Source of the DNA: Nodularia sp. LEGE 06071
Lineage (GTDB): Bacteria > Cyanobacteriota > Cyanobacteriia > Cyanobacteriales > Nostocaceae
DNA: 64,000 nt
Assembly: GCF_015207755.1 (NCBI RefSeq)
Contig: NZ_JADEWH010000007.1
Coordinates: 1-64,000 of the forward strand
Direction of reading: 5' to 3'
The notes under the pieces were generated by a model. That model worked only from the letters and a program-made list of their open reading frames with translations. It was not told the origin of the DNA and did no database searches. Below, one piece after another: positions 1 to 64,000 of this stretch. Within the stretch, counting starts at the first letter, position 1. Every line of letters begins with the position of its first letter. The translations under genes and the position numbers were made by a program.

Positions 1-2
1 AG

Positions 3-107
3 ATTGAAAAATGCTGGTCTTGGTTAAAAAGTCGAATCCGCAAACAGTTAGACCAGTTTGATTGTTTACGAGATGCCATTGAGGATGTCTTGCATTTTGC
101 GTCCTAA
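3..107 (+). CDS. 3' end of an IS630-type transposase (cut by the window edge)
   Basis: The first 35 codons, read in frame from base 3 to a TAA at 105-107, encode a peptide starting IEKCWSWLKSRIRKQLDQFD and ending VLHFAS. The 'E-K-x-W-x-x-L-K' helix after the catalytic core is typical of the C-terminus of IS630/Tc1-mariner transposases (DDE superfamily), where the E is the last catalytic residue. Only the tail is present, so it cannot be told whether the element is intact. Recognised from motif memory; no search was possible. Confidence 0.6.
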   Translation: MEKCWSWLKSRIRKQLDQFDCLRDAIEDVLHFAS

Positions 108-273
108 CCTCCTTGGCGGTTGCTATACCTCAAGAAAGTAAACTTGGAACATGGAAGAAAAATGAGCTTAACATAACTTTTTATAACACTTTTTTAGCTC
201 CTTCCCTGATAGTGAAAATTATGTGTCACAATCGGGATGAGAATTAATTCGGCGACAGCGTTTGTTTTTAGTA

Positions 274-301
274 TTGACAGGCTTTTTCCTTGTGGTATTT
301 A
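274..301 (+). promoter_or_regulatory. Candidate sigma70-type promoter of the RNA-binding protein gene
   Basis: TTGACA at 274-279 is followed after 16 bases by TATTTA at 296-301. This would leave a leader of roughly 50 bases before the ATG at 357. Genes of this family in cyanobacteria are commonly cold-induced with long leaders. The promoter is inferred from consensus only. Confidence 0.4.
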
Positions 302-356
302 CAGACTTCTCTCCGAAATCTAAATCTCTACATCTTTCCGATTTTGGAGACAATCA

Positions 357-659
357 ATGTCAATTTATGTAGGCAATCTCTCTTACGACGTTACCCAAGA
401 CGCTCTAACTGGTGTGTTTGCAGAGTACGGTTCTGTAAGACGAGTTCAAATACCTACTGACCGTGAAACAGGTCGTGTACGTGGTTTTGCTTTCGTAGAA
501 ATGGGTTCCGAAGCTGAAGAAACAGCAGCTATTGAGGCTTTAGATGGTGCTGAATGGATGGGGCGCGATCTCAAAGTCAATAAAGCTAAACCTAAAGAAG
601 ACAAAGGTTCCTTTGGTGGTAACCGGGGCGGCGGTGGCGGTGGCGGCGGTCGCTGGTAA
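357..659 (+). CDS. RRM-domain glycine-rich RNA-binding protein (cyanobacterial Rbp type)
   Basis: This 100-residue protein is a single RNA recognition motif with a short glycine-rich tail. RNP-2 is IYVGNL (residues 3-8) and RNP-1 is RGFAFVEM (42-49), both with the aromatic residues that stack on RNA bases. Residues 85-100 are almost all Gly, ending GGRW, as in cyanobacterial Rbp proteins. Family members bind single-stranded RNA and are often induced by cold. The gene stands alone, with a candidate promoter just upstream and a strong hairpin terminator 65 bases downstream, so it is probably monocistronic. Which paralogue it is cannot be said. Confidence 0.95.
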   Translation: MSIYVGNLSYDVTQDALTGVFAEYGSVRRVQIPTDRETGRVRGFAFVEMGSEAEETAAIEALDGAEWMGRDLKVNKAKPKEDKGSFGGNRGGGGGGGGRW

Positions 660-724
660 CTTCCGTAACTGCTACTAGGCAAATTTATCCTCCCAGGTTT
701 TTCAACTGGGAATTTAAAATATAA

Positions 725-760
725 CTCCGAACGAGGCTCAGATCCTGTTCGGAGTTTTTT
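725..760 (+). terminator. Rho-independent terminator of the RNA-binding protein gene
   Basis: An 8-bp perfect stem (CTCCGAAC with GTTCGGAG) closes a 14-base loop and is followed directly by six T residues. Confidence 0.85.
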
Positions 761-850
761 AATTTATTCAGTCAGTAAAGGTGGAAAAACCTATATCAAT
801 TTATAGGACAATACAGTTCAGTTAAGCAATTTTTTCCAACTCTTTCTTAT

Positions 851-881
851 TTCTCTGTGTCCTCTGCGCCTCTGCGGTTCG
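851..881. repeat. Dispersed cyanobacterial repeat of the 'tctgcgcctctgcggttcg' type
   Basis: The string CTCTGCGCCTCTGCGGTTCG belongs to a family of short intergenic repeats. Related copies, in either orientation, occur in this window near 14294-14320, 23885-23915 and 33600-33650. It has no coding potential. Confidence 0.6.
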
Positions 882-915
882 TAAAAAAATGACTTTGACA
901 AAGAGTATGGTTCCT

Positions 916-1104
916 TAACTGAACCGTATCAATTTATAGGATACCCCAAAAGTGGAGAAAACCTTGACCAGAGAACACTTCCAGTAAAATAGCGGATAAG
1001 AAACCAATCATCGCAAAACGACCGTTCCAGTTTTCGCTTTGAGAAGTGAATCCCCAACGTAAAGCGTTAGGATCGTTTGAAGCTGCATTTTTAGTATCTG
1101 GCAT
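916..1104 (-). CDS. High-light-inducible protein (HLIP/CAB-like), 3' end apparently frameshifted
   Basis: The 62-codon reading frame starts [20 protein letters not shown] and carries the single chlorophyll-binding helix of HLIPs, [12 protein letters not shown] (about residues 24-35), with the Glu and Asn-Gly-Arg chlorophyll-ligand motif. HLIPs sit in the thylakoid membrane, bind chlorophyll and carotenoid, and protect photosystem II assembly under excess light. Family members usually end soon after the helix with GQG(V/F)LHF(W/L)GIL. Here the frame reads [19 protein letters not shown], but adding one base near 959-962 would give GFLHFWGIL and a stop at 935-937. A one-base deletion (real or a sequence error) is therefore likely. 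The helix itself is intact, so the product could still work. It has no operon partner. Confidence 0.8.
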
Positions 1105-1238
1105 AATTAGTATTCCTAGTTTTTATGTGGCAAAATTGCTGTGCCATGTAAACTAATGTAACAGATGTTTACGAAAATGCAATACAAATCCCAATCTTAA
1201 TTGAGGTAATTACCGTATACGGTCGCCAGTTTCAGCGA

Positions 1239-2756
1239 CTACCCGCGCGTATAACGATGTTTCACGCCAATGGGGAAATATTCGGAATCACCCATTGGGG
1301 CTAATGTGATTTGTGGTGTTTGATATTCTGGAGAAACATAGTTAGCAAACTCGCTGTTGAGGCGCAAAAGTTGCGAAAGAATCGAGGCTGTTATGGCTTG
1401 TCGCTTGTCTTCACTACCTTCTACCCCTGGCGCTAATTCCACAACGACAGATAAAAATCGGTTCTGGTCTGCATCTTCTTTCACCTGTAACACGAACTTC
1501 CCCGTTACCCATTCTGTAATTCCGGCTTGTTCTAATCCCACTGTCACATTTTCGGGATAAATATTTGCACCGAAGAAGGAAACTGTAAAGTTAGAACGTC
1601 CGAAAACATAGACGAAAGGTAATGGATGAATTCCTCTAGGTAACTCCTGAGTCTGAGAACGCAGATTTTCTACAGGATCAAATCCCCACTCAGCTAAGAA
1701 CTGAAGCATGGTATCGTAACTAATGATCCCGCCAGTATCCATGATGTTATAGCGGATCAAGGGGATGCCATTATCTCCAGAAAATAATAACTTGCTATCC
1801 TCAACTTCAAATAAGCGACTGCTTGGGTCGTATTGTACCAATGTGGGTAAACGAGATTCCCCAAATAAAGCTTTGGCTGCTTCTGGATGTTCTGCGAGGA
1901 AACGACGAATGCAGATACTCAAAGGCGTTTCATTGCCCAACACACCTGCGTCCGCAGTACCGTAGAGTGAAGCAAAGTTGTAACAGGGATTTTCCGCCCC
2001 CACTCTCTCACCTACCAAACTCCGCCATTCTTCACTGAAGACTTCTCCCGCCATGACTAGCTTAATCTGATATTGCTGCCACTCCACACCACGAGCAATA
2101 CCAGTATCAATCACGTCTTTGAGAAATGGCGGATATCCCAGTAATACTACTTGATCAAAAGCGCCACCTATTTCCTGTACAGTACGCAAAATTTCTGTTT
2201 TATTATTACCGGGGGTAATTACAGTCAGCGGATAGCCTTTACTGGCAAGATAGCGACAGCAATTGGTGGTGAACATACCACCTACCCAAGTGCCTAATGA
2301 GAAACAAATTACAGCTAAGGTACGTCTGGTATCTGCATAAAAACTATCATGAAAAATCTGTTCAAATCGTGTAGCAATTTGCAGTTCATCCGTGAAGAAA
2401 CGCGGCCAAAATGTGGGTTTACCTGTGGAACCAGAGGAAGCAGCGATCATATCGCAGGCTTCTAACTTTCCATAGCGGCACAATTGGGCTAAAGGATAAC
2501 GGGAGATATAATTTTCTTTGTTAATTATAGGTAGTCGCTGAAAATCCGCCAATGTTTGGATAGCCGTGGGATCAATTTTTTGTGCTGCTAAAAAAGCTTT
2601 GTAAGCAGGTACATTGGTAGCCACATCGTAAAATAAATTTAAGGCTGTTGATTGGCTGGGAATATTGAGATGTTGTTGTAGTAGTGTTTCTAAGGGAGTA
2701 GAGACAAAATCTTCAAATGCCCTAATGGCTCGCGTTTTTTGTGATTTGTCGTTCAT
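1239..2756 (-). CDS. PaaK-like adenylate-forming enzyme (phenylacetate-CoA ligase family)
   Basis: This 505-residue protein belongs to the ANL adenylate-forming superfamily. The phosphate-binding loop is SSGSTGKPT (residues 107-115). A YGTADAGVLG stretch, roughly residues 265-274, fits the acyl-adenylate motif region, and a C-terminal swivel domain follows. The closest family is phenylacetate-CoA ligase/coenzyme F390 synthetase (PaaK), whose members activate a carboxylic acid with ATP and pass it to CoA. The length is slightly above the usual 430-450. No phenylacetate catabolism genes lie nearby, so the substrate is unknown. It is transcribed alone, convergent toward the HLIP gene's upstream side and divergent from the kinase at 2903. 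Confidence 0.85.
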   Translation of the reverse strand: MNDKSQKTRAIRAFEDFVSTPLETLLQQHLNIPSQSTALNLFYDVATNVPAYKAFLAAQKIDPTAIQTLADFQRLPIINKENYISRYPLAQLCRYGKLEACDMIAASSGSTGKPTFWPRFFTDELQIATRFEQIFHDSFYADTRRTLAVICFSLGTWVGGMFTTNCCRYLASKGYPLTVITPGNNKTEILRTVQEIGGAFDQVVLLGYPPFLKDVIDTGIARGVEWQQYQIKLVMAGEVFSEEWRSLVGERVGAENPCYNFASLYGTADAGVLGNETPLSICIRRFLAEHPEAAKALFGESRLPTLVQYDPSSRLFEVEDSKLLFSGDNGIPLIRYNIMDTGGIISYDTMLQFLAEWGFDPVENLRSQTQELPRGIHPLPFVYVFGRSNFTVSFFGANIYPENVTVGLEQAGITEWVTGKFVLQVKEDADQNRFLSVVVELAPGVEGSEDKRQAITASILSQLLRLNSEFANYVSPEYQTPQITLAPMGDSEYFPIGVKHRYTRG

Positions 2757-2902
2757 GACGTTGATCGTTAGGTTTTCCCAGTATCTTAGCTATTATCGGA
2801 TTTACTTAAACTTTTGATCAGGGAAGTGTCGGGATGATCACCGTAACTGGACCTGCATGAGTTGTAGTACCTTAATAAAACCTTAGTTGAGCCTTCAGCA
2901 TC

Positions 2903-4594
2903 ATGCAGGTATATTGCAGTAAACAACACGGAAACATCGGTGGTAACCGGTTTTGTATCCACTGTGGCGAGCCATTACCTCTGGCTTTTGGGCAGGTTGT
3001 AGATCATCGTTATCGGATTATCCGTCAATTAGGTCAGGGCGGTTTTGGGCGCACTTATTTGGCGGAAGATCGTCATAATTCGCATCAAACTTGTGTGCTG
3101 AAGGAATTCGCCCCCCAAGTGCAAGCACAGCAGGATTTAGCAAAAGCTAAAGAATTATTTGAGCGTGAAGCTAGTGTTCTGAAAACACTCCAACATCCCC
3201 AAATTCCCCGTTTTCACGCTTCGCTGCAAGTGCAGATAGGCAGTAAAGATTTTTTCTTTTTAGTGCAAGATTATATAGATGGTGATAATTATGACCAATT
3301 GTTGGAGCAGCGCCAAAGTCAAGGACAAGCTTTTAGTGAAGAGGAAGTAGTAAATATACTGCAACAGATTTTACCTGTTTTGTCCTACATCCACTCACGA
3401 GATGTAGTTCACCGTGATATTTCTCCTGATAATTTGATTTTGCGGCGTTCTGATCATTTGCCGATCCTGATTGATTTTGGTGGTGTGAAGCAATTACCGG
3501 CTTCTCAAGGTTTTTGGTTGACTCATTTGGGTGTGAATAACACTTTGTTAGGTAAAAAGGGCTATGCGCCAGAGGAACAGCTACGCCAGGGTAAAGTTTT
3601 TTTTAATAGCGATTTATATTCTTTGGCCGTTACAGTTTTAGTGTTGCTGACAGGGAAGGAACCACAAAAACTTTACGACAGCTATCAGGGGATTTGGTAC
3701 TGGGGAAAGGAAATTAAAGTCAGCAGTCAATTGGAATCTGTGTTAAAAAAGATGCTTGCTTATAAGCCGAGCGATCGCTATGAAAGAGCAGACCAAGTAC
3801 TGCAAGATTTACCCTCTGCCATTACCCGCCAACCCTACAATACTTATGTTACTAAACTGAAGACTATGGTGGTTGCTCCTGGACGAAAACACGCCAATAA
3901 TCTCATCAGTAAATTCCACAATCAAACGCAAGCAATTAATAAAAATATTACTCTGCCGGTTTGGGTACGCCCTTTTGCTGTGAGTCTGGGGGGAACAGCT
4001 TTAGTTGTGTTAACTGGTGCAGGTACTTGGGCAGTGGTAAATTCAATCATTCGTAGCGTCTCTTCCATTACCGTACCCACGATTTCCCTACCTTCAGTTC
4101 CTGGTTTACCGAATCCTAGCGGCAGGCCAGGCAGTGACAAAGGTTCTAATGAAATTACCAAAATTTTACAACGTCGCCAACAGCTAGAAATACCAGAAGG
4201 ATTTTTTACTCAGTTTGTTGATAATTTATTTTATGCTAAAAAACCCGATTTAAAGGGACGCAGCCTGACTTCTGGGGCAGAAGATGCAGGATTAAGGGAT
4301 GAATGGGCTAGGATTGGCGGAGATTTATTGACTCAAATAGAACGGGCTAATCTCAGTACAGCAGCTCGTCGGCAACTGGGAGGTTATAGTTCAGAAAATG
4401 AGAAAATTTGGAGACAACAAGCCAGAAGCGGACAATGGAGAAATTATACAATAGACCAACTCAACCGAGATACAAATGAAAAATTTGATCGGTTGTTTCC
4501 AGGGCAGGAGCGTGGGAAACTGAATCAGCAAACTTTCGGTCAACTGTGGTATGCGATCGCAGCGGATCAAGTTAGTAAGGTAAAAATCAAATAA
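2903..4594 (+). CDS. Membrane Ser/Thr protein kinase with N-terminal zinc-ribbon-like motif
   Basis: This 563-residue protein starts with a C-x3-H-x8-C-x2-C motif (Cys5, His9, Cys18, Cys21) that could bind zinc, followed by a Hanks-type kinase domain (about residues 38-310). The kinase has the glycine loop LGQGGFGRTY, the lysine in CVLKEF, the catalytic loop HRDISPDNL and the DFG motif in IDFGGVK. Ser replaces the usual Lys after HRD, as in the next kinase. A hydrophobic segment near residues 353-382 should span the membrane. The extracytoplasmic part is a helical domain of about 145 residues that is also found in the following kinase. The two genes lie 76 bases apart in tandem and look like paralogues. 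The signal sensed is unknown. Confidence 0.93.
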   Translation: MQVYCSKQHGNIGGNRFCIHCGEPLPLAFGQVVDHRYRIIRQLGQGGFGRTYLAEDRHNSHQTCVLKEFAPQVQAQQDLAKAKELFEREASVLKTLQHPQIPRFHASLQVQIGSKDFFFLVQDYIDGDNYDQLLEQRQSQGQAFSEEEVVNILQQILPVLSYIHSRDVVHRDISPDNLILRRSDHLPILIDFGGVKQLPASQGFWLTHLGVNNTLLGKKGYAPEEQLRQGKVFFNSDLYSLAVTVLVLLTGKEPQKLYDSYQGIWYWGKEIKVSSQLESVLKKMLAYKPSDRYERADQVLQDLPSAITRQPYNTYVTKLKTMVVAPGRKHANNLISKFHNQTQAINKNITLPVWVRPFAVSLGGTALVVLTGAGTWAVVNSIIRSVSSITVPTISLPSVPGLPNPSGRPGSDKGSNEITKILQRRQQLEIPEGFFTQFVDNLFYAKKPDLKGRSLTSGAEDAGLRDEWARIGGDLLTQIERANLSTAARRQLGGYSSENEKIWRQQARSGQWRNYTIDQLNRDTNEKFDRLFPGQERGKLNQQTFGQLWYAIAADQVSKVKIK

Positions 4595-4627
4595 TCGTTG
4601 ACGGTTGATCGGTGAAATCATTTCCCC

Positions 4628-4669
4628 AATGACCAATGACTAATGACCAATGACCAATAACTTATGACT
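4628..4669. repeat. Short tandem repeat of TGACCAATGAC type between the kinases
   Basis: Imperfect direct repeats of AATGACCAATGACTAATGACC fill the gap just before the second kinase. Similar A/T-rich oligonucleotide repeats recur at 30883-30950 and 62963-63054. They are typical of Nostocales intergenic DNA. Confidence 0.6.
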
Positions 4670-4670
4670 T

Positions 4671-6794
4671 ATGTATATAAATAATAGTATTCAACCGGGT
4701 CTAACTTTAGGCGATCGCTATGTAATTGTCCGTCAAATTGGTCAAGGTGGCTTTGGACGCACTTATTTAGCCGAAGACATTAACCGCTTCCGTGAACTTT
4801 GTGTTTTAAAGGAATTTTCCCCGCAAGTGCAAACTGAGTATGTTGTCCAAAAAGCCGAAGAATTATTTCAGCGCGAAGCCAGTGTTCTCTACAAGCTGCA
4901 ACATCCCCAAATTCCCCGCTTTCGGGAACTGCTGCGAATTAACTTAGAAGGTAAAGAATACCTGTTTTTGGTGCAGGATTATGTGGAAGGGCAAACTTAC
5001 AGCTCTTTATTAGATGCGCGTAAACGGCAAGGGTTGCGTTTTACAGAGTCGGAAGTCCGGCAATTGTTACTCCAAATTCTGCCAGTGTTGGATTATATCC
5101 ATTCAATTGGGGTAATTCATCGGGATATCTCACCTGATAATTTAATGCTTCGCAGCATTGACCAATTACCAATATTAATTGATTTTGGCGGTGTAAAACA
5201 GGTAGCAGCAGCCGTGGCTTCGGAATATTACCAACCAGAACAATATGCATCTCGCCCATCACCGACGCTATTAGGTAAAGTCGGTTTCGCACCTCCAGAA
5301 CAGATGCAAACGGGTTTGGTGTCTACTCACAGTGATTTGTATGCTTTGGCTGTGACCATCCTAGTTTTATTGACAGGTAAACAACCGCAAGAACTGATTG
5401 ATAATTATAATCTGACTTGGCAATGGCGTAGGGAAGTTAGTCTAACTCCGGCTTTCGGTCAGATATTAGATAAGATGCTATCTTCCAGACCAGGCGATCG
5501 CTATCAATCAGCGCGTCACGTATTGCAAGCCCTCAACCCGCCAGCAGTCAGCTATCCCCCAACCCAATATCCCACCACAGCACCAACAACATCTGCCACA
5601 GTTGCGGTTTCTCCAGCGCCCCCAGCGCGTCCATCTTCACCATCATCCACCGCTAGCGCCTCGACATATCCCTCATCACCGGAACCATCATCCTGGTTGA
5701 CACCAGTTACAGGACTGATAGCAGTAATATTAGTTATCGGTACCACTGGAGGAATTTGGTGGGGATTCAGTAGAGGCGATCGCGAAACAGTTGAACCCAC
5801 TACCCCCACAGTGGAACAGCCGACGGAATCCTCAAATCAATTTTCCTCAGAAGAACGACAGCGCAAAAGCAGATTAAAAGCTCGTCGGGAACAATTGGGT
5901 CTTGACTCCAGATTTTACGTCAACTTAGTTAATCAAATCTTTTGGGACAATAACCCCAATTTACGCGGAAGCACTCTCAGCGATGAACCCCAAGATGAAA
6001 GTTTGCGAGCTGAATGGGATAACACAGCCGCCGAATTACTAGAAAAACTAGCGCCATTAAGTAGAGCGGCGCGTCAGCAATTAGGAACTTACACAGCAGC
6101 AGAACGCGAACGTTGGCGAGTTGAAGTCAACAAAAGCAATGTTAGTAGTACTGCTTTATATGATTTAGGGGATGCTGCCTTTTTCAACAAATTTCCCCAG
6201 CAGCGAGGCCAAAATTTTATTAATCAACCCATTGGCCAAGTTTGGCACGGGTTTGTCAGCGATAAACTCAATGCTATTGTTTCTCGCACAGCTTTAGAAA
6301 GAATTACATTTGATGCAGGTACTACCAGCAAAACCGTCAAAGGTAATTTGCAACCTGCTGTTCACCCGGCTGGTGGTCAAGTTTTCATAGCTAACCTGGC
6401 CGAAAATCAATTAATGTCAGTCAAGCTACAAGCAAGCTCTGAAATTTTGCTCTCAGTTTATTCTCCCTCTGGTAAATTCAAAATTTTAGAAGATTCTACA
6501 GAACGTAATTTATCAATTAAATTACCAGAATCGGGATTGTATGAGTTTGTGATTGCTTCCACAGCTTCAGAACCACTCAGTTATCAACTCACCATTGCGG
6601 CGGAAACACCAACACCAGAACCAACACCCACACCCACACCAACGCCAGAACCCACACCAACACCAGAACCAACACCCACACCCACGCCAACACCAGAACC
6701 CACACCCACACCAACGCCAACGCCAACACCAGAACCAACACCCACACCCACACCTACGGAAACCCCGACACCTCCTGAAACTGACACCAACTGA
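4671..6794 (+). CDS. Membrane Ser/Thr protein kinase with PPC-like domain and Pro-Thr tail
   Basis: This 707-residue protein is a paralogue of the kinase upstream but lacks its zinc-ribbon start. The kinase domain covers about residues 15-290, with the glycine loop IGQGGFGRTY, the lysine in CVLKEF, HRDISPDNL and the DFG motif in IDFGGVK. A Pro/Ser/Thr linker (about 290-340) leads to a transmembrane helix (about 342-365). Outside the membrane follow the same helical domain as in its neighbour (about 395-540), then a beta-rich segment (about 545-640) that resembles a pre-peptidase C-terminal (PPC) domain. The end is a run of roughly 60 residues of repeated PTPTPE that would form an extended wall-spanning or linker region. 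The DNA repeat behind it makes length changes by slippage likely. Confidence 0.93.
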   Translation: MYINNSIQPGLTLGDRYVIVRQIGQGGFGRTYLAEDINRFRELCVLKEFSPQVQTEYVVQKAEELFQREASVLYKLQHPQIPRFRELLRINLEGKEYLFLVQDYVEGQTYSSLLDARKRQGLRFTESEVRQLLLQILPVLDYIHSIGVIHRDISPDNLMLRSIDQLPILIDFGGVKQVAAAVASEYYQPEQYASRPSPTLLGKVGFAPPEQMQTGLVSTHSDLYALAVTILVLLTGKQPQELIDNYNLTWQWRREVSLTPAFGQILDKMLSSRPGDRYQSARHVLQALNPPAVSYPPTQYPTTAPTTSATVAVSPAPPARPSSPSSTASASTYPSSPEPSSWLTPVTGLIAVILVIGTTGGIWWGFSRGDRETVEPTTPTVEQPTESSNQFSSEERQRKSRLKARREQLGLDSRFYVNLVNQIFWDNNPNLRGSTLSDEPQDESLRAEWDNTAAELLEKLAPLSRAARQQLGTYTAAERERWRVEVNKSNVSSTALYDLGDAAFFNKFPQQRGQNFINQPIGQVWHGFVSDKLNAIVSRTALERITFDAGTTSKTVKGNLQPAVHPAGGQVFIANLAENQLMSVKLQASSEILLSVYSPSGKFKILEDSTERNLSIKLPESGLYEFVIASTASEPLSYQLTIAAETPTPEPTPTPTPTPEPTPTPEPTPTPTPTPEPTPTPTPTPTPEPTPTPTPTETPTPPETDTN
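6609..6760. repeat. CCAACACC-type microsatellite coding for the Pro-Thr-Glu tail
   Basis: About 150 bases of imperfect CCAACACC/CCCACACC hexamer repeats are broken by CCAGAA codons. The repeat is inside the kinase gene and in frame. Confidence 0.85.
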
Positions 6795-6939
6795 AGTTAT
6801 AGCGTTTCCTGGTCTGCTCAGGTTAGTAAATAGCACCACTAGCTTGAAGAATTTGATCAGCGATCGCGTAGGACTTCACGCTATACTTTACGCGATACAT
6901 TGATATTCTCAAATCATTGACAGTAAAGGGTGACATCTC

Positions 6940-7911
6940 ATGAGCCGGACTATTTCTCAATTTATCGAAGAAAATTTTTTGCATTTTAACGCCGCCGCCC
7001 TGGTTGATGCAGCTAAAGCATACAAAGCCCATCTTAAAGATAACGGCAAGATGATGATTACTCTGGCTGGGGCAATGAGTACAGCCGAATTGGGGATATC
7101 TTTAGCAGAAATGATTCGCCAGGATAAGGTGCAGATTATTTCCTGTACAGGGGCGAATCTGGAAGAGGATATTATGAATTTGGTAGCCCACAATCATTAT
7201 AAGCGTGTCCCCAACTATCGAGACTTAGGCCCCGAAGATGAATGGCAACTTCTGGAGCAGGGTTTTAATCGGGTTACTGATACTTGCATTCCAGAAGAAG
7301 AGGCTTTTCGGAGAATACAGAAGCACATTTTCCAACAATGGAAGGAAGCAAATGACACAGGGGAAAGATATTTTCCTCATGAGTTTATGTATAAGATGCT
7401 TCTTTCTGGTGATATGGAACAATATTATCAAATAGATCCCAAAAATAGCTGGATGCTGGCGGCGGCACAGAAAGGATTGCCAATTGTTTGTCCTGGTTGG
7501 GAAGATTCCACTATGGGCAATATTTTTGCTTCCTACTGCATGAAAAAAGAACTTCAACCCAGCACAATGAAGTCGGGAATTGAATATATGATGTGGCTGG
7601 CGGATTGGTATAAAGAAAATTCTGAAGGTAGAGGCGTGGGATTTTTCCAAATTGGTGGGGGAATTGCGGGCGATTTTCCGATTTGCGTCGTACCTATGCT
7701 TTATCAAGATTTGGAAATGACTGATATTCCATTTTGGACTTATTTCTGTCAAATTTCCGATTCTACTACCAGCTATGGTTCTTATTCTGGAGCAGTACCG
7801 AATGAGAAAATAACTTGGGGTAAGTTAGATAAAAACACACCGCGTTTCGTTGTGGAGTCTGATGCCAGTATAGTGGCTCCTTTAATGTTTGCCTATATTC
7901 TGGAACAGTGA
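6940..7911 (+). CDS. speY: Deoxyhypusine-synthase-like enzyme, probable homospermidine synthase (SpeY type)
   Basis: This 323-residue protein belongs to the deoxyhypusine synthase fold family. It has the NAD-binding region around LAGAMSTAELGISLAEMI and the conserved active-site lysine in the C-terminal WGKL motif (Lys295), which in true deoxyhypusine synthase carries the aminobutyl intermediate. Bacteria lack eIF5A. In Anabaena a homologue named SpeY was reported to be needed for homospermidine, an important polyamine for diazotrophic growth, so the same role is inferred here: transfer of an aminobutyl group from spermidine to putrescine. The gene is preceded by a 145-base gap after the kinase and followed by a hairpin element. 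No other polyamine gene is adjacent. Confidence 0.8.
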   Translation: MSRTISQFIEENFLHFNAAALVDAAKAYKAHLKDNGKMMITLAGAMSTAELGISLAEMIRQDKVQIISCTGANLEEDIMNLVAHNHYKRVPNYRDLGPEDEWQLLEQGFNRVTDTCIPEEEAFRRIQKHIFQQWKEANDTGERYFPHEFMYKMLLSGDMEQYYQIDPKNSWMLAAAQKGLPIVCPGWEDSTMGNIFASYCMKKELQPSTMKSGIEYMMWLADWYKENSEGRGVGFFQIGGGIAGDFPICVVPMLYQDLEMTDIPFWTYFCQISDSTTSYGSYSGAVPNEKITWGKLDKNTPRFVVESDASIVAPLMFAYILEQ

Positions 7912-7963
7912 TTTAGACCTGATAAGTAGGTCAACATAATTAAACATAAAACCTTGACGATAT

Positions 7964-7996
7964 AGATCCCCGACTTCTTAGAGAAGTCGGGGATCT
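7964..7996. repeat. Hairpin repeat AGATCCCCGACTTCT...AGAAGTCGGGGATCT
   Basis: A 15-bp perfect inverted repeat has a 3-base loop. Almost the same hairpin occurs at 57603-57635, and decayed versions are seen near 52418-52451 and 33808-33832. It is a dispersed palindromic repeat. It lacks a T-run, so it is a poor intrinsic terminator, though it may still protect the 3' end of the upstream mRNA. Confidence 0.8.
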
Positions 7997-8073
7997 GGGT
8001 ATTAAGCAATCACAAGGGTTTTGAGGATTTTACATTTTGTTATATAGTTAGGTTTATTTGTGTCTACCTACTT

Positions 8074-8181
8074 ATGTTTGTCGCCAAGGATGGAGATGAT
8101 GTCCCACTCTACCTAGAAAAACAACTAGACAAATTACTCACTGAACTAGAAATGTTAAAAGAGGAGGACGAAGATTCATGA
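8074..8181 (+). CDS. 35-residue acidic small protein upstream of HicB
   Basis: The short frame starts ATG TTT GTC and ends with the TGA of an ATGA overlap with the HicB-like gene at 8178, the mark of translational coupling. The product is predicted to be an acidic helix (LEKQLDKLLTELEMLKEEDED). An AAAGAGGAGG ribosome-binding site for hicB lies inside its 3' end. It sits where a HicA toxin gene might be expected but is far too short and shows no HicA motif (no G-S-H-x-x-F/Y). Its function is unknown. It may be a decayed partner or a leader peptide. Confidence 0.45.
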   Translation: MFVAKDGDDVPLYLEKQLDKLLTELEMLKEEDEDS

Positions 8182-8396
8182 GTCGGTATAGCATGATTAT
8201 TCAATGGTCTGATGAAGATCATCTTTTCCTGGTTACAATCCCAGAGTTTTCTGATTTAGTTGTAATGCCTTGTACTCACGGAAAAACTCGTGAAGAAGCA
8301 ATTCACAACGGTGAAGAAGTTATTGAAATGTACTTAGAAGCTTGGCAAGCACAAGGTGAGCCTATCCCTGAACCCATAACGCTTCAAGTTGCCTGA
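8178..8396 (+). CDS. HicB-family antitoxin-like protein (solitary)
   Basis: The 72-residue protein has the HicB partial RNase-H fold pattern: a first strand YSMIIQWSDEDHLFLVTIPEF, then the conserved 'G.TREEAI.N..E.I..YLE' helix and a C-terminal P-E-P region. In complete systems HicB neutralises the HicA mRNA interferase and represses the operon. No HicA is visible on either side. There is also no C-terminal DNA-binding extension, so it belongs to the short cyanobacterial HicB group that often occurs alone. A strong ribosome-binding site (GAGGAGG) precedes the ATG. Confidence 0.8.
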   Translation: MSRYSMIIQWSDEDHLFLVTIPEFSDLVVMPCTHGKTREEAIHNGEEVIEMYLEAWQAQGEPIPEPITLQVA

Positions 8397-8425
8397 TCAT
8401 CGTAAATGGGTTTTTCGGGCAAGCG

Positions 8426-8890
8426 ATGGCACTATTCTATTTTATGAATTACAAAGTTATTACCCAGTTGACAGAACATCAGATTTCCGAACTCGTTGAT
8501 TTATACAAAAACGAATTTTGGAGCAAAAAACGTACATATCAAAATGTTGCCAAAATGCTGGCTGCATCTGATATTGTGATTGGTCTGGTAGATGACAGCG
8601 AAAAATTAATTGGTTTTACTCGCGTTCTCACTGATTTTGTTTATAGGGCAACTATTTATGATGTCATCATCAAACCTACCCATAGAAATGTGGGGCTTGG
8701 TGCTAAATTGATGGATGCAGTTATTCATCATCCTCAGTTAAGCGCGGTAGAAAGTATTGCTCTTTATTGTTTACCAGAGATGATCCCGTTTTATGAACGC
8801 TGGGGTCTCAAAACTGACACAGGTGAACTGCTATTGATGTTCCGCTACAACCAATTGCCTGGAGAAGTGACAAATGATTATCAATCCTGA
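8426..8890 (+). CDS. GNAT-family N-acetyltransferase
   Basis: The 154-residue protein shows the GNAT core. Strand beta4 reads RATIYDVIIKP, and the acetyl-CoA pyrophosphate loop follows in the form H-R-N-V-G-L-G-A-K-L (Q/RxxGxG/A). A later ALYCLPEMIPFYERWG segment matches the usual 'FYxKxGF' end. The substrate is not predictable. The listed start at 8426 has no good ribosome-binding site. ATG at 8444 (MNYKVITQL) is an alternative that fits the family's N-terminus better. The 3' end overlaps the cupin gene by 17 bases, so the two are probably cotranscribed. Confidence 0.85.
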   Translation: MALFYFMNYKVITQLTEHQISELVDLYKNEFWSKKRTYQNVAKMLAASDIVIGLVDDSEKLIGFTRVLTDFVYRATIYDVIIKPTHRNVGLGAKLMDAVIHHPQLSAVESIALYCLPEMIPFYERWGLKTDTGELLLMFRYNQLPGEVTNDYQS

Positions 8891-9338
8891 AAATGTCCCC
8901 AGGCGGACAACTTCAATTTATCCCGATAAATTTAAATCTGTTGTGTTCGGGAGAGTCAAACAGGCTTTAGGAAATGCGGCAGGATTGAAGAATTTTGGTG
9001 TGAATTTAGTTACACTCGCACCGGGAAGTTGTTCGGCTCTCCGACATTGGCACACTCGACAAGATGAGTTTATTTACGTCATAGAAGGTGAAGTGACTCT
9101 AGTTACCGACGGGAGCGCGCAAATCCTTACACCGGGGATGATGGCAGGTTTCCCAGCCGGTGAGGAAGATGGACACCAATTAGTGAATCGTTCTCATGTG
9201 GATGTGGTTTATTTGGAAATAGGCGATCGCACTCCCAACGATGAAGCTTACTATCCAGACCATGACCTAATTGCAAAACCCGGTGCTGATGGACATATTG
9301 TATTCACACACCAAGACGGTAGTTTGTATGAAAGCTAA
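8874..9338 (+). CDS. Cupin-domain protein
   Basis: The 154-residue protein is a single cupin barrel. Motif 1 is present as RHWHTRQDEFIYVIEGEV (the G(X)5HXH(X)3,4E(X)6G pattern, with two His and one Glu for a metal). Motif 2 is around GMMAGFPAGEEDGHQLVN, with the third His. Such proteins often bind a small acid or sugar or act as dioxygenases or isomerases, and no specific activity can be assigned. The gene overlaps the GNAT gene upstream. Confidence 0.85.
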   Translation: MIINPENVPRRTTSIYPDKFKSVVFGRVKQALGNAAGLKNFGVNLVTLAPGSCSALRHWHTRQDEFIYVIEGEVTLVTDGSAQILTPGMMAGFPAGEEDGHQLVNRSHVDVVYLEIGDRTPNDEAYYPDHDLIAKPGADGHIVFTHQDGSLYES

Positions 9339-9389
9339 CAGTGATCAGCCATCAAAGTTTGACACTAATCACTGCTAACTGTTAACTGC

Positions 9390-10592
9390 TTACGCTTCGT
9401 CTAAAGCCGCAATTCCAGGTAATACCTTACCTTCTAGCAACTCCAAACTAGCGCCGCCACCGGTGGAAATGTGGCTCATTTGGTCAGCTAAACCAACTTT
9501 TTCCACAGCCGCCACTGAGTCACCACCACCGATGATCGTGGTTGTACCAGTTTTGCTAATTTCCGCCAGAGTATGAGCGATCGCTTCTGTACCGGCGGCA
9601 AATTTATCAAACTCAAACACACCCATTGGCCCGTTCCAAATCACAGTCTTACAATCAGCCAAAGCTTCTTGGAACACTTTGATCGAATCAGGGCCAATAT
9701 CCAAACCCATGCCATCAGCAGGAATATTGTCAATGCTGACAGTTGTTGCATTCGCATCGGGGGCGAACTTATCAGCCGAAACGATATCTGTGGGTAGCAG
9801 TAAAGCCACACCACGTTCTTTCGCTTTAGCTTCCAAAGTCTTAGCTAGTTCTAGTTTGTCTTCTTCCACCAAAGATTTACCAACACTCAAACCACGGGCT
9901 TTGTAGAAGGTGAAAATCATCCCACCGCCAATGATTAGCTTGTCGCACTTCTCTAGCAGAGTTTCAATTACACCTATTTTGCTGGAAACTTTGGAACCGC
10001 CAATAATCGCTACCAAAGGACGCTGGGGATTTTCGATGGCGTTTTGCAGATACTGCAATTCCTTCTCAATCAAATATCCACCCACAGAAGGACTCAAATA
10101 ATGAGTTACACCTTCGGTAGAAGCATGGGCGCGGTGTGCAGTTCCAAAAGCATCATTTACATAAAAATCAGCATTAGCTGCCAGTTTCTTCGCAAATTCT
10201 GCGTCGTTTTGCTCTTCTTCTTTGTAAAAACGGACATTTTCTAACAGCAGAACTTGTCCATTTTGTAAAGCCCCAACTTGAGCAGCAACTGCATCGCCGA
10301 TACAGTCATCAGTTTTGACGACTTCTTGACCAAGCAATTCCGAGAGACGTTTAGCAACCGGAGTCAAACGCAACTTATCATCAACACCCTTGGGACGACC
10401 AAAATGGCTAGCTAAAATTACTTTAGCTCCTTTTTGCATCAAATCTTTGATGGTGGGCAACGCCGCGCGAATGCGAGTATCGTCTGTGATGTTGCCTTGA
10501 TCATCCAGAGGGACGTTAAAATCAACCCGGACTAAGGCACGTTTACCTGAGATATCAGCAGCAGATAAATTTGCTAAAGTTTTTTTGGACAT
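9390..10592 (-). CDS. pgk: Phosphoglycerate kinase
   Basis: The 400-residue protein matches phosphoglycerate kinase along its length. It has the N-terminal 3-phosphoglycerate site ([12 protein letters not shown], about residues 19-30, and the ASHFGRPKG loop), the hinge, and the C-terminal nucleotide site with WNGPMGVFE and [12 protein letters not shown]. It interconverts 1,3-bisphosphoglycerate and 3-phosphoglycerate with ADP/ATP and serves both the Calvin cycle and glycolysis in the cytoplasm. The ribosome-binding site AGGAGAG lies 7 bases before the ATG. The gene is divergent from the Usp gene at 10682, with about 90 bases of shared control region. Confidence 0.98.
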
Positions 10593-10681
10593 AGATAGAC
10601 TCTCCTGATTGTCTTTTTGTTATTGTTTTGAAAGTAGAACCATCAAGATTTTACCGGAGTCAGGGGTGCTAAAAGAGCGAT

Positions 10682-11089
10682 ATGTTCAAAACAGTGCTAT
10701 TTCCAATTGATCAAAGCCGGGAAGCGCGGGAAGCTGCTGATGTAGTGACCAACGTTGTCCAGAAGTACGGTAGTCGTTTGGTACTGCTGTCTGTGGTGGA
10801 GGAACCCCCCGCAGATGCACCGAGTCCCGATCCCATGATGTCGCCAGAAGTTGTGGCCAAGTTGCTGGAAAATGCCCAATCTTTGTTTTCTCAGCAAGGA
10901 ATTACAGCCGAGGTTCTGGAAAGACAGGGTAAAGCAGCCTTTACTATCTGTGATGTGGCGGATGACATTGGGGCAGATTTAATTATCATGGGCTGTAGAG
11001 GATTAGGTTTGACTGAAGAGGGCGCAAGTGATAGTGTTACCACCCGTGTAATTAATCTTTCACCTTGCCCAGTGCTGATTGTGCCTTAA
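10682..11089 (+). CDS. Universal stress protein (UspA family)
   Basis: The 135-residue single-domain Usp starts MFKTVLFPIDQSREAREA with the typical first strand and Asp. It ends with the ATP-type loop G-x2-G-x9-G(S/T): MGCRGLGLTEEGASDSVTTRVI followed by CPVLIVP. The precise Gly spacing suggests an ATP-binding Usp. The role in the cell is not known. It is probably transcribed alone. A perfect 20-bp palindrome follows the stop codon. Confidence 0.93.
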   Translation: MFKTVLFPIDQSREAREAADVVTNVVQKYGSRLVLLSVVEEPPADAPSPDPMMSPEVVAKLLENAQSLFSQQGITAEVLERQGKAAFTICDVADDIGADLIIMGCRGLGLTEEGASDSVTTRVINLSPCPVLIVP

Positions 11090-11097
11090 TACTGCAA

Positions 11098-11117
11098 AGA
11101 CGCGATTAATCGCGTCT
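11098..11117. repeat. Perfect 20-bp palindrome after the Usp gene
   Basis: AGACGCGATTAATCGCGTCT is self-complementary over all 20 bases. Similar 'gacgcgattaatcgcgtc' palindromes are frequent in Nostocales intergenic DNA, so this is more likely a dispersed repeat than a specific operator. There is no T-run for a classical terminator. Confidence 0.7.
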
Positions 11118-11642
11118 GCACAAGTAACTGCTAATTTTTATACATCAAGTTCCAAGGTTTCGTAACATCCCTCCCTGTTCACAGGTGACACAGTTCGGTT
11201 ATCCGGCTACTTGTAAGCAACTGAGGAGAGGGTTTTAGCGTCACTATAGATATAGTTAATCAAGTTGAGGAAATTTATTTTTTTTAAACAAACCTATTTT
11301 GCATTATAATTGTAAGATTTATCTAGGATACTTTACTATCCCCTTGATTTGTCTTAATATAGATTAAGTAGAACTCATATCGACTTCATATTTTACGGTT
11401 GCAGAGCGCGACTGAGGATAAAAAGAATTTTCGCAAATAACTAAGTGTGCTTCTAAGAGATTCAAAAATTTAGGGAAGGTAAAGGAACCTATATCAGGGA
11501 TGCATCTTCATCTTCCATACGCGGTGTATGAATTGATTTCTTTTGGTAGCGCCCTATGTTCCGTGATATGTGTACTACCTTTCCAGACCAGGTTTAGTTA
11601 TTAAAGATCCGTTGTGTTTACGGAGTAGAGGACAACGCACCA
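11118..11642 (+). promoter_or_regulatory. Long gap upstream of the sigma factor gene, likely promoter and long leader
   Basis: About 525 bases without any supported gene. The gap is A/T-rich in the middle and may hold one or more promoters and a structured 5' leader for the sigma factor. Long leaders are common for group 2 sigma genes. GGAGTAGAGGAC lies 13-24 bases before the ATG and could supply a weak ribosome-binding site. No known riboswitch was recognised. Confidence 0.4.
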
Positions 11643-12626
11643 ATGGCTATTGTTAACACCAAAACTGAAAATCACAATACCAAGTTCACGGCGGATATGG
11701 TAAGAACCTATCTGCGGGAAATTGGTCGTGTACCACTGCTAACTCGAGATGAAGAGATTATTTTTGGCAAGCAGGTACAACAAATGATGACGCTTCTGGA
11801 TGCTAAACAAGCTTTAGCGAAGGAGCTAGACCATGAACCAAGTTTACCAGAATGGGCTGCCCATGTGAACCAACTGGAAACAGAGGTAACACAGACTGTA
11901 GCTCAAGGTAAACGAGCGAAGCAAAAGATGATTGAAGCAAACCTGCGCTTGGTTGTGGCGATCGCCAAAAAATACCAAAAGCGCAACATGGAGTTTTTGG
12001 ATTTGATCCAGGAAGGAACTCTAGGTTTAGAAAGGGGTGTAGAGAAGTTTGATCCCACCAGGGGTTATAAGTTTTCCACCTATGCTTACTGGTGGATTCG
12101 CCAAGCGATTACTCGCGCGATCGCTCAACAAGGCCGCACCATTCGTTTACCGATTCATATCACCGAGAAACTGAACAAAATCAAAAAAGTGCAGCGAGAA
12201 CTGGCTCAAAAATTTGGGCGATCGCCAACACCTAGTGAAATTGCTCAAGAGTTAGAACTAGAGCCGATGCAGATTCGCGAGTACCTGAATATGGCTCGTC
12301 AACCAGTTTCCTTGGATGTGAAAGTTGGGGATAACCAGGACACTGAATTGCAAGAAATGCTCGAAGATGAAGGTCCATCTCCAGAGTATTACACCACCCA
12401 AGAATTCTTGCGTCAAGACCTGAATAACTTGTTAGCAGAACTCACCCCGCAACAGCGACAAGTTCTCGCCCTGCGCTTTGGTTTAGAAGATGGTAACGAA
12501 ATGTCTTTAGCCAAAGTCGGTGAACGCTTAAATCTCAGCCGTGAGCGCGTCCGCCAGCTAGAACATCAGGCTCTTGCTCATTTGCGCCGTCGTCGCGCCC
12601 ATGTCAAAGAGTACGTTGCTAGCTAA
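11643..12626 (+). CDS. Group 2 (SigB/SigD-type) RNA polymerase sigma factor
   Basis: The 327-residue sigma70-family protein lacks region 1.1, which marks group 2 (non-essential, stress or nutrient) sigma factors. Region 1.2 is DMVRTYLREIGRVPLLT (about residues 18-34). Region 2.1-2.4 runs through NLRLVVAIAKKYQKR, FLDLIQEG and FSTYAYWWIRQAITRAI. Region 3 follows at TIRLPIHITEKL. Region 4.2 carries the helix-turn-helix LSLAKVGERLNLSRERVRQLE near the C-terminus and should read the -35 element. Nostocales have several paralogues (SigB, SigB2-4, SigC, SigD, SigE), and the exact one cannot be named with certainty. A good terminator follows. Confidence 0.93.
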   Translation: MAIVNTKTENHNTKFTADMVRTYLREIGRVPLLTRDEEIIFGKQVQQMMTLLDAKQALAKELDHEPSLPEWAAHVNQLETEVTQTVAQGKRAKQKMIEANLRLVVAIAKKYQKRNMEFLDLIQEGTLGLERGVEKFDPTRGYKFSTYAYWWIRQAITRAIAQQGRTIRLPIHITEKLNKIKKVQRELAQKFGRSPTPSEIAQELELEPMQIREYLNMARQPVSLDVKVGDNQDTELQEMLEDEGPSPEYYTTQEFLRQDLNNLLAELTPQQRQVLALRFGLEDGNEMSLAKVGERLNLSRERVRQLEHQALAHLRRRRAHVKEYVAS

Positions 12627-12648
12627 AAGCAGATCGCTTTCGGTGACG

Positions 12649-12678
12649 CGCCTCCTGAACTCAGGGGGCGATTTTTTT
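12649..12678 (+). terminator. Rho-independent terminator of the sigma factor gene
   Basis: A 10-bp stem (CGCCTCCTGA with TCAGGGGGCG, one G-T pair) is followed by ATTTTTTT. Confidence 0.9.
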
Positions 12679-13007
12679 GTCCTGTAAAAAAATATCTGGA
12701 CTCATTCGGAATCGATACAAATGCTGTTGTAGCTTTTTATGTCCCAGGAAAAAATTACTAAAAGTCTGCATTTTTATTTTCATCTTCCGAAAGGATGAAT
12801 TTCTTGGGTGAAGGATCAACTGCTTAAATCAGATGATTCGGCAATAAAAGTTTAAAATTACCTAAAAACTTCAGTTTTTGCGATGTCATTATTCTAGACA
12901 ATAAAAATATAGATAACACCTTTGATAGAGCCTTGAACAATCAGTATTTGGTTATGGTTTAAGTAAGTTGGAGAGGAAACAGTTCATTTTTTGACAGGAG
13001 AAATCAG
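12679..13007. other. Gap before the secreted-protein gene
   Basis: About 330 A/T-rich bases with no coding frame recognised. It presumably holds the promoter of the gene at 13008. AGGAG at 12997-13001 supports the GTG start at 13008. Confidence 0.5.
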
Positions 13008-13562
13008 GTGTTTAACAACATGACTAAATTCTTGAGCGGGTGTCAGTTGAGACTTCCCATTCTCAGCTTACTGCTCACACTAGGCTTTGTGGGTGAACAA
13101 ACTAAACCAGTATTGAGTAACCAAATACAAACAGCATCAGGGGCTGTCGTTAGCAGCACTCCAGGATCTGTCAGAGGAAATTTCCCGACCACAGATGGAA
13201 CTTATCTCTATGGTCAATCGCCAGCAGCTAACCAGATTGGGCAAGCCTATGTTTTATTTGAGCAGCGTCAAGGTAAAATAACTGGTGCGTTGTATATGCC
13301 TCAATCGGAGTTTAGTTGCTTTCAAGGTGCTATGGAGCAATCGGGAGAATTGGCGATGACAGTTACTGCTTCTCCTGGTGAAGTCGGTGTAAATCAAATC
13401 GCTACAGGTAATCAATTCCAAATCCCTAACTACAGTGATGACCAGATGATTAGCTATCCTTACTCTGTAGCACTGCAAGACTATCATCAGATCAACTCGA
13501 TCAGCGCTAACGACCAACGTATTTTGCAAATATGTAAAGAAGTTTACACTGATGTTAATTAA
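13008..13562 (+). CDS. Unknown secreted protein with signal peptide
   Basis: The 184-residue product is not recognised. It starts with GTG, chosen because AGGAG lies 6-7 bases upstream. The N-terminus has a basic start and a hydrophobic stretch (LRLPILSLLLTLGFVG, about residues 14-30), which suggests Sec export. The mature part contains SVRGNFPTTDGTYLYGQSP and one conserved-looking Cys near residue 104 (EFSCFQG) with another close to the C-terminus. Proteins of this type are common in cyanobacteria without known function. Its stop codon overlaps the cobO stop by four bases in convergent orientation, so the two transcripts overlap at their ends. Confidence 0.75.
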   Translation: MFNNMTKFLSGCQLRLPILSLLLTLGFVGEQTKPVLSNQIQTASGAVVSSTPGSVRGNFPTTDGTYLYGQSPAANQIGQAYVLFEQRQGKITGALYMPQSEFSCFQGAMEQSGELAMTVTASPGEVGVNQIATGNQFQIPNYSDDQMISYPYSVALQDYHQINSISANDQRILQICKEVYTDVN

Positions 13563-14245
13563 AACTCAATCCCTGCTTGCGCCTTCACGCCTTGATCCCG
13601 GAAAGGATGTTTAATCAAAGTCATTTCGGTAACTAAATCTGCGCGCTCAATTAAAGCAGCTGGCGCACCTCTACCCGTGAGAATTACGTGCTTATTAGGT
13701 GGCTTTTCTGCCAAACCTGCTAAAACTTCGTCTACTTGTAAATAGGCCATTTTCAGGGCGATATTGATTTCATCCAACAGCACTAGCTGGAAATCTGGAT
13801 TGCGGATATATTCTAAGGATTTTTGCCAAGCGGCGCTGGCTTTATCGAGGTCGCGATCGCGGTCTTGAGTTTCCCAGGTAAAGCCTTCGCCCATAGCGTG
13901 AAATTCGATCTGGTCTTCCCAAAAGCTGAAAACTTGTTTTTCTGATGGTTCCCAAGCACCTTTGATGAACTGCACGATCGCCACTTTATAGCCATGACCA
14001 AGCGATCGTAACACCATTCCCAAGGCCGCCGTGGTTTTACCTTTACCGTTACCAGTATTGACTATAATTAACCCTTTTTCTGGTACAGCCTGTGCTATCC
14101 GGCGATCCTGTACTTCTTTCCGCCGTTGCATCTTTTTGCGGTACTGTTCATCAGTTAAGTCAGTTAGGGTTGAGGACATAACTTCATCTATTAAGCGTTC
14201 AATTTCTCTATCTGAGTCTAACCCGAATGGTGTATTACTTTTCAT
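13559..14245 (-). CDS. cobO: Cob(I)yrinic acid a,c-diamide (corrinoid) adenosyltransferase
   Basis: The protein belongs to the CobO/BtuR family. It transfers the adenosyl group of ATP to the cobalt of corrinoids, making adenosylcobalamin precursors. The P-loop is GNGKGKTT (about residues 65-72). The GHGYKVAIVQFIKGAWEPSE segment and the VLLDEINIAL Walker-B-like strand follow, and HVILTGRGAP is also conserved. The start at 14245 (MKSNTPFG) was chosen because AAGG lies 5-8 bases upstream and family members begin in the same way. An in-frame ATG at 14263 would add six residues. It overlaps the convergent secreted-protein gene at its 3' end. Confidence 0.95.
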   Translation of the reverse strand: MKSNTPFGLDSDREIERLIDEVMSSTLTDLTDEQYRKKMQRRKEVQDRRIAQAVPEKGLIIVNTGNGKGKTTAALGMVLRSLGHGYKVAIVQFIKGAWEPSEKQVFSFWEDQIEFHAMGEGFTWETQDRDRDLDKASAAWQKSLEYIRNPDFQLVLLDEINIALKMAYLQVDEVLAGLAEKPPNKHVILTGRGAPAALIERADLVTEMTLIKHPFRDQGVKAQAGIEF

Positions 14246-14263
14246 CAACCTTACCTGAAACAT

Positions 14264-14709
14264 AACTGCTGCAATCAGTAAAATATGGAGCTATATCACG
14301 CAGAGGCGCAGAGGCGCGGAGAGTTAGGATTGAGGATATGGGATTTATTCAGGTTGGTTACCAAGTTTGTTTTCATTTTATTTCGCTTCCTGAATATACA
14401 AAAAACTCGTCGTTTGATAACTTAGCTGTAACTAGACAAATCCTATTTACTGGCAAAAATATCAAAGTTTCGGTATCTGCAAAATACCAATTTTCTCATT
14501 TATTACCAATAATTTAGGAATGCTAATGTTAACTTATAATATGGCTTTGAGATAGCTGAAAATGTTGCATATCTACATTTTAGGAGGTTTTTATTAATTG
14601 AATGTTTCGAGAACCTCACCAAAGCAAAATTCTCGCCCAACTTGATTTAATATCTGATCAAATGCTGACAAAGCTTTGTGGGTAATCAATCCTCGCCTAA
14701 AACTGGATG
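14264..14709. other. Gap with dispersed repeats between cobO and a lipocalin-like remnant
   Basis: About 445 bases. Near 14296-14320 there is a 'cgcagaggcgcagaggcgcgg' dispersed repeat. A 27-codon frame starting at 14601 (MFREPHQSKILAQ) has no recognised family and is not claimed as a gene. The rest holds nothing I can identify. Confidence 0.4.
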
Positions 14710-14877
14710 TTAAACGCGCTCCCAGGTTAAAGATTGAGGATTTCCACCTATGGGTGGCGTGACTAATACCAGCCTATCGCCGATGAATTGGAATTGACGT
14801 TCCTGCTTTGTTCCAATCCAATCAGGTATGAGGCTAACTTCAACATCATGAAACACTGTTTCTGCTTGGATTTCATT
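14710..14877 (-). pseudogene. Remnant of a lipocalin-like domain protein (C-terminal 55 codons)
   Basis: Read on the minus strand, 55 codons with no start codon give a peptide containing FHDVEVSLIPDWIGTKQERQ, then FQFIGDRLVLVTPPI and the ending SLTWERV followed by TAA. This pattern (strand, W-x-G-x-x-Q-x-R, F-x-x-D-R-L-x-L-x-T-P-P, then L-x-W-E-R) is that of the last strands of the bacterial lipocalin-like domain. In-frame stops (TGA at 14878-14880, TAA shortly beyond) cut it off upstream, and no start or N-terminal part is found. It is a decayed gene end. Confidence 0.55.
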
Positions 14878-14910
14878 TCATATTTACTGCTTTAATTAAA
14901 GTCTACGTAG

Positions 14911-14957
14911 GTTGGGTAGAGGAACGTTAACGTAGTTTGCCGAAGGCGTAACCCAAC
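14911..14957. repeat. Inverted repeat GTTGGGT...ACCCAAC
   Basis: Short 7-bp terminal inverted repeats enclose GCGTAACCCAACATT-type sequence. This is a common cyanobacterial palindromic repeat related to the element at 25515-25540. Confidence 0.45.
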
Positions 14958-15029
14958 ATTTTCACATGATGTCTTTGCTCTCCCTATAGTTTGGAGAGGG
15001 GTTTCGTCCTCAAAGAATATGCGTCGAAC

Positions 15030-18000
15030 TCACCCAAACAAGAAATTTGCACCAAACAGATTGACATTCACATCAGCACCAATAAAGCCAGATGTGGCGA
15101 ATAACATCACGAATAACTCACCAGTTCCAAAACCAGTATTACCAGCAATACCATCACCCAAACGCAGTAAAGTATTACTACCTGATGTCACCACATCAAT
15201 ATTCGTAATGCCTGTAAATTGGATTTTATCACCACCAACACCACGAACAAACTCATAAACAGTATCTGCACCATCATTCAAAGCATAATTGACAATATCT
15301 ATCGCACCATCATTTAAACCCAGATAGAGTTTATCGTTACCAGTTCCACCAATTAGGGTATCTGCACCTGCTTTACCATTAAGGATATCATTTCCTACAA
15401 CACCTCTGAGGATGTTAGCTGCGGTGTTACCTGTGAGGATATTATTCAGGTCGTTACCAGTACCATTGATAGCAGATGTGCCTTCTAACGTCAGGTTTTC
15501 TAAGTGATTACCCAATGTATAAGTGATGCTGCTCCAAACAAGATCAGTTCCTTCACCAACATTTTCGACAATGGTATCTTCTGCATCCACATAGTAGACA
15601 TCATTACCAGTTCCACCAATCATGGTATCTGCACCTGCTTGACCATCAAGGAAGTCATTTCCAGCACCACCATTTAGAGTATTAGCAGCTGCGTTTCCTC
15701 TGATGCGATTATTCAGAGCGTTACCAGTACCATTGATAGCAGATGAGCCTTCTAAAGTTAGATTTTCTACGTTATTTCCTAATGTATAAGTGATGGTGCT
15801 GTAAACAATATCAGTTCCTTCACCAGCATTTTCTGTAATGGTATCTCCGGCATTATCAACAGAGTAGGCATCATCACCCACACCACCAATTAGGGTATCT
15901 GCACCTGCTTGACCATCAAGGAAGTCATTTCCAGCACCACCATTTAGAGTATTAGCAGCTGCGTTTCCTCTGATGCGATTATTCAGAGCGTTACCAGTAC
16001 CATTGATAGCAGATGAGCCTTCTAAAGTTAGATTTTCTACGTTATTTCCTAATGTATAAGTGATGGTGCTGTAAACAATATCAGTTCCTTCACCAGCATT
16101 TTCTGTAATGGTATCTCCGGCATTATCAACAGAGTAGGCATCATCACCCACACCACCAATTAGGGTATCTGCACCTGCTTGACCATCAAGGAAGTCATTT
16201 CCAGCACCACCATTTAGAGTATTAGCAGCTGCGTTTCCTCTGATGCGATTATTCAGAGCGTTACCAGTACCATTGATAGCAGATGAGCCTTCTAAAGTTA
16301 GATTTTCTACGTTATTTCCTAATGTATAAGTGATGGTGCTGTAAACAATATCAGTTCCCTGATCAGCAATTTCGACGATGCTATCTCCGGCATTATCAAC
16401 ATAGTAAGAATCATTACCAGCACCACCAATCATGCTATCTGCACCTGCTTGACCATCAAGGAAGTCATTTCCAGCACCACCATTTAGAGTATTAGCAGCT
16501 GCGTTTCCTCTGATGCGATTATTCAGGTCGTTACCAGTGCCATTGATAGCAGATGTGCCTTCTAAAGTCAGGTTTTCTACGTTATTTCCTAATGTATAAG
16601 TGATGGTGCTGTAAACAATATCAGTTCCTTCACCAGCATTTTCTGTAATGGTATCTCCGACATTATCCACAGAGTAGGCATCATCACCCACACCACCAAT
16701 CATGGTATCTGCACCTTCTTTACCTTCAAGGAAGTCATTTCCAGCACCACCATTCAAAGTATTAGCAGCTGCGTTTCCTCTGATGCGATTATTCAGAGCG
16801 TTACCAGTACCATTGATAGCAGTTGTGCCTTCTAAAGTCAGGTTTTCTAAGTTATTACTCAATGTATAAGTGACGGTGCTGTAAACAATATCAGTTCCCT
16901 GATCAGCAATTTCGACGATGCTATCTCCGACATTATCCACAGAGTAGGCATCATTACCAGCACCACCAATCATGGTATCTGCACCTTCTTTACCATTGAG
17001 GACATTATTACCATTGTTACCAGTGAGGGTATTATTTAAAGTATTACCAGTACCATTAATCGCAGTTGTGCCTTGTAAATTCAGGTTTTCTAGGTTATTT
17101 CCTAATGTGTAAGTAAGAGTGCTGAAAACTGTATCAGTTCCCTGACCAGCATTTTCTATGATGGTATCTCCTGCAATATCAACATAGTAGGAATCATTAC
17201 CAGCACCACCAATCATGGTATCTGTACCTTCTTTACCATTGAGGACATTATTACCACTGTTACCAGTGAGGGTATTATTTAAAGTATTACCAGTACCATT
17301 GATAGCAGTTGTGCCTTCTAAAGTCAGGTTTTCGAGGTTGTTTCCTAATGTGTAAGTAAGAGTGCTGAAAACTGAATCAGTTCCCTGATCAGCATTTTCT
17401 GTGATGGTATCTCCGACATTATCAACATAGTAGGAATCATTACCAGCACCACCAGTCATGCTATCTGCACCTGTTCCTCCGTTCAGGGAATCATTTCCAG
17501 CACCACCAGTCATGCTATCTGCATCAGTTCCTCCGTTGAGGGAATCATTTCCATCACCACCATTGATGGTATCTGCACCTGTTCCTCCGTTGAGGGAATC
17601 ATTTCCAGCACCACCATTCATAGTATCTGCACCTGTTCCTCCGTTCAGGTAATCATTGCCATCACCACCGGTTAAATCATCGTTTCCAGCACCTGCGTTA
17701 ATCCAATCATCACCGCTAGTACCTACAAAGCTGATTTTGCCATTAAATCCACTTAAATCAAAGCGTTCAAATCCGATGATGGTTGTACCAGGAATATTAA
17801 ATTGATTAGCATTATTGAGATTAATAGTAATGGCATTACCACTAGTTCCTCCGGTAATAATCAGAGTATCAATTTCTGTACCACCGTTCAAAGTATCGTT
17901 TTGTTGTAAATTGGCAAAGGTGCTAGTGATAATGTCGTATCCACCTTTAGCGTCTATGATATCTTGTTGGGCTGTGGTGGTGAATTTTTCGGCTGTTCCT

Positions 18001-19622
18001 AAGTTAGGGTTATTGGGGAGAATTGTACCGTTGATAAAATACTGTCCTAAACTGCCATAATCGGTGTAGCCAGTACCAAGAGGATCTCCTTTTCCGACAC
18101 CATCAATGGCTAAATAATACGTTCCCGCAGCGACATTGGTTGTAATCGTAGCGGATAGTAGGTCGCTGGGATTGGATGATCCGATTAAATTACCACTAGC
18201 ATCGTATAGTTCTGCTAAGATGTCTAGGTTTGGTGCGCGGGTAAAGGGATTCACGGTGAAGCTAATTGCACCAGCACCAGTATAAAAACTATAAAAATCA
18301 ATATCTGTATTGCGCTCGATGATGCCATTACCACTTAGAGATGTACTAGTTGTGGTGAGTGGTTTGGCGGTAGCAATTGTATTACCAGTATCATCGTCTC
18401 GGTAGCCAAAACCGTTTCGGGTTGTAATAATGTGCAGATCATCTTGTTGATTATCAGCAGAAGCATACTCGCCTTGGCTCCATCCTCTTAGGTTCTTGCT
18501 GGACCCTCCCATGATTGATCCCCAGCCAGTTTCCCCAGTACCATGTCCTGAGTAGTATTCTTCGACAGGAGCTATTCTGCCATCATGTTTTAGTCCCAGA
18601 GTATGTCCTATTTCATGAGAGATAATGTTAGCTGTAGCTTGTTCGCTTTCAGACAGGTTATCACTAAAGAGAAAAGTGGGAGTATCAGTATTCCAGTTGA
18701 AAGAAGAGTAATATGCGATTCCGTTAATTGTACGAGATAACCAGTCACTGTTACCACCAATAACAACACGGATACCCCAACGAGTATCACCAGATCCACT
18801 ATTAATCAGATCGTTGATATCTGTTGGTTCTTGGGTGGTGACATTAACATTAAACGGGATAAAATCCTCAACTACGCGCTGCCAAATATACTGGATTCTT
18901 TCCAGTTCGGCATTACTAAAAGATGCTGTATTGCCGTCAAAATCGAAAGCTGGGGTAACAATATCAGCCCCACCTGTCTCGTCTCTATTCCAGGGAGTAT
19001 TACTGGTAGTATGTCCGTTGAAGTCTAAATAAATTGTATGTTTAGCTGTTGGTAAGCTGCTGAGGAAGAATGTCTGAGACAAATCTGATAAAATTGTTGT
19101 GGGTGCAAATACTCCCTGATAGGTGTTGAGGGTATCTGCACGAAAAACAAGAGAAGTCCCATTATTTTGCGGAAGATTAACTTCTAATTCCCAATTTCCC
19201 CCTAATGCTGCATTTCCGGTTTTTGTTGCTGAGGCGCTAATGGTTGCGTTTGTAATCTCATGTAACTTGCGAATAAATTCTTCTCCACCATCCCCCGCAG
19301 CAACATTACAACCATAGAGTAAAATGCTTTTGCTTTGCCAATGCTGCAACCAATCAGCATATTTACTGATGTTGTCTAAGTTCAGTTGACTATTACCTAA
19401 ATACAAACATCCCGGTGAACCGTGTGAAACAATGTGAATGGTGGTAATTTGGGGATGTTGTTGGATAAATTCGGTAATTTCCGCAATTCCATTTTGATTG
19501 GGGGAAAGAATAACTGCTTCTACTCCTTCAACAACTCCCGTCTGTAGGGTTTGATAGTCAGAAATAGAGTCATCAATAAAGACCACTGTGGTGGTTTGAT
19601 AGTGTAAAGACTTATTTAACAT
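15030..19622 (-). CDS. Giant secreted protein: DUF4347, metzincin-like protease, PPC domain and RTX repeats
   Basis: This protein has about 1,530 residues. It opens with a DUF4347 domain (about residues 10-165: VVFIDDSISDYQTL, IVSHGSPG, LLYGCNVAAG). A metalloprotease-like domain (about 190-420) carries the full metzincin zinc motif HEIGHTLGLKH near residues 336-346 and a Met-turn-like GWGSIMGG. A PPC-like domain follows (about 430-545), then some 900 residues of calcium-binding RTX nonapeptides (GGAGNDSLNGGTGADT type) with 90-residue repeat units. RTX proteins normally leave the cell unfolded through a type I system and fold in external calcium. ATG 19622 (MLNKSLHYQ) was chosen because it lies just before DUF4347. 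A TTG at 19742 would add 40 residues. No dedicated exporter is adjacent. Confidence 0.88.
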   Translation of the reverse strand: MLNKSLHYQTTTVVFIDDSISDYQTLQTGVVEGVEAVILSPNQNGIAEITEFIQQHPQITTIHIVSHGSPGCLYLGNSQLNLDNISKYADWLQHWQSKSILLYGCNVAAGDGGEEFIRKLHEITNATISASATKTGNAALGGNWELEVNLPQNNGTSLVFRADTLNTYQGVFAPTTILSDLSQTFFLSSLPTAKHTIYLDFNGHTTSNTPWNRDETGGADIVTPAFDFDGNTASFSNAELERIQYIWQRVVEDFIPFNVNVTTQEPTDINDLINSGSGDTRWGIRVVIGGNSDWLSRTINGIAYYSSFNWNTDTPTFLFSDNLSESEQATANIISHEIGHTLGLKHDGRIAPVEEYYSGHGTGETGWGSIMGGSSKNLRGWSQGEYASADNQQDDLHIITTRNGFGYRDDDTGNTIATAKPLTTTSTSLSGNGIIERNTDIDFYSFYTGAGAISFTVNPFTRAPNLDILAELYDASGNLIGSSNPSDLLSATITTNVAAGTYYLAIDGVGKGDPLGTGYTDYGSLGQYFINGTILPNNPNLGTAEKFTTTAQQDIIDAKGGYDIITSTFANLQQNDTLNGGTEIDTLIITGGTSGNAITINLNNANQFNIPGTTIIGFERFDLSGFNGKISFVGTSGDDWINAGAGNDDLTGGDGNDYLNGGTGADTMNGGAGNDSLNGGTGADTINGGDGNDSLNGGTDADSMTGGAGNDSLNGGTGADSMTGGAGNDSYYVDNVGDTITENADQGTDSVFSTLTYTLGNNLENLTLEGTTAINGTGNTLNNTLTGNSGNNVLNGKEGTDTMIGGAGNDSYYVDIAGDTIIENAGQGTDTVFSTLTYTLGNNLENLNLQGTTAINGTGNTLNNTLTGNNGNNVLNGKEGADTMIGGAGNDAYSVDNVGDSIVEIADQGTDIVYSTVTYTLSNNLENLTLEGTTAINGTGNALNNRIRGNAAANTLNGGAGNDFLEGKEGADTMIGGVGDDAYSVDNVGDTITENAGEGTDIVYSTITYTLGNNVENLTLEGTSAINGTGNDLNNRIRGNAAANTLNGGAGNDFLDGQAGADSMIGGAGNDSYYVDNAGDSIVEIADQGTDIVYSTITYTLGNNVENLTLEGSSAINGTGNALNNRIRGNAAANTLNGGAGNDFLDGQAGADTLIGGVGDDAYSVDNAGDTITENAGEGTDIVYSTITYTLGNNVENLTLEGSSAINGTGNALNNRIRGNAAANTLNGGAGNDFLDGQAGADTLIGGVGDDAYSVDNAGDTITENAGEGTDIVYSTITYTLGNNVENLTLEGSSAINGTGNALNNRIRGNAAANTLNGGAGNDFLDGQAGADTMIGGTGNDVYYVDAEDTIVENVGEGTDLVWSSITYTLGNHLENLTLEGTSAINGTGNDLNNILTGNTAANILRGVVGNDILNGKAGADTLIGGTGNDKLYLGLNDGAIDIVNYALNDGADTVYEFVRGVGGDKIQFTGITNIDVVTSGSNTLLRLGDGIAGNTGFGTGELFVMLFATSGFIGADVNVNLFGANFLFG
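15631..16980. repeat. Five tandem 270-bp repeats within the RTX gene
   Basis: The string GCACCTGCTTGACCATCAAG starts at 15631, 15901, 16171 and 16441, and a diverged copy (GCACCTTCTTTACCTTCAAG) starts at 16711. The period is exactly 270 bp (90 codons). The copies starting at 15631 and 15901 appear nearly identical base for base, which indicates recent expansion or gene conversion. Shorter, more diverged units continue to about 17690. Confidence 0.9.
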
Positions 19623-19742
19623 ATGTATGATTTTTGCCCCTGATAACAGAGTGTAGTTTCTTACTGAGGTTGCTAGCAGCATTTTATAACCTATCAGATA
19701 TGCTGCTAATACTAGTGTAACTTTGGTTTTATGGTTGGTCAA

Positions 19743-20343
19743 TATTCAAGAATATGATCTACAGTTTGTCCAGAATCTATGGGTAATTGATGTCCTGGAG
19801 AAAACCCTACGAGTAATGTCAGAATTGCCTGAAATCTAGATAACATTAAATTCGGCGTGTTTATCATTCACAGAGTGCCAAGATCCTTCAATTGAAGTGA
19901 ATGAGACAGATGCGATCGCCTATTCTGCGAGAGAATCAGTAGGGAAAAGTGCAGATGTAATTCTCGGTGGTGGCAATTTGGAAAGCAAAGTTTGGGAATT
20001 GATGGCGCTTCAGGTTGATCAATTCCTGGAAATTCAGACGGTGTATTTTTAACCCACATGAGATTTAAATCTGGTAGGGTCTATTTATGACGTTAGTTCT
20101 AACGCACTGAGAATCTAGGATGGTGCGTTGCGCTACGCGACAACACTACGAAAAAGGATCAGGAAGCTGATTGCACTAACTTGATTTGGTGAAATTGGGA
20201 TAAGATTGGGTACAAAATATTGCTTTAGCGATGGGCGTTCGCGTAGCGTGTCCGCATGACTCAGCCCCGCCTTTGGCGATCGCAGATCAGAAGTATTGCT
20301 AAAATCCAATTAATTTGCCCTCAATCTTGATAACCTGATTCCT
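19743..20343. other. Gap with a coding-like remnant and dispersed repeats
   Basis: About 600 bases between divergent genes. It contains the frame described separately at 19840-20052, and a 'gcgttcgcgtagcgtgtccgc' repeat with 'cctttggcgatcgc' at 20232-20282. The region just before 20344 should hold the promoter of the ABC gene. Confidence 0.5.
19840..20052 (+). pseudogene. Possible remnant of an unidentified gene end
   Basis: After a TAG at 19837-19839 there are 70 open codons ending at TAA 20050-20052. They have no ATG until near the end. The translation (including SADVILGGGNLESKVWELMA) looks protein-like in composition but matches no family I know. It may be the 3' end of a lost gene. It could also be chance. 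Confidence 0.2.
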
Positions 20344-22209
20344 ATGAAAGAAACTGTCCTAGAGGTTCGTAATCTACAAGTTGATTTTTCCAGTGATGGT
20401 AGCAGTGTCAAAGCTGTGGATGATATATCCTTTGAGATTAATCGTGGTGAAACTCTAGGTATAGTGGGGGAATCGGGTAGTGGTAAGTCGGTGACAGCAT
20501 TGGCTGTGATGGGTTTGTTGCAAAGTCCGGGGAAAATTCGCGGTGGTGAGGTTTGCTTTCGTCCCCAGTCCCATAGTAAACCGATTAATTTGGTAGAATT
20601 GCCGACTGCACAAATGCAGCTACACCGAGGCGGCGATATCGCTATGATTTTTCAAGAACCGATGAGTTCGCTGAATCCGGTTTTTACTATTGGGTTTCAG
20701 ATGGCTGAAGCGATTATGCAACATCAGAAGGTCTCGGAAACTGAAGCAAAACGTATTGCGATCGCACTTTTGCAAGAAGTCAAACTTCTACCTAGTGATG
20801 AAATTATACAACAGCAGTGTCTGGAAAATTCAGGTCAAGCAGATGGATTCAAGTTGGCTAGGTTAGTCAAGCAGCACAAAGCAGCTATCCTGGAACGTTA
20901 CCCGCATCAACTTTCTGGAGGTCAGCTACAACGGGTGATGATTGCAATGGCGATTTCTTGTAATCCTTTGCTATTGATTGCTGATGAACCAACTACGGCT
21001 TTAGATGTGACTGTGCAAGCAACTATTATTGAGTTGTTGGCAGAATTGCAGCAAAGTCGTGATATGGCGATGATTTTTATTACCCACGACTTGGGACTAA
21101 TTTCGGAAATTGCTGACCAAGTAGCGGTAATGTACAAAGGTCAAATTGTCGAATACGGTGCAGCCGCACAAATTTTTAATAGTCCTCAACATCCCTATAC
21201 TAAGGGTTTAATAGCTTGTCGCCCTACACTCAACCGTCGTCCTCATAAATTGCTGACCGTTTCTGACTATATGAGTGTCGATTCAACGCCAACGGGTCAG
21301 GAAGTAATTCAAGCGAAAGAACCCCAGCGTCCCCCAGAAATCAGCCTTGAGGAAATATCTCAACGATGGGACAAGCTAAAGGATAAATCACCCTTATTAG
21401 AAATTCGTGACCTCCAGGTGGGTTTTCCGATCAAGGGCGTATTTGGGATCACAAAACGCTACAATATGGCGGTTAATCATGTTTCATTTGATGTCAAGCC
21501 AGGGGAAACACTCGGTTTGGTGGGAGAATCTGGTTGTGGTAAAACTACCTTGGGTAGAAGTTTGCTGCGATTAATTGAACCGATGGGTGGGGAAATTATT
21601 TTCGAGGGTCAAAATATTACTACCCTCAAAGGCGAAGCGTTGCAGAAGTTGCGGCGAGAAATGCAAATTGTTTTCCAAAATCCTTTTAGTTCCCTAGACC
21701 CCCGGATGAAAATTGGGGATGCAGTTATGGAACCGTTGATAATTCACTCTGTGGGAAAAACCAAGAAACAACGTCAAGACCGTGTAGTTGAACTTTTAGA
21801 ACGGGTGGGTTTAGATGCAGATGCAATGTATCGCTATCCCCATCAGTTTTCTGGTGGTCAACGTCAACGGGTTTGTATTGCGCGGACTTTGGCTTTAAAT
21901 CCCAAGTTTATTATCTGCGATGAGTCGGTTTCGGCTTTGGATGTGTCGGTACAGGCGCAGGTGTTAAATCTGCTGAAGGAATTGCAAGAAGAATTCCAAC
22001 TGACTTATATCTTCATTTCTCATGATTTAAGTGTAGTCAAATTTATGAGCGATCGCATTTTAGTGATGAATCGTGGTCAAATTGTCGAACAAGGAACAGC
22101 CGAGAGTATTTACTTAGAACCCAAGGAAGAATATACACAAAAATTAATTGCTTCCATTCCTACTGGTAGTGCTGAACGGGTACGCGCTAGGCACTTACGG
22201 ACATTGTAG
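20344..22209 (+). CDS. Fused ABC transporter ATP-binding protein (DppDF/GsiA type, oligopeptide/dipeptide/nickel family)
   Basis: The 621-residue protein holds two complete ABC ATPase domains in one chain. Domain 1 has Walker A GESGSGKS, signature LSGGQLQR and Walker [13 protein letters not shown]. Domain 2 has [16 protein letters not shown] and [10 protein letters not shown]. Each is followed by the C-terminal 'oligo_HPY' region seen in peptide transporters ([13 protein letters not shown] after domain 1, [12 protein letters not shown] after domain 2). It should power an importer of peptides or similar solutes. The matching permease and binding-protein genes are not in the window, so it must act with subunits encoded elsewhere. 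It precedes the AbgT and AtzG/AtzE genes on the same strand. Confidence 0.93.
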
Positions 22210-22224
22210 GAATCCTATTATCGA

Positions 22225-22300
22225 ACCGCCTTGGCGCTAGCCTCTCCCTTTGGGAGAAGTCGCCAAATTCGCCAAGAGAAGAAGGAAGGTGGTGAGAAAG
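22225..22300. repeat. Dispersed repeat with TCTCCCTTTGGGAGA palindrome
   Basis: The 15-base near-palindrome at 22243-22257 lies inside 'gaaccgccttggcgctagcc...cgccaaattcgccaagag'. Related 'tctcccaaagggaga' copies occur at 52346-52360 and 60296-60310, and partly at 33617. It is a Nostocales intergenic repeat. Confidence 0.6.
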
Positions 22301-22309
22301 TAGAGACGC

Positions 22310-23884
22310 ATGGAACTTCTCTACAAGGGTTATGGGAAACTCATATTTAAATTCGGTCAATGTCTAATGAATCCTCAAAACAGTAAAAAATGGTTGGGAA
22401 ATGCTTTAACCTTCATTGAATCTGTGGGGAATAAGCTTCCCGACCCACTGACACTATTTTGCCTATTATCCTTAATGGTAATTGTTGTTAGTGCGATCGC
22501 ATCTGCTCTCAATCTCTCTGTTGTCCACCCCGGAAACGGTGAAACCATCGTTGCAGTATCTTTACTTACTCCTGAAGGTATCCGCCGCATTTTCACCTCT
22601 GCTGTGAAAAATTTTACTGACTTTCCCCCTCTGGGTGCTGTGCTGGTGGCTATGTTAGGCGTAGGCGTTGCCGAATACACTGGTTTACTTTCAGCATTAC
22701 TACGCAAAATTGTATTAATTGCCCCTAGTAAATTTATCTGTCCCGTTGTCGTCTTTGCAGGTATCATGGCAAACATCGCTGCTGATGCGGGTTATGTGGT
22801 GCTTGTACCCCTGGGAGCAATTATCTTTTTAGGATTTCGACGGCATCCTTTAGCTGGTTTAGCTGCGGCTTTTGCGGGAGTGTCTGGTGGTTTTAGTGCA
22901 AATTTACTCATTAGCTCCCTTGACCCGTTGCTGGCTGGATTAACCCAAAGTGCAGTGGAATTAATTAATCCTAGTTATCAAGTCAATGCCACTGCTAATT
23001 ATTATTTTATGGCAGTTTCGACATTTTTAATTACTCTAATTGGCTGGTTTGTTACCGAAAAAATTGTTGAACCGAGATTGGGTAATTATGCAGGCGAAGT
23101 TGATTTTCAAATGGCAGAAATCAGCGTAGCTGAAAATAAAGGTTTACGCTGGGCTGGTTATGCTTTATTAGCATTTATTGCCTTTTTGTTGGTAATGGTT
23201 GTACCACCGCAAGGAATTTTACGACATCCAGAAACTTTCACAATTATTCCTTCACCTTTTCTGGATAGCATTGTGTTTATTATTGCCTTGGCTTTTCTAA
23301 TTCCGGGAATTTTTTATGGCAAAGTGGCCGGAACTATTCACAATGATAAAGATGTTGCTAAAGCTTTGAGTAATTCCATGAGTGCTATGGGATATTATAT
23401 TGTTTTGGCATTCATTGCGGCTCAATTTATTGCCTATTTTAGCTGGAGTAATTTAGGCGCGATTATGTCGATAAATGGGGCGAATTTTCTCAAGTCTACA
23501 GGTATTACTGGCGCACCATTACTAATATTATTTATTTTAGTCAGTATGCTGCTGAATTTATTTGTGGGTTCGGCTTCGGCAAAGTGGGCAATTATGGCTC
23601 CTGTGTTTGTGCCAATGTTTATGTTAATGGGTTATTCTCCTGAGTTAACTCAAGCTGCATATCGTATTGGGGATTCTACAACTAATATTGTTACGCCGTT
23701 GATGCCTTATTTTCCTTTGGTGGTGGCGTTTGGACAGAAGTATGATAAAAATTTAGGCATTGGGACGTTGATAGCTATGATGTTGCCTTATGCGATCGCC
23801 TTTTTGTTGGGGTGGTCTATGCTGTTAATTATCTGGTTTGTTTTGGGGTTACCCCTTGGCCCTGGGGCTTTGATGAGGATTTAA
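22310..23884 (+). CDS. AbgT-family transporter (p-aminobenzoyl-glutamate type)
   Basis: This polytopic inner-membrane protein of 524 residues has the AbgT opening IESVGNKLPDPLTLFCLLSL and about a dozen hydrophobic helices. It also has the conserved tail region GDSTTNIVTPLMPYFPLV. Members of the family either take up p-aminobenzoyl-glutamate or export sulfonamide-like compounds driven by protons. Which applies here is open. ATG 22367 (MNPQNSKKWLG) is an alternative start closer to the family length. The DUF4089 and amidohydrolase genes follow within 40 bases on the same strand, so one operon is plausible, linking transport with amide hydrolysis. Confidence 0.9.
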   Translation: MELLYKGYGKLIFKFGQCLMNPQNSKKWLGNALTFIESVGNKLPDPLTLFCLLSLMVIVVSAIASALNLSVVHPGNGETIVAVSLLTPEGIRRIFTSAVKNFTDFPPLGAVLVAMLGVGVAEYTGLLSALLRKIVLIAPSKFICPVVVFAGIMANIAADAGYVVLVPLGAIIFLGFRRHPLAGLAAAFAGVSGGFSANLLISSLDPLLAGLTQSAVELINPSYQVNATANYYFMAVSTFLITLIGWFVTEKIVEPRLGNYAGEVDFQMAEISVAENKGLRWAGYALLAFIAFLLVMVVPPQGILRHPETFTIIPSPFLDSIVFIIALAFLIPGIFYGKVAGTIHNDKDVAKALSNSMSAMGYYIVLAFIAAQFIAYFSWSNLGAIMSINGANFLKSTGITGAPLLILFILVSMLLNLFVGSASAKWAIMAPVFVPMFMLMGYSPELTQAAYRIGDSTTNIVTPLMPYFPLVVAFGQKYDKNLGIGTLIAMMLPYAIAFLLGWSMLLIIWFVLGLPLGPGALMRI

Positions 23885-23917
23885 CGAACCGCAGAGGCGC
23901 AGAGAACGCAGAGGAGG
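23885..23917. repeat. Dispersed repeat 'cgaaccgcagaggcgcagagaacgcagagg'
   Basis: Short repeat of the family also seen at 851-881, here between the AbgT stop and the next gene. Its GAGGAGGAG end seems to have been co-opted as the ribosome-binding site of the small gene at 23923. Confidence 0.55.
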
Positions 23918-23922
23918 AGAAA

Positions 23923-24090
23923 ATGAGGAGTTATGTTGAGGAGATGGCTTTGTTGTTGGGGTTACAGCTTGGGGATGAATATGTTGATGGGGTGGTGCAG
24001 AATTTTGAGAGAATTAAGGCGATCGCTCAATTAGTAAATGAGTTTCCTTTACCGGAGGAAGTTGAACCTGTATCTGTGTTTGCACCATGA
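23923..24090 (+). CDS. DUF4089/AtzG-like small subunit of an amidohydrolase
   Basis: The 55-residue protein (MRSYVEEMALLLGLQLGDEY start, LVNEFPLPEEVEPVSVFAP end) matches the small AtzG-like family, which resembles GatC. In the cyanuric acid pathway of Pseudomonas, AtzG binds and stabilises AtzE as a heterotetrameric 1-carboxybiuret hydrolase. GAGGAGG sits 5 bases before this ATG, and an upstream in-frame start would read through intergenic repeat, so 23923 is preferred. Its stop overlaps the start of the amidase gene in ATGA, strong evidence of coupled translation and a shared complex. Confidence 0.85.
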   Translation: MRSYVEEMALLLGLQLGDEYVDGVVQNFERIKAIAQLVNEFPLPEEVEPVSVFAP

Positions 24091-25466
24091 ATGATGCTGT
24101 CTCAATCGCTGCGGCTGTGCGTATAGGGGACGTTAGCGCGGTGGAAGTTACTCAGGCTGCTTTATTGCGAATTGCGGCGCAGAATCATCAACTCAATTGT
24201 TTTACGGCGATAACTGCGGAAACTGCTTTAATAGATGCAGCTAAAATTGACCAAGAAATCGCCCAAGGTAAAAATCCCGGTTTGTTGGCTGGTGTGCCTT
24301 TTGCGGTGAAAAATCTCTATGATATCGCTGGTTTAACAACTCTAGCCGGGTCGAAAATCAATGCCGAAAATCCCCCAGCTAGCCAAGACGCGACAGCCGT
24401 AGCGAAGTTAAAACAAGCGGGTGCGGTGCTGGTTGGGGCTTTAAATATGGATGAGTACGCCTATGGGTTTGTCACGGAAAACTCCCATTACGGTGCTACC
24501 CACAACCCCCACGATTTACAACGAATAGCTGGTGGTTCCTCTGGTGGTTCGGCTGCATCTGTATCGGCGGGTTTAGTTCCCTTGACGCTGGGTTCTGATA
24601 CTAATGGTTCAATTCGGGTTCCGGCGGCTTTGTGTGGCGTGTTGGGCTTTAAACCCACCTATGGGCGCTTGTCTCGTGCTGGGGTAGCTTTATTTTCTAG
24701 CAGTCTTGACCATGTTGGCACTTTTGCCCGTTCGGTAAAGGATATTGCGATCGCTTTTGATCTGCTGCAAGGTGAAGATCAGCGTGATCCTGTTTGTACA
24801 AAGCGCTCTCCCGAATTATGTCTACCACAATTATATCAAGATATTTCTCAGATCAGAATGGCGATCGCATCTGATTATTTTACTCAAGGTGCATCACCAG
24901 AAGCCTTAGCCGCAGTGCAGAAAGTAGCAGAGGCTTTAAGTGTAACTGACTATGTAACTATACCAGAAGCCCACCGCGCCAGAGCAGCAGCCTTTGTAAT
25001 TACCGCTAGTGAAGGGGCAAATCTGCATTTAGATCAGTTAAAGTCACGTCCCCAGGATTTTGATCCGGCTACACGCGATCGCTTTTTGGCAGGGGCATTA
25101 ATACCGAGTAGTTGGTACATCCAAGCACAAAGGTTTAGAAGGTGGTATGGCGATCGCCTCCGCGAAATCTGGCAAAATGTAGATATAATTCTCGCCCCCA
25201 CCACACCAATATCTGCACCGCTAATTGGTCAAAAAACCATGATTTTAGATAGTGAAGAAATTCTAGTGCGTCCTCATTTGGGATTATTCACACAACCATT
25301 ATCTTTCATTGGCTTACCCGTTTTATCAGTCCCAGTTCAGCTTCCTGATAGTTTACCTTTGGGTGTGCAAATCATCGCTGCACCCTACAATGAAGCCTTA
25401 ATTTTACGAGTTGCAGCTATATTAGAATCCCAAGGTGTGATTTCTGCAAAAATAGCTGGTAGCTAA
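24087..25466 (+). CDS. AtzE-family amidohydrolase (amidase signature enzyme)
   Basis: The 459-residue protein has the complete amidase-signature Ser-cisSer-Lys triad. The Lys is in GVPFAVKNLYD (Lys75), the cis-Ser in AGGSSGGSAAS (Ser151), and the nucleophile in LGSDTNGSIRVPA (Ser175). The 24-residue spacing between the two Ser matches the family. Coupling to an AtzG-like gene places it with AtzE (1-carboxybiuret hydrolase) rather than GatA. No cyanuric acid hydrolase or allophanate hydrolase is nearby, so the natural substrate in cyanobacteria is unknown. It could be a ureide or another amide brought in by the upstream transporters. Confidence 0.9.
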   Translation: MNDAVSIAAAVRIGDVSAVEVTQAALLRIAAQNHQLNCFTAITAETALIDAAKIDQEIAQGKNPGLLAGVPFAVKNLYDIAGLTTLAGSKINAENPPASQDATAVAKLKQAGAVLVGALNMDEYAYGFVTENSHYGATHNPHDLQRIAGGSSGGSAASVSAGLVPLTLGSDTNGSIRVPAALCGVLGFKPTYGRLSRAGVALFSSSLDHVGTFARSVKDIAIAFDLLQGEDQRDPVCTKRSPELCLPQLYQDISQIRMAIASDYFTQGASPEALAAVQKVAEALSVTDYVTIPEAHRARAAAFVITASEGANLHLDQLKSRPQDFDPATRDRFLAGALIPSSWYIQAQRFRRWYGDRLREIWQNVDIILAPTTPISAPLIGQKTMILDSEEILVRPHLGLFTQPLSFIGLPVLSVPVQLPDSLPLGVQIIAAPYNEALILRVAAILESQGVISAKIAGS

Positions 25467-25514
25467 TAAATTGAATTCGGGAACACCAAAAAATAAATTA
25501 CCCAAAAATTGTAG

Positions 25515-25540
25515 GGTGGGTTAGCGCAGCGTAACCCACC
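25515..25540. repeat. Hairpin GGTGGGTTA...TAACCCACC
   Basis: A 9-bp perfect stem with an 8-base loop lies between the convergent amidase and yidD genes. It belongs to the widespread 'gtgggttacgctgcgctaacccac' repeat group of Nostocales. It may also act as a bidirectional transcript end, though no T-run follows. Confidence 0.65.
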
Positions 25541-25606
25541 ATTATCCTTAACTACAAATTAATTGGGGATTTTATTCCTTGGAAGTCCCTTATCCGAACT
25601 GGATAT

Positions 25607-25852
25607 TTAGTCATGAGTATGATCGCAGCAATGCTTTTTCGCCTCTGGAACTGGATCATAACCACCAGGATGGAAAGGATGACAACGCAAAATCCGCCGA
25701 GTCGCCATCCAGCCACCGCGCCAGATCCCAAATCGCTCAATGGCTTCCATCGCATACATTGAACAAGTTGGTTGAAAGCGACAAGTCGGGGGAAACAGTG
25801 GCGAAATAAACATTCTGTAACCTTTAATCAACGAAATGAATAATACTTTCAT
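25607..25852 (-). CDS. yidD: Membrane protein insertion efficiency factor YidD
   Basis: The 81-residue protein has the YidD hallmark: a short amphipathic N-terminus ([20 protein letters not shown]), the three-cysteine core [11 protein letters not shown]-x-Y-A, and the G-G-W[21 protein letters not shown] motif. YidD is a small peripheral inner-membrane protein that assists YidC/Sec-dependent insertion. The last ten residues ([12 protein letters not shown]), with two more Cys and two His, are an unusual tail. It is divergent from the kinase-like gene at 25916. Confidence 0.95.
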
Positions 25853-25915
25853 CGCGATCGCCTAAAATCTTATAAATTAGTAATAAAGCTCAAAAATTTA
25901 TATATTATAGTTTCT

Positions 25916-26629
25916 TTGTTATCTCCATCTCTCGATTTCACCTCAATTTCACCTTTGTGGCTGCAAATTACCGTAGTTGCAGTTTGGGTATCACTCATCC
26001 TCCTGGTCGCATGGGTAGTACATCGCTTTGCTCAGGGCGATCCCGAAATAGTCAGAAAAATAGTTCACATTGGCACTGGGAATGTAATTTTGCTGGCTTG
26101 GTGGCTCGATGTTCCGGCTAGTTTAGGGATTACAGCGTCCATTGTCGCCAGTGCCATCACCTTACTATCATACCGATTTCCCCTCCTTCCCGGTATTAAT
26201 AGCGTGGGTAGGCAAAGTTTGGGAACCTTCTTTTATGCTGTCAGTATGGGCATTTTAATTGCCTGCTTCTGGCATATACAACAGCCCCAATACGCCGCTA
26301 TCGGCATCATGGTGATGGCTTGGGGTGATGGGTTAGCAGCATTGATTGGGCAGCGTTTTGGTAAACATAAGTATCAAGTCTTGGGAGCGCAAAAAAGCTG
26401 GGAAGGCTCCTTGACGATGGCTTTAGTCAGTTATCTGATCAGTAGTTTAATTTTATTGAGTGTTGAAGGTAACATCTGGCAAACTTGGGTAATATCCCTA
26501 GCGATCGCTTTCGCTGCTACTAGCTTAGAAGCCATTTCATTTCTGGGTATTGATAATTTAACAGTTCCTTTAGGCAGTGCAGGCCTAGCATTTGTGTTAA
26601 TTGATATCTTCTTGCACCATTCCCCATAA
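25916..26629 (+). CDS. Phytol/polyprenol (dolichol) kinase-like integral membrane protein
   Basis: The 237-residue protein has about six to seven hydrophobic helices and the conserved stretches REPEATED in CTP-dependent lipid kinases: RKIVHIGTGN near the N-terminus, WGDGLAALIGQRFGKHKY, and KSWEGSLTMAL. These place it in the VTE5/dolichol kinase/CdsA-related family. In cyanobacteria the VTE5-type enzyme phosphorylates phytol released from chlorophyll for tocopherol synthesis. That function is likely but not certain here. The frame begins with TTG at 25916. No ATG occurs before the conserved region, and no clear ribosome-binding site is seen, so the exact start is unsure. Confidence 0.8.
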   Translation: MLSPSLDFTSISPLWLQITVVAVWVSLILLVAWVVHRFAQGDPEIVRKIVHIGTGNVILLAWWLDVPASLGITASIVASAITLLSYRFPLLPGINSVGRQSLGTFFYAVSMGILIACFWHIQQPQYAAIGIMVMAWGDGLAALIGQRFGKHKYQVLGAQKSWEGSLTMALVSYLISSLILLSVEGNIWQTWVISLAIAFAATSLEAISFLGIDNLTVPLGSAGLAFVLIDIFLHHSP

Positions 26630-27031
26630 CCGAATAGCACTAAGATAAGCTAAAACCTCGTCAGGGCAGGGTGTGGGAGGTGTGGGAGGTGTGGGCGTAG
26701 CCATATCTCAAAAGTGTCCACCTAACAAATGATGACAATAGTTAGTATTTTTCACAACCTTAATTTTTAGCAATTACAGTCAAGCGATCGCCAGGACAGA
26801 TCATGCAAAACTCGATTATTTGATGACATAGCCGTAAAACCTGGAATATTGTCAGTTTATTTTCTCAAGGTATGAGTTTGGCAGCAAAAAAATTAGACTT
26901 TATATCTACTTTGAGGAGTAAATATACAACATTGATTTCTATCTAGGGATTTATGAATTCCTCACAAACAGTGCTTATAGTTAAGTTCTTAGGTGGTCAC
27001 AAACCTATGTACGTAAGTGAGGCTAACAATC
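26630..27031. other. Gap upstream of the bacteriocin-type locus
   Basis: About 400 bases. GGTGTGGGA is repeated three times in tandem at 26670-26697. The rest is A/T-rich and presumably contains the promoter of the first precursor gene. AAGTGAGGCTAACAATC immediately before the ATG at 27032 is shared with the other precursor genes and includes the ribosome-binding site. Confidence 0.5.
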
Positions 27032-27358
27032 ATGTCACATGAAATATTTGCATCAGAATTGTTTGTTACTTTATCTGATGATCAACAGGAGCTTTTAGCT
27101 GGTGGTGCTGACTTTGAACTGGCTGGTAGCAACTTCGGTCAAAAACGTGCCAACTTACAAGGAACAAGTAATGCCGGGCCAAATGGCAGCACTGCCAACT
27201 CTACAGGTGATGTTACAGCTATCAATACCGCTGCACAAGACTTGTTAGGATTTGGTGCGGACGAAATTCCTTCAATTGATGCCTTGGGTGCTGCACCAGT
27301 TCTTAACAGTGGTAGTGCTGGTGGTGCTGGTGGTGCTGGTGGTGAAGATGAAGGTTAA
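27032..27358 (+). CDS. Precursor peptide 1, double-glycine leader (CTB-family bacteriocin type)
   Basis: The 108-residue protein starts MSHEIFASELFVTLSDDQQE and reaches a double glycine at residues 24-25, a leader that C39-peptidase exporters cut after GG. The core is long, Gly/Ala/Asn-rich and acidic, with NTAAQDLLGFGADEIPSIDA and an end of repeated GGA and EDEG. It is a close paralogue of the next gene (same core pattern). The ATG at 27032 is preferred over a GTG at 27017, because GTGAGG between them is the conserved ribosome-binding site in all members of the set. NCBI calls such cyanobacterial peptides 'CTB family bacteriocin'; this is from memory. No Cys is present in the core. Confidence 0.85.
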   Translation: MSHEIFASELFVTLSDDQQELLAGGADFELAGSNFGQKRANLQGTSNAGPNGSTANSTGDVTAINTAAQDLLGFGADEIPSIDALGAAPVLNSGSAGGAGGAGGEDEG

Positions 27359-27752
27359 TCAACTAAACCATTTAAAAGATTCCTACAGTTGATCCGAAAA
27401 GCTGATCTGTCACATTCAAGCGTTTCACCCATCTCAGTAGGAAATGGTGCATGGGGGTGATTCACCGAATCAGCAGGGCAATTTTGTATTCCTTCCCCTA
27501 CCCAAAAACTGCAATTATGATCTCGAATAGCTGAACTATTGCAGAGATCAGCCTGGTTAGTTTTCCCAGGAACTTTGGTGGCGCTGAACTAATTAAGCAC
27601 TTTGGGTTTCTTTTTCTCAGGCGTGGAAAGTAGGCTGAAATTCCAGAATTTTCTTGCCAGTTGATTTTGACTGCATAGGTCAGCAAAACTGCATCAACAA
27701 GTTAGGATCTGGAATCTGTTGTTTAAGAATTACGTAAATGAGGCTAACAATC
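27359..27752. other. Gap between precursor genes 1 and 2
   Basis: About 390 bases with no coding frame supported. Its last 65 bases (from about 27688, AACTGCATCAACAAGTTAGG onward) resemble the bases before precursor gene 3, a sign that gene and upstream region were duplicated together. Confidence 0.5.
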
Positions 27753-28046
27753 ATGACAGAGCATATCGTATCAGAATTCTGTGTCGCGTTATCCGACGAG
27801 CAACAAGAACTCGTAGCTGGTGGTGTTGACTTTGAACTAGCTGGAAGCAATTTTGCTAACAGACTGGCAAATTTACAAGGAACAGCCAATTCTGGCCCAG
27901 ATGGTAGCACTGCCAACTCCACAGGTCAGTTGACAGCTGTTAACACTGCGGCACAAGATTTATTGGGATTTGGTGCAGAGGAAATTCCTGAAGTTGATGC
28001 TTTGGGCGGCGCACCAGTTCTCAACGCCACAGGTGGTGAGGAATAG
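27753..28046 (+). CDS. Precursor peptide 2, double-glycine leader (CTB-family bacteriocin type)
   Basis: The 97-residue protein starts MTEHIVSEFCVALSDEQQEL with GG at residues 23-24. The core repeats that of peptide 1 with few changes: VDFELAGSNFANRLANLQGT, then GSTANSTG, NTAAQDLLGFGAEEIPEVDA and an end ATGGEE. It lacks the GGA-repeat tail of peptide 1. The pair is clearly a tandem duplication. A start 15 bases upstream (27738) was rejected because the conserved ATGAGGCTAACAATC upstream box overlaps it. Confidence 0.85.
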   Translation: MTEHIVSEFCVALSDEQQELVAGGVDFELAGSNFANRLANLQGTANSGPDGSTANSTGQLTAVNTAAQDLLGFGAEEIPEVDALGGAPVLNATGGEE

Positions 28047-28489
28047 ACATCTGGTGACAAAGAATGTAGAGACATTCCATGAACGTCTCCATAAGGGTTC
28101 CAGATAAAGGATATTTAATTTTCACCAATCCGGTCTAGTAGTCTGTCAATTTCAAATTCACGGGTCAGCAAACTCTCAACATGACTTTGACAAAGTACTA
28201 GATAAATCTGCAATTGCTATCTGGAATAATTGATGATTGCACAAGTAACTGTGTTTATTGTCTCCAGCTGGCAGTGAATTATCTGGTTCCTGACTCAACA
28301 TTTGCGCCAGAACGGATTCCAGAGCTTGAATGTGTGATTCATGTTTGCACAACTTGATTATTTAGCTGAATACTCAGGATAAACTGCATCCACAAGACAG
28401 TTTCTGGAATCCTTTATTGGAGAATTATCTAAATGAGACTAACAATCGCCAAATCACATTGGAGTAGATTGTCAGTGAGGCTAATAATT
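28047..28489. other. Gap between precursor genes 2 and 3
   Basis: About 440 bases without a supported gene. The end (28381-28447) matches the region before gene 2 and includes a first copy of the upstream box (ATGAGACTAACAATC at 28433). A second copy (GTGAGGCTAATAATT) lies directly before the ATG at 28490. The box is therefore doubled here. Confidence 0.5.
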
Positions 28490-28780
28490 ATGTCAGATCA
28501 AATCATCACATCCGATTGGTTTGCAGAGTTAGAATTGTCCGATAGACAGCAGGAGTTGCTGGTTGGTGGTGTTAACTATCAACTGAACGATAACAATTTC
28601 GCTCAAGGATCTGCAACAAAGAAAAACTCAAGTAATAATAGTCCAGAAGGAAACTCTTCTGAATTAAATACTCAGCTTGCTGATGTAAATTCTAATGCCA
28701 CAAGTTTTTTGTCTAATGAACCTACAGAATTTCCGGCTCTTGCCAACTCGGAAGAACTAAATCAATTCAATACTGAGTAG
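28490..28780 (+). CDS. Precursor peptide 3, double-glycine leader, divergent core
   Basis: The 96-residue protein starts MSDQIITSDWFAELELSDRQ with the cleavage GG at residues 26-27 (QELLVGG). The core is Asn/Ser-rich and polar (VNYQLNDNNFAQGSATKKNS, later FPALANSEELNQFNTE) and only faintly resembles peptides 1 and 2 in its N-x-F-A and L-x-D-V-N positions. A start at 28433 would add 19 residues that contain the doubled upstream box, so ATG 28490 is preferred. Confidence 0.8.
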   Translation: MSDQIITSDWFAELELSDRQQELLVGGVNYQLNDNNFAQGSATKKNSSNNSPEGNSSELNTQLADVNSNATSFLSNEPTEFPALANSEELNQFNTE

Positions 28781-29343
28781 AAATTTGGCAACATCAAGAT
28801 TTACGTTTTCTGCCTCTATCTAAACTTTAGACATTAGCCTTGATTTTGCTGGACTATAAAAGTTTTCCTGTGGTTTATAAAATTTTTGGCGTTGCATCTG
28901 AAAAGGGGGGAGAGGAGATAGTTATCACTCGCTCAACGTAAGTGAGGTCTTTGAGAAAGTTTGAGCATTCTCCTCTGTTGTTTCTACGCGTTATCCACGT
29001 TAGATACATGAGAAAGGTGATTGCCGTACATAGCTGACTCCTTTCTCTATCCCCATTTTTAATTATATAACATCATAAACCATGTTGTTGGCTAAGGTTA
29101 GCATCATATGTTACAGTTTCAATTTTTGTCCCAATATTTGACAAGTTATTCATGGCTTTGCTGATGTCTTGATTCTCAATCTTTAAGGTAAATATTTCTA
29201 TTTATGGAAGATTTGAAGGATATTTAGCCAATCAAAAATCTGAGCTTAGTCACTCGATGACGGCAACTTCAGATTCCTAATTAACAGACACGATCTGAAA
29301 TAACCCGATTCATCTATCCAATTCAAACCCAAGGTACAGTACA
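28781..29343. other. Gap between precursor gene 3 and the exporter genes
   Basis: About 560 bases. At 28936-28947 the string ACGTAAGTGAGG matches the upstream box of precursor gene 1 (ACGTAAGTGAGGCTAAC), but no ATG or leader follows. It may be a decayed precursor site. The rest is probably the promoter and leader of the exporter operon. No gene was found. Confidence 0.45.
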
Positions 29344-30861
29344 GTGAACTCCTTTCCCCAACAAGATAACCATTTTTGGAATCGGTTTAACGAACCTACT
29401 CCAGAAGAACTGAGTTTAGTTGAACCTCACGAGTTTCTTCCCCGCATCAGTAAATGGACAAACATCGGCGCAGGAGTTCTGCTGATTACTTTTATGGCGG
29501 CGGCTGGACTCACATCTGTGTTTAATTACAATGTCACAGTCAAAGTTCCTGCGAGTATTAGACCAGAAGGAGAACTGGGAATTGTGCAGTCTGCGGTAAT
29601 TGGAACAGTGCAGAAAATAGATGTGCAAGAAAATCAGCTAGTCAAACAAGGAGAACCCATTGCTTACATTGATGATTCCCGCCTGCAAAATCAAAAAAGC
29701 CAACTAGAAAACAGTATTGAGCAGAGTCAATTACAACTGCGCCAATTTGATGCTCAAATCGCTGAAATTGCTACTCAGATTGCGGCTCAAAGAACCTTAG
29801 CTAACCGGACAATCATTGCTGCACAAGCAGAACTCAGTGCGAGTCAACGCAACTATGAAGACCAGCAAAAGACGACAATGGCTGATCTGGCACAAGCCGA
29901 AGCTGCTTGGAATTTAGCGAGAATACAACGCGATCGCCTTCAACAGAATAACCTATTAACTGCAACAGTACAAGAAGCCGAAGTAGCTTTAAATGTAGCG
30001 AAAATGCAACGCGATCGATTACAGTCAGTAGTCGCATCCGGAGCAGTTTCTCGCAATTTATTTGAGGAAAAACAACAGGAGGTAAAATCCGCCCAGGCCA
30101 AGCTAGAACAAGCCAAAGCTAGCGCTCAGGACTTGATGTCAGAAAAAGAACAATCCTTGCAGATTGCCCAAATCCAACTCGAAAAAGCTCGCACCAGTAT
30201 CAATCCTCATAATGCCGCTATCACCATAGCCTCAGAACGCATTAAACAAGAGCAAGCCAGTGGTGAATCGACCTTAGCCGCTTTAAACAGAGAACGAGAA
30301 ACCCTACTGCAACAGCGTCTAGAACTAGAAAAACAAAGTATGCGATCGCGCAAAGAACTACAACAGGTAGAAACTGACCTGAATCAAACTATAATTCGAT
30401 CGCCAATTACAGGTACAGTGCTGCAATTAAATCTGCGTCATCCTGGGCAAGTAGTAGAACCAAGTCAAGCTATTGCTCAGATTGCACCCGTCAATAGTCC
30501 AATGGTGATCAAAGCATTTGTCCCGCCTCAAGATATCGACAAAGTAAAACCTGGGCAAAAAGTACAGATGCAGGTTTCAGCTTGTCCCTATCCCAACTAC
30601 GGTACTCTCCACGGGACAGTGAAAAATGTTGCACCAGATGCCCTCCCAATCGGAAATAACAGCGCCGAGCCTGGTGTTCCAGGTGCTACCCAGACAGTCG
30701 GCTATGAAACCACCATAGAAGCCGAAACCAATTATGTAGGTACAGACAATCATCAATGTTATATCCAAGCAGGAATGAAAGGTCGAGCTGATATTATTTC
30801 CCGACAGGAAACAGTACTGAATTTCATTCTCCGCAAAGCCCGATTAATCACAGATTTCTAA
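29344..30861 (+). CDS. HlyD-family periplasmic adaptor of a peptide exporter
   Basis: The 505-residue protein is a type I secretion adaptor. It has a short cytoplasmic N-terminus, one transmembrane helix (about residues 37-60, NIGAGVLLITFMAAAGLTSV), a lipoyl/barrel half (VPASIRPEGELGIVQS through EPIAYIDDSRL), a long alpha-hairpin coiled coil (about 110-345), the second lipoyl half (IIRSPITGTVLQLNLRHPGQ) and a beta-barrel. It links the inner-membrane ABC exporter to a TolC-like outer-membrane channel, which is not in this window. Translation starts at GTG 29344; no ATG is nearby. The C39 exporter gene follows after 93 bases of short repeats. Confidence 0.92.
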   Translation: MNSFPQQDNHFWNRFNEPTPEELSLVEPHEFLPRISKWTNIGAGVLLITFMAAAGLTSVFNYNVTVKVPASIRPEGELGIVQSAVIGTVQKIDVQENQLVKQGEPIAYIDDSRLQNQKSQLENSIEQSQLQLRQFDAQIAEIATQIAAQRTLANRTIIAAQAELSASQRNYEDQQKTTMADLAQAEAAWNLARIQRDRLQQNNLLTATVQEAEVALNVAKMQRDRLQSVVASGAVSRNLFEEKQQEVKSAQAKLEQAKASAQDLMSEKEQSLQIAQIQLEKARTSINPHNAAITIASERIKQEQASGESTLAALNRERETLLQQRLELEKQSMRSRKELQQVETDLNQTIIRSPITGTVLQLNLRHPGQVVEPSQAIAQIAPVNSPMVIKAFVPPQDIDKVKPGQKVQMQVSACPYPNYGTLHGTVKNVAPDALPIGNNSAEPGVPGATQTVGYETTIEAETNYVGTDNHQCYIQAGMKGRADIISRQETVLNFILRKARLITDF

Positions 30862-30882
30862 GCAACCCCCATCACAAAACTT

Positions 30883-30950
30883 AATTACGAATTACGAACT
30901 ACGAATTACGAACTACGAATTACGAATTACGAATTACGAACTACGAATTA
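30883..30950. repeat. Heptanucleotide tandem repeat (AATTACG/AACTACG)
   Basis: About ten 7-base units alternate AATTACG and AACTACG between the adaptor and exporter genes. This is a short tandemly repeated repetitive (STRR) sequence of the type typical of heterocystous cyanobacteria. Confidence 0.9.
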
Positions 30951-30954
30951 AATT

Positions 30955-33123
30955 ATGTTTGGTTTAATCAAACTTCAAAAAACCTATCAATGCGTTTCAC
31001 AGTTGAGCGAAGAAGATTGTGGAGCAGCTTGTCTGGCTTCTATTTGTAAACATTACGGCCGATTTTTAAGCATTAATCGCAGTCGAGAATCCGTAGGAAC
31101 TGGACAACTAGGAACTACTTTATTAGGACTAAAACGTGGTTCTGAGAATTTGGGTTTTAATACTAGAGCAGTTAAAGCCTCGCCAGAAATTATCGACAGA
31201 ATCACAGAAGTGCAGTTACCAGCCATTATCCATTGGCGCGGTTCTCACTGGGTGGTTTTATATAACCAGCAGGGCAAAAAGTATGTGATTGCTGACCCAT
31301 CTGTGGGTATTCGTTATGTTAACCGCAAAGAGTTAACAGAGGCTTGGAATGGGGTAATGCTCTTACTGGAACCAGATCCAGACCGCTTTTTTGATCAGCC
31401 CCAAGACAAACCAATGGGTGGTTTCGGACGCTTTCTGAAGCGGATTTTGCCCTATCGTGGTTTGCTGACTCAGGTTTTAATGCTCAATGTTGCTTTGGGT
31501 GTACTCGCTTTGGGTTCTCCCATACTCATCCAAATTCTCACAGATGATGTTTTAGTGCGGGGAGATGTCCAGCTACTGACTGTTGTCGTCGCCGCAGTTG
31601 TAGTTATGACCTTATTTAGCAGCACTCTCCAATTATTGCAATCGACGATGATTGCTCACTTTGGTCAACGGCTGCAATTAGGGCTTGTTTTGGAATTTGG
31701 GCGCAAAATGCTCCAGTTACCTTTGAATTATTACGAAGCCCGCCGGAGTGGGGAAATCACTAGCCGATTACGAGATATCAATCATATTAACCAGTTGGTA
31801 TCACAGATAGTTGTGCTTTTACCGAGTAAGTTTTTCATTGCAGTGATTTCCTTCTGCTTAATGCTGTTTTATAGTTGGAAACTCACATTAGCAGTTATCC
31901 TGGTCGGTGCTTTAATGACTTTATCAACTCTGCCTTTTTTACCTATTCTCCAACAAAAGACTCGCAGTCTTTTAGTCTTGGGGGCGGAAAATCAAGGTGT
32001 GTTAGTTGAAACCTTTAAGGGCGCACAGGTACTTAAAACTACGAACGCTGCACCCCAATTTTGGGAAGAATTTCAAAGTCGTTTTGGTCGTTTAGCTAAT
32101 CTGACTTTTAGTACTGTGCAAATCGGAATTATCAACAATACTCTTTCTCGACTCCTTTCGACTATTGGTGGTGTAGCTTTATTGGGGTTTGGAAGTATCT
32201 TGGTGATTCAGGGAGAATTAAGTATCGGTCAAATGCTGGCTTTTAATGTGCTACAGGTGAATGTTCTGAGTTTAATTAATTCCTTAGTGGGTTTAGTAGA
32301 TGAATATTTTCGCTCTCAAACAGCAGTTTCTCGGCTTTTAGAAGTGATTGATGCGACACCGGAAGTGGTGGGAGGGAGTGAAAAGCCTGTGGCGCAAATT
32401 TCCGGTAGTGCAGATATTCATTGTTCTCATCTGACATTTCACCACCCTGGTAGAGTGGACTTATTAGAAGATTTTTCCCTAAAGTTGCCTGGTGGTCAAG
32501 CGATCGCTTTGATTGGTAAATCTGGCTGTGGTAAAAGTACCTTAGCCAAACTGTTAGCAGGTTTATATCAGCCGAATTCTGGGAATATTCGCATTGGCTC
32601 GTTTAACCTCGATGACATCGCTCTCGATTGTCTGCGACAGCAAATTGTTTATGTCCCCCAAGAACCTCATTTCTGGAGTCGCACAATTTTAGAGAATTTC
32701 CGGTTAGGAACGCCCTATATCTCCTTTGAGGAAATTGTCAAAGCTTGCGAGATTGCGGATGCAGATAGCTTTATCAGTCAACTTCCCAGTAAGTATCAAA
32801 CTGTGTTAGGCGAATTTGGGGCGAATCTCTCTGGTGGACAAAGACAAAGATTAGCGATCGCTAGAGGAATTATGACTAATCCACCTGTGCTAATTTTAGA
32901 TGAAGCCACAGCCGGACTCGACCCAGTTAGTGAAGCTAGCGTTTTAGATGCAATTTTGGACTACCGCAAAGGTAAAACTACAGTTTTAATTACTCATCGT
33001 CCCAGCGTTGTCAAGCGAGCTGATTGGATTGTGATGTTAGAGAAAGGTGAAGTGCAATTAGAAGGTACTCCAGAAACTTTTCTGGCAGAAAAAGGAGAGC
33101 ATCAAAAGTTTTTATCATTATGA
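30955..33123 (+). CDS. Peptidase-C39 ABC exporter (bacteriocin/RiPP processing and secretion)
   Basis: The 722-residue protein has three parts. The N-terminal C39 peptidase has the catalytic Cys22 in SEEDCGAACLAS, His98 in GSHWVVLYN and Asp114 in IADPSVG. The membrane domain (about 165-440) has six helices. The C-terminal ATPase has Walker A GKSGCGKS, signature LSGGQRQR and Walker B LILDEATAGLD. Such PCAT proteins cut double-glycine leaders and export the core peptide in one step. All catalytic residues are present. Seven leader peptides lie on both sides of it, which fits a single exporter handling several substrates. It continues the operon with the HlyD gene. Confidence 0.96.
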   Translation: MFGLIKLQKTYQCVSQLSEEDCGAACLASICKHYGRFLSINRSRESVGTGQLGTTLLGLKRGSENLGFNTRAVKASPEIIDRITEVQLPAIIHWRGSHWVVLYNQQGKKYVIADPSVGIRYVNRKELTEAWNGVMLLLEPDPDRFFDQPQDKPMGGFGRFLKRILPYRGLLTQVLMLNVALGVLALGSPILIQILTDDVLVRGDVQLLTVVVAAVVVMTLFSSTLQLLQSTMIAHFGQRLQLGLVLEFGRKMLQLPLNYYEARRSGEITSRLRDINHINQLVSQIVVLLPSKFFIAVISFCLMLFYSWKLTLAVILVGALMTLSTLPFLPILQQKTRSLLVLGAENQGVLVETFKGAQVLKTTNAAPQFWEEFQSRFGRLANLTFSTVQIGIINNTLSRLLSTIGGVALLGFGSILVIQGELSIGQMLAFNVLQVNVLSLINSLVGLVDEYFRSQTAVSRLLEVIDATPEVVGGSEKPVAQISGSADIHCSHLTFHHPGRVDLLEDFSLKLPGGQAIALIGKSGCGKSTLAKLLAGLYQPNSGNIRIGSFNLDDIALDCLRQQIVYVPQEPHFWSRTILENFRLGTPYISFEEIVKACEIADADSFISQLPSKYQTVLGEFGANLSGGQRQRLAIARGIMTNPPVLILDEATAGLDPVSEASVLDAILDYRKGKTTVLITHRPSVVKRADWIVMLEKGEVQLEGTPETFLAEKGEHQKFLSL

Positions 33124-33153
33124 CAATTTACCCTGGTGTGAGCAAGTAAATTC

Positions 33154-33465
33154 ATGTCTGAAAATCATACATCAAACAATTCATTTTTTTTGCAAAGTCT
33201 GACTGAAGCAGAGCAAGAAAGCCTAACTGGTGGGCAAGGGGAAGGTATACTAGGAACCAGTAATTTTTTGTTTCAGAAAACTGACATTCAAACTGAGGCA
33301 GACAATAATTTAAACCTTGCCAAAGATGAATCGGGTTCCCAAACTACTAAGTACAATTTGTCACAGATTACTATGGCATCATCTATAACGTTTGGATTAC
33401 CAAATCCTAGTTCTAATAGTAATAGCATAAATGATTTTATAGCTAAAGTTATCAGTGGATTATAG
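33154..33465 (+). CDS. Precursor peptide 4, double-glycine leader, Asn/Ser-rich core
   Basis: The 103-residue protein starts 30 bases after the exporter stop. Its leader MSENHTSNNSFFLQSLTEAE ends at QESLTGG (GG at 26-27), a more diverged form of the shared leader. The core, QGEGILGTSNFLFQ at its start and ending NDFIAKVISGL, has no Cys and a hydrophobic C-terminus. GTGAGCAAGTAAATTC before the ATG is a weakened form of the box found before the other precursors. It is probably read from the exporter transcript. Confidence 0.8.
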   Translation: MSENHTSNNSFFLQSLTEAEQESLTGGQGEGILGTSNFLFQKTDIQTEADNNLNLAKDESGSQTTKYNLSQITMASSITFGLPNPSSNSNSINDFIAKVISGL

Positions 33466-34026
33466 GAATCCGGTTTGATTTATGAAAAAATTAAGTATTG
33501 TAGGGTGTGTTCAAAAATCAAATATTAGTCCTATAGTTTCTTGAATAATCTTAATATATTAGGACTTACGCAATAACTCTCTGAAACCTTCTTTCCTTTG
33601 TGTTCTTTGTGTCCTTCTCCCAAAGGGATAGGCTAGCGCCAATGCGGTTCGTTTTTTCATGATTTTGCGTAAGTCCTGTATATATATGGCAATTCGTCTA
33701 GTTTTCCTATTTTTATAATCAGCAAAAAAACTTAGCTTTTCAATTTTGCAAATTATCTGGAGAAAAATCAAATCTTCTCTCATTGCCAGGTAAACATTAC
33801 TGGCTGAGATACTCGATTTTTTTAAGAAGTCGGGTATTTTTGTTCTTCTTTAGGATTGTTATTTATGAAAATAAACAAAGAGAAATAAACTTGCTTTCAT
33901 GAGTCTAAAGAAATAAAATTTTTTGATATTTTTCTAACTTAAGAACAATTTAAATAATTGTCTAATAGTTAATAATAAAAACACAGGTGATTCCACACCT
34001 ATATTAAGTAAGTGAGGCACAAAATT
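33466..34026. other. Gap between precursor genes 4 and 5, with an inverted-repeat element
   Basis: About 560 bases. It contains the small inverted-repeat element at 33561-33677, a hairpin-like GATACTCGATTTTTTTAAGA region at 33808-33832, and the upstream box GTAAGTGAGGCACAAAATT before gene 5. No coding frame is supported. Confidence 0.55.
33561..33677. mobile_element. MITE-like element with 13-bp terminal inverted repeats
   Basis: The 117-bp element starts AGGACTTACGCAA and ends TTGCGTAAGTCCT, perfect inverted repeats. Its inside holds two common cyanobacterial repeats (CTTTGTGTTCTTTGTGTCC and TTCTCCCAAAGGG...CGGTTCG). The AGGACTTACGCA end is known from Nostocales MITEs. The flanks are A/T-rich and no target duplication is obvious. 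It does not code. Confidence 0.8.
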
Positions 34027-34260
34027 ATGTCATTCCAAATCACCAAAACTGATTTGTTTGAAGAGTTATCCGCAGAACAACAAGAGCTTTTATCTGGCGG
34101 AGAAAATGGATTTGGTCAAGGAAATGGATTTGGCCAAGAAGATGGATTTGGCCAAGAAGATGGATTTGGCGGTTCTCAACCTAGTAATGGTGGCGATTCT
34201 CAAAGCCGTGTTCGCCGTATTCCCATCCGCTTGACCGGTATTCTTGAAGTTGTTAAATAA
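34027..34260 (+). CDS. Precursor peptide 5, double-glycine leader, GFGQ-repeat core
   Basis: The 77-residue protein starts MSFQITKTDLFEELSAEQQE with GG at residues 24-25. The core opens with four GFG units (three followed by Q, with E-D or G-N between) and ends with a basic/hydrophobic segment, SRVRRIPIRLTGILEVVK. The R-I-P-(I/V)-R motif also occurs in peptide 6. A GTG at 34012 lies inside the conserved upstream box and was not used. The repeated GFGQ units are encoded by nearly identical 18-base DNA repeats, so the number may vary between strains. Confidence 0.85.
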   Translation: MSFQITKTDLFEELSAEQQELLSGGENGFGQGNGFGQEDGFGQEDGFGGSQPSNGGDSQSRVRRIPIRLTGILEVVK

Positions 34261-34424
34261 TAATTGAGTATTACCATGATTTCAACTTCGCCATAGTCTT
34301 GTTTAATTAGCCAATATTTTTTACGGTATGAGGTAAAACTTAAACCGTAATTTCGCACCCACCCAGAAAAATTTCTGGTATGGGTGCTACCTAACATTTA
34401 TGTCCTAGATTGAGGCAACAAATT

Positions 34425-34655
34425 ATGTCACAACAAATCATTCAACCTGATTTATTTGTCGATTTATCCCCAGAGTCACAAGAACTGATATCTGGGGGTC
34501 AACAATTACAATTAGGTGGACAAACTAGACCTGATATTACCGTTATTGGTACTCTCATTGATTCTAGCGGTCAACGTATCCCTGTTCGGATTTTTGGCTT
34601 TGCTGCTGGACCACCTAGCGGCGGTGGCGGACCTTTTGGTGGTGGCGGTTTCTAA
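34425..34655 (+). CDS. Precursor peptide 6, double-glycine leader, Gly-rich C-terminus
   Basis: The 76-residue protein starts MSQQIIQPDLFVDLSPESQE with GG at residues 24-25. The core has QQLQLGGQTRPDITVIGTLI, SGQRIPVRIFGF and a Pro/Gly end, GPPSGGGGPFGGGGF. The upstream box TTGAGGCAACAAATT precedes the ATG. A TTG start 15 bases earlier is not favoured. It lies 164 bases after peptide 5, and a terminator follows. Confidence 0.85.
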   Translation: MSQQIIQPDLFVDLSPESQELISGGQQLQLGGQTRPDITVIGTLIDSSGQRIPVRIFGFAAGPPSGGGGPFGGGGF

Positions 34656-35164
34656 TAGCGCCGGGGAAGAAGTCTCCGACTAATCATTAAATACCTTGAA
34701 ACCTAACTAAACTATCCTTTCTTGTACAAAACAAATGAGATGCTCATCACCTTTCTCCTATGAGGAGAGAGGTTTTTTAAGTTATTTTGTATTTAATAAA
34801 ATATGCTTTCAGATTTATTGTCTGCCTCTTCCTGAAGATGTAAATAATTATTTGATTTTATCAGCATATTTTTTGAACTGGAGTTAAAGACACTCCTGAA
34901 AATCAAGAATAAAATTCAAAATTCAGATTAAATTAATTGAAATTTAAGATCATGATTTTTTGCTCATGTTCAGGAAAACTTATATTTGAATTAAAACTAA
35001 ATTCTGCATGAGTCAAAAGATGTATTTCTTAGGGTATTTATTTATAACTATGGGGCAATTTAATCATTAGAAAATACGTTTAGAAATAAAAGCACAGGTA
35101 CAACACTTCCATATTTGTTTGAAGTATGTGTGTACCAGCTATGGACAAATTTGAGGTGAAAATT
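34656..35164. other. Gap between precursor genes 6 and 7
   Basis: About 510 bases, A/T-rich. It has the terminator at 34749-34778, then probably a separate promoter for gene 7. No coding frame was recognised. Confidence 0.5.
34749..34778 (+). terminator. Rho-independent terminator after precursor gene 6
   Basis: ACCTTTCTCCT pairs with AGGAGAGAGGT (11 bp with one G-T pair, 3-base loop) and is followed by TTTTT. It probably closes the transcript of precursor genes 5-6 and separates gene 7 as its own unit. Confidence 0.8.
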
Positions 35165-35380
35165 ATGTCAGTTAAAGACCTTCAATCTGATTTGTTGATA
35201 GATTTATCCACAGAGGAACAGCAGCTTGCCTCTGGTGGCTACGGCTACGGTGGCTACGGTCGCGGCTGGGGAAGACCCGGTTTCGGTTACGGTGGCTGGG
35301 GTAGAGGTGGCTTCGGTCGAGGTGGCTGGGGTTACGGTGGCTTTGGTCGAGGTGGCTTTGGTCGAGGTGGCTGGTACTAG
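35165..35380 (+). CDS. Precursor peptide 7, double-glycine leader, Gly/Arg/aromatic core
   Basis: The 71-residue protein starts MSVKDLQSDLLIDLSTEEQQ with GG at residues 24-25. The 46-residue core uses only six amino acids: 25 Gly, 6 Arg, 6 Tyr, 4 Trp, 4 Phe and 1 Pro, in units such as GYGGYGRGWG and GRGGFGRGGW. Without the leader it would pass for a Gly-rich low-complexity protein; the leader and the upstream TTTGAGGTGAAAATT box tie it to the export locus. Such a cationic aromatic chain could bind membranes, RNA or polysaccharide, or assemble. No function is known. A start at 35126 would add 13 residues upstream of the box and is not preferred. Confidence 0.85.
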   Translation: MSVKDLQSDLLIDLSTEEQQLASGGYGYGGYGRGWGRPGFGYGGWGRGGFGRGGWGYGGFGRGGFGRGGWY

Positions 35381-35466
35381 TAATGTGCCATTCGCCTATA
35401 CTTACCTGACAGCTCAATTTAGGGAGTTGACGACATTAAAAAGCCTGCCCCCCGCAGGTTTTACGA

Positions 35467-35495
35467 AACGAAGCCCGTGGGGGCTTCGTTTTTTT
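35467..35495. terminator. Strong hairpin terminator between convergent genes
   Basis: AACGAAGCCC pairs with GGGCTTCGTT (10 bp, 4-base loop) followed by TTTTT. A second small stem (CCTGC...GCAGG) at 35444-35458 precedes it. It ends the transcript of precursor gene 7; on the other strand it follows the hydrolase gene and could act in both directions. Confidence 0.85.
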
Positions 35496-35501
35496 GAATT
35501 G

Positions 35502-36401
35502 CTAATTAGAGGAATAGCGATCGCTCATCCAATCGAGTAAAATCGGATTGACTAACTCAGGTGCTTCATCTTGGGGGCAATGTCCCACCCCTTCCAAGGG
35601 GATAAACTTTAGCACTTGTGGGTAATTGGCTAGTTCTCTACCTAAATCTACTGGTTCCCAGGGGTCGGCTGTTCCCCAGAGAATAATGGCAGGACAAGGT
35701 AGCACAGGCAAAAGGTCTTCTGCTAGAGGCCCTGTAGAGTAAGAAGTAAAAGCCAGAAACACCGCTACCGCCCCTGGGTCTTTTGCTGGTGCTGTCAAAA
35801 TATCAACCAACTCTTCTGTGACTATCTCTGCATTAGCGTAGGCTTGAAGCAAAATCTTTCGTACTGTTTTCGGTTGAGCAACTTGATTGAAAAAAAACTG
35901 ACCCACTGGTTTGATAGATAATATCTTCTGGAGTATTGGCGCTCCGAAGCGACGCGACCAAGGTAGTGTTTCCCGTTTGCGGTCATGCAACAATCGTAAG
36001 GAACAGTTGATTAAGGCTACTCCTAAAGCTATATCCGGGTTGCTGACGGCTGCTTGTAATAACACAATACAGCCAATGGAATTTCCCACTAAAAAAGCAG
36101 GTTCCCCCACGACTTCCCGACAAAAGTCGGCTAACTGCTCTCCCCAAGTTTCCAATGTGTAATTAATTTCCCCTCCCGGTTGAGGTTTAGCAGAACCGCC
36201 AAAGCCAATTAAATCAATGGCATAAACGCGACAATTTTCTGCTAGCACGGGGATATTTTTCCGCCAGTGCCACCATGAGGCTCCAAAGCCATGCACGAGG
36301 ACAACTGCGGGGCCATCAGTTCCTTGAGTCTGATAGCAGATGGGAAAACCTCGCCAAATCCAAGTTTTAGTGGAGGTAAATGTGTTTGTGGAAGTTGTCA
36401 T
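35502..36401 (-). CDS. Alpha/beta-fold hydrolase
   Basis: The 299-residue protein has the alpha/beta hydrolase fold: oxyanion region LVHGFGASWWHW (about residues 35-46), nucleophile elbow GNSIGC (Ser108), the acid in WGTADPWEP, and the catalytic His in GVGHCPQDEAPE near the C-terminus. Cyanobacteria have many such enzymes, some acting on chlorophyll or lipid esters. The substrate is not predictable here. It is transcribed alone, convergent with the bacteriocin-type locus, and shares a terminator with it. Confidence 0.92.
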   Translation of the reverse strand: MTTSTNTFTSTKTWIWRGFPICYQTQGTDGPAVVLVHGFGASWWHWRKNIPVLAENCRVYAIDLIGFGGSAKPQPGGEINYTLETWGEQLADFCREVVGEPAFLVGNSIGCIVLLQAAVSNPDIALGVALINCSLRLLHDRKRETLPWSRRFGAPILQKILSIKPVGQFFFNQVAQPKTVRKILLQAYANAEIVTEELVDILTAPAKDPGAVAVFLAFTSYSTGPLAEDLLPVLPCPAIILWGTADPWEPVDLGRELANYPQVLKFIPLEGVGHCPQDEAPELVNPILLDWMSDRYSSN

Positions 36402-36898
36402 CAGAACTTTATGAATATATGAATATGATTACCAAGAAAAAATACCTTTGTCCCTTGACTCAAAACTTATAATCCTGACAAATAGAAGATATCGGACTTC
36501 CATTTGATTGCGGAAAATCGAGCGGTTTTAAAACATCGGTTTCTCGCCTTTGACAAATCATTGAGGATTGCTATACTTGAAATTTTCGTAAGCCTTCAGG
36601 GGGATTTTGATATTATCTCTATGATACTTCACATTTCGTAATCTTGCCGTTTCCTTACCTGGATAGGGCGGAAGAGTTAAAGCTTCTGTTTTGCAAAAAA
36701 ATGTTAAAATGTCATTTTGTATGATGTAATAGAATTAGTATCGTTAATAAATTCAGTAGTTTCACAATTTACGATAGCCAGATTGGTCTGTAAGATCATG
36801 GGATATCAATGATTGACTTAAGATTGGTTTGCACGCAAAAAAGTTACCCTAAATTTCAGATAAACTTTTTTGTTACTAGTTCCTTGCGACTATAGAAG
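36402..36898. promoter_or_regulatory. Divergent control region of the hydrolase and thioredoxin-fold genes
   Basis: About 500 bases between divergent genes, with no coding frame supported. A 10-bp inverted repeat (CAAAAAAGTT at 36836-36845 with AACTTTTTTG at 36863-36872) lies 27 bases before the ATG at 36899 and may form a leader hairpin. Confidence 0.4.
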
Positions 36899-37453
36899 AT
36901 GAATATACTAGAAACAATTAACACACCTGTTGGTAGCTATGCACCTGATTTTGAGCTTCCAGGAATTGACAATCAAGTACACCATCTCAGCCGGTATTTA
37001 GAAAAGTTTCGTGCAGTTGGTGTGATTGCTATGTGCAACCACTGTCCTTATGTCAGCTTGTATCTAGAGAGATTAAAAAATATTCAAGCGGAATTTGCTC
37101 AACACGGCGTGACTCTGATTGGGATGAATTGTCGCATGACTACGCAAAACCTGAGCGCCAGCTTTGATGACATGAAAGCTTTTGCGGAACGTCACCAGTT
37201 GAATTTTCCTTATTTATGGGATTCAACCCAAGATGTGGCTCGGAGTTTTGGCGCTAGTAAAACGCCAATGGCTTTTCTGGTCGATCAGAATGGGATAGTC
37301 CAGTACAAAGGACAAATTGACAATTATCCCCAAGAACCATCATCTGGGGGAGAAGATTATCTCAGAAATGCGATCGCTTCTCTGTGCAGTAATCAAGCAA
37401 TTAACCTAGCACAAACAGCAGCAGTCGGGACTTCATTGATTTGGCGAAACTAG
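36899..37453 (+). CDS. Thioredoxin-fold AhpC/TSA-type protein (CNHC motif)
   Basis: The 184-residue protein starts [20 protein letters not shown] and has the thioredoxin-like fold of the redoxin family with a C-x2-C motif, CNHC (Cys46, Cys49), in AMCNHCPYV. The cis-Pro segment is [13 protein letters not shown]. It probably acts as a cytoplasmic thiol-disulfide oxidoreductase or peroxiredoxin-like enzyme. No signal peptide is present. Partner proteins are unknown. The pyrH gene follows after 70 bases. Confidence 0.9.
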
Positions 37454-37523
37454 ACATATATCGTCGCGGTACTGCTATCTTAAATTGGAGGCAATTGCAA
37501 CTTTTTTGATAAAGCGTAACTTC

Positions 37524-38252
37524 ATGGGAACGAATTACCGACGGGTTTTACTTAAACTAAGCGGTGAAGCCTTAATGGGCAACATGGGCTATGGTATTGA
37601 TCCAGAAGTGGTCAAGGAAATAGCCGAGGAAGTAGCAGAGGTGGTAGCCACTGGCGTTCAAATTGCCATTGTCGTTGGCGGCGGTAACATTTTTCGTGGC
37701 GTTAAAGCTGCGTCGGCGGGGATGGACAGGGCAACTGCTGACTACATAGGGATGATTGCCACGGTAATGAATGCCATGACGCTACAAGATTCCTTAGAGC
37801 GCATTGGGGTACAGACGCGGGTCCAAACCGCGATCGCTATGCAAGAATTAGCGGAATCCTATATCCGTCGTCGCGCTATCCGCCATTTAGAAAAAGGGCG
37901 AGTAGTAATTTTTGGTGCTGGTTCCGGAAATCCCTTCTTTACAACTGACACCACCGCAGCCTTAAGAGCCGCAGAAATTGATGCCGAGGTGATTTTTAAA
38001 GCCACCAAGGTAGACGGCATATATGATGCTGATCCCCATATTTATCCAGAGGCCAAGCGTTACACCAGTCTCACCTACGCGCACGTTTTAGCCAAAGATT
38101 TGCGCGTCATGGATAGTACAGCGATCGCCTTGTGTAAAGACAATAATATCCCAATTCTGGTATTTGATTTAACGGTGCGAGGTAACGTCCGCCGAGCCGT
38201 CTTGGGAGAAAAAATCGGCACCCTTGTGGGAGGTTCATGTGAAATTATCTGA
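37524..38252 (+). CDS. pyrH: UMP kinase (uridylate kinase)
   Basis: The 242-residue protein starts [19 protein letters not shown], the typical bacterial PyrH N-terminus with its phosphate-binding K-x-S-G-E. Further marks are [13 protein letters not shown], the [20 protein letters not shown] loop, and the nucleotide region [12 protein letters not shown]. It phosphorylates UMP to UDP and in bacteria is hexameric and allosterically regulated by GTP/UTP. A TTG 39 bases upstream would extend the frame but has no family match. The gene overlaps frr by 14 bases, the conserved pyrH-frr order. Confidence 0.98.
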
Positions 38253-38787
38253 AGCTGAGAGTACGATGCAAAAGACCGTTGAAGCAACTCAACGAGCTTT
38301 TAACACTATTCGCACTGGCCGCGCCAATGCGAGTTTACTAGATAAAGTCTCGGTGGACTACTACGGTTCACCCACACCATTGAAATCACTGGCAAACATT
38401 AGCACGCCAGATGCCTCAACCATCTTGATTCAGCCTTACGATAAAGGCAGCTTAAACATAGTCGAGAAAGCAATTTCCCTCTCTGACATCGGTTTAACAC
38501 CCAGTAACGACGGTTCTGTGATTCGGCTAAATATACCACCATTGACAAGCGATCGCCGGAAAGAATTTGTCAAAATGGCTTCTAAGTATGCTGAAGAAGG
38601 TCGCGTAGCCATTCGCAATATCCGTCGTGATGTCCAAGACTCCATTCGCAAAGAGGAAAAAGCTGCGGAAATCTCCGAAGATGAATCCAAAGACCAACAA
38701 GATAAACTGCAAAAACTCACAAACAAATACACTTCCAGAATAGATGACTTGCTGGTAGAAAAGGAAAAAGACATTTCAACTGTCTAA
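38239..38787 (+). CDS. frr: Ribosome recycling factor
   Basis: The 182-residue protein carries the whole ribosome-recycling-factor pattern: start [20 protein letters not shown], the [13 protein letters not shown] loop, the P-x-P-L-x-x-L-A-x-I segment, and the [13 protein letters not shown] coiled helix. RRF splits ribosomes from mRNA after termination together with EF-G. GTG 38239 was chosen as start because GGGAGG lies 5 bases upstream and the protein length then matches the family. It is cotranslated with pyrH by overlap. A hairpin follows the stop codon. Confidence 0.97.
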
Positions 38788-38820
38788 AAGCAGCTCATAG
38801 AGTAGAGTATTATTAACCAT

Positions 38821-38866
38821 AAAGGCTGAAGGATGTTGTCTAAATTCTTCAGTCTTTCTTTCTTTG
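38821..38866 (+). terminator. Probable terminator of pyrH-frr
   Basis: AAAGGCTGAAGGA pairs with TTCTTCAGTCTTT (13 bp with two G-T pairs, 11-base loop) and is followed by a T-rich CTTTCTTTG. Confidence 0.7.
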
Positions 38867-38939
38867 TCTACTTCTTCCAAAAGGAGAAGGGGAGAAGCTA
38901 CGCGAATGCGGTTTGTTTCTCCTATAATTCCGCGCATCC

Positions 38940-39404
38940 TTATAAAGAATTGGTATGACGCTTGAGTACAAAAGATGCGCTGAGAGTGCCGAGGGCAAGT
39001 AAGCTAAAGATGGACGAGGGTTCAGGGACAGTGATTGGAGAAAGTTGATTTCCCGATATTTGAGTCCCTCCGGGTGGGAAGCTCGATATTCCGACACCAC
39101 CGGAACCGAACAGTATTGGGTTAACAGTGCTGGAATAAGAAAAAATCGGCCCTATATCAAGAACACAAACCTTCGAGATAAGATCAGGCTCATTCCCAGT
39201 ATTATCAGCATCATTCCCATTATGATCAGCATCATTCCCAGGATTATCAGAATAATTGCAAAAAGAATCATTCGGCGGAATCAAAGCATCATTGCAAACT
39301 GCTGTATCAGGAACGCAAGCAGCAGATGCGGCTTGCATTGTCCCGAACATCAATCCCGATGTGACGGCGAGGGCTGTAGCAAATAGTAGAGATAGATGTT
39401 TCAT
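38940..39404 (-). CDS. PEP-CTERM sorting-domain protein with Asn/Asp-rich repeats
   Basis: The 154-residue exported protein has an N-terminal signal peptide (MKHLSLLFATALAVTSGLMF, cleavage after AASA near residue 28) and a C-terminal PEP-CTERM tag: VPEPSS, a hydrophobic helix (IFSLLALGTLSASFVL) and basic KRH. Exosortase recognises this tag, often in species making extracellular polysaccharide. The middle carries DNPGNDADHNGNDADNTGNE repeats. No exosortase is in the window, but the polysaccharide locus starts just beyond. The function of the middle part is unknown. Confidence 0.88.
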   Translation of the reverse strand: MKHLSLLFATALAVTSGLMFGTMQAASAACVPDTAVCNDALIPPNDSFCNYSDNPGNDADHNGNDADNTGNEPDLISKVCVLDIGPIFSYSSTVNPILFGSGGVGISSFPPGGTQISGNQLSPITVPEPSSIFSLLALGTLSASFVLKRHTNSL

Positions 39405-39647
39405 GTGGTCGTTAGTGCGATCGCTAATCTTGTAGAGAGTTTCCGTAAAAATTATACATGGTTTCTCAGAGTAAATGCGCTATGACTACCCAAAAAATAG
39501 GTGTGCCTCATTTCAACTTGTATAAATTCGTCCCAAGTCCGAAATTTTAATCATCCAAGATATCAGCCTCCCACGGGCGCAGTTTTCATTACCTCAAAAT
39601 ATGAAACCAAGCTTTCTTCCCCACTCGCTGTATTTCTGGAAAAATCA

Positions 39648-40640
39648 TCAGCCAGGATTGAATTTATGTAAAGCAATTCCCTTACTCCAACCTACCTGAA
39701 TCCCCTTCAGACACTGCTCGATATATTTCCACAGCATCTTATACGAAAGATTGTGAGTAAACTTCAGGCGAATTATTCTTAATAAACAGCGATAAATCAG
39801 TAGTAGAGTCAAGCGGATGACTAAAACAGGAAAAGGCAGTTTATTAAAAGCGTGTTTTAAAGCAAAGTAGGTGGTATTTTTCGCCAAAGAATACCAACAA
39901 GTCAAATGTTTTTGGTCTAAGCGATTGTGACTAGGTTGGGGGTAATGGTCTACAACTACATCACAATGGTGAATTTCATAGCCAGCTTGAATCAGGCGCA
40001 AACAAACATCAGTTTCATCTAAAAAATAGTCGAAAAACTCATCATATCCGTTAATCTTTTCTAATAATTCTTTGCGGTAAGATGAGTTCGTACCCATCAA
40101 ACCATTATACCAAAAACCTTGCGGTTGATTGTAGTTGATCACACCAGCCAAACAAATTGGACTTGTATTACTAATAATATTTGTGATGCCACGATGATAT
40201 TGTAAAGGATAGCCAGGAGCCGTCATATCACGCACTGCACCACCCACACCGGCGCATTTATCACCATATAAAGAGTATGTAGATAAAAGTTTTTCTATCC
40301 AGTCAGGTGGTGGAATTGCATCATCATCAATAAAAGCAATAATCGCACCTGATGCCAACTTTATACCCACATTGCGAGATACACTAATATTTCTTTCTTG
40401 AACAGTGGCTACTTTGAGGTTTCTGTTGAAACTGCTGGACATGATAGTTAGCATTTCCATAGTTTCAGGACTTGATGAAGCATCGACTACAATAACTTCA
40501 CAAAATGAATAAGTAATTTCTTTGATTGCTATGAGTGTCTTCTCTAAAGAAATCCGACGGTCAGCTGTACAGATAACAATAGATATCAAGATTGTTTGAT
40601 TTTGGTTTACTTCCGCTTCTAATAAACTACTGCAATGCAT
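39648..40640 (-). CDS. Family 2 glycosyltransferase
   Basis: The 330-residue protein has a GT-A fold GT2 domain. It opens ILISIVICTADRRISLEKTL, followed by VIVVDASSSPET and the metal-binding AFIDDDAIPPPDW. A later E-x-D-V-C-L-R motif (DETDVCLRLIQAGYEI) provides the catalytic acid region. A C-terminal hydrophobic/basic segment may attach it to the membrane. It should add a sugar to a surface glycan. It overlaps the next gene upstream (40627) by 14 bases, so it ends an operon of glycosyltransferases transcribed leftward. Confidence 0.92.
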   Translation of the reverse strand: MHCSSLLEAEVNQNQTILISIVICTADRRISLEKTLIAIKEITYSFCEVIVVDASSSPETMEMLTIMSSSFNRNLKVATVQERNISVSRNVGIKLASGAIIAFIDDDAIPPPDWIEKLLSTYSLYGDKCAGVGGAVRDMTAPGYPLQYHRGITNIISNTSPICLAGVINYNQPQGFWYNGLMGTNSSYRKELLEKINGYDEFFDYFLDETDVCLRLIQAGYEIHHCDVVVDHYPQPSHNRLDQKHLTCWYSLAKNTTYFALKHAFNKLPFPVLVIRLTLLLIYRCLLRIIRLKFTHNLSYKMLWKYIEQCLKGIQVGWSKGIALHKFNPG

Positions 40641-42069
40641 TTTTTTGTTTTAAAACTCCTTTTATATAAATCCTCATTGATGCAGATAAAGATAGTTTGT
40701 CTGCAAGACGTTTGGTGATTTTCCAAACTATTGCTAAAATTAGAGTTCTCAGATTTGAACCTGATAAATCTTTGAAATTATTTGCATATATTTTCCCCGG
40801 TTGGACATAAAGTTCTTGTAGTCTGGTAAATAAAAAATAATTAGCAGTCACCTTTGCTATTTGCGGTACTTTCAGCAATTGCGTGAATACATCAACATCA
40901 AACTCTAGAATTGGTTGTGATTTAATTTGATTCAGCATTTGGGGATTTTGGATAATTTGACTTAAAAGTGCAGTCAATCCCTCTACAGAACCATCAAATT
41001 TATAACAATTAATTCCATGCTGAAAATGCTCTTTAAATGCCGGAATATCCGCTAAAATTAGAGGTACTCCCATCCAGTTAAGCTCATGAGCCGCCAGGCA
41101 AAATGTTTCCACACGAGACGCAAAAATTGCCAAATGTGACTCTTGAGATATTTTTAAGTATTCCTCTGCTAAATATTGCCCAGAAAATGTAAAATGTTTC
41201 AGAAAATTGGGAGAAATGAAACTTTTAACTTCATCTAGATAAGACTTATATTTTGAGTTTGTCGTAGCTAAATTGTATCCGGCAAAAGTGACATGAATCT
41301 GCTCAGTCAAAGTCTGACAAATTTCTTCACAAGCACGAGCTATGATGTCCGTACCTTTCAAATGTACTATTCTTCCTGGACAGAGAATTTTTATCGGAAA
41401 TTGAGGATGGTTAGTTACACAGTGGCTATTTTGTTCTGCCAGCTTACGATAAGGTAAAGGAGAGATAAAAACTTGATTATGAATACCAAAATAGCTCGTG
41501 TACCAGTCGGCTACAGACTGAGAAGGACTTTTCCAAGCATCTGCTAATTCTAAACAAAATCTCTCAGCATAATTAGATAATATATAGTCATTCCCGACAT
41601 CCAAAGCTACAGGATAACGGTCTGTTAAATCCCAAATTTCTCTGGAACCATGTAAATGAACCCACATGGGTATGTTTTTGAAGACTGAATCAGGATTGCA
41701 ATGTTTGTCTCGCAGTGTATGAAATCCTATACCCCCATGTTCGCACCATTCCACTCCAATGATATTTTTATCAGCAATTATTTTTTTTAAACCCTCGGCT
41801 AAAGCTAGAGAAGTTTTTTCTAAATTATAAATATCTTCGGAATTTAGCTGAATATCAGCGCATTCATTAACATGATATATTTCACATTTTAAGCTGGATG
41901 AATCAAAATATTCTCTGGCTTTGATAGCCTCAATTTCAGGAATGCCATACAATAAAATTAACGGTGTATATTCTGAACTTTGTAAATATTGAATAACTTG
42001 TGATATGTACTGCCCTATTCCTCCATTAATAAATGGGGCAATTTCTAGCGTGGGAAAAACTATGTACAT
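40627..42069 (-). CDS. Family 4-like (GT-B) glycosyltransferase
   Basis: The 480-residue protein has a GT-B glycosyltransferase pattern. The N-terminal glycine loop is FINGGIGQYISQVIQYLQ, and the C-terminal Rossmann domain starts with KILCPGRIVHLKGTDIIA. A C-terminal FASRVETFCLAAHELNWMGV segment stands where the E-x7-E motif of GT4 is found. It likely retains sugar configuration and uses a nucleotide-sugar donor. It lies 21 bases downstream of the GT2 gene at 42091, with which it should be cotranscribed. Confidence 0.9.
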   Translation of the reverse strand: MYIVFPTLEIAPFINGGIGQYISQVIQYLQSSEYTPLILLYGIPEIEAIKAREYFDSSSLKCEIYHVNECADIQLNSEDIYNLEKTSLALAEGLKKIIADKNIIGVEWCEHGGIGFHTLRDKHCNPDSVFKNIPMWVHLHGSREIWDLTDRYPVALDVGNDYILSNYAERFCLELADAWKSPSQSVADWYTSYFGIHNQVFISPLPYRKLAEQNSHCVTNHPQFPIKILCPGRIVHLKGTDIIARACEEICQTLTEQIHVTFAGYNLATTNSKYKSYLDEVKSFISPNFLKHFTFSGQYLAEEYLKISQESHLAIFASRVETFCLAAHELNWMGVPLILADIPAFKEHFQHGINCYKFDGSVEGLTALLSQIIQNPQMLNQIKSQPILEFDVDVFTQLLKVPQIAKVTANYFLFTRLQELYVQPGKIYANNFKDLSGSNLRTLILAIVWKITKRLADKLSLSASMRIYIKGVLKQKNALQ

Positions 42070-42090
42070 AAAATTAGATTTTCATCTCCT

Positions 42091-43287
42091 TTAAATATTC
42101 TCGTTATTCAGATAATCAAGATAACTATGCCAAGATGTCCTTGTTAATCGCTCAACTACATGAGGATATTTGGGATTGATTTTATACTTAGCTTCAAACT
42201 TGCGTCGATTGATGTCATTATTTCTGTTACCCAAAGAAGGTGGATGGGGAATATGTATGATGTAAGACTCAAAGCAACTCGCAAAAAAATAACCCGCTAA
42301 CCAGGCTCGATAAGTAAAATCAATATCATCAAAGCCATAATTACCATCGTAGATAGGATCAAAACCACCCAAATTGATCATCGCCTGCTTACACATTCCC
42401 ATATTTGAAACTAGGACTCCTGTCCAATTAGCTATAGGCTGATCAGCAGAAGGTTGCATCATACTGACTGGTTCATGTCCCCAAAGAAAATTAACAGCGC
42501 CACTACAATCGGAATTTGCATATTCCAGTCGTGGCCCCGTAGACAACACAGCGCGAGGATGTGATAAGTGCAGATTTACATGAGCTTCAATATGTGTCCG
42601 GGATGGTACATGATCTGCATCTAGTATGATTACTAAACCATCTAGACAAGCTGAAACACCTTTGTTACGCAGCGTGTTTAGTCGAAATGCATTTTTTATT
42701 GTTGGTTCTTGAACAATTTTGTAATTGAGATTGTATAAGTTGCAATGTTCAATAAATACTTGTAACGAATTATCTGTTGACCCATCATCACACAAAATAA
42801 TTAAATCAGGTTGCCGCGTATTTTTGGCTATGGCAGAAATCACAAAAGGTAATTCCTGGGATTTATTATAACAGATAATTACCAGAGAAATTGGTGTATT
42901 TACTTGATATTTATGTAAAATAATTGGTTGAGAAAATTCATAAGTATGATCATGAGTTTCTCTGGTTAGTGAAGTTTCCAGTATTGATTTATGCTGATTT
43001 AATAAAAAGCTGTTTTTCCCAAAAGGCAACACTAGATTAATATAGTGGAATATGTCTAGTAAGAATCTGCCAATCATCCGGAAAATCAAGTTTCCTTTGA
43101 ACTTTGTCAGCAATAACCATGTGCGAGAGTTTTTAATTTCAGAAATTTCTGCTAGTAACGAGTTATAAGATAAATTTAATTGTTCTATTTCTGCGTTCAA
43201 GGATTGGCATTGCTGCGCTAATTCTGAATTTTCTTTAATTAGGCGATGATCGCACTCTGAGCTACATAGTTTCTTTTCCATAATCAC
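42091..43287 (-). CDS. Family 2 glycosyltransferase with N-terminal coiled coil
   Basis: The 398-residue protein begins with a coiled coil of about 55 residues (ENSELAQQCQSLNAEIEQLN), followed by a KNSRTWLLLTKFK segment related to the tails of other proteins in this locus. The GT2 domain (about 130-390) has ISLVIICYNKSQELPFVISA, CDDGSTDN and the metal-binding LDADHVPS. The galactosyltransferase-like C-terminal motif is GNYGFDDIDFTYRAWLAGY. It should act on a surface polysaccharide. The gene is 45 bases from the ABC ATPase gene upstream in the same direction. Confidence 0.9.
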   Translation of the reverse strand: MIMEKKLCSSECDHRLIKENSELAQQCQSLNAEIEQLNLSYNSLLAEISEIKNSRTWLLLTKFKGNLIFRMIGRFLLDIFHYINLVLPFGKNSFLLNQHKSILETSLTRETHDHTYEFSQPIILHKYQVNTPISLVIICYNKSQELPFVISAIAKNTRQPDLIILCDDGSTDNSLQVFIEHCNLYNLNYKIVQEPTIKNAFRLNTLRNKGVSACLDGLVIILDADHVPSRTHIEAHVNLHLSHPRAVLSTGPRLEYANSDCSGAVNFLWGHEPVSMMQPSADQPIANWTGVLVSNMGMCKQAMINLGGFDPIYDGNYGFDDIDFTYRAWLAGYFFASCFESYIIHIPHPPSLGNRNNDINRRKFEAKYKINPKYPHVVERLTRTSWHSYLDYLNNENI

Positions 43288-43332
43288 ATATCCTCATTGT
43301 AATTATATGATCAATCTGAATCATTGATTTTT

Positions 43333-44070
43333 CTAACTTGCAACTTTTTGTAAATAATAATTTATCGCTTTTTTAGTTTCACCAATAAACATAATTTTGC
43401 CTTTATCTATCCACAGCACACGCTCACAAGACTGTTGCACAAAATCCAAATCATGTGATACTACCAGAACCGTAGTTTTTTCATGCCAAAAAGTTTCAAG
43501 TCGCTGCTTACACTTATGTTTAAAACTTTCATCACCAACGGAAAGTATTTCATCTAATATCAAGATATCTGGCTGTACATCCGTAGCAATAGCAAATCCC
43601 AACCTGGCTATCATCCCTGAAGATAAACCCTTAACTGGGACTAATACATAGTCCTCCAATTCGGCAAACTCCAAAATAGACTGCGCCCTTTTTTTGATTT
43701 CTGCCCGTGAAAAACCCAATAGCACACCATAAAGGAAAATATTATCTATCACTGAAATATCTGGATCAAAACCTGCTCCTAGTTCAATCAAAGGAGCAAT
43801 TTTACCGCGGACTCTGACTGTACCACTGGTAGGTTGCAAAATCCCAGAAATTGTCTTCAAAATAGTAGATTTACCAGAACCATTTGCGCCAATAATGCCA
43901 ATTTTTTCACCTTCTTCAATCACCAAATCAATTTGATCTAGGACTAACCTCTTGACTGGGCGACGATATTTACCTTCTAATAAAGAAAAAAATGTTTTCT
44001 TCATATCATAAGAAAACTCTTCTTGTGTTCGTCGCCATAGAAAAACTTGATTTAGGCGAATTACTTCCAT
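43333..44070 (-). CDS. Polysaccharide ABC exporter, ATP-binding subunit (Wzt/TagH type)
   Basis: The 245-residue protein starts MEVIRLNQVFLWRRTQEEFS and has Walker A GANGSGKST, a signature in the variant form LSSGMIAR that is typical of Wzt/TagH proteins, and Walker B ILILDEILSVGD. It lacks the C-terminal carbohydrate-binding domain of Wzt. With the ABC-2 permease at 51443 it should export the glycan made by the neighbouring transferases. A frame extending to 44235 would add 55 residues that read through 'accacagataaacacag' intergenic repeat, so ATG 44070 is preferred. Confidence 0.93.
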   Translation of the reverse strand: MEVIRLNQVFLWRRTQEEFSYDMKKTFFSLLEGKYRRPVKRLVLDQIDLVIEEGEKIGIIGANGSGKSTILKTISGILQPTSGTVRVRGKIAPLIELGAGFDPDISVIDNIFLYGVLLGFSRAEIKKRAQSILEFAELEDYVLVPVKGLSSGMIARLGFAIATDVQPDILILDEILSVGDESFKHKCKQRLETFWHEKTTVLVVSHDLDFVQQSCERVLWIDKGKIMFIGETKKAINYYLQKVAS

Positions 44071-44234
44071 ACTTTTTAAAACATTCCTGTTCTGTTCGCA
44101 GTTGGTGGGTGCTTCAACTCTGGAAATTAAAGCAGATGAATTAATTAACCACAGATAAACACAGCTAATTTTGTAGCTACTAGATGGAGAAAGGCTATAG
44201 CTAGTTTTAGGAGTTGCTTGATTAGAGTCAATCA

Positions 44235-46316
44235 CTAATCCAGTTCTTTAGATAATCCCAATTTGTATTTAACTTTAAACCACAGCTTGCGTAACTGCCA
44301 AAATTTAGATGATTCCATCGCCCAAATTCTCTTTTTCAATTCATCTATTTCATAACTATGACTTCCTGATATCGCCACCTCATATTCTATTTCTTTATCT
44401 TTCCATAATTGAGTCAGGTATTGCACCATCACATGAGAATATGAACTCACCGTTTTTTGGTGTTTCCCCAACATATACTGAATTAATTGTGTCCGGCGAG
44501 GTTGTGCTACTGTCCACACCATTGAATCGTAGTGGCGACGATAAAGAAATAATTCTAATGGTAAAATATCCCCGGCACAGCCATTTTCATATAAGCTAAT
44601 GAAATAATCCCAATCTTCATAAGAAATTAACTCTTCATCAAAATCTCCTACTTTGGCAATAGCTGATCTGCGGTATAAATTTGTACTATTTACCACATTA
44701 GTATTATTAAACAGCATCAATTCTGGAATGAAGCCTACAGGAGCTTGAGTATATTCATAAGCTTCAAAGTTGCGAGTATAACAACCTACATAACTTAGTT
44801 CATGATTGTTGATCAAGGCTATGACTGCTTTTTCTATATATTCAGGATGAATTTTGTCATCTGAATCTAGAAGCATAATATATTCACCTGAACTGACTTT
44901 TATCCCGGCGTTACGAGCCGAACTTAAGCCTCCATTAGGTTTAAAGACTTTAATTACACCTGATAAATTTTGAAAAATCTTATTAGTTTCGGAATCAGTC
45001 GAGCCATCATTGACAACGATAATCTCTACATTTTTATAAGTAGATTCTTGAATAGATTGAATCGTTTCTTCAATATAATTTCCTTGGTTGTAAAGAGGAA
45101 TAACTACAGAAATTTTAGCTTCTTGATTAACTAGCCAATTTTTGGGAGAACTAGCAATTTTATAAGATTCTTCCACTTGAGCAGAGGCTAATTCAGGATC
45201 ACACCATTGCTGAATGCTTGATTGAGCGGTTTCGGAAATCTGCTGTAAATAAGCAATATTTCTGTAATTATCTAAGATTGTATGGGCAATTTCTTCAGCA
45301 TGGGATGGATTAATTAAAAATCCGGAATTTCCGTGTTCAATCATTTCTGACATCCCACCTTCTTGACTACCAATTACCACACAACCAAAAGACATCGCTT
45401 CTAAACAAACATTAGCCCAGTTCTCCCAGCGTGAAGGAAATACACAAAAACAAGTGTCTAACAAAATTTCGGGAATTTCTGCATAGGGTGCAGCTCCTTT
45501 AAAAATAATTTTGTCTTTTAAATCATAGGGAATACGTTTTTGTAAATATTCAGTATAAGAACGATAAAAGGGCGCAGAGTATGTATCTCTCCCATACATT
45601 TCAAAGATAAAGTTCGGTTCTTTAGCCAGAATTATTTTAGCGGCTTCAATGAAAGTATCTACGCCTTTTCTGACTTGAATACTGCCAATAAATGTAATTT
45701 TTTCAATTTGTGATTTAACAAATTTACGTGTAGGCTTAATAGTAGATAATAATAAGGGATAAGGACTTCTAGTAATACAATTCACATCAAGTCTTTTGGT
45801 AAAATACTCAGCCAGAGATGCTGAAGGTGATGTGACAATATCGGCATTTTTAACGCAGTAGTCTTCTAAATATATATCTATTGGCGTTTGAGTAGTTGTA
45901 TGCTTTTCTTCATCGATTTCGACTAACAGAGAGCGTGGTGTATGTAATTTTACGACTAGTTGAGTATTGGCAAATTCATTTAAGAGTTTTTTGGCTCTAA
46001 TTGTGGTGAATCCTTCGGCGTTGTATTCAGCAAACTCAATGACATCAAAAGGAGTCAGCAACTTGAGGGTTTGATAAACTCGATCAGAATAATTTTGATT
46101 ATATGTAAAAAAATGGCGATCGCTTAGTGCTGGTTCTGTCCGAATTAGTGTAACATTTGGGGGTAAATAATGTAGATTAGACTCAGTAAAGCAGTCAGTA
46201 ATCAGGTACACGTCATGGCCTCTTTTTGCCATATATTTGGTAATATTAGCAATATAAGTACCAATTCCTCCTCCGGTAATAGGGCCAAACTCACGAGAAA
46301 CATAAGCTATTTTCAT
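44235..46316 (-). CDS. Bifunctional GT4-GT2 glycosyltransferase fusion
   Basis: The 693-residue protein fuses two transferases. Residues 1-390 are a GT4 (GT-B) enzyme: GGGIGTYIANITKYMAKRGH opening, ITFIGSIQVRKGVDTFIEAA, and the E-x7-E region FPSRWENWANVCLEAMSFG. Residues 395-620 are GT2: ISVVIPLYNQGNYIEETIQS, VVNDGSTDSE, LDSDDK. The last 40 residues, ending RIWAMESSKFWQLRKLWFKV..., form a basic tail shared with the methyltransferase at 50330. One chain could add two successive sugars. It is divergent from the methyltransferase at 46396. Confidence 0.93.
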   Translation of the reverse strand: MKIAYVSREFGPITGGGIGTYIANITKYMAKRGHDVYLITDCFTESNLHYLPPNVTLIRTEPALSDRHFFTYNQNYSDRVYQTLKLLTPFDVIEFAEYNAEGFTTIRAKKLLNEFANTQLVVKLHTPRSLLVEIDEEKHTTTQTPIDIYLEDYCVKNADIVTSPSASLAEYFTKRLDVNCITRSPYPLLLSTIKPTRKFVKSQIEKITFIGSIQVRKGVDTFIEAAKIILAKEPNFIFEMYGRDTYSAPFYRSYTEYLQKRIPYDLKDKIIFKGAAPYAEIPEILLDTCFCVFPSRWENWANVCLEAMSFGCVVIGSQEGGMSEMIEHGNSGFLINPSHAEEIAHTILDNYRNIAYLQQISETAQSSIQQWCDPELASAQVEESYKIASSPKNWLVNQEAKISVVIPLYNQGNYIEETIQSIQESTYKNVEIIVVNDGSTDSETNKIFQNLSGVIKVFKPNGGLSSARNAGIKVSSGEYIMLLDSDDKIHPEYIEKAVIALINNHELSYVGCYTRNFEAYEYTQAPVGFIPELMLFNNTNVVNSTNLYRRSAIAKVGDFDEELISYEDWDYFISLYENGCAGDILPLELFLYRRHYDSMVWTVAQPRRTQLIQYMLGKHQKTVSSYSHVMVQYLTQLWKDKEIEYEVAISGSHSYEIDELKKRIWAMESSKFWQLRKLWFKVKYKLGLSKELD

Positions 46317-46395
46317 TAGTAAAGCTCTTCTGTTTGAAAAATTTTATTTTGACTTTGCCAGAAATTCAATGATATAAAGGATACAATAAAGTCCG

Positions 46396-47118
46396 GTGAA
46401 TAATCAACCATATACACAAAACTTTTACCAATCTATTCGAGAAGGTTCACTACTTTCAGCCCAAGTAGTTGTCCCCTTAGTCATGGAACTAACCCAAGCA
46501 AAAAGCCTAGTAGATGTTGGTTGTGGTTTGGGAACTTGGCTGTCAGTATTTAAAGATGCTGGTATAGATGACTATCTAGGAATCGATGGAGATTACGTAG
46601 ATGTAAATATGCTGGAAATTGAAAGCAGCAAATTTCTCTGCTTTGATTTAAAGCAACCTCTAGTAATTGAGAGAAAGTTTGATTTGGTTGTGTCTTTGGA
46701 AGTGGCGGAACATCTTCCTTGCGAGTCTGCGGAAATCTTTATTCAGTCATTAACTAACTTAGGAAATATCGTGCTATTTTCGGCAGCAATTCCCTTTCAA
46801 GGTGGTCTGAATCATCTGAATGAACAGTGGCTGGAATATTGGGGAGAAATTTTTGCCAAGTATGGCTATGTGGCGATTGATTGCTTACGCCGGAAAATAT
46901 GGAATCACGAAAAAGTAGAACCTTGGTATGCTCAAAATCTCCTAATTTTTGTTAAGGAAACTTGCCTTGGTGAATATCCTTTATTAGAAAGAGCATTTCA
47001 CCAAGGTGAGCATAATTTAGCAATGGTTCATCCTAAAATCTACCTGAGTGCGATCGCCGCAGTCAAATGGGAGATGCATCTAGAGTTGGAGAAATTAAAA
47101 TCTCAGCTAGAAACTTAA
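46396..47118 (+). CDS. Class I SAM-dependent methyltransferase
   Basis: The 240-residue protein has the Rossmann methyltransferase pattern. Motif I is SLVDVGCGLGTWLSVF (about residues 34-49), the acidic loop is YLGIDGDYVD, and motif IV is FDLVVSLEVAEHLP. It probably methylates a sugar or lipid intermediate of the surface glycan. Translation starts at GTG 46396. The only gene of this locus on the plus strand, it runs divergently from the GT4-GT2 fusion, and its stop overlaps the end of the FG-GAP gene by four bases. Confidence 0.9.
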   Translation: MNNQPYTQNFYQSIREGSLLSAQVVVPLVMELTQAKSLVDVGCGLGTWLSVFKDAGIDDYLGIDGDYVDVNMLEIESSKFLCFDLKQPLVIERKFDLVVSLEVAEHLPCESAEIFIQSLTNLGNIVLFSAAIPFQGGLNHLNEQWLEYWGEIFAKYGYVAIDCLRRKIWNHEKVEPWYAQNLLIFVKETCLGEYPLLERAFHQGEHNLAMVHPKIYLSAIAAVKWEMHLELEKLKSQLET

Positions 47119-48632
47119 GCCATACCTGCAATTTCCCAACCAGCCGGCGCATTAGGCAAGTTAGCAAAACCTGTATAGTTAGTTCCATCCATCAACCAAA
47201 TTGAATTCCATCCTTCGGTGATATTATTCATGATAATGTCAGCTTTACCATCGCTATTAAAGTCTCCGGTTCCCAAAGATTGCCAACCCGGTGCGCTGGG
47301 TAAATTCGCAAAGCCCATGTAATCTGTGCCATCTAAGAACCAGACTGTGTTCCATCCTTCTGTGGGATTATTCAAAAGAATATCCGCTTTACCATCGCCG
47401 TTAAAGTCAGCAACACCAGTAATATCCCAGCCATCAGCCACAGGTAAGTTACCAAAACCTGTGTAAGTAGCACCATTAGCACCGCCTAAAAACCAGACTG
47501 TATTCCAATTATTGGCAGTATTATTCAGCAGAATATCAACATTACCATCACCGTTGAAGTCTGCGGCTCCTTTAATGTCCCAACCTGCTGCTATTGGTAA
47601 ACCTACACCATCTAAGTAGTTAGGGCCATCCAGAAACCAGGCAACATTAAAATTGTTAGTGGGATTGCTGGCAATTAAATCGGTTTTACCATCTTTGTTA
47701 AAGTCAGCCGTTGCGACTGGTCGATAACCAGGAGAACCAACAATATTAATAACTCCTGTATAGTTAGTCCCATCCATTGTCCATGCTTGATTCAAGCCTT
47801 GACTGGGATTAGTTAAGAGGATATCCGTTTGACCATCTTTATTGAAGTCTTTTGCTGCGTTGGCAGAGGGAATAGTTAAGTTGGATAAACTTAACGAATA
47901 ATTAGAATTGGTAATAGCACTATCCGGTTGAACTTCGATAAAGTAATTACCAGCCGCCAAGGTAGCATTAATCGTCCCATTGCTATTCAACTCAGCAATG
48001 TTAGTGTAAAGTGTTTCTCCACTATCAATTAAGCCATTATTATTTGCGTCGGAAATAATACTAGTTTTCAGCCTGCTTTCCGTTACTCCACTCAATAGCA
48101 GACTAATTTCACTTGTAGCTGCAAGGGAAAAGTTATAGTAATCGACTGGATCTACAACACCGACAAACTCATTGTAAGTTCTATTACCCCTTAGATTGCC
48201 AATATTGTAGGCGGTATTCAGTGTATTTCCCGGATCTGAAAGAATAGAAGCCAGAGTAGTTGTAGCGCCTAGCTGTAAAGAATAGCCAGAATAAGTATTA
48301 CTACTAGCTGAAGTATTGGGTTTAACTTCAATTAAATAATTACCAGCACCCAAGGTAGCATTAATCGTCCCATTACTACTGGGAAAAGCCGTGTCACTGT
48401 AAAGCCGTTCTCCGCCATCAAGTAATCTATTATTATTTGCGTCATAAATAATACTAGCTTCTACGGAATTTACAGTTATTCCACTCAACAGAAAATTAAT
48501 TGCACTTGTTTCTAAAACGGAAAATTCATAGTAATCGACTCGACCTACAGCACCGACAATTTGATTGAAAGTGTTAGTAGCTCTGAGATTCCCAATATTG
48601 TTGAGGATAGTTAGTGTATTGTTGTCTGACAT
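47115..48632 (-). CDS. FG-GAP/VCBS repeat protein A with two PPC-like domains
   Basis: The 505-residue protein has two PPC-like beta domains in its N-terminal half (about residues 10-240; each ends in a NYLIEVKP or NYFIEVQP strand) and FG-GAP/VCBS repeats in the C-terminal half. The repeats read DFNGDGKADILLNNPTEGWN and contain the calcium-binding D-x-D-x-D-G pattern, probably forming a beta-propeller. No Sec signal peptide is visible, as in many cyanobacterial repeat proteins exported by type I systems. Its C-terminal half is almost identical to that of the next gene. Confidence 0.88.
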   Translation of the reverse strand: MSDNNTLTILNNIGNLRATNTFNQIVGAVGRVDYYEFSVLETSAINFLLSGITVNSVEASIIYDANNNRLLDGGERLYSDTAFPSSNGTINATLGAGNYLIEVKPNTSASSNTYSGYSLQLGATTTLASILSDPGNTLNTAYNIGNLRGNRTYNEFVGVVDPVDYYNFSLAATSEISLLLSGVTESRLKTSIISDANNNGLIDSGETLYTNIAELNSNGTINATLAAGNYFIEVQPDSAITNSNYSLSLSNLTIPSANAAKDFNKDGQTDILLTNPSQGLNQAWTMDGTNYTGVINIVGSPGYRPVATADFNKDGKTDLIASNPTNNFNVAWFLDGPNYLDGVGLPIAAGWDIKGAADFNGDGNVDILLNNTANNWNTVWFLGGANGATYTGFGNLPVADGWDITGVADFNGDGKADILLNNPTEGWNTVWFLDGTDYMGFANLPSAPGWQSLGTGDFNSDGKADIIMNNITEGWNSIWLMDGTNYTGFANLPNAPAGWEIAGMA

Positions 48633-48871
48633 ATTTTTTTGTTAATTGTTAATTTGATCCGGCGTTGACTACGTGCTGTGCAAGTATGTCAGTTTGATTA
48701 TACAAGTAATTATGGTAAACAAGTGATTTTAGCTACGCTGCTATTATAGTTATGTATCAAAAAGAGGAGTAAAAAATTTTATGAAAATAATATCTTCTAT
48801 CTCAGGAGAGATATTTTATGGTGGATTGTGCGATCGCTTGTCATGCGTGCGATCGCTTTACACTATTAAAA

Positions 48872-50074
48872 CTAAGCCATACCAGCAATTTCCCAACCAG
48901 CAGGCGTAGTCGGCAAGTTAGCAAAACCTGTATAGTTAGTCCCATCCATCAACCAAACGGCATTCCATCCTTCGGTGATATTATTCATAATAATGTCAGC
49001 TCTACCATCGCTATTAAAGTCTCCGGTTCCCAAAGATTGCCAACCCGGTGCGCTGGGTAAATTCGCAAAGCCCATGTAATCTGTGCCATCTAAAAACCAG
49101 ACTGTGTTCCATCCTTCTGTGGGATTATTCAAGAGAATATCCGCTTTACCATCGCCGTTAAAGTCAGCAACACCAGTAATATCCCAGCCATTAGCCACAG
49201 GTAAGTTACCAAAACCTGTGTAAGTAGCACCATTCTGACCGCCTAAAAACCAGACTGTGTTCCAATTGGTTGTAGTATTATTCAGCAGAATATCAACATT
49301 ACCATCACCGTTGAAGTCTGCGGCTCCTTTAATCTCCCAACCTGGTGCTGTGGGTAAACCTACACCATTTAAGTAGTCACCACCATCCAGAAACCAGACA
49401 GCATTAAAATTGTTAGTGGGATTGCTGACAATGATATCGGTTTTGCCATCTTTGTTGAAGTCAGCCGTTGCAACTGGTCGATAACCCGGAGAACCAAAGA
49501 CATTAGTCGCTCCTACATAGTTAGTCCAATCCATTAACCATGCTTGATTCCATCCCTGACTAGGATTGGTTAAGAGAATGTCAGTTTTGCCATCGCCATC
49601 AAAATCTGGTATTTGCGACAGTGGTAACAGTCTGCTATTAAATTTATACTCTCCTGTCTCCCCTGATGACCCACTCCCTACTTGAAAAGGATTGAAAGAA
49701 TCATTACCATAACCAGCTACAGCTACAAAATAATCTGTATTTGCGGTTATTTCATAGTATAAAAGTGGGTCTAGATCAAAAAATAGATCCCTATCATCGT
49801 TAAAATCTAAAAGATTGCCTTCCCTGTCGTAGATAAAGACAACGGCATCAACTGGGACATTAATGCTAGGATCAGCATAGGATTTGATATCAAGCTCTAA
49901 AATCCCGGCGATAGGAGAATTGATTTTGAAAAAATCGACATCGCGATCGCCTACTTCAATCAATTGTCCAGTCTCAAAATTACGATCACTACCAATGACC
50001 CCTCCGATATTTGTTGCCGGGAAGGGTATATAAGAACCGTTTAATGCCTCAGCAATACTATTATAAGGACTCAT
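48872..50074 (-). CDS. FG-GAP/VCBS repeat protein B (duplicate of A with another N-terminus)
   Basis: The 400-residue protein has a single PPC-like N-terminal domain (VDFFKINSPIAGILELDIKS, about residues 40-140) and the same seven FG-GAP-like units as its neighbour: DFDGDGKTDILLTNPSQGWN through the shared end AGWEIAGMA. The last 260 or so residues differ from protein A at few positions, including at the DNA level, which indicates recent duplication or gene conversion. The N-terminal domains differ. The protein is likely extracellular and calcium-binding; its ligand is unknown. Confidence 0.88.
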   Translation of the reverse strand: MSPYNSIAEALNGSYIPFPATNIGGVIGSDRNFETGQLIEVGDRDVDFFKINSPIAGILELDIKSYADPSINVPVDAVVFIYDREGNLLDFNDDRDLFFDLDPLLYYEITANTDYFVAVAGYGNDSFNPFQVGSGSSGETGEYKFNSRLLPLSQIPDFDGDGKTDILLTNPSQGWNQAWLMDWTNYVGATNVFGSPGYRPVATADFNKDGKTDIIVSNPTNNFNAVWFLDGGDYLNGVGLPTAPGWEIKGAADFNGDGNVDILLNNTTTNWNTVWFLGGQNGATYTGFGNLPVANGWDITGVADFNGDGKADILLNNPTEGWNTVWFLDGTDYMGFANLPSAPGWQSLGTGDFNSDGRADIIMNNITEGWNAVWLMDGTNYTGFANLPTTPAGWEIAGMA

Positions 50075-50329
50075 AACTAAGTAACTCGGTATTTACTGAC
50101 TACGAGTGTAATACCTATTAAAATATTGTGCAGAAAGAAAATAAATACTTTACACAAAAAACACTAGTATTTTCTCTAGGAAAACAAAAAACTTAGAGTT
50201 GGTAAAAAACGTAGTCAAACCTGTAATTTAGAGATTTGTCCAGTTTTTTTTTGCCTGAATCCGGTGAATTTTATCAAAATGGGATGCTCCCGTTCAGTTT
50301 TGCTGTTACTCATCCCATATCTGAAAGTT

Positions 50330-51376
50330 CTAATGTTTGATCAAACCCCAACTTTTTGTTAATTTCAGCCAGATTTGTCTTAATCGCCAAAACTTGCTAG
50401 ATTGCATTTGATTAATTGTATTTTTAGATACTTCAAGTTCAGATTTAAGATTTTTGAGATCCAATCTCAAATGAGATAACTCTTCGCTTAATTGGGATAT
50501 GAGATGAGACTCAGAATCTGCTGATAGGGAATCTAATTCATCAGAATTCATTTCAGGAGAATCAATTTTATTGTGTGAAGCTTCTAAATAGGGAATACCT
50601 GCTTGAAAGCCATAGATAAATTCACCATTTTCAGACACCAAAGAATTATCTTGCAGATGCAATGGTTGCTTAGTGATGGGACAAGCTAGAAGTGGAAAAA
50701 ACCAATCTTGATCATTCTTCTGTGTCAAAGCTTGCATATAGTGAGGTTTAACATTGATATCCCCAGGCTTCCGCACCACAATATAATGAGTATTGTGAGT
50801 ATTAGGACTATCTCCTTTCAGCAAATTCCCTAACGAAAGTTGACGAATCAGGTTTTGCCAAAAAAACCAAGTAACCTTGCGTGGTGGATGAAACTGTAAA
50901 TACTCCCATAACAACCATGCTAAAGTTTGACCAAAATGATGGACATAACTAGTTTCAATGACTTCAAAACCTGCATATTTAACAATTTCCATCAAGCCAT
51001 TTTCAGTAAACCGGATGTAATCTCCAGGAAAGTCATGTTGTGGTTGGAGAAAGGGAACAGCAATAATTCCATATCCCATCGGTCTGAGAACTCGATAAAA
51101 TTCCTCAGCAATTTGCCAGGGATATCGAGTATGTTCTAGGACAGCAATAGAAACTATTGTATCTACTGATTCATCTAGTAAAGGAATATGATGTAAATCT
51201 GCCAGGATATCTGGTTTATTCCACTCAGTAATATCAATATTTAAATCTTTTTCACCTAATTGAATACTTCTTTGACCAGAACCAGCATTGAGAACAATAC
51301 CATAGCAGTATTTGCGAAAACGACTGATTTCTTCAGACAAAGGCATCCAGACTAATGGATTAGGAAAAATAGTCAT
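50330..51376 (-). CDS. SAM-dependent methyltransferase with zinc-ribbon-like segment and shared tail
   Basis: The 348-residue protein has a class I methyltransferase domain. Motif I is GIVLNAGSGQRSIQL, with Asn-Ala-Gly-Ser in place of D-x-G-x-G, and motif IV is VDTIVSIAVLEHTRYP. Near residues 230-265 a Trm112-like stretch (LLACPITKQPLHLQ) has only one Cys. The end is a coiled coil followed by MQSSKFWRLRQIWLKLTKSW, a tail also present in the GT4-GT2 fusion. It probably modifies the exported glycan. The permease gene is 66 bases away in the same direction. Confidence 0.88.
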   Translation of the reverse strand: MTIFPNPLVWMPLSEEISRFRKYCYGIVLNAGSGQRSIQLGEKDLNIDITEWNKPDILADLHHIPLLDESVDTIVSIAVLEHTRYPWQIAEEFYRVLRPMGYGIIAVPFLQPQHDFPGDYIRFTENGLMEIVKYAGFEVIETSYVHHFGQTLAWLLWEYLQFHPPRKVTWFFWQNLIRQLSLGNLLKGDSPNTHNTHYIVVRKPGDINVKPHYMQALTQKNDQDWFFPLLACPITKQPLHLQDNSLVSENGEFIYGFQAGIPYLEASHNKIDSPEMNSDELDSLSADSESHLISQLSEELSHLRLDLKNLKSELEVSKNTINQMQSSKFWRLRQIWLKLTKSWGLIKH

Positions 51377-51442
51377 ATATATATATAGAATATGGCAATG
51401 GTAATTTATTTGAGAAAAATCTTCAGTAATCTAGGGTGGACA

Positions 51443-52249
51443 TTATAGCAAATCCATAAATTGATCTCGCCACAGATGAAAACAAGCCCAACCCAGAGAC
51501 AAAATAATCATACCACTGAGTAAAGCACCCCAAATTAAACCCAAATCTGCTGATGTTCCTGATAATGTAATTTGACGCAAACTTTCAATAATCGGTGATA
51601 ATGGATTCAACACCAAAAACTGCTTGACGTGTGAGGGAACAATAGCGGCTGGGTAAAATATCGGACTACTAAGCCAAATCACAAATACAACTAACTCATA
51701 AAAATAAGGTAAGTCTCTAAAAAATACGTATAATCCACTAACAAAAAATCCCACCCCTGTAGAAACTAACACTAAAGCTAAAAACGGGAAGAACAGCGCC
51801 AGCACATTGACTAAACTCTGGGAATAAATGAAAGTAATCACTGCCAACACAGGCAGTACTCCTACTGAAAATTGAAATATATTCGACGTAATTATAGATA
51901 CAGGAAATACACTAGATGGCAGAGAAATTTTATTCAATAGTGAGCCATTATTGACTATACTATTTAATGCCTGAGAGGTGGAAGCCGAGAAAAAATTGAT
52001 CACAACCAATCCCGTAAAGGCTGCGAATATATAGTTGAGGATTGAATCGTCGTAATAGGATGCAAATGCCGTCCCAAAAATGGCTGAGTACAATCCTGTC
52101 ATCAGTAATGGATTCAATAGCGACCAATAAACCCCCAAAAACGAGCCTCTATAGCGGACTTTTAAATTCCGCAATACCAAAACGTGCAGCAATTCCCAAT
52201 AGCGGCGTACTAGCAACCAAGTAAAATTACTTTTAAATGAAATTTTCAT
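51443..52249 (-). CDS. Polysaccharide ABC exporter, ABC-2 permease subunit (Wzm/TagG type)
   Basis: The 268-residue membrane protein has about six hydrophobic helices and the ABC-2 permease pattern of Wzm/TagG: LRNLKVRYRGSFLGVYWSLL at the N-terminus and the conserved C-terminal LNPLSPIIESLRQI. It forms the channel for the ATPase encoded at 43333-44070. The two subunit genes, usually adjacent, are here about 7 kb apart with transferases and FG-GAP genes between them. Confidence 0.93.
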   Translation of the reverse strand: MKISFKSNFTWLLVRRYWELLHVLVLRNLKVRYRGSFLGVYWSLLNPLLMTGLYSAIFGTAFASYYDDSILNYIFAAFTGLVVINFFSASTSQALNSIVNNGSLLNKISLPSSVFPVSIITSNIFQFSVGVLPVLAVITFIYSQSLVNVLALFFPFLALVLVSTGVGFFVSGLYVFFRDLPYFYELVVFVIWLSSPIFYPAAIVPSHVKQFLVLNPLSPIIESLRQITLSGTSADLGLIWGALLSGMIILSLGWACFHLWRDQFMDLL

Positions 52250-52642
52250 TCTTAAAAAATACCATACACTCTTAATTTTTTGAGATTAATTTATTTTTGG
52301 TAAGTTCTCAAACGCCGACAGCCCTTTGCTTACCTTCGCATAGAGTCTCCCAAAGGGAGAAGCAAAAGGACAGGTTTGGTGTAGCAGCAAGGTACTCAGC
52401 AAACATCGAGAGGCTCAGATTCCAGACTTCTTCAATTCGTCGGGGATCTATATAGCGTAAAGCCTCCAACTTAAACAAGGTTTTTTCTCCCCTGCTCCCT
52501 TTCCTCTTTTCTGACTAAGCACCTACGGATTTTTTGGCTGCATAAAGCACTTCGGCGTTGGAATCTCTTCCTTATCTTACACGACCATTGCAAAAATTAG
52601 CATCAACTATCGAACAAAAAAGATACTCTCTGTAACTTAAAT
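52250..52642. other. Gap with repeats and a copied chlB end
   Basis: About 390 bases. TCTCCCAAAGGGAGA lies at 52346-52360, a decayed 'gaggctcagatt...gtcggggatct' hairpin at about 52410-52451, and the chlB 3'-end copy at 52515-52559. The order of the last two elements is the same as at 57590-57705 downstream of chlB. Confidence 0.6.
52515..52559 (-). pseudogene. Copy of the last 14 codons of chlB
   Basis: On the minus strand the bases read [14 protein letters not shown] and then TAG. ChlB in this window ends [14 protein letters not shown] and TAA. The identity continues at DNA level, including the string TTTGGCTGCATAAAGCAC. No other part of chlB follows, so it is a non-functional fragment from a duplication. 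Confidence 0.8.
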
Positions 52643-54016
52643 TCACATTGTCTTGTAGCTATCCAGGAGAGCAGATTTAAAATCTACCGCACTCTTAAAA
52701 TAAATTTCGGGTTTCTCCACTAAACCCAAATCAATCACTTCAGCTAACTTTTTCGGGATATTTGCGTTGCGTTGTCGAATAGGTACAGGGTCATTTTGCA
52801 ATACAGCTAAAAATGGGTCGTTTGTCAAATTGCGGGGTAATTCCCCAGTTAACATATTATAAAGAGAAGCCGCAGTTGCCCAAATATCTACTTCTGGTTG
52901 TACGTATTTAAAATTTAGTAGCTGTTGACGAGGGATAAAAGCAGGTGTCCCAGCTTGAGAACCTGAAAGAGTTTGTCCACTTAAACCTGCTAAGTCAAAA
53001 GCTTTTGCTAAACCATAATCTGCTATTTTAGCAGTGATTTTGTCATCAGTGTAGTTAAGTAAGATATTACCCGGTTTCAAATCGCGGTGGACTAAACCTT
53101 TACCTTTACCAAAACCTCCATCTTTTAATTTTACATAGGGAATTTCGGCATTATGACTATATTCCAAACCGTTGAGAACTTGCATAATAATTGGGACAGC
53201 AATATTCACAGGTAATTTACCACCATATTTTGCCATTAAATCGGCAACAGTTCCGCCAGCACAATATTCCATTGTGAAAAAGAAAATATTCTCAAAAAAG
53301 CCATAATCAATGACTTGGATAACATGAGGATGCTGTAAAACTTTAGTATTTTCTGTTTCGCGTAAAAACCTTTGGACAGCATTTTCATTACCGATAATTG
53401 CAGGTAACATCACTTTCAAGGCGATAAATTTACCAGAATTATTGTGTTGGGCTAAATAAACTTCTCCAAAACCACCTCTACCCAATAATTTAATAATATT
53501 GTAACCCTGAATTGCCAAGAATTGATTATTAGCCTGGGCTGCTAAACCGAGCCAACGTTTGATAATTGCCAGGAAGTTTGGTGCTTGTGTTGCAGATTGA
53601 TTATGATCAATTGTAGGAAGAGAAAAGTTAGGAATATTTAATTCTTCTGGGTCAGCTTCGATATGCACTGCAAACACAGTATTACCCAGTTTAATTTCAT
53701 CATCACATTTTAAATCGTATTCGGGAAATTGTAATTTTGCACCTTTTTCTGGTGTTTGATTTGCGCCTCTCTGCCCAATTTTTTCACCGTTGACGTAAGT
53801 CCCATTTTTGCTGCCAAAATCTCTAATTCTGATATTTGGTGGGTTGATATCCAACAAACACTGATAGCGAGAAATGGTAAGATGGTCTGCATCATTTGGT
53901 AGTTGAATATTGCACTCTGAGCTTCTACCAATAATACAGGTAGTGCGGGAATCAAAGGTATATTGTCTTCCTGGAAGTTTACCTTTGATAATGGTCAGGG
54001 TAGCTTGGGCAGCCAT
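52643..54016 (-). CDS. FHA-domain Ser/Thr protein kinase
   Basis: The 457-residue protein has an N-terminal FHA domain (about residues 25-110: IIGRSSECNIQLP, the phosphothreonine-binding SRYQC and the DFGSKNGTYVNG loop) followed by a Hanks kinase domain (about 170-450). The glycine loop is LGRGGFGEVYLA, the lysine lies in IALKVM, the catalytic loop is HRDLKPGNILL, and the metal motif is DYG rather than DFG (IADYGLAK). No transmembrane helix is seen, so it is soluble. FHA plus kinase suggests a phosphorylation relay with other kinases, of which the window has three more. Confidence 0.93.
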   Translation of the reverse strand: MAAQATLTIIKGKLPGRQYTFDSRTTCIIGRSSECNIQLPNDADHLTISRYQCLLDINPPNIRIRDFGSKNGTYVNGEKIGQRGANQTPEKGAKLQFPEYDLKCDDEIKLGNTVFAVHIEADPEELNIPNFSLPTIDHNQSATQAPNFLAIIKRWLGLAAQANNQFLAIQGYNIIKLLGRGGFGEVYLAQHNNSGKFIALKVMLPAIIGNENAVQRFLRETENTKVLQHPHVIQVIDYGFFENIFFFTMEYCAGGTVADLMAKYGGKLPVNIAVPIIMQVLNGLEYSHNAEIPYVKLKDGGFGKGKGLVHRDLKPGNILLNYTDDKITAKIADYGLAKAFDLAGLSGQTLSGSQAGTPAFIPRQQLLNFKYVQPEVDIWATAASLYNMLTGELPRNLTNDPFLAVLQNDPVPIRQRNANIPKKLAEVIDLGLVEKPEIYFKSAVDFKSALLDSYKTM

Positions 54017-54188
54017 TGGATTTTTTCAGCTAAAATTATATTTTAAGCTGATTACAGCACATTTAATGTGAGTAGTTACACGAGGGCGGGCAAGACTTGT
54101 ACTGAGCTTGTCGAAGTATGCCCACCCCACAAGATTTATAATATTAAGGCGAGGATGTTGGGTTTTCTTGCGTCAACACACCCTACAG

Positions 54189-54440
54189 TTAATTTGTTTC
54201 CAGCCAGTTGAGTAAATCTGACATACTTGTGAAATCTAGCAAAGCTTCGCCAAGGGTTTCTAATTGATTTTCCGAAAGAGTTTGGATGCGCTGTTGTATT
54301 TCTGGGGATAGTTCACCTACTCGTCTTTTGAGTAGTTTTAAAATAATCGCCTGTTCGCCTTCTTGTCTTCCTCGCTCGTAGCCTATGCGCTCACCTGTGG
54401 TGACATATCTCATAGTCCTCTCCTGCTCAAATTGAACCAA
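54189..54440 (-). pseudogene. Truncated C-terminal duplicate of the Rpn/DUF4351-type gene
   Basis: The 83-codon frame corresponds to only the last quarter of the protein encoded at 54558-55514: MRYVTTGERIGYERG, then ILKLLKRRVGELSPEIQQRI and the end TSMSDLLNWLETN. Two differences to the full copy are a missing 12-base EGKQ stretch and a few substitutions. The frame begins with a TTG at the duplication edge. An ATG at 54413 exists. It most likely is a fragment left by a partial tandem duplication, though a short peptide could be made. Confidence 0.75.
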
Positions 54441-54459
54441 GAAAAAATATACAATATTT

Positions 54460-54555
54460 GTAGGGTGTGTTATGCCGGAGGCTAACGCACCTGGAATTTT
54501 TCAAGCCGAGCCGAAGTGTTGACGGTGCGTTGCGCTGCGCGACAACACACCCTAC
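54460..54555. mobile_element. MITE-like element with 12-bp terminal inverted repeats
   Basis: The 96-bp stretch starts GTAGGGTGTGTT and ends AACACACCCTAC (perfect 12-bp inverted repeats), with inner 'ggctaacgcacc...ggtgcgttgcgctgcgcgac' repeat sequence. The right end alone (CAACACACCCTAC) is also found at about 54174-54186, next to the truncated duplicate. It lies between the two copies of the Rpn-type gene. Confidence 0.7.
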
Positions 54556-54557
54556 GG

Positions 54558-55514
54558 TTAATTTGTTTGCAACCAGTTAAGTAAATCTGACATACTTGTG
54601 AAATCTAGTAAAGCTTCGCCAAGGGTTTCTAATTGATTTCCTGAAAGTGATTGGATGCGCTGTTGTATTTCTGGAGATAGTTCACCTACTCGTCTTTTGA
54701 GTAGTTTTAAAATAATCGCCTGTTCACCTTCTTGTTTTCCCTCTTCTTTTCCTCGTTCGTAGCCTATGCGCTCACCTGTGGTGACATATCTCATAGTCCT
54801 CTCCTGCTCAAATTGTTTAAATTCGTCCCAGAATTGATTTTCTAATGCTTTTGGTAAAATCATAACCCAATCGATGAATCGATAGAGGTTGCGAATATCT
54901 TGCTCTTGTAAGCCTATGTCGTATAATCGGCGAATTAGGCGGAATTTCCAGATTTTGCGTTCGGCGGGTGATGAGCGCGTCTGTTGGGTTTTCAAATGCG
55001 CCATGACTACTGTCGCAAAGGGATTATTGCTATTTTCTAACTCTTCCCAACGGTCTTCGTAATCTAAAAGTTTGACGCTACCAAATTCAAAGTTTAAGCG
55101 GGTGTCGGGATAATTGTAACTGTAGTTGCTGGGTCGCCATTCTCGGTTGGTGTCGCACAGAATGGCCAAGCTGATTGCTGGTTGGTCAAAGCGGTCAAAG
55201 ATGCGAAAGTTATAAGTAAACATTCGCTTACTAAAATTATCTTCTTTTTGCGCCTGAATTTCTACATGAATTAATAACCACAGTTCTTGTCCTCCGATTT
55301 GCCAAACTTTTACTAATTGGTCTGCATATCGTTTACCTTGTTCGGCTTCACGGGCGATTTGTTGAAATTCTTTGTTGAGAAATTGGTAGGGACGTTCCCA
55401 GTCAATTAATGCTGCTGTTTCGGGGAAAAAGAATTGCATGGCTTGGGGAAAATACGCTTCCAAAATTTCTTTCCAGGGGCTATCGAAATCGGCGCGCTCG
55501 TTAACGTTGGTCAT
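54558..55514 (-). CDS. Rpn-family/DUF4351-type protein (PD-(D/E)XK nuclease-like)
   Basis: The 318-residue protein belongs to a large cyanobacterial family of transposase-like proteins related to Rpn recombination-promoting nucleases. It opens with 'ADFDSPWKEILEAYFPQAMQFF', followed by a YADQLVKVWQIGGQELWLLI stretch and HVEIQAQKE, whose E-x-Q pattern matches the PD-(D/E)XK catalytic core. The C-terminal DUF4351 region is LLKRRVGELSPEIQQRIQSL. Families of these genes are many-copy in Nostocales. Their role is uncertain (DNA mobility or defence). A truncated copy lies directly downstream. Confidence 0.85.
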   Translation of the reverse strand: MTNVNERADFDSPWKEILEAYFPQAMQFFFPETAALIDWERPYQFLNKEFQQIAREAEQGKRYADQLVKVWQIGGQELWLLIHVEIQAQKEDNFSKRMFTYNFRIFDRFDQPAISLAILCDTNREWRPSNYSYNYPDTRLNFEFGSVKLLDYEDRWEELENSNNPFATVVMAHLKTQQTRSSPAERKIWKFRLIRRLYDIGLQEQDIRNLYRFIDWVMILPKALENQFWDEFKQFEQERTMRYVTTGERIGYERGKEEGKQEGEQAIILKLLKRRVGELSPEIQQRIQSLSGNQLETLGEALLDFTSMSDLLNWLQTN

Positions 55515-55537
55515 GAATTGATGGCGGAGGATTTTTT

Positions 55538-55978
55538 ATGGTTGTAGGGGCGTGTTTATTATTATTGTCGTTAACAATTAATCATATCGGAGTCGGGGCG
55601 GGTTTATTATTATCGTTGTTAGTCGGAGATTCTGCGATTGCTTCACTCCACTTCGTTACGTTCGCAATGACGTGTAAAAAAGTGGGACAAACTTTAGATG
55701 AATGTGCGAGGAAGTATAGGGGGTTTTGTAAAAAATATCGACCCCAAGGTAAGGCGGAAAAGCGACACCGTTGGGGAAGTCGGTTGTTAGCAGGAATGAA
55801 ACCACAACGCAATAAAGGGAAAAAATCTTCACCGGGACAGTTAAAGCTGTTTTGGGATGAGTTGAATATTGATAATGAGGAAATTCAACAAGTTGCGTCT
55901 AAGTTTGTGAAAGCGAATTGTTATAACCCTAATCCTATTTCAACGGAGGATGTACTACAAAAATCTGTGCCGGATTGA
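55538..55978 (+). CDS. Uncertain small protein; N-terminal part reads through repeat DNA
   Basis: The 146-codon frame has a good ribosome-binding site (GGAGG, 8 bases before the ATG). The first 45 residues are hydrophobic but encoded by 'gtaggggcg...gttacgttcgcaatgac' sequence that recurs between genes in such genomes. The rest is basic (ARKYRGFCKKYRPQGKAEKR, then HRWGSRLLAG) and may be the tail of a transposase-like protein; I cannot name it. It could be a gene remnant fused to repeat DNA. Confidence 0.35.
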   Translation: MVVGACLLLLSLTINHIGVGAGLLLSLLVGDSAIASLHFVTFAMTCKKVGQTLDECARKYRGFCKKYRPQGKAEKRHRWGSRLLAGMKPQRNKGKKSSPGQLKLFWDELNIDNEEIQQVASKFVKANCYNPNPISTEDVLQKSVPD

Positions 55979-56083
55979 GAAAACAGAGTGCCAGGTATCG
56001 GAAACCCAGAACCCGCAAGACTTCGTGGAAAATTGGCTCTTCACAAAACTTAATAATTATTTGTAGTCTTTATAGATTACAGT

Positions 56084-57439
56084 TTAAAAGTCTCGACGCG
56101 AGAGAAGAGTACCCACTCCAAAACCCAAACTACTGCCCTCCCACGAACCCCACGGAACCAAACATTCCCCCACACCACATCTCTTAACCATCGGAAGGTG
56201 GGCTTCTGGTGCTTTGATATCAAAAGTAATATCTTTGTAGTACATCCAGTATCCTCCTTTTCTCCATCCCACTTTATCCCCAAAAGCTCTCCAGATTTCC
56301 GAGTTGTACTTTCTGGTTCCACCCAAACTTTGATAAATGCGCTTTTGGACAGAAAAGCCAAATCGCCCATTACTATATTTTACCCACAACTGGTCAATAG
56401 TGCGGAGGTCTTCACAGGGAAAGTTATCAATACTATTTGTATCTAACCAACCTTTTTCTTCCCGCTTCGCTACCGCTAACATTACCCGCAGTGTTTCCGC
56501 ATCTGCTTCTTTCCACTTCCCAGCAGCGAGTAAGTCACGCAGCTGACTGTAGTCCATCCCTACGGCTGATTTTAGTCCCCCCTCCTCGCTTGCGGAGGTG
56601 ACAACCAAACCCAAATTTTTCCGAAACTCCAACACCGTTGGGGTACGTTCTTCCGGTTCTAAAGCCATCCCCTGTAAAATCGCATCATTCACCCTCTGAC
56701 TAATACCGGAATTATAACTGCGTGGTTCTGGTAAAGGTTCATCATCATACTTACGATTTACCGCAGGTACTGGCTGTTGTTCTCCCTCTGCTTTCAATCC
56801 GTTCGCAGTCAGCAGATAATATAATGTTGCAGCTAAAGCGTAAACATCGGTATGGGAACCATTACCTTTACGGCTATATTGTTCAATGGGTCTATAACCT
56901 TCTGTACCTGAATAACTCATGCTTGTTGTAGCAATACTCCGGGTTAAACCAAAGTCAATTAACACCGCTTCTTGTTGATTTTGTCGTAACAGGATATTTT
57001 CCGGTTTGATATCTCGGTGTAAGTGTCCTTTTTGATGAATATATTCTAAAGCCTGTCCAATTTGGTCTATATATAATAGTGCTTCTGTTTCTAATAATTG
57101 TCCTTGTTTCTGGACATATTCAAATAAAGTTACGCCATCGATATATTCCATCACAATGCCCCAAAGTTCACCTTCTTGGATGACTTCATTAACTTTGAGT
57201 ATATGGCGATGGTCAAAGCCTCCCATAATTAAGGCTTCGTTAATAAATTTTTCCTGTTGTTCGGCAAAGTCTTTTTTGCGTTGCATTCGCTGATTCAGGG
57301 TTTTGATGGCGTATAATTTCCCCGTTTTGGGTTCTTTGGCTTTGTAGGTAATGCCAAAACCTCCGATACCCAGTGTACCCTGAATAATAAATCTACCGTT
57401 CTTTATTGGTTGGTCGGTTTGCCAAGTTATATATTCCAT
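56084..57439 (-). CDS. Ser/Thr protein kinase with C-terminal GUN4 domain, 3' end apparently frameshifted
   Basis: The 451-residue protein has a Hanks kinase domain (about residues 15-280; GIGGFGITYKA, HRDIKPENILL, DFG in LIDFGLTR) and a GUN4 domain (about 290-430: DYSQLRDLLAAGKWKEADAE, FPCEDLRTIDQLWVKYSNGR, FGFSVQKRIYQSLGG). GUN4 domains bind protoporphyrin/Mg-protoporphyrin, so this kinase may couple tetrapyrrole status to phosphorylation. In this frame the end reads MVKRCGVGECLVPWGSWEGS... and stops at 56084. The -1 frame gives RWLRDVVWGNVW...LFSRVETFKL with a stop at 56077, which resembles the usual GUN4 end. A one-base change near 56190-56203 is inferred. chlB lies next upstream in the same direction. 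Confidence 0.88.
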   Translation of the reverse strand: MEYITWQTDQPIKNGRFIIQGTLGIGGFGITYKAKEPKTGKLYAIKTLNQRMQRKKDFAEQQEKFINEALIMGGFDHRHILKVNEVIQEGELWGIVMEYIDGVTLFEYVQKQGQLLETEALLYIDQIGQALEYIHQKGHLHRDIKPENILLRQNQQEAVLIDFGLTRSIATTSMSYSGTEGYRPIEQYSRKGNGSHTDVYALAATLYYLLTANGLKAEGEQQPVPAVNRKYDDEPLPEPRSYNSGISQRVNDAILQGMALEPEERTPTVLEFRKNLGLVVTSASEEGGLKSAVGMDYSQLRDLLAAGKWKEADAETLRVMLAVAKREEKGWLDTNSIDNFPCEDLRTIDQLWVKYSNGRFGFSVQKRIYQSLGGTRKYNSEIWRAFGDKVGWRKGGYWMYYKDITFDIKAPEAHLPMVKRCGVGECLVPWGSWEGSSLGFGVGTLLSRRDF

Positions 57440-57540
57440 GTATTTGTCAATATAAATACCCTGTCCTGCGGCGATGTCTTTCAGGTAATCAGGGTGTGGT
57501 TTTGTATAAATTACAGTATAAGCGATTAATTAAGAACCCC

Positions 57541-57575
57541 ACCCCCAACCCCTCCCCGCAAGCGAGGAGGGGAGT
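57541..57575. repeat. CCCCACCCCCAACCCCTCCCCGC-type dispersed repeat
   Basis: The C-rich string with 'gcaagcgaggaggggag' is a known abundant short repeat of cyanobacterial intergenic DNA. It has no coding content. Confidence 0.5.
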
Positions 57576-57602
57576 TAAGAGATGGTAAACACTGAGAGGC
57601 TC

Positions 57603-57635
57603 AGATCCCCGACTTCTTGAAGAAGTCGGGGATCT
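57603..57635. repeat. Hairpin repeat AGATCCCCGACTTCTT...AAGAAGTCGGGGATCT downstream of chlB
   Basis: A 16-bp near-perfect inverted repeat is the same element as at 7964-7996. It lies 22-54 bases after the chlB stop codon and may form the 3' end of the chlB transcript. A decayed copy lies next to the chlB fragment at 52.4-52.5 kb. Confidence 0.8.
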
Positions 57636-57656
57636 ATATGATCTATATGGCTTAGA

Positions 57657-59183
57657 TTAAGCGCCTACGGATTCTTTGGCTGCATAAAGCACTTCGGCGT
57701 TAATCTCTTTGAAGCCTCGCTCACGGGCAAATTTCTCGGTGTTGCGTTTGACTTTACCACGCACAAATCCGGGGATTTTGTTGAGTTCGGCTTGTCCGTC
57801 TTTCGACCAGTTGAGGTCTGAGTCGGCTGATATTCCTTTGGTGATTACTTCTTTGGTGTCGTGTCCACCGAAGATTTCTAAGAGGTGATCTTCCATTCCC
57901 AAGGTGAAGGAGTTGTATATCAAGTCTGTGATCTGATTTGTTCCTTCGTAACCTAAAAATGGTTTGTATCCTATGGGGAAGTTCTGGACGTGTATGGGTG
58001 AAGCTATGACTCCACAAGGAATGTCTAAGCGTTTACCTACGTGGCGTTCCATTTGTGTCCCGAATATGGCTGAGGGTTCGACGCGGGCGATCGCATCTCC
58101 AATTTCTCCGTGATCGTCGGTGATCAGCACTTCGTCGCAATATTCGCTCACTTGTTCGCGGAACCAGTCTGCATCATATTTACAGTAGGTTCCCGCCCAA
58201 ACTACGTGTATCCCCATTTCTCTGGACAAAATTTTGGTCATGGCCGCAGCGTGGGTATTGTCACCAAAGACTACGGCTTTTTTACCAGTCAAGTTTTGAC
58301 AGTCGATGGAACGGGAGAACCACACAGCTTGAGATACATTCATGGTTTGTTCATTGATGAATGCTTCGTAATCAGCTTCAGCGCCTTGGGCGTTAATTAC
58401 CTGCTGAATTTTACGGATACATCTAGCAGTTTCTACTACACCCATTGGGGTAATATCTACATAAGGTGTACCGAATTGTTCTTCTAAGTAAGTCGCAGTG
58501 GCTAAACCCAGTTCTCGGTAAGGTAACAGGTTAAACCAAGCTTGGGGTAATTTTTTCAACTCATGAACCGAAGCACCTTCAGGAATGATTGTATTGATTT
58601 CAATTCCCAAATCAGCCATCAGCCGCTTGAGTTCGGTGCTGTCGTGATTGTTATGAAAACCAAGTGTAGAGTTACCAATAATGTTAACAGAAGGTTTTGC
58701 GGTTTTGCCTTCTGGTAATTCGCCCCGTTTCCGGGCTTTTTCGATGTAATACTGGACGATTTGATGCAGAGTGCGGTCTGCGGCTTGGAGTTCGTTAAAG
58801 CGGTAGTGGTTGACATCTGCTAACATGACATCACCTTTGGCTTCTAGCTGCGCCCGTTCCACAAAGTTGTGTAAGTCTTCTTGGAGAATGCTAGATGTGC
58901 AGGTGGGAGTTAACACAATTAAATCTGGGTGTTCTTCACCATCTTTGCGGACGATGTTATCTACCACCTTTTCTTGAGAACCCCTGGCTAAAACGTTGCG
59001 GTCAACTACACTGGTGGTGACTGGGGTGAAGTTTTTCTCCCGTGATAACATGGAACGCATGACGTTGAAGTAGTCATCGCCTAATGGGGCGTGCATAATC
59101 GCATGGACGTTTTTAAATGAACTCGCGACTCGCAGTGTGCCGATGTGGGCTGGCCCTGCATACATCCAGTAAGCTAATTTCAT
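57657..59183 (-). CDS. chlB: Light-independent protochlorophyllide reductase subunit B
   Basis: The 508-residue protein starts [20 protein letters not shown], the usual ChlB N-terminus, and matches the family to the end ([14 protein letters not shown]). Cluster and substrate residues are visible, among them the [14 protein letters not shown] loop with its Cys. ChlB forms with ChlN the nitrogenase-like catalytic component that reduces protochlorophyllide in the dark, fed electrons by ChlL. chlL and chlN are not in the window, as is common when chlB lies apart in cyanobacteria. The start at 59183 is preferred to a TTG at 59204. GGGAGA lies about 11 bases upstream. Confidence 0.98.
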
Positions 59184-59502
59184 GAATGTGTTCTCCCTTT
59201 GCAATTGAAATAACTATAAGTGCATGATTATGAAATCGCTTCTGATTGTCTCAAATGTTGGAGTCAGGATGAAGGGGGAGTTTTTGCTGATTCTGTGGGT
59301 AATTAATGGCTGAAACCAAGTGCCTGATTGGGATTTAGCTTTTTGTTTTAACAATATTTATGTTGTTTAATTACATAACTCTTAATGATTGGACAAGTAT
59401 TTTTATCATTTTTTGTTGATTGTTAAATTATTACTAAGAATGTTTTGAACCGCCAAGTCGCCAAGAACGCCAAGAGGGGAGAGAAGGAGGTTCACAAATG
59501 TT
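59184..59502. other. Gap between devA and chlB
   Basis: About 320 bases. It should hold the chlB promoter. The end near devA carries a dispersed 'gaaccgccaagtcgccaagaacgccaagaggg' repeat (59449-59479). No gene was found. Confidence 0.5.
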
Positions 59503-60228
59503 TTAGACGCAGACGACTTCTTTAATTAATCGCCCGTCTTCCATGTGAATGATCCGGTCTGCTATGTCTAAGATGCGGTTGTCGTGTGTCACCATTAAGA
59601 TGGCACAATTCTGTTCTCTGGCTAGTTGTTGCATCAGGTTGACTACATCTCGTCCCGATTTACTGTCTAAGGCGGCGGTGGGTTCATCGGCTAGAACTAA
59701 TTTGGGTTGACTGACTAAAGCTCGTGCGATCGCTACCCGTTGCTTTTGTCCTCCTGAAAGATCCGATGGATAGTAATCTACTCGATGTCCCAATTTTACA
59801 GCATTGAGCATAGCTTCTGCTTTGCGGCGTGCTTCTGCTGGGGAAATGTTTTTGTGTAACTCTAGTGTCATTTGGACGTTTTGTCGGGCTGTTAAAAAAT
59901 CTAATAAGTTGTGAGCTTGAAAAATATAGCCAATATGACGACGTACTTTGACTAATTGCTCATTGCTAGCTCCATAAAGTTCTTGTCCTAAAAATTGGAG
60001 ACTGCCATTTTGAAGAGAACGTAAGCCACCAATTAAAGTCAATAAAGTTGTTTTTCCGGAGCCGGAAGGTCCTGTCATAATAACAACTTCACCGGGTCTA
60101 ATGGCAAGATTAATATCAAACAAAATTTGGAATTTTAATGATTTTTTGCCCAAGTATTGGTTAAGATTCTCTATTTTGACAATATATTGTTTTTTAATCT
60201 GTCGAGAGCCAAATTTATCTGCGTCCAT
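59503..60228 (-). CDS. devA: ABC exporter ATPase DevA
   Basis: The 241-residue protein is the ATPase of a MacB/LolD-like exporter: Walker A GPSGSGKTT, signature LSGGQKQR, Walker B LVLADEPTAALD. With DevB and DevC it matches the DevBCA system. In Anabaena this exports heterocyst glycolipid through a TolC-like channel and is required for the heterocyst envelope. Heterocyst genomes carry several devBCA copies, and whether this one serves the glycolipid layer is inferred, not shown. ATG 60228 is followed by a 16-residue lead-in before the conserved IVKIENLN strand. A 133-base gap with a dispersed repeat separates it from devC. Confidence 0.9.
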   Translation of the reverse strand: MDADKFGSRQIKKQYIVKIENLNQYLGKKSLKFQILFDINLAIRPGEVVIMTGPSGSGKTTLLTLIGGLRSLQNGSLQFLGQELYGASNEQLVKVRRHIGYIFQAHNLLDFLTARQNVQMTLELHKNISPAEARRKAEAMLNAVKLGHRVDYYPSDLSGGQKQRVAIARALVSQPKLVLADEPTAALDSKSGRDVVNLMQQLAREQNCAILMVTHDNRILDIADRIIHMEDGRLIKEVVCV

Positions 60229-60261
60229 CTGCGTTCATCCTCTTCTATCTGCGGTTAATGC

Positions 60262-60338
60262 TTTCGGGGATGAAACCTCACCCCAAGCCTCTCCTTCTCC
60301 GAAAGGGAGACGCTACGCGAAACTAAGGAGAGGGAGCA
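60262..60338. repeat. Dispersed repeat with TCTCCGAAAGGGAGA in the devC-devA gap
   Basis: The bases between devC and devA include 'accccaagcctctccttctccgaaagggagacgctacgcgaa', a repeat of the family at 22225-22300. It has entered the spacer of an operon without breaking either gene. Confidence 0.6.
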
Positions 60339-60361
60339 GGAATATATTTTAATTAACTAAG

Positions 60362-61534
60362 TTAAAAAATATCGGCTGGGTCTACATTTCGCAGCTTATT
60401 TGTAGACAAAAATCCTGATACTAAGCACATAATCATGGCTAGGGAAAATACAAATATTGCTCTTTTTAAATTCATGATTACAGGTAATTGAGTCGCATTT
60501 TTGGCAATATCATATAAACCTAAAGATATGGCAAAACCTGGAACATAACCTAAAGATGCTAAAATTATAGCTTGTTGGAAAACAATGCTTAAAAGATATT
60601 TGTTTTTAAACCCCATAGCTTTGAGTGTGGCATATTCAGCTAAATGATTAGAAATGTTGCTATAGAGAATTTGATAAACAACAATCACACCCACAACAAA
60701 GCCCATAATCACCATGAAGTTAAACACAAATCCTATTGGTGTTCTCAGAGTCCAATAGTCTTTTTCTAATTTGATAAAATCTTCACGAGTAATTAGTGTG
60801 ACATCTTGAGGTAACTTGGTTGCTAAATTTGCTAAAACTTTTTCAGGGTTAGCACCGGGTTTGAGCTTAATTACACCTATATCTATATCTTGTACAGAAC
60901 GCTCTTGGAATATCCTTAGAAAAGTTGAGCTGCTCACTATTAAATTTCCATCGACTCCAAAGGAAGGGCCTAAGCTAAATAAGCCGCCAACTTTGACTTT
61001 GTAACCAACTAAGCCAATATAGCTAAATATTTCAGCTTCTACAGTTTTTCCCTGCTCAAAATTTTTAGCCAGGGGTCCAAATTCTGGGCGAGATGCACCA
61101 TCAAATAAAACCTGATTAGGAAGTCGGATTAAGTGGAGATTTTGCTGAAGATTTGGTAGATTTATAATCGATTGTACTGGATTAAATCCTAACACATATA
61201 TTGGGTATTTCAAACCAGTTTGGGGATTCTTGAGTTTAGCAAATTGTACATATAAAGGACTAACTGATTCTACATCTTCAAATCCTAAAAGCTGGTATAA
61301 ACGCTGACGGGGAAAGCTTTGGTTGGATGTCAGGGATTGATATTGAATACTAATTAAAAATAGGTTTCCATCGAGATTTTTATGCAACTGTGTAGCACTT
61401 GCATAGAGTGCATCCTGAAAACCAATTTGCAGAAACATCAGCACAGATACAAAAGCAATTCCAGCTAAGGCGACAATAAAGCGAGCTTTTTGTTTAACTA
61501 ATTGTAGCCAAGCTAGAGGTATGTTGAGAATCAT
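60362..61534 (-). CDS. devC: ABC exporter permease DevC
   Basis: The 390-residue membrane protein has the DevC/FtsX-MacB topology: an N-terminal helix (ARFIVALAGIAFVSVLMFLQ), a large periplasmic domain (about residues 45-260), and three helices at the C-terminus (FVFNFMVIMGFVVGVIVVYQ, then LASLGYVPGFAISLGLY, then VFSLAMIMCLVSGFLS). It is the permease partner of DevA and DevB. The start at 61534 (MILNIPLAWLQLVKQKARFI) matches the family. devB lies 91 bases upstream in the same direction. Confidence 0.93.
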   Translation of the reverse strand: MILNIPLAWLQLVKQKARFIVALAGIAFVSVLMFLQIGFQDALYASATQLHKNLDGNLFLISIQYQSLTSNQSFPRQRLYQLLGFEDVESVSPLYVQFAKLKNPQTGLKYPIYVLGFNPVQSIINLPNLQQNLHLIRLPNQVLFDGASRPEFGPLAKNFEQGKTVEAEIFSYIGLVGYKVKVGGLFSLGPSFGVDGNLIVSSSTFLRIFQERSVQDIDIGVIKLKPGANPEKVLANLATKLPQDVTLITREDFIKLEKDYWTLRTPIGFVFNFMVIMGFVVGVIVVYQILYSNISNHLAEYATLKAMGFKNKYLLSIVFQQAIILASLGYVPGFAISLGLYDIAKNATQLPVIMNLKRAIFVFSLAMIMCLVSGFLSTNKLRNVDPADIF

Positions 61535-61625
61535 CTAGCTAACCTCAAATGTAAGTAAGCGGATGTGAATAAAGCCGTCGTCATTTATCTTTTGTCATTG
61601 GGAAGAGTTTGAGGCGTTCATCTAT

Positions 61626-62825
61626 TTATATGTCAATGAGTACCTGCACTTGTAAGTCCGTTAAAGTTGTAACTGGTTGGTTATCAGGTAGGTTATCGAT
61701 CCGGATTTTGACATCAACTACTTTGTTGTCTGTATTCACTTGTGGATTGAGGTCAAAAATATTTTGTCTACTAACTTGCAAACCAATGTCTGTGACTTGT
61801 CCGCGTAATTCTCCGGAAAAAGCATTGCTAGTAATTATGGCTGACTGTCCTAGACGCACTTTTTGAATGTCGGTTTCATAGACTTCTGCAACTACATACA
61901 TCTGTTGTGTGCGCCCTAAGTCAGCTATGCCGGCGTTGCTAATAATTTCTCCTGGACGAGTGTTAATTTTCAGCACTTGGCCGTCGATAGGCGATCGCAC
62001 TGAACTTAAATCCCAGTCGGCTTGGGCTTGTCTGACTGAGGCGATCGCACTCTCAACATCAGTTTGTGCTGCTTGAATATCAGTAGGACGGACTTCCGCA
62101 ATACTCTGGAGTCTGGCTTGAGCTTCGTTTAACTGCTTTTGGAGAGTTTCTATAGTCCGGTTGAGCGCAGCTTGAGCTTCATTGAGCTGCTGTCTCACAG
62201 TATCGACTCGTAACTGCTTGCTATCTGAGTTGGAAGCTGAAACTGCACCTTCTGCATATAACTGTTGATATCGTTGATTTTCACTCTCAGCATTACGCAA
62301 CTCAGCTTCTAAACGAGCAATCGTCGCTGATTGGGCTGAAATTTCTCCTCTTAACTCAGCTTCTAGACGAGCAATTGTGGCTTTTTGTGCAGAGATGTCT
62401 CCGGCTTTTGCTCCCGCTTTTACCTGATTGACACTAGCTTGAGCCACTAAAACCTGCTTTTGGGCTTTTTCTAAAGCTGCAAGGCGAGTTTCGTAACTGT
62501 CCAGAATCGCCACCACTTGACCTTGAGACACCCAATCGCCTTTATTAACCAAAAGTTTTGCCACCCGCACCCCAGCTTGGGAATTAGCCGCAGATAAACG
62601 AATGACTTCACCTTGAGGCTCTAAACGTCCTAAAGCAGCAACACCCGTAATCCTGGGAGAAGTGATTGGTGTAATTGCAGGTTCCACTGTAGAAGTTAAA
62701 CGATTTCGTGAAAAGCTGTAGAAAGAAATTGTCCCAGTAGCTACAGCTAGAGAAATTGCCAAAATTATTGACCACTGACTTACAGGTTTTGTGAATAACT
62801 GCCTTTCTTTGGGTCCCATAATCAC
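61626..62825 (-). CDS. devB: HlyD-family adaptor DevB
   Basis: The 399-residue protein is the periplasmic adaptor of the DevBCA exporter. It has an N-terminal transmembrane helix (IILAISLAVATGTISFYSF, about residues 20-40), a lipoyl half (GVAALGRLEPQGEVIRLSA), an alpha-hairpin coiled coil (about 110-255), the second lipoyl half (SSVRSPIDGQVLKINTRPGE) and a beta-barrel. It connects DevC to an outer-membrane TolC-like protein. No NtcA-type GTA-N8-TAC box was found in the 370 bases before its start. Confidence 0.92.
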   Translation of the reverse strand: MIMGPKERQLFTKPVSQWSIILAISLAVATGTISFYSFSRNRLTSTVEPAITPITSPRITGVAALGRLEPQGEVIRLSAANSQAGVRVAKLLVNKGDWVSQGQVVAILDSYETRLAALEKAQKQVLVAQASVNQVKAGAKAGDISAQKATIARLEAELRGEISAQSATIARLEAELRNAESENQRYQQLYAEGAVSASNSDSKQLRVDTVRQQLNEAQAALNRTIETLQKQLNEAQARLQSIAEVRPTDIQAAQTDVESAIASVRQAQADWDLSSVRSPIDGQVLKINTRPGEIISNAGIADLGRTQQMYVVAEVYETDIQKVRLGQSAIITSNAFSGELRGQVTDIGLQVSRQNIFDLNPQVNTDNKVVDVKIRIDNLPDNQPVTTLTDLQVQVLIDI

Positions 62826-63200
62826 TTTTTTCTCAGTTAGAGATATTTAGCTACAAGTCAAACGATTTTGAATTTTGGAATTGACCCCACAGATAAATCT
62901 AGTACAAGTCGGCGGAAATAAACAGACCATTCAAAATCCATGAAAAGCCCATATTACAAGCTTTTTGACTTTTGACTTTTGACTTCCGCCTTGCGGTACT
63001 AGGGGCTTGTACCAAAAATTCCCAATCCAAAATCTAAAATCCAAAATCTAAAATTTTTCGGTCATTAGTCATTAGTTTTTACGCCTACGATAGCTTGCAT
63101 GGCATAGCTATGGGATATGATTTGAACAGAGTCCTTAATCATTATCGGAGTATGCATCCCCAACAACTAATGACTAATGACTACTTAGCAATATGTATTT
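62826..63200. promoter_or_regulatory. Control region upstream of devB with oligonucleotide repeats
   Basis: About 375 bases. It holds TTTTGACT in three tandem copies (62963-62985) and CCAAAATCTAAAAT in two (63027-63054). The promoter of devB must lie here or be shared with the upstream gene at 63201. No NtcA or DevH box was recognised by eye. Confidence 0.45.
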
Positions 63201-63524
63201 TTACTTGTTTAGCACTACCTCTTTTTGATTGTTCAAAATTGCTAAATATTCACGACGTGTGCCATCTATCCGGTAATGGTCGCAAATTTGGCAGAGTTTC
63301 AAAACATCCAATCGGCTGAATAATTTTTGATGCTCAATTTTGTTATCAGTCCTCCAACGCCAAAAAGTTGTCCGATCAATACGGCGATTACTCTCAGGCC
63401 ATCTTCGTCGGGATAAGAAATCGACTATTTCTTGTTCATAAAACGAGTAGCCTTTGGGCAACTTTAGAAGTTCTTCTCTTAACTCAATTAGCGGTATGAG
63501 TGGATCTAACTCAGATAGTCTCAT
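63201..63524 (-). CDS. Small HTH-like protein of unknown function
   Basis: The 107-residue protein (start MRLSELDPLIPLIELREELL) is basic and mostly helical. RRWPESNRRIDRTTFWRWRT resembles a helix-turn-helix recognition element, like those of small excisionase- or transposase-type DNA-binding proteins. No enzyme motif is visible. I do not recognise a named family. It is on the same strand upstream of devB but 375 bases away, so cotranscription is doubtful. Confidence 0.6.
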   Translation of the reverse strand: MRLSELDPLIPLIELREELLKLPKGYSFYEQEIVDFLSRRRWPESNRRIDRTTFWRWRTDNKIEHQKLFSRLDVLKLCQICDHYRIDGTRREYLAILNNQKEVVLNK

Positions 63525-64000
63525 GCCAGCAATCCTTTATAGTTTCGTTTCAGTCTAATTTTGTAGAATGCTTGATGCAGCACGGTTTAGTTATATGCAA
63601 GTGCATTGTCATCCTGCGTGTAGTTCCATGCATAGAAGCATGAGATAATCAAGCAAGTTTATGTCTCTGTATTTCTCTACTTGGAATTTCACAGGATTTA
63701 ATTACCTTTCACATCATTTAGAATAAACATCATGATACTCAATTGCAACCCATACGCAACATATTTGATCATAAATAATTGGCAAAATGGCACACATCAA
63801 TTCTGCAAATAATTTTTAGCAAATAGCCAGTTTGGAATACCTTAGTTTATGGAAGGTTTTGATACATAATTAATTAGTATCATTGTGTATAGCCAGAGAA
63901 TAATTGTTAGTAAATAAATTTACATTCGACGCAAAAAAATCATTAATCAGTAGTTTGAATTAATTAAATATACAACAACTACAGGCACTTCCAGGTAAAT
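63525..64000. other. Right window end without a recognised gene
   Basis: About 475 A/T-rich bases. It presumably contains the promoter of the minus-strand gene at 63201-63524. A short inverted repeat (CATGCATAGAAGCATG) lies at 63629-63644. Nothing else was identified. Confidence 0.4.

Follow-up and report, generated by a model that had tools for sequence, protein, structure and literature searches.

A cyanobacterial double-glycine precursor locus in which one C39 exporter may carry two modules of extracellular proteins

Why should a single peptide exporter be flanked by seven small genes whose products are so different? We considered this question for a locus in the window, that is, the whole 64,000-nucleotide stretch of Nodularia DNA analysed here. 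A preliminary description had recognised seven genes with a double-glycine (GG) leader, three 5′ and four 3′ of an HlyD adaptor and a peptidase-C39 ABC exporter; this arrangement was confirmed, with all genes on the plus strand (Table 1). The exporter residues that had been called catalytically intact, Cys22, His98 and Asp114, were present on a residue check. Its C39 domain (Pfam) covers residues 11–142, without an N-terminal CAP_ED extension, and it falls below the cut-off of the NHLP/NHLM export system model TIGR03796 (448.2 versus 853.3 bits). The ORF list for 24–39 kb and Pfam scans of the larger neighbours revealed neither a peptidase-less ABC transporter nor LanM in the cluster, and no modifying enzyme was seen, as had been claimed. 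The genome as a whole carries nine C39 matches.

Table 1. Features of the precursor locus, in window coordinates
Feature	Position	Strand	Basis
5′ element (TAAxTGAGGxxAAxAAT-like) before precursor 1	27013..27031	+	window upstreams; 296 precursors compared
Precursor 1, class A (CTB family), 108 aa, leader 25 aa	27032..27358	+	NF038167 E 3.8e-25; leader profile 33.4 bits
Precursor 2, class A (CTB family), 97 aa, leader 24 aa	27753..28046	+	NF038167 E 2.6e-24; leader profile 35.3 bits
Precursor 3, class B (diverged CTB), 96 aa, leader 27 aa	28490..28780	+	NF038167 44.4 bits; class B–A relatedness
HlyD-type periplasmic adaptor, 505 aa	29344..30861	+	Pfam HlyD_3 E 4.7e-21; TIGR01843 below cut-off
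Short-type C39 peptidase/ABC exporter, 722 aa	30955..33123	+	Pfam Peptidase_C39, ABC_membrane, ABC_tran
Precursor 4, class C	33154..33465	+	position, core model; 30 nt past exporter stop
Terminator-like hairpin between precursors 4 and 5	33806..33840	+	hairpin search
Precursor 5, tail module, acidic/Phe-Gly-Gln repeat and RRIPIRLTGILEVVK tail	34027..34260	+	leader profile 32.6 bits
Precursor 6, tail module, DITVIGTLIDSSGQRIPVRIFGF and Gly-rich end	34425..34655	+	leader profile 34.5 bits; precursor 5-like tail
Terminator-like hairpin between precursors 6 and 7	34749..34773	+	hairpin search
Precursor 7, tail module, Gly/Arg/aromatic repeats	35165..35380	+	leader profile 30.1 bits; GrrA-like below cut-off
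Terminator-like hairpin after precursor 7	35465..35492	+	hairpin search

The leader was represented by a profile of 19 columns built from the seven window leaders, in which the GG occupies residues 23–24 (gene 2), 24–25 (genes 1, 5, 6 and 7) or 26–27 (genes 3 and 4). With a threshold of 8 bits, this profile gave 317 matches in the 10,583 ORFs of the window and 80 exporter loci, and none of the 21,166 decoys (shuffled or reversed) reached it; in the window it found exactly the seven precursors, the next-best ORF scoring 4.7 bits. The shared leader of the preliminary description was thus upheld by the profile, although the motif written out there fits genes 2 and 4 only loosely. When each leader was left out in turn, genes 1, 2, 3, 5, 6 and 7 still scored above every decoy (13.5–25.7 bits); gene 4 scored 0.3 bits, equalled or bettered by 349 decoys, and we regard it as a precursor because relatives of it occupy the equivalent position in other loci. 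In the fetched stretches of the genome, leader matches adjoin the window exporter and a paralogous one on contig C10, which supports the view that one exporter has several leader-sharing cargoes, and none was found around the other five strong C39 exporters. The expectation that such matches lie near C39 exporters holds at these two sites, but the leader also occurs in two orphan precursors at other places in the genome. A longer ORF for precursor 3, from 28433, would start inside a degenerate copy of the 5′ element.

Loci of this kind are already known, as the CTB family bacteriocins of NCBIfam (NF038167) and as group III clusters (Wang, Fewer and Sivonen 2011, PMC3140520), for which the portion of that paper available to us gives a mean of 3.89 GG precursors per cluster. 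Like those clusters, as described there, the window locus combines a short C39 exporter and HlyD with several GG precursors, and has no second ABC transporter and no LanM. In contrast to the very little core conservation reported in that portion, the cores here fall into positional classes, two of which (A and C) are coupled. Genes 1, 2 and 3 exceed the curated NF038167 cut-off of 32 bits (87.8, 85.2 and 44.4, respectively), whereas genes 5, 6 and 7 stay below it (24.8, 26.0 and 14.1) and gene 4 has no match. CTB matches were present in 148 of 192 sampled family genomes, over the cut-off in 136.

How are the cores ordered? The window was compared with the best 80 of 293 loci from a single scan; because the exporter was the query, this set favours close exporters, and several of its loci are interrupted by contig ends. 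Seeds for the core-class profiles came from five close loci together with the window, and the profiles were then iterated on this same set of loci. In the window and these 80 loci, class A (genes 1 and 2), with a per-locus copy number of one to seven, was upstream of the exporter in 106 of 106 cases, and so was class B (gene 3) in 14 of 14. Class C (gene 4) was downstream in 50 of 50, always as the first precursor there and once per locus; genes 5–7 belong to a variable tail. The cores had been called very unlike one another, but not all of them are: class B is akin to class A (hhalign probability 89.9%, E 1.7e-6), and a short tail, R-I-P-x-R-x-x-G in the window, is common to the gene 5 and gene 6 classes (hhalign probability 45.8%, E 2e-4). 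Between A and C we found no sequence homology. No sequence relative was found in the PDB at E 1. The cores are under purifying selection, with dN/dS of 0.16–0.56 (two or three pairs each).

Class C is an unannotated part of the locus: none of 44 cores belongs to an NCBIfam or Pfam family. In 49 cases the gene begins between −4 and 198 nt past the exporter stop, with a median of about 30 nt. The 5′ element, like copies of which end at 27752, 28489, 34026, 34424 and 35164, is missing before class C (43 cases), including precursor 4. The predicted model of the core has strands at residues 7–27 and 33–53 (pLDDT 85–95 over residues 11–50; pTM 0.47) and would form one long beta hairpin; a strand-periodicity test was negative for A and for C. 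Class C occurs in 104 of the 192 family genomes, and all 104 are NF038167-positive at E 0.001. Of these matches, at least one (that of G049) looks false on reading.

Are A and C linked? Among 80 scorable loci, including the window, 50 have both, 4 have A only, 1 has C only and 25 have neither (Fisher p 1.6e-15, phylogeny not removed), whereas A shows no such association with the tail module (p 0.32, 80 scorable loci). In this scoring, L062 and L107 count as C-positive, with an intact C by tblastn, and L112 was omitted for A because its contig begins at the exporter. After correction for phylogeny the link is only borderline significant: 5.3 concordant versus 0.1 discordant independent pairs (median p 0.06), and 5.8 versus 0.2 in the other direction (median p 0.03). 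The exceptions are L092 (with a C remnant), L106 and the pair L118/L119 with identical exporters, which have A without an intact C, and L123, which has C without a labelled A. A and C are thus mostly kept or lost jointly, and the tail changes independently of them. The preliminary description had inferred a combinatorial set of cargoes; this reading is not supported, because the cargo classes follow position and A and C go together.

It is unlikely, in our estimation, that A and C are linked solely through riding with the exporter, without acting jointly, an explanation that would be compatible with the other readings considered here. The closeness of C to the exporter gene in the first layout and the borderline outcome of the corrected test agree with it, yet A and C are jointly absent or reduced to remnants at loci in which exporter and tail genes remain. 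Of 16 close loci scored as having neither, six retain an A remnant in the expected place (L064, L065, L068, L076, L120 and L084; tblastn E 8e-4 to 3e-18). C remnants are present in two of the 16 (L072, E 3e-9; L120, E 2e-4), and L120 alone has both kinds; the ten loci outside the six have no clear A remnant (tblastn E ≤8e-4). Among those ten, two show short stubs only and L090 a doubtful match only. Also against mere co-transport, the pair recurs in a second layout, A..C-exporter-HlyD, and one A4-C cassette has no exporter within the fetched 18 kb. Twelve class C regions were read, of which seven had been chosen for C lying close to A and five had not; A and C occur together by profile in eight (7/7 and 1/5, respectively). 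In L182 and L185, C accompanies unlabelled GG precursors; the L184 match looks false, and L186 has a C fragment alone.

CTB genomes without class C were considered as counter-examples and set aside, because 11 of the 12 regions read have CTB-like ORFs with another type of leader: NF038167 also takes in a subfamily with an ELSxxELxxVAGG-like leader. The remaining region, L196, has no CTB-like ORF. None of the 12 contains a close relative of the window exporter (the L188 stretch ends at a contig end).

The tail module varies in make-up. Gene 5 contains an 18-base tandem repeat, and of 131 downstream non-C cores, 54 have at least 20% Gly, 66 at least 12% aromatic residues and 30 at least two Cys. 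The region has 13 terminator-like hairpins versus 7.6 expected (sd 2.9). Conserved hairpins before genes 5 and 7 show covariation in 1/6 and 0/9 pairs, respectively. A search for known RNA families in the locus gave one match only, in the tandem repeat at 30890–30939; it was rejected, being far below the gathering score. The Gly/aromatic repeats of gene 7 recall the Gly-rich rSAM RiPPs GrrA and OscA1, but the gene is below the TIGR04260 (GrrA-like) cut-off (E 3.3e-4, 21.2 versus 31 bits) and has a GG leader with a C39 exporter. That some cores, gene 7 for example, are RiPPs matured in trans is very unlikely, although it would be compatible with the other readings. The weak TIGR04260 match and one SPASM-type rSAM protein encoded at C1:17522 speak for it. 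No GrrM rSAM (TIGR04261) was found in the genome at E 0.001, so that GrrM-dependent modification of gene 7 was rejected, and the tail cores differ widely in composition, a spread that fits bulk properties better than a single enzyme site.

What, then, might the locus export? At roughly even odds, we suggest that it is a chromosomal, type-I-like locus for small extracellular structural proteins in two cargo modules. The C39 domain would cut every precursor after the GG, and the ABC/HlyD conduit would export the cores. Module 1 would be a partner pair, namely class A with its relative B, and class C; each class A gene has its own putative ribosome-site element, and C is encoded once, immediately after the exporter. 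The bulk subunit may be A, with C as its minor beta-hairpin partner; presumably the two make contact and assemble outside the cell into a surface layer or matrix. Module 2 (genes 5–7), probably transcribed separately, would supply fast-changing Gly/aromatic, acidic, basic or Cys/His-rich peptides that tune this layer. The linkage of A and C in relatives likewise points to extracellular material and not to a mixed bag of toxins.

The precedent is the EbfG/PteB system of Synechococcus elongatus, in which, according to the available parts of the reports, EbfG1–4, exported by PteB, are required for biofilm (PMC4997328), and EbfG2 forms amyloid-like fibrils while EbfG4 is found on the surface and in the matrix (PMC9981879). 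Both systems have a C39 exporter, HlyD and several small GG proteins; the matrix and surface role of the Synechococcus system, with its amyloid EbfG2, would be shared by the window locus on the reading proposed here. Mature EbfG is described, in the part of PMC4997328 available to us, as being without homology to proteins from other cyanobacteria. As a working analogy, one that the accessible part of PMC9981879 draws for EbfG, the proposed many-copy subunit and single minor partner, beta-rich and secreted, resemble curli CsgA/CsgB; the export route of the window locus is a different one, and Pfam scans gave no curlin match in the seven precursors (E up to 1) or the 44 class C cores (E up to 0.01).

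The family's database name, "bacteriocin", suggests instead secreted peptides that antagonise related cyanobacteria, several of them together widening the spectrum, a reading to which we give a low probability. NF038167 is called CTB family bacteriocin, PMC3140520 names such loci bacteriocin clusters, and of four regions read that have related exporters (59–65% identity), three have them on plasmids beside LanM or microviridin enzymes. Moreover, CTB genes are raised in phosphate-starved Nodularia spumigena CCY9414, and the authors interpret them as allelopathic (PMC9846622). In the CTB-named literature, as far as it was accessible and including that paper, the role is inferred and antimicrobial activity is not reported; experiments on this precursor family were not found in the literature. 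No conserved immunity-like ORF was found in 56 loci: with window ORFs as queries, known genes and ORFs overlapping them being set aside, those of at least 45 aa that recur in at least 3 of the 56 are the flanking genes alone. The dN/dS values lie well below 1 (few pairs), and the flanking chromosomal genes are alike in most of the 56 loci. Because of this lack of a conserved immunity gene, the purifying selection, the fixed chromosomal address and the biofilm precedent among cyanobacterial GG proteins, we favour matrix or surface proteins over toxins.

Signalling, in which cores or their fragments would be pheromones and A and C a co-signal pair, is highly improbable: the window cores are 46–83 residues long, A is present as one to seven copies per locus, and no further conserved, receptor-like gene lies beside the locus (56-locus comparison; Pfam of seven neighbours). 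The biological role, previously given as unknown, is thus narrowed to matrix or surface proteins as likelier than toxin or signal.

More tentatively, and with less confidence than in the structural reading itself, we speculate that A supplies the major and C the minor (nucleating or anchoring) subunit, until now without a name, of an extracellular beta-fibre or surface layer widespread in cyanobacteria, that the changing Gly/aromatic tail peptides modify this material in a lineage-specific way, and that the C39 channel has been misread as a bacteriocin exporter. If A and C are matrix or surface partners, a large annotated "toxin" family would be misnamed, and the building of protein layers in filamentous cyanobacteria would become testable gene by gene, with the unannotated class C as a clean knock-out target. 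The locus also suggests that a single C39 exporter can carry two cargo modules of separate history.

The exporter locus belongs to a genome of 5.58 Mb. The exporter shares 96% identity with its counterpart in a Nodularia MAG (L051), which suggests that the host is a Nodularia or closely related to that genus. The arrangement of the preliminary description, in which three double-glycine (GG) precursors precede and four follow an HlyD/C39 exporter, was confirmed on the plus strand, the order being three precursors, the HlyD adaptor, a 722-residue C39 ABC exporter and four further precursors; inspection of the residues found the catalytic positions of the exporter as claimed. The shared leader also held, since its profile at 8 bits gave 317 matches against 0 of 21,166 decoys, a complete separation, with exactly seven matches in the window. 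Six of the seven precursors passed a leave-one-out test of this leader. Gene 4 failed it, and we accept its membership because relatives in related loci support it. In an NCBIfam profile search of the precursors, genes 1–3 exceeded the curated cut-off of NF038167 (CTB family bacteriocin), genes 5 and 6 matched it under the cut-off, gene 7 weakly matched GrrA, and gene 4 had no family match at E 1. Smaller features of the window and of its genome are collected in the table.

Coordinates of features in the window and in the genome that carries it
Feature	Location	Coordinates	Strand	Observation
Flanking protein	window	25916-26629		no Pfam match
Second copy of precursor 5′ element	window	28433-28489		degenerate, with in-frame ATG; ahead of gene 3
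Tandem heptamer AATTACG	window	30883-30950		9.7 copies; separates HlyD gene from exporter gene
Hairpin before gene 5	window	33980-34026		conserved; AGGTG/CACCT
Hairpin before gene 7	window	35090-35140		conserved; GGTACxACAC/GTGTGTACC
Small PEP-CTERM protein	window	38940-39404	-	TIGR02595 over cut-off
Second CTB locus (L168)	own genome (G000), contig C10	70217-75875		four precursors with Thr/Ser-rich cores, C39 exporter 62% identical, then HlyD
Orphan precursor	own genome, contig C6	86879-87085		window-type leader; no C39 match listed nearby
Orphan precursor	own genome, contig C4	50104-50250		window-type leader; no C39 match listed nearby
Small GG precursors	L169 (own genome, contig C1)	11059-12510		two repeated pairs with leaders of other types; a C39 domain lies about 5-6 kb away

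How are such precursors arranged in related loci? The loci compared were the best 80 of 293 from a single scan with the exporter as query, and core profiles seeded on the window and five close loci, then iterated, sorted the 317 precursors into class A (as genes 1 and 2; 106), class B (gene 3; 14), class C (gene 4; 50), tail genes like gene 6 (18), gene 5 (9) or gene 7 (7), and others (113). In the window and the related loci, classes A and B lie exclusively upstream of the exporter, and class C exclusively downstream, where it is the first precursor in every case. The 57 loci with an exporter identity of at least 77%, window included, hold 1 to 12 precursors (median 4), and 11 of them hold seven or more. 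In 30 of the 45 loci that have two or more tail genes, the last of them is rich in Gly and aromatic residues or His, and its repeats differ among close relatives.

Classes A and C tend to be found together. Across 80 loci (window included, two overlooked C genes recoded and one locus on a cut contig left out), 50 have both, 4 A only, 1 C only and 25 neither. Nine of the last group lack any such precursors, namely eight forming one distant exporter clade and the short distant locus L117; without these the counts are 50, 4, 1 and 16, and among close loci (exporter identity ≥77%) they are 40, 1, 0 and 16. At least 11 changes of A and 12 of C are needed on the exporter tree. An average of 5.3 or 5.8 independent contrasts agreed in direction and 0.1 or 0.2 were opposed, with a median p of 0.06 or 0.03, so that the linkage, strong as a count, is borderline once phylogeny is removed; between A and the tail module they gave no association (0.4 to 0.3). 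When the 16 close loci with neither class were searched by tblastn, six had A remnants at the expected position, either with stops (L064, L068, L076, L120) or as partial matches (L065, L084), and two had C remnants (L072, L120), L120 alone having both. Short A stubs occur in L057, L084 and L089, and L092 combines an A gene with a C remnant. Tail genes are retained in 15 of these 16 loci; therefore, the export machine and its remaining cargo can persist after A and C are gone.

The 7-kb flanks of the other 56 close loci share the protein without a Pfam match (42 loci), YidD (39), an alpha/beta hydrolase (34), an AA-kinase gene that we take to be pyrH (27), the ribosome recycling factor gene (27) and an AhpC/TSA-type protein (19), which indicates that much of the group carries the locus as a fixed part of the chromosome; the remaining recurrent ORFs around it overlap known genes. 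Comparison of close relatives, two or three pairs each, put dN/dS at 0.26–0.31 for A and C cores, at 0.07 for the exporter and at 0.16–0.56 when all cores are taken.

Outside this layout, the order A..A-C-exporter-HlyD is seen in L175, L176, L178, L180, L181, L183 and one block of L177, and L179 has four A and one C with no exporter within 18 kb. Within the cyanobacterial family of the host, 104 of 192 genomes have a class C match, at least one of which (G049) appears false on reading; all 104 are among the 148 NF038167-positive genomes. In the phylum sample, class C was found in 32 of 386 genomes, two of them outside the family, and the exporter scan found it in Acaryochloris loci (L108, L111, L112, L113, L116). 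Of 12 CTB regions read in genomes that lack class C, 11 (L187–L195, L197, L198) carry CTB-like ORFs whose leader resembles ELSxxELxxVAGG; these form another CTB subfamily, with one to six copies that are often in tandem. The twelfth region has none, and no close relative of the window exporter occurs within the stretches examined. Thus, class C tends to occur along with the EQQEL leader type and the exporter type of the window locus. Four plasmid regions with exporters 59–65% identical show how loci with modifying enzymes look among related exporters, in contrast to the chromosomal window-type locus: two have LanM and one microviridin enzymes, the LanM or microviridin ATP-grasp genes adjoining the exporters in L199, L200 and L202, and one has no annotated modifying enzyme. 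As for the orphan precursors of the window's own genome, one core is rich in Gly/Tyr/Asp/Cys and the other has a stretch resembling gene 6.

A comparison of 296 precursors showed a 5′ element resembling TAAxTGAGGxxAAxAAT directly before the ATG in classes A and B and in the tail genes, which the 43 class C precursors lack. Class C starts a median of about 30 nt past the exporter stop (49 cases, range −4 to 198), and gene 4 of the window 30 nt past it. Terminator-like hairpins lie between genes 4 and 5, between genes 6 and 7, and after gene 7, their excess over shuffles being modest (13 vs 7.6). We infer that class C is produced together with the exporter and the remaining precursors from units of their own. 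Genes 5 and 7 of the window and of six relatives are preceded by a somewhat variable block like ATTTAA/ATTTAAT ... AATAAAA ... AGGT; the hairpins before these genes, also conserved in the window and six relatives, show little covariation and might act as an operator or leader RNA.

The AlphaFold2 model from 44 class C cores has two long strands (residues 7–27 and 33–53) and a C-terminal helix, with a mean pLDDT of 79.7 (85–95 in blocks of ten across residues 11–50) and a pTM of 0.47. Sequence and profile comparison detected no homology between A and C.

C39 ABC/HlyD exporters are established to cleave after GG and export their cargo. We propose, from this behavior and the PteB precedent, that the C39 domain would cut the precursors after GG and that the cores would leave via ABC/HlyD. 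In Synechococcus elongatus, a Cys mutant of the exporter PteB secreted less of the biofilm proteins EbfG, according to the portion of PMC4997328 consulted. The corresponding portion of PMC9981879 reports that EbfG is needed for biofilm, that EbfG2 forms fibrils and that EbfG4 is found on the surface and in the matrix; EbfG is the nearest precedent with a tested function. The cluster type and its multi-precursor character had been published (PMC3140520, in part), and, of the CTB genes of Nodularia spumigena, those in one cluster rise when phosphate is limiting, those in another do not (PMC9846622, in part). Neither class C nor an A/C pairing was seen in the literature searched, which mostly excluded subscription papers; as far as that search extends, what is new is the sorting of cores into classes by position, class C as a family without annotation, the coupling of A with C, and a tail module that varies independently. 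Because A is many-copy and C is single-copy, exporter-coupled and modelled as a beta-hairpin, our boldest reading, which parallels the analogy that PMC9981879 draws, in the part seen, between the curli subunits CsgA/CsgB and EbfG1–3 and EbfG4, is that A may be a bulk subunit and C its minor partner.
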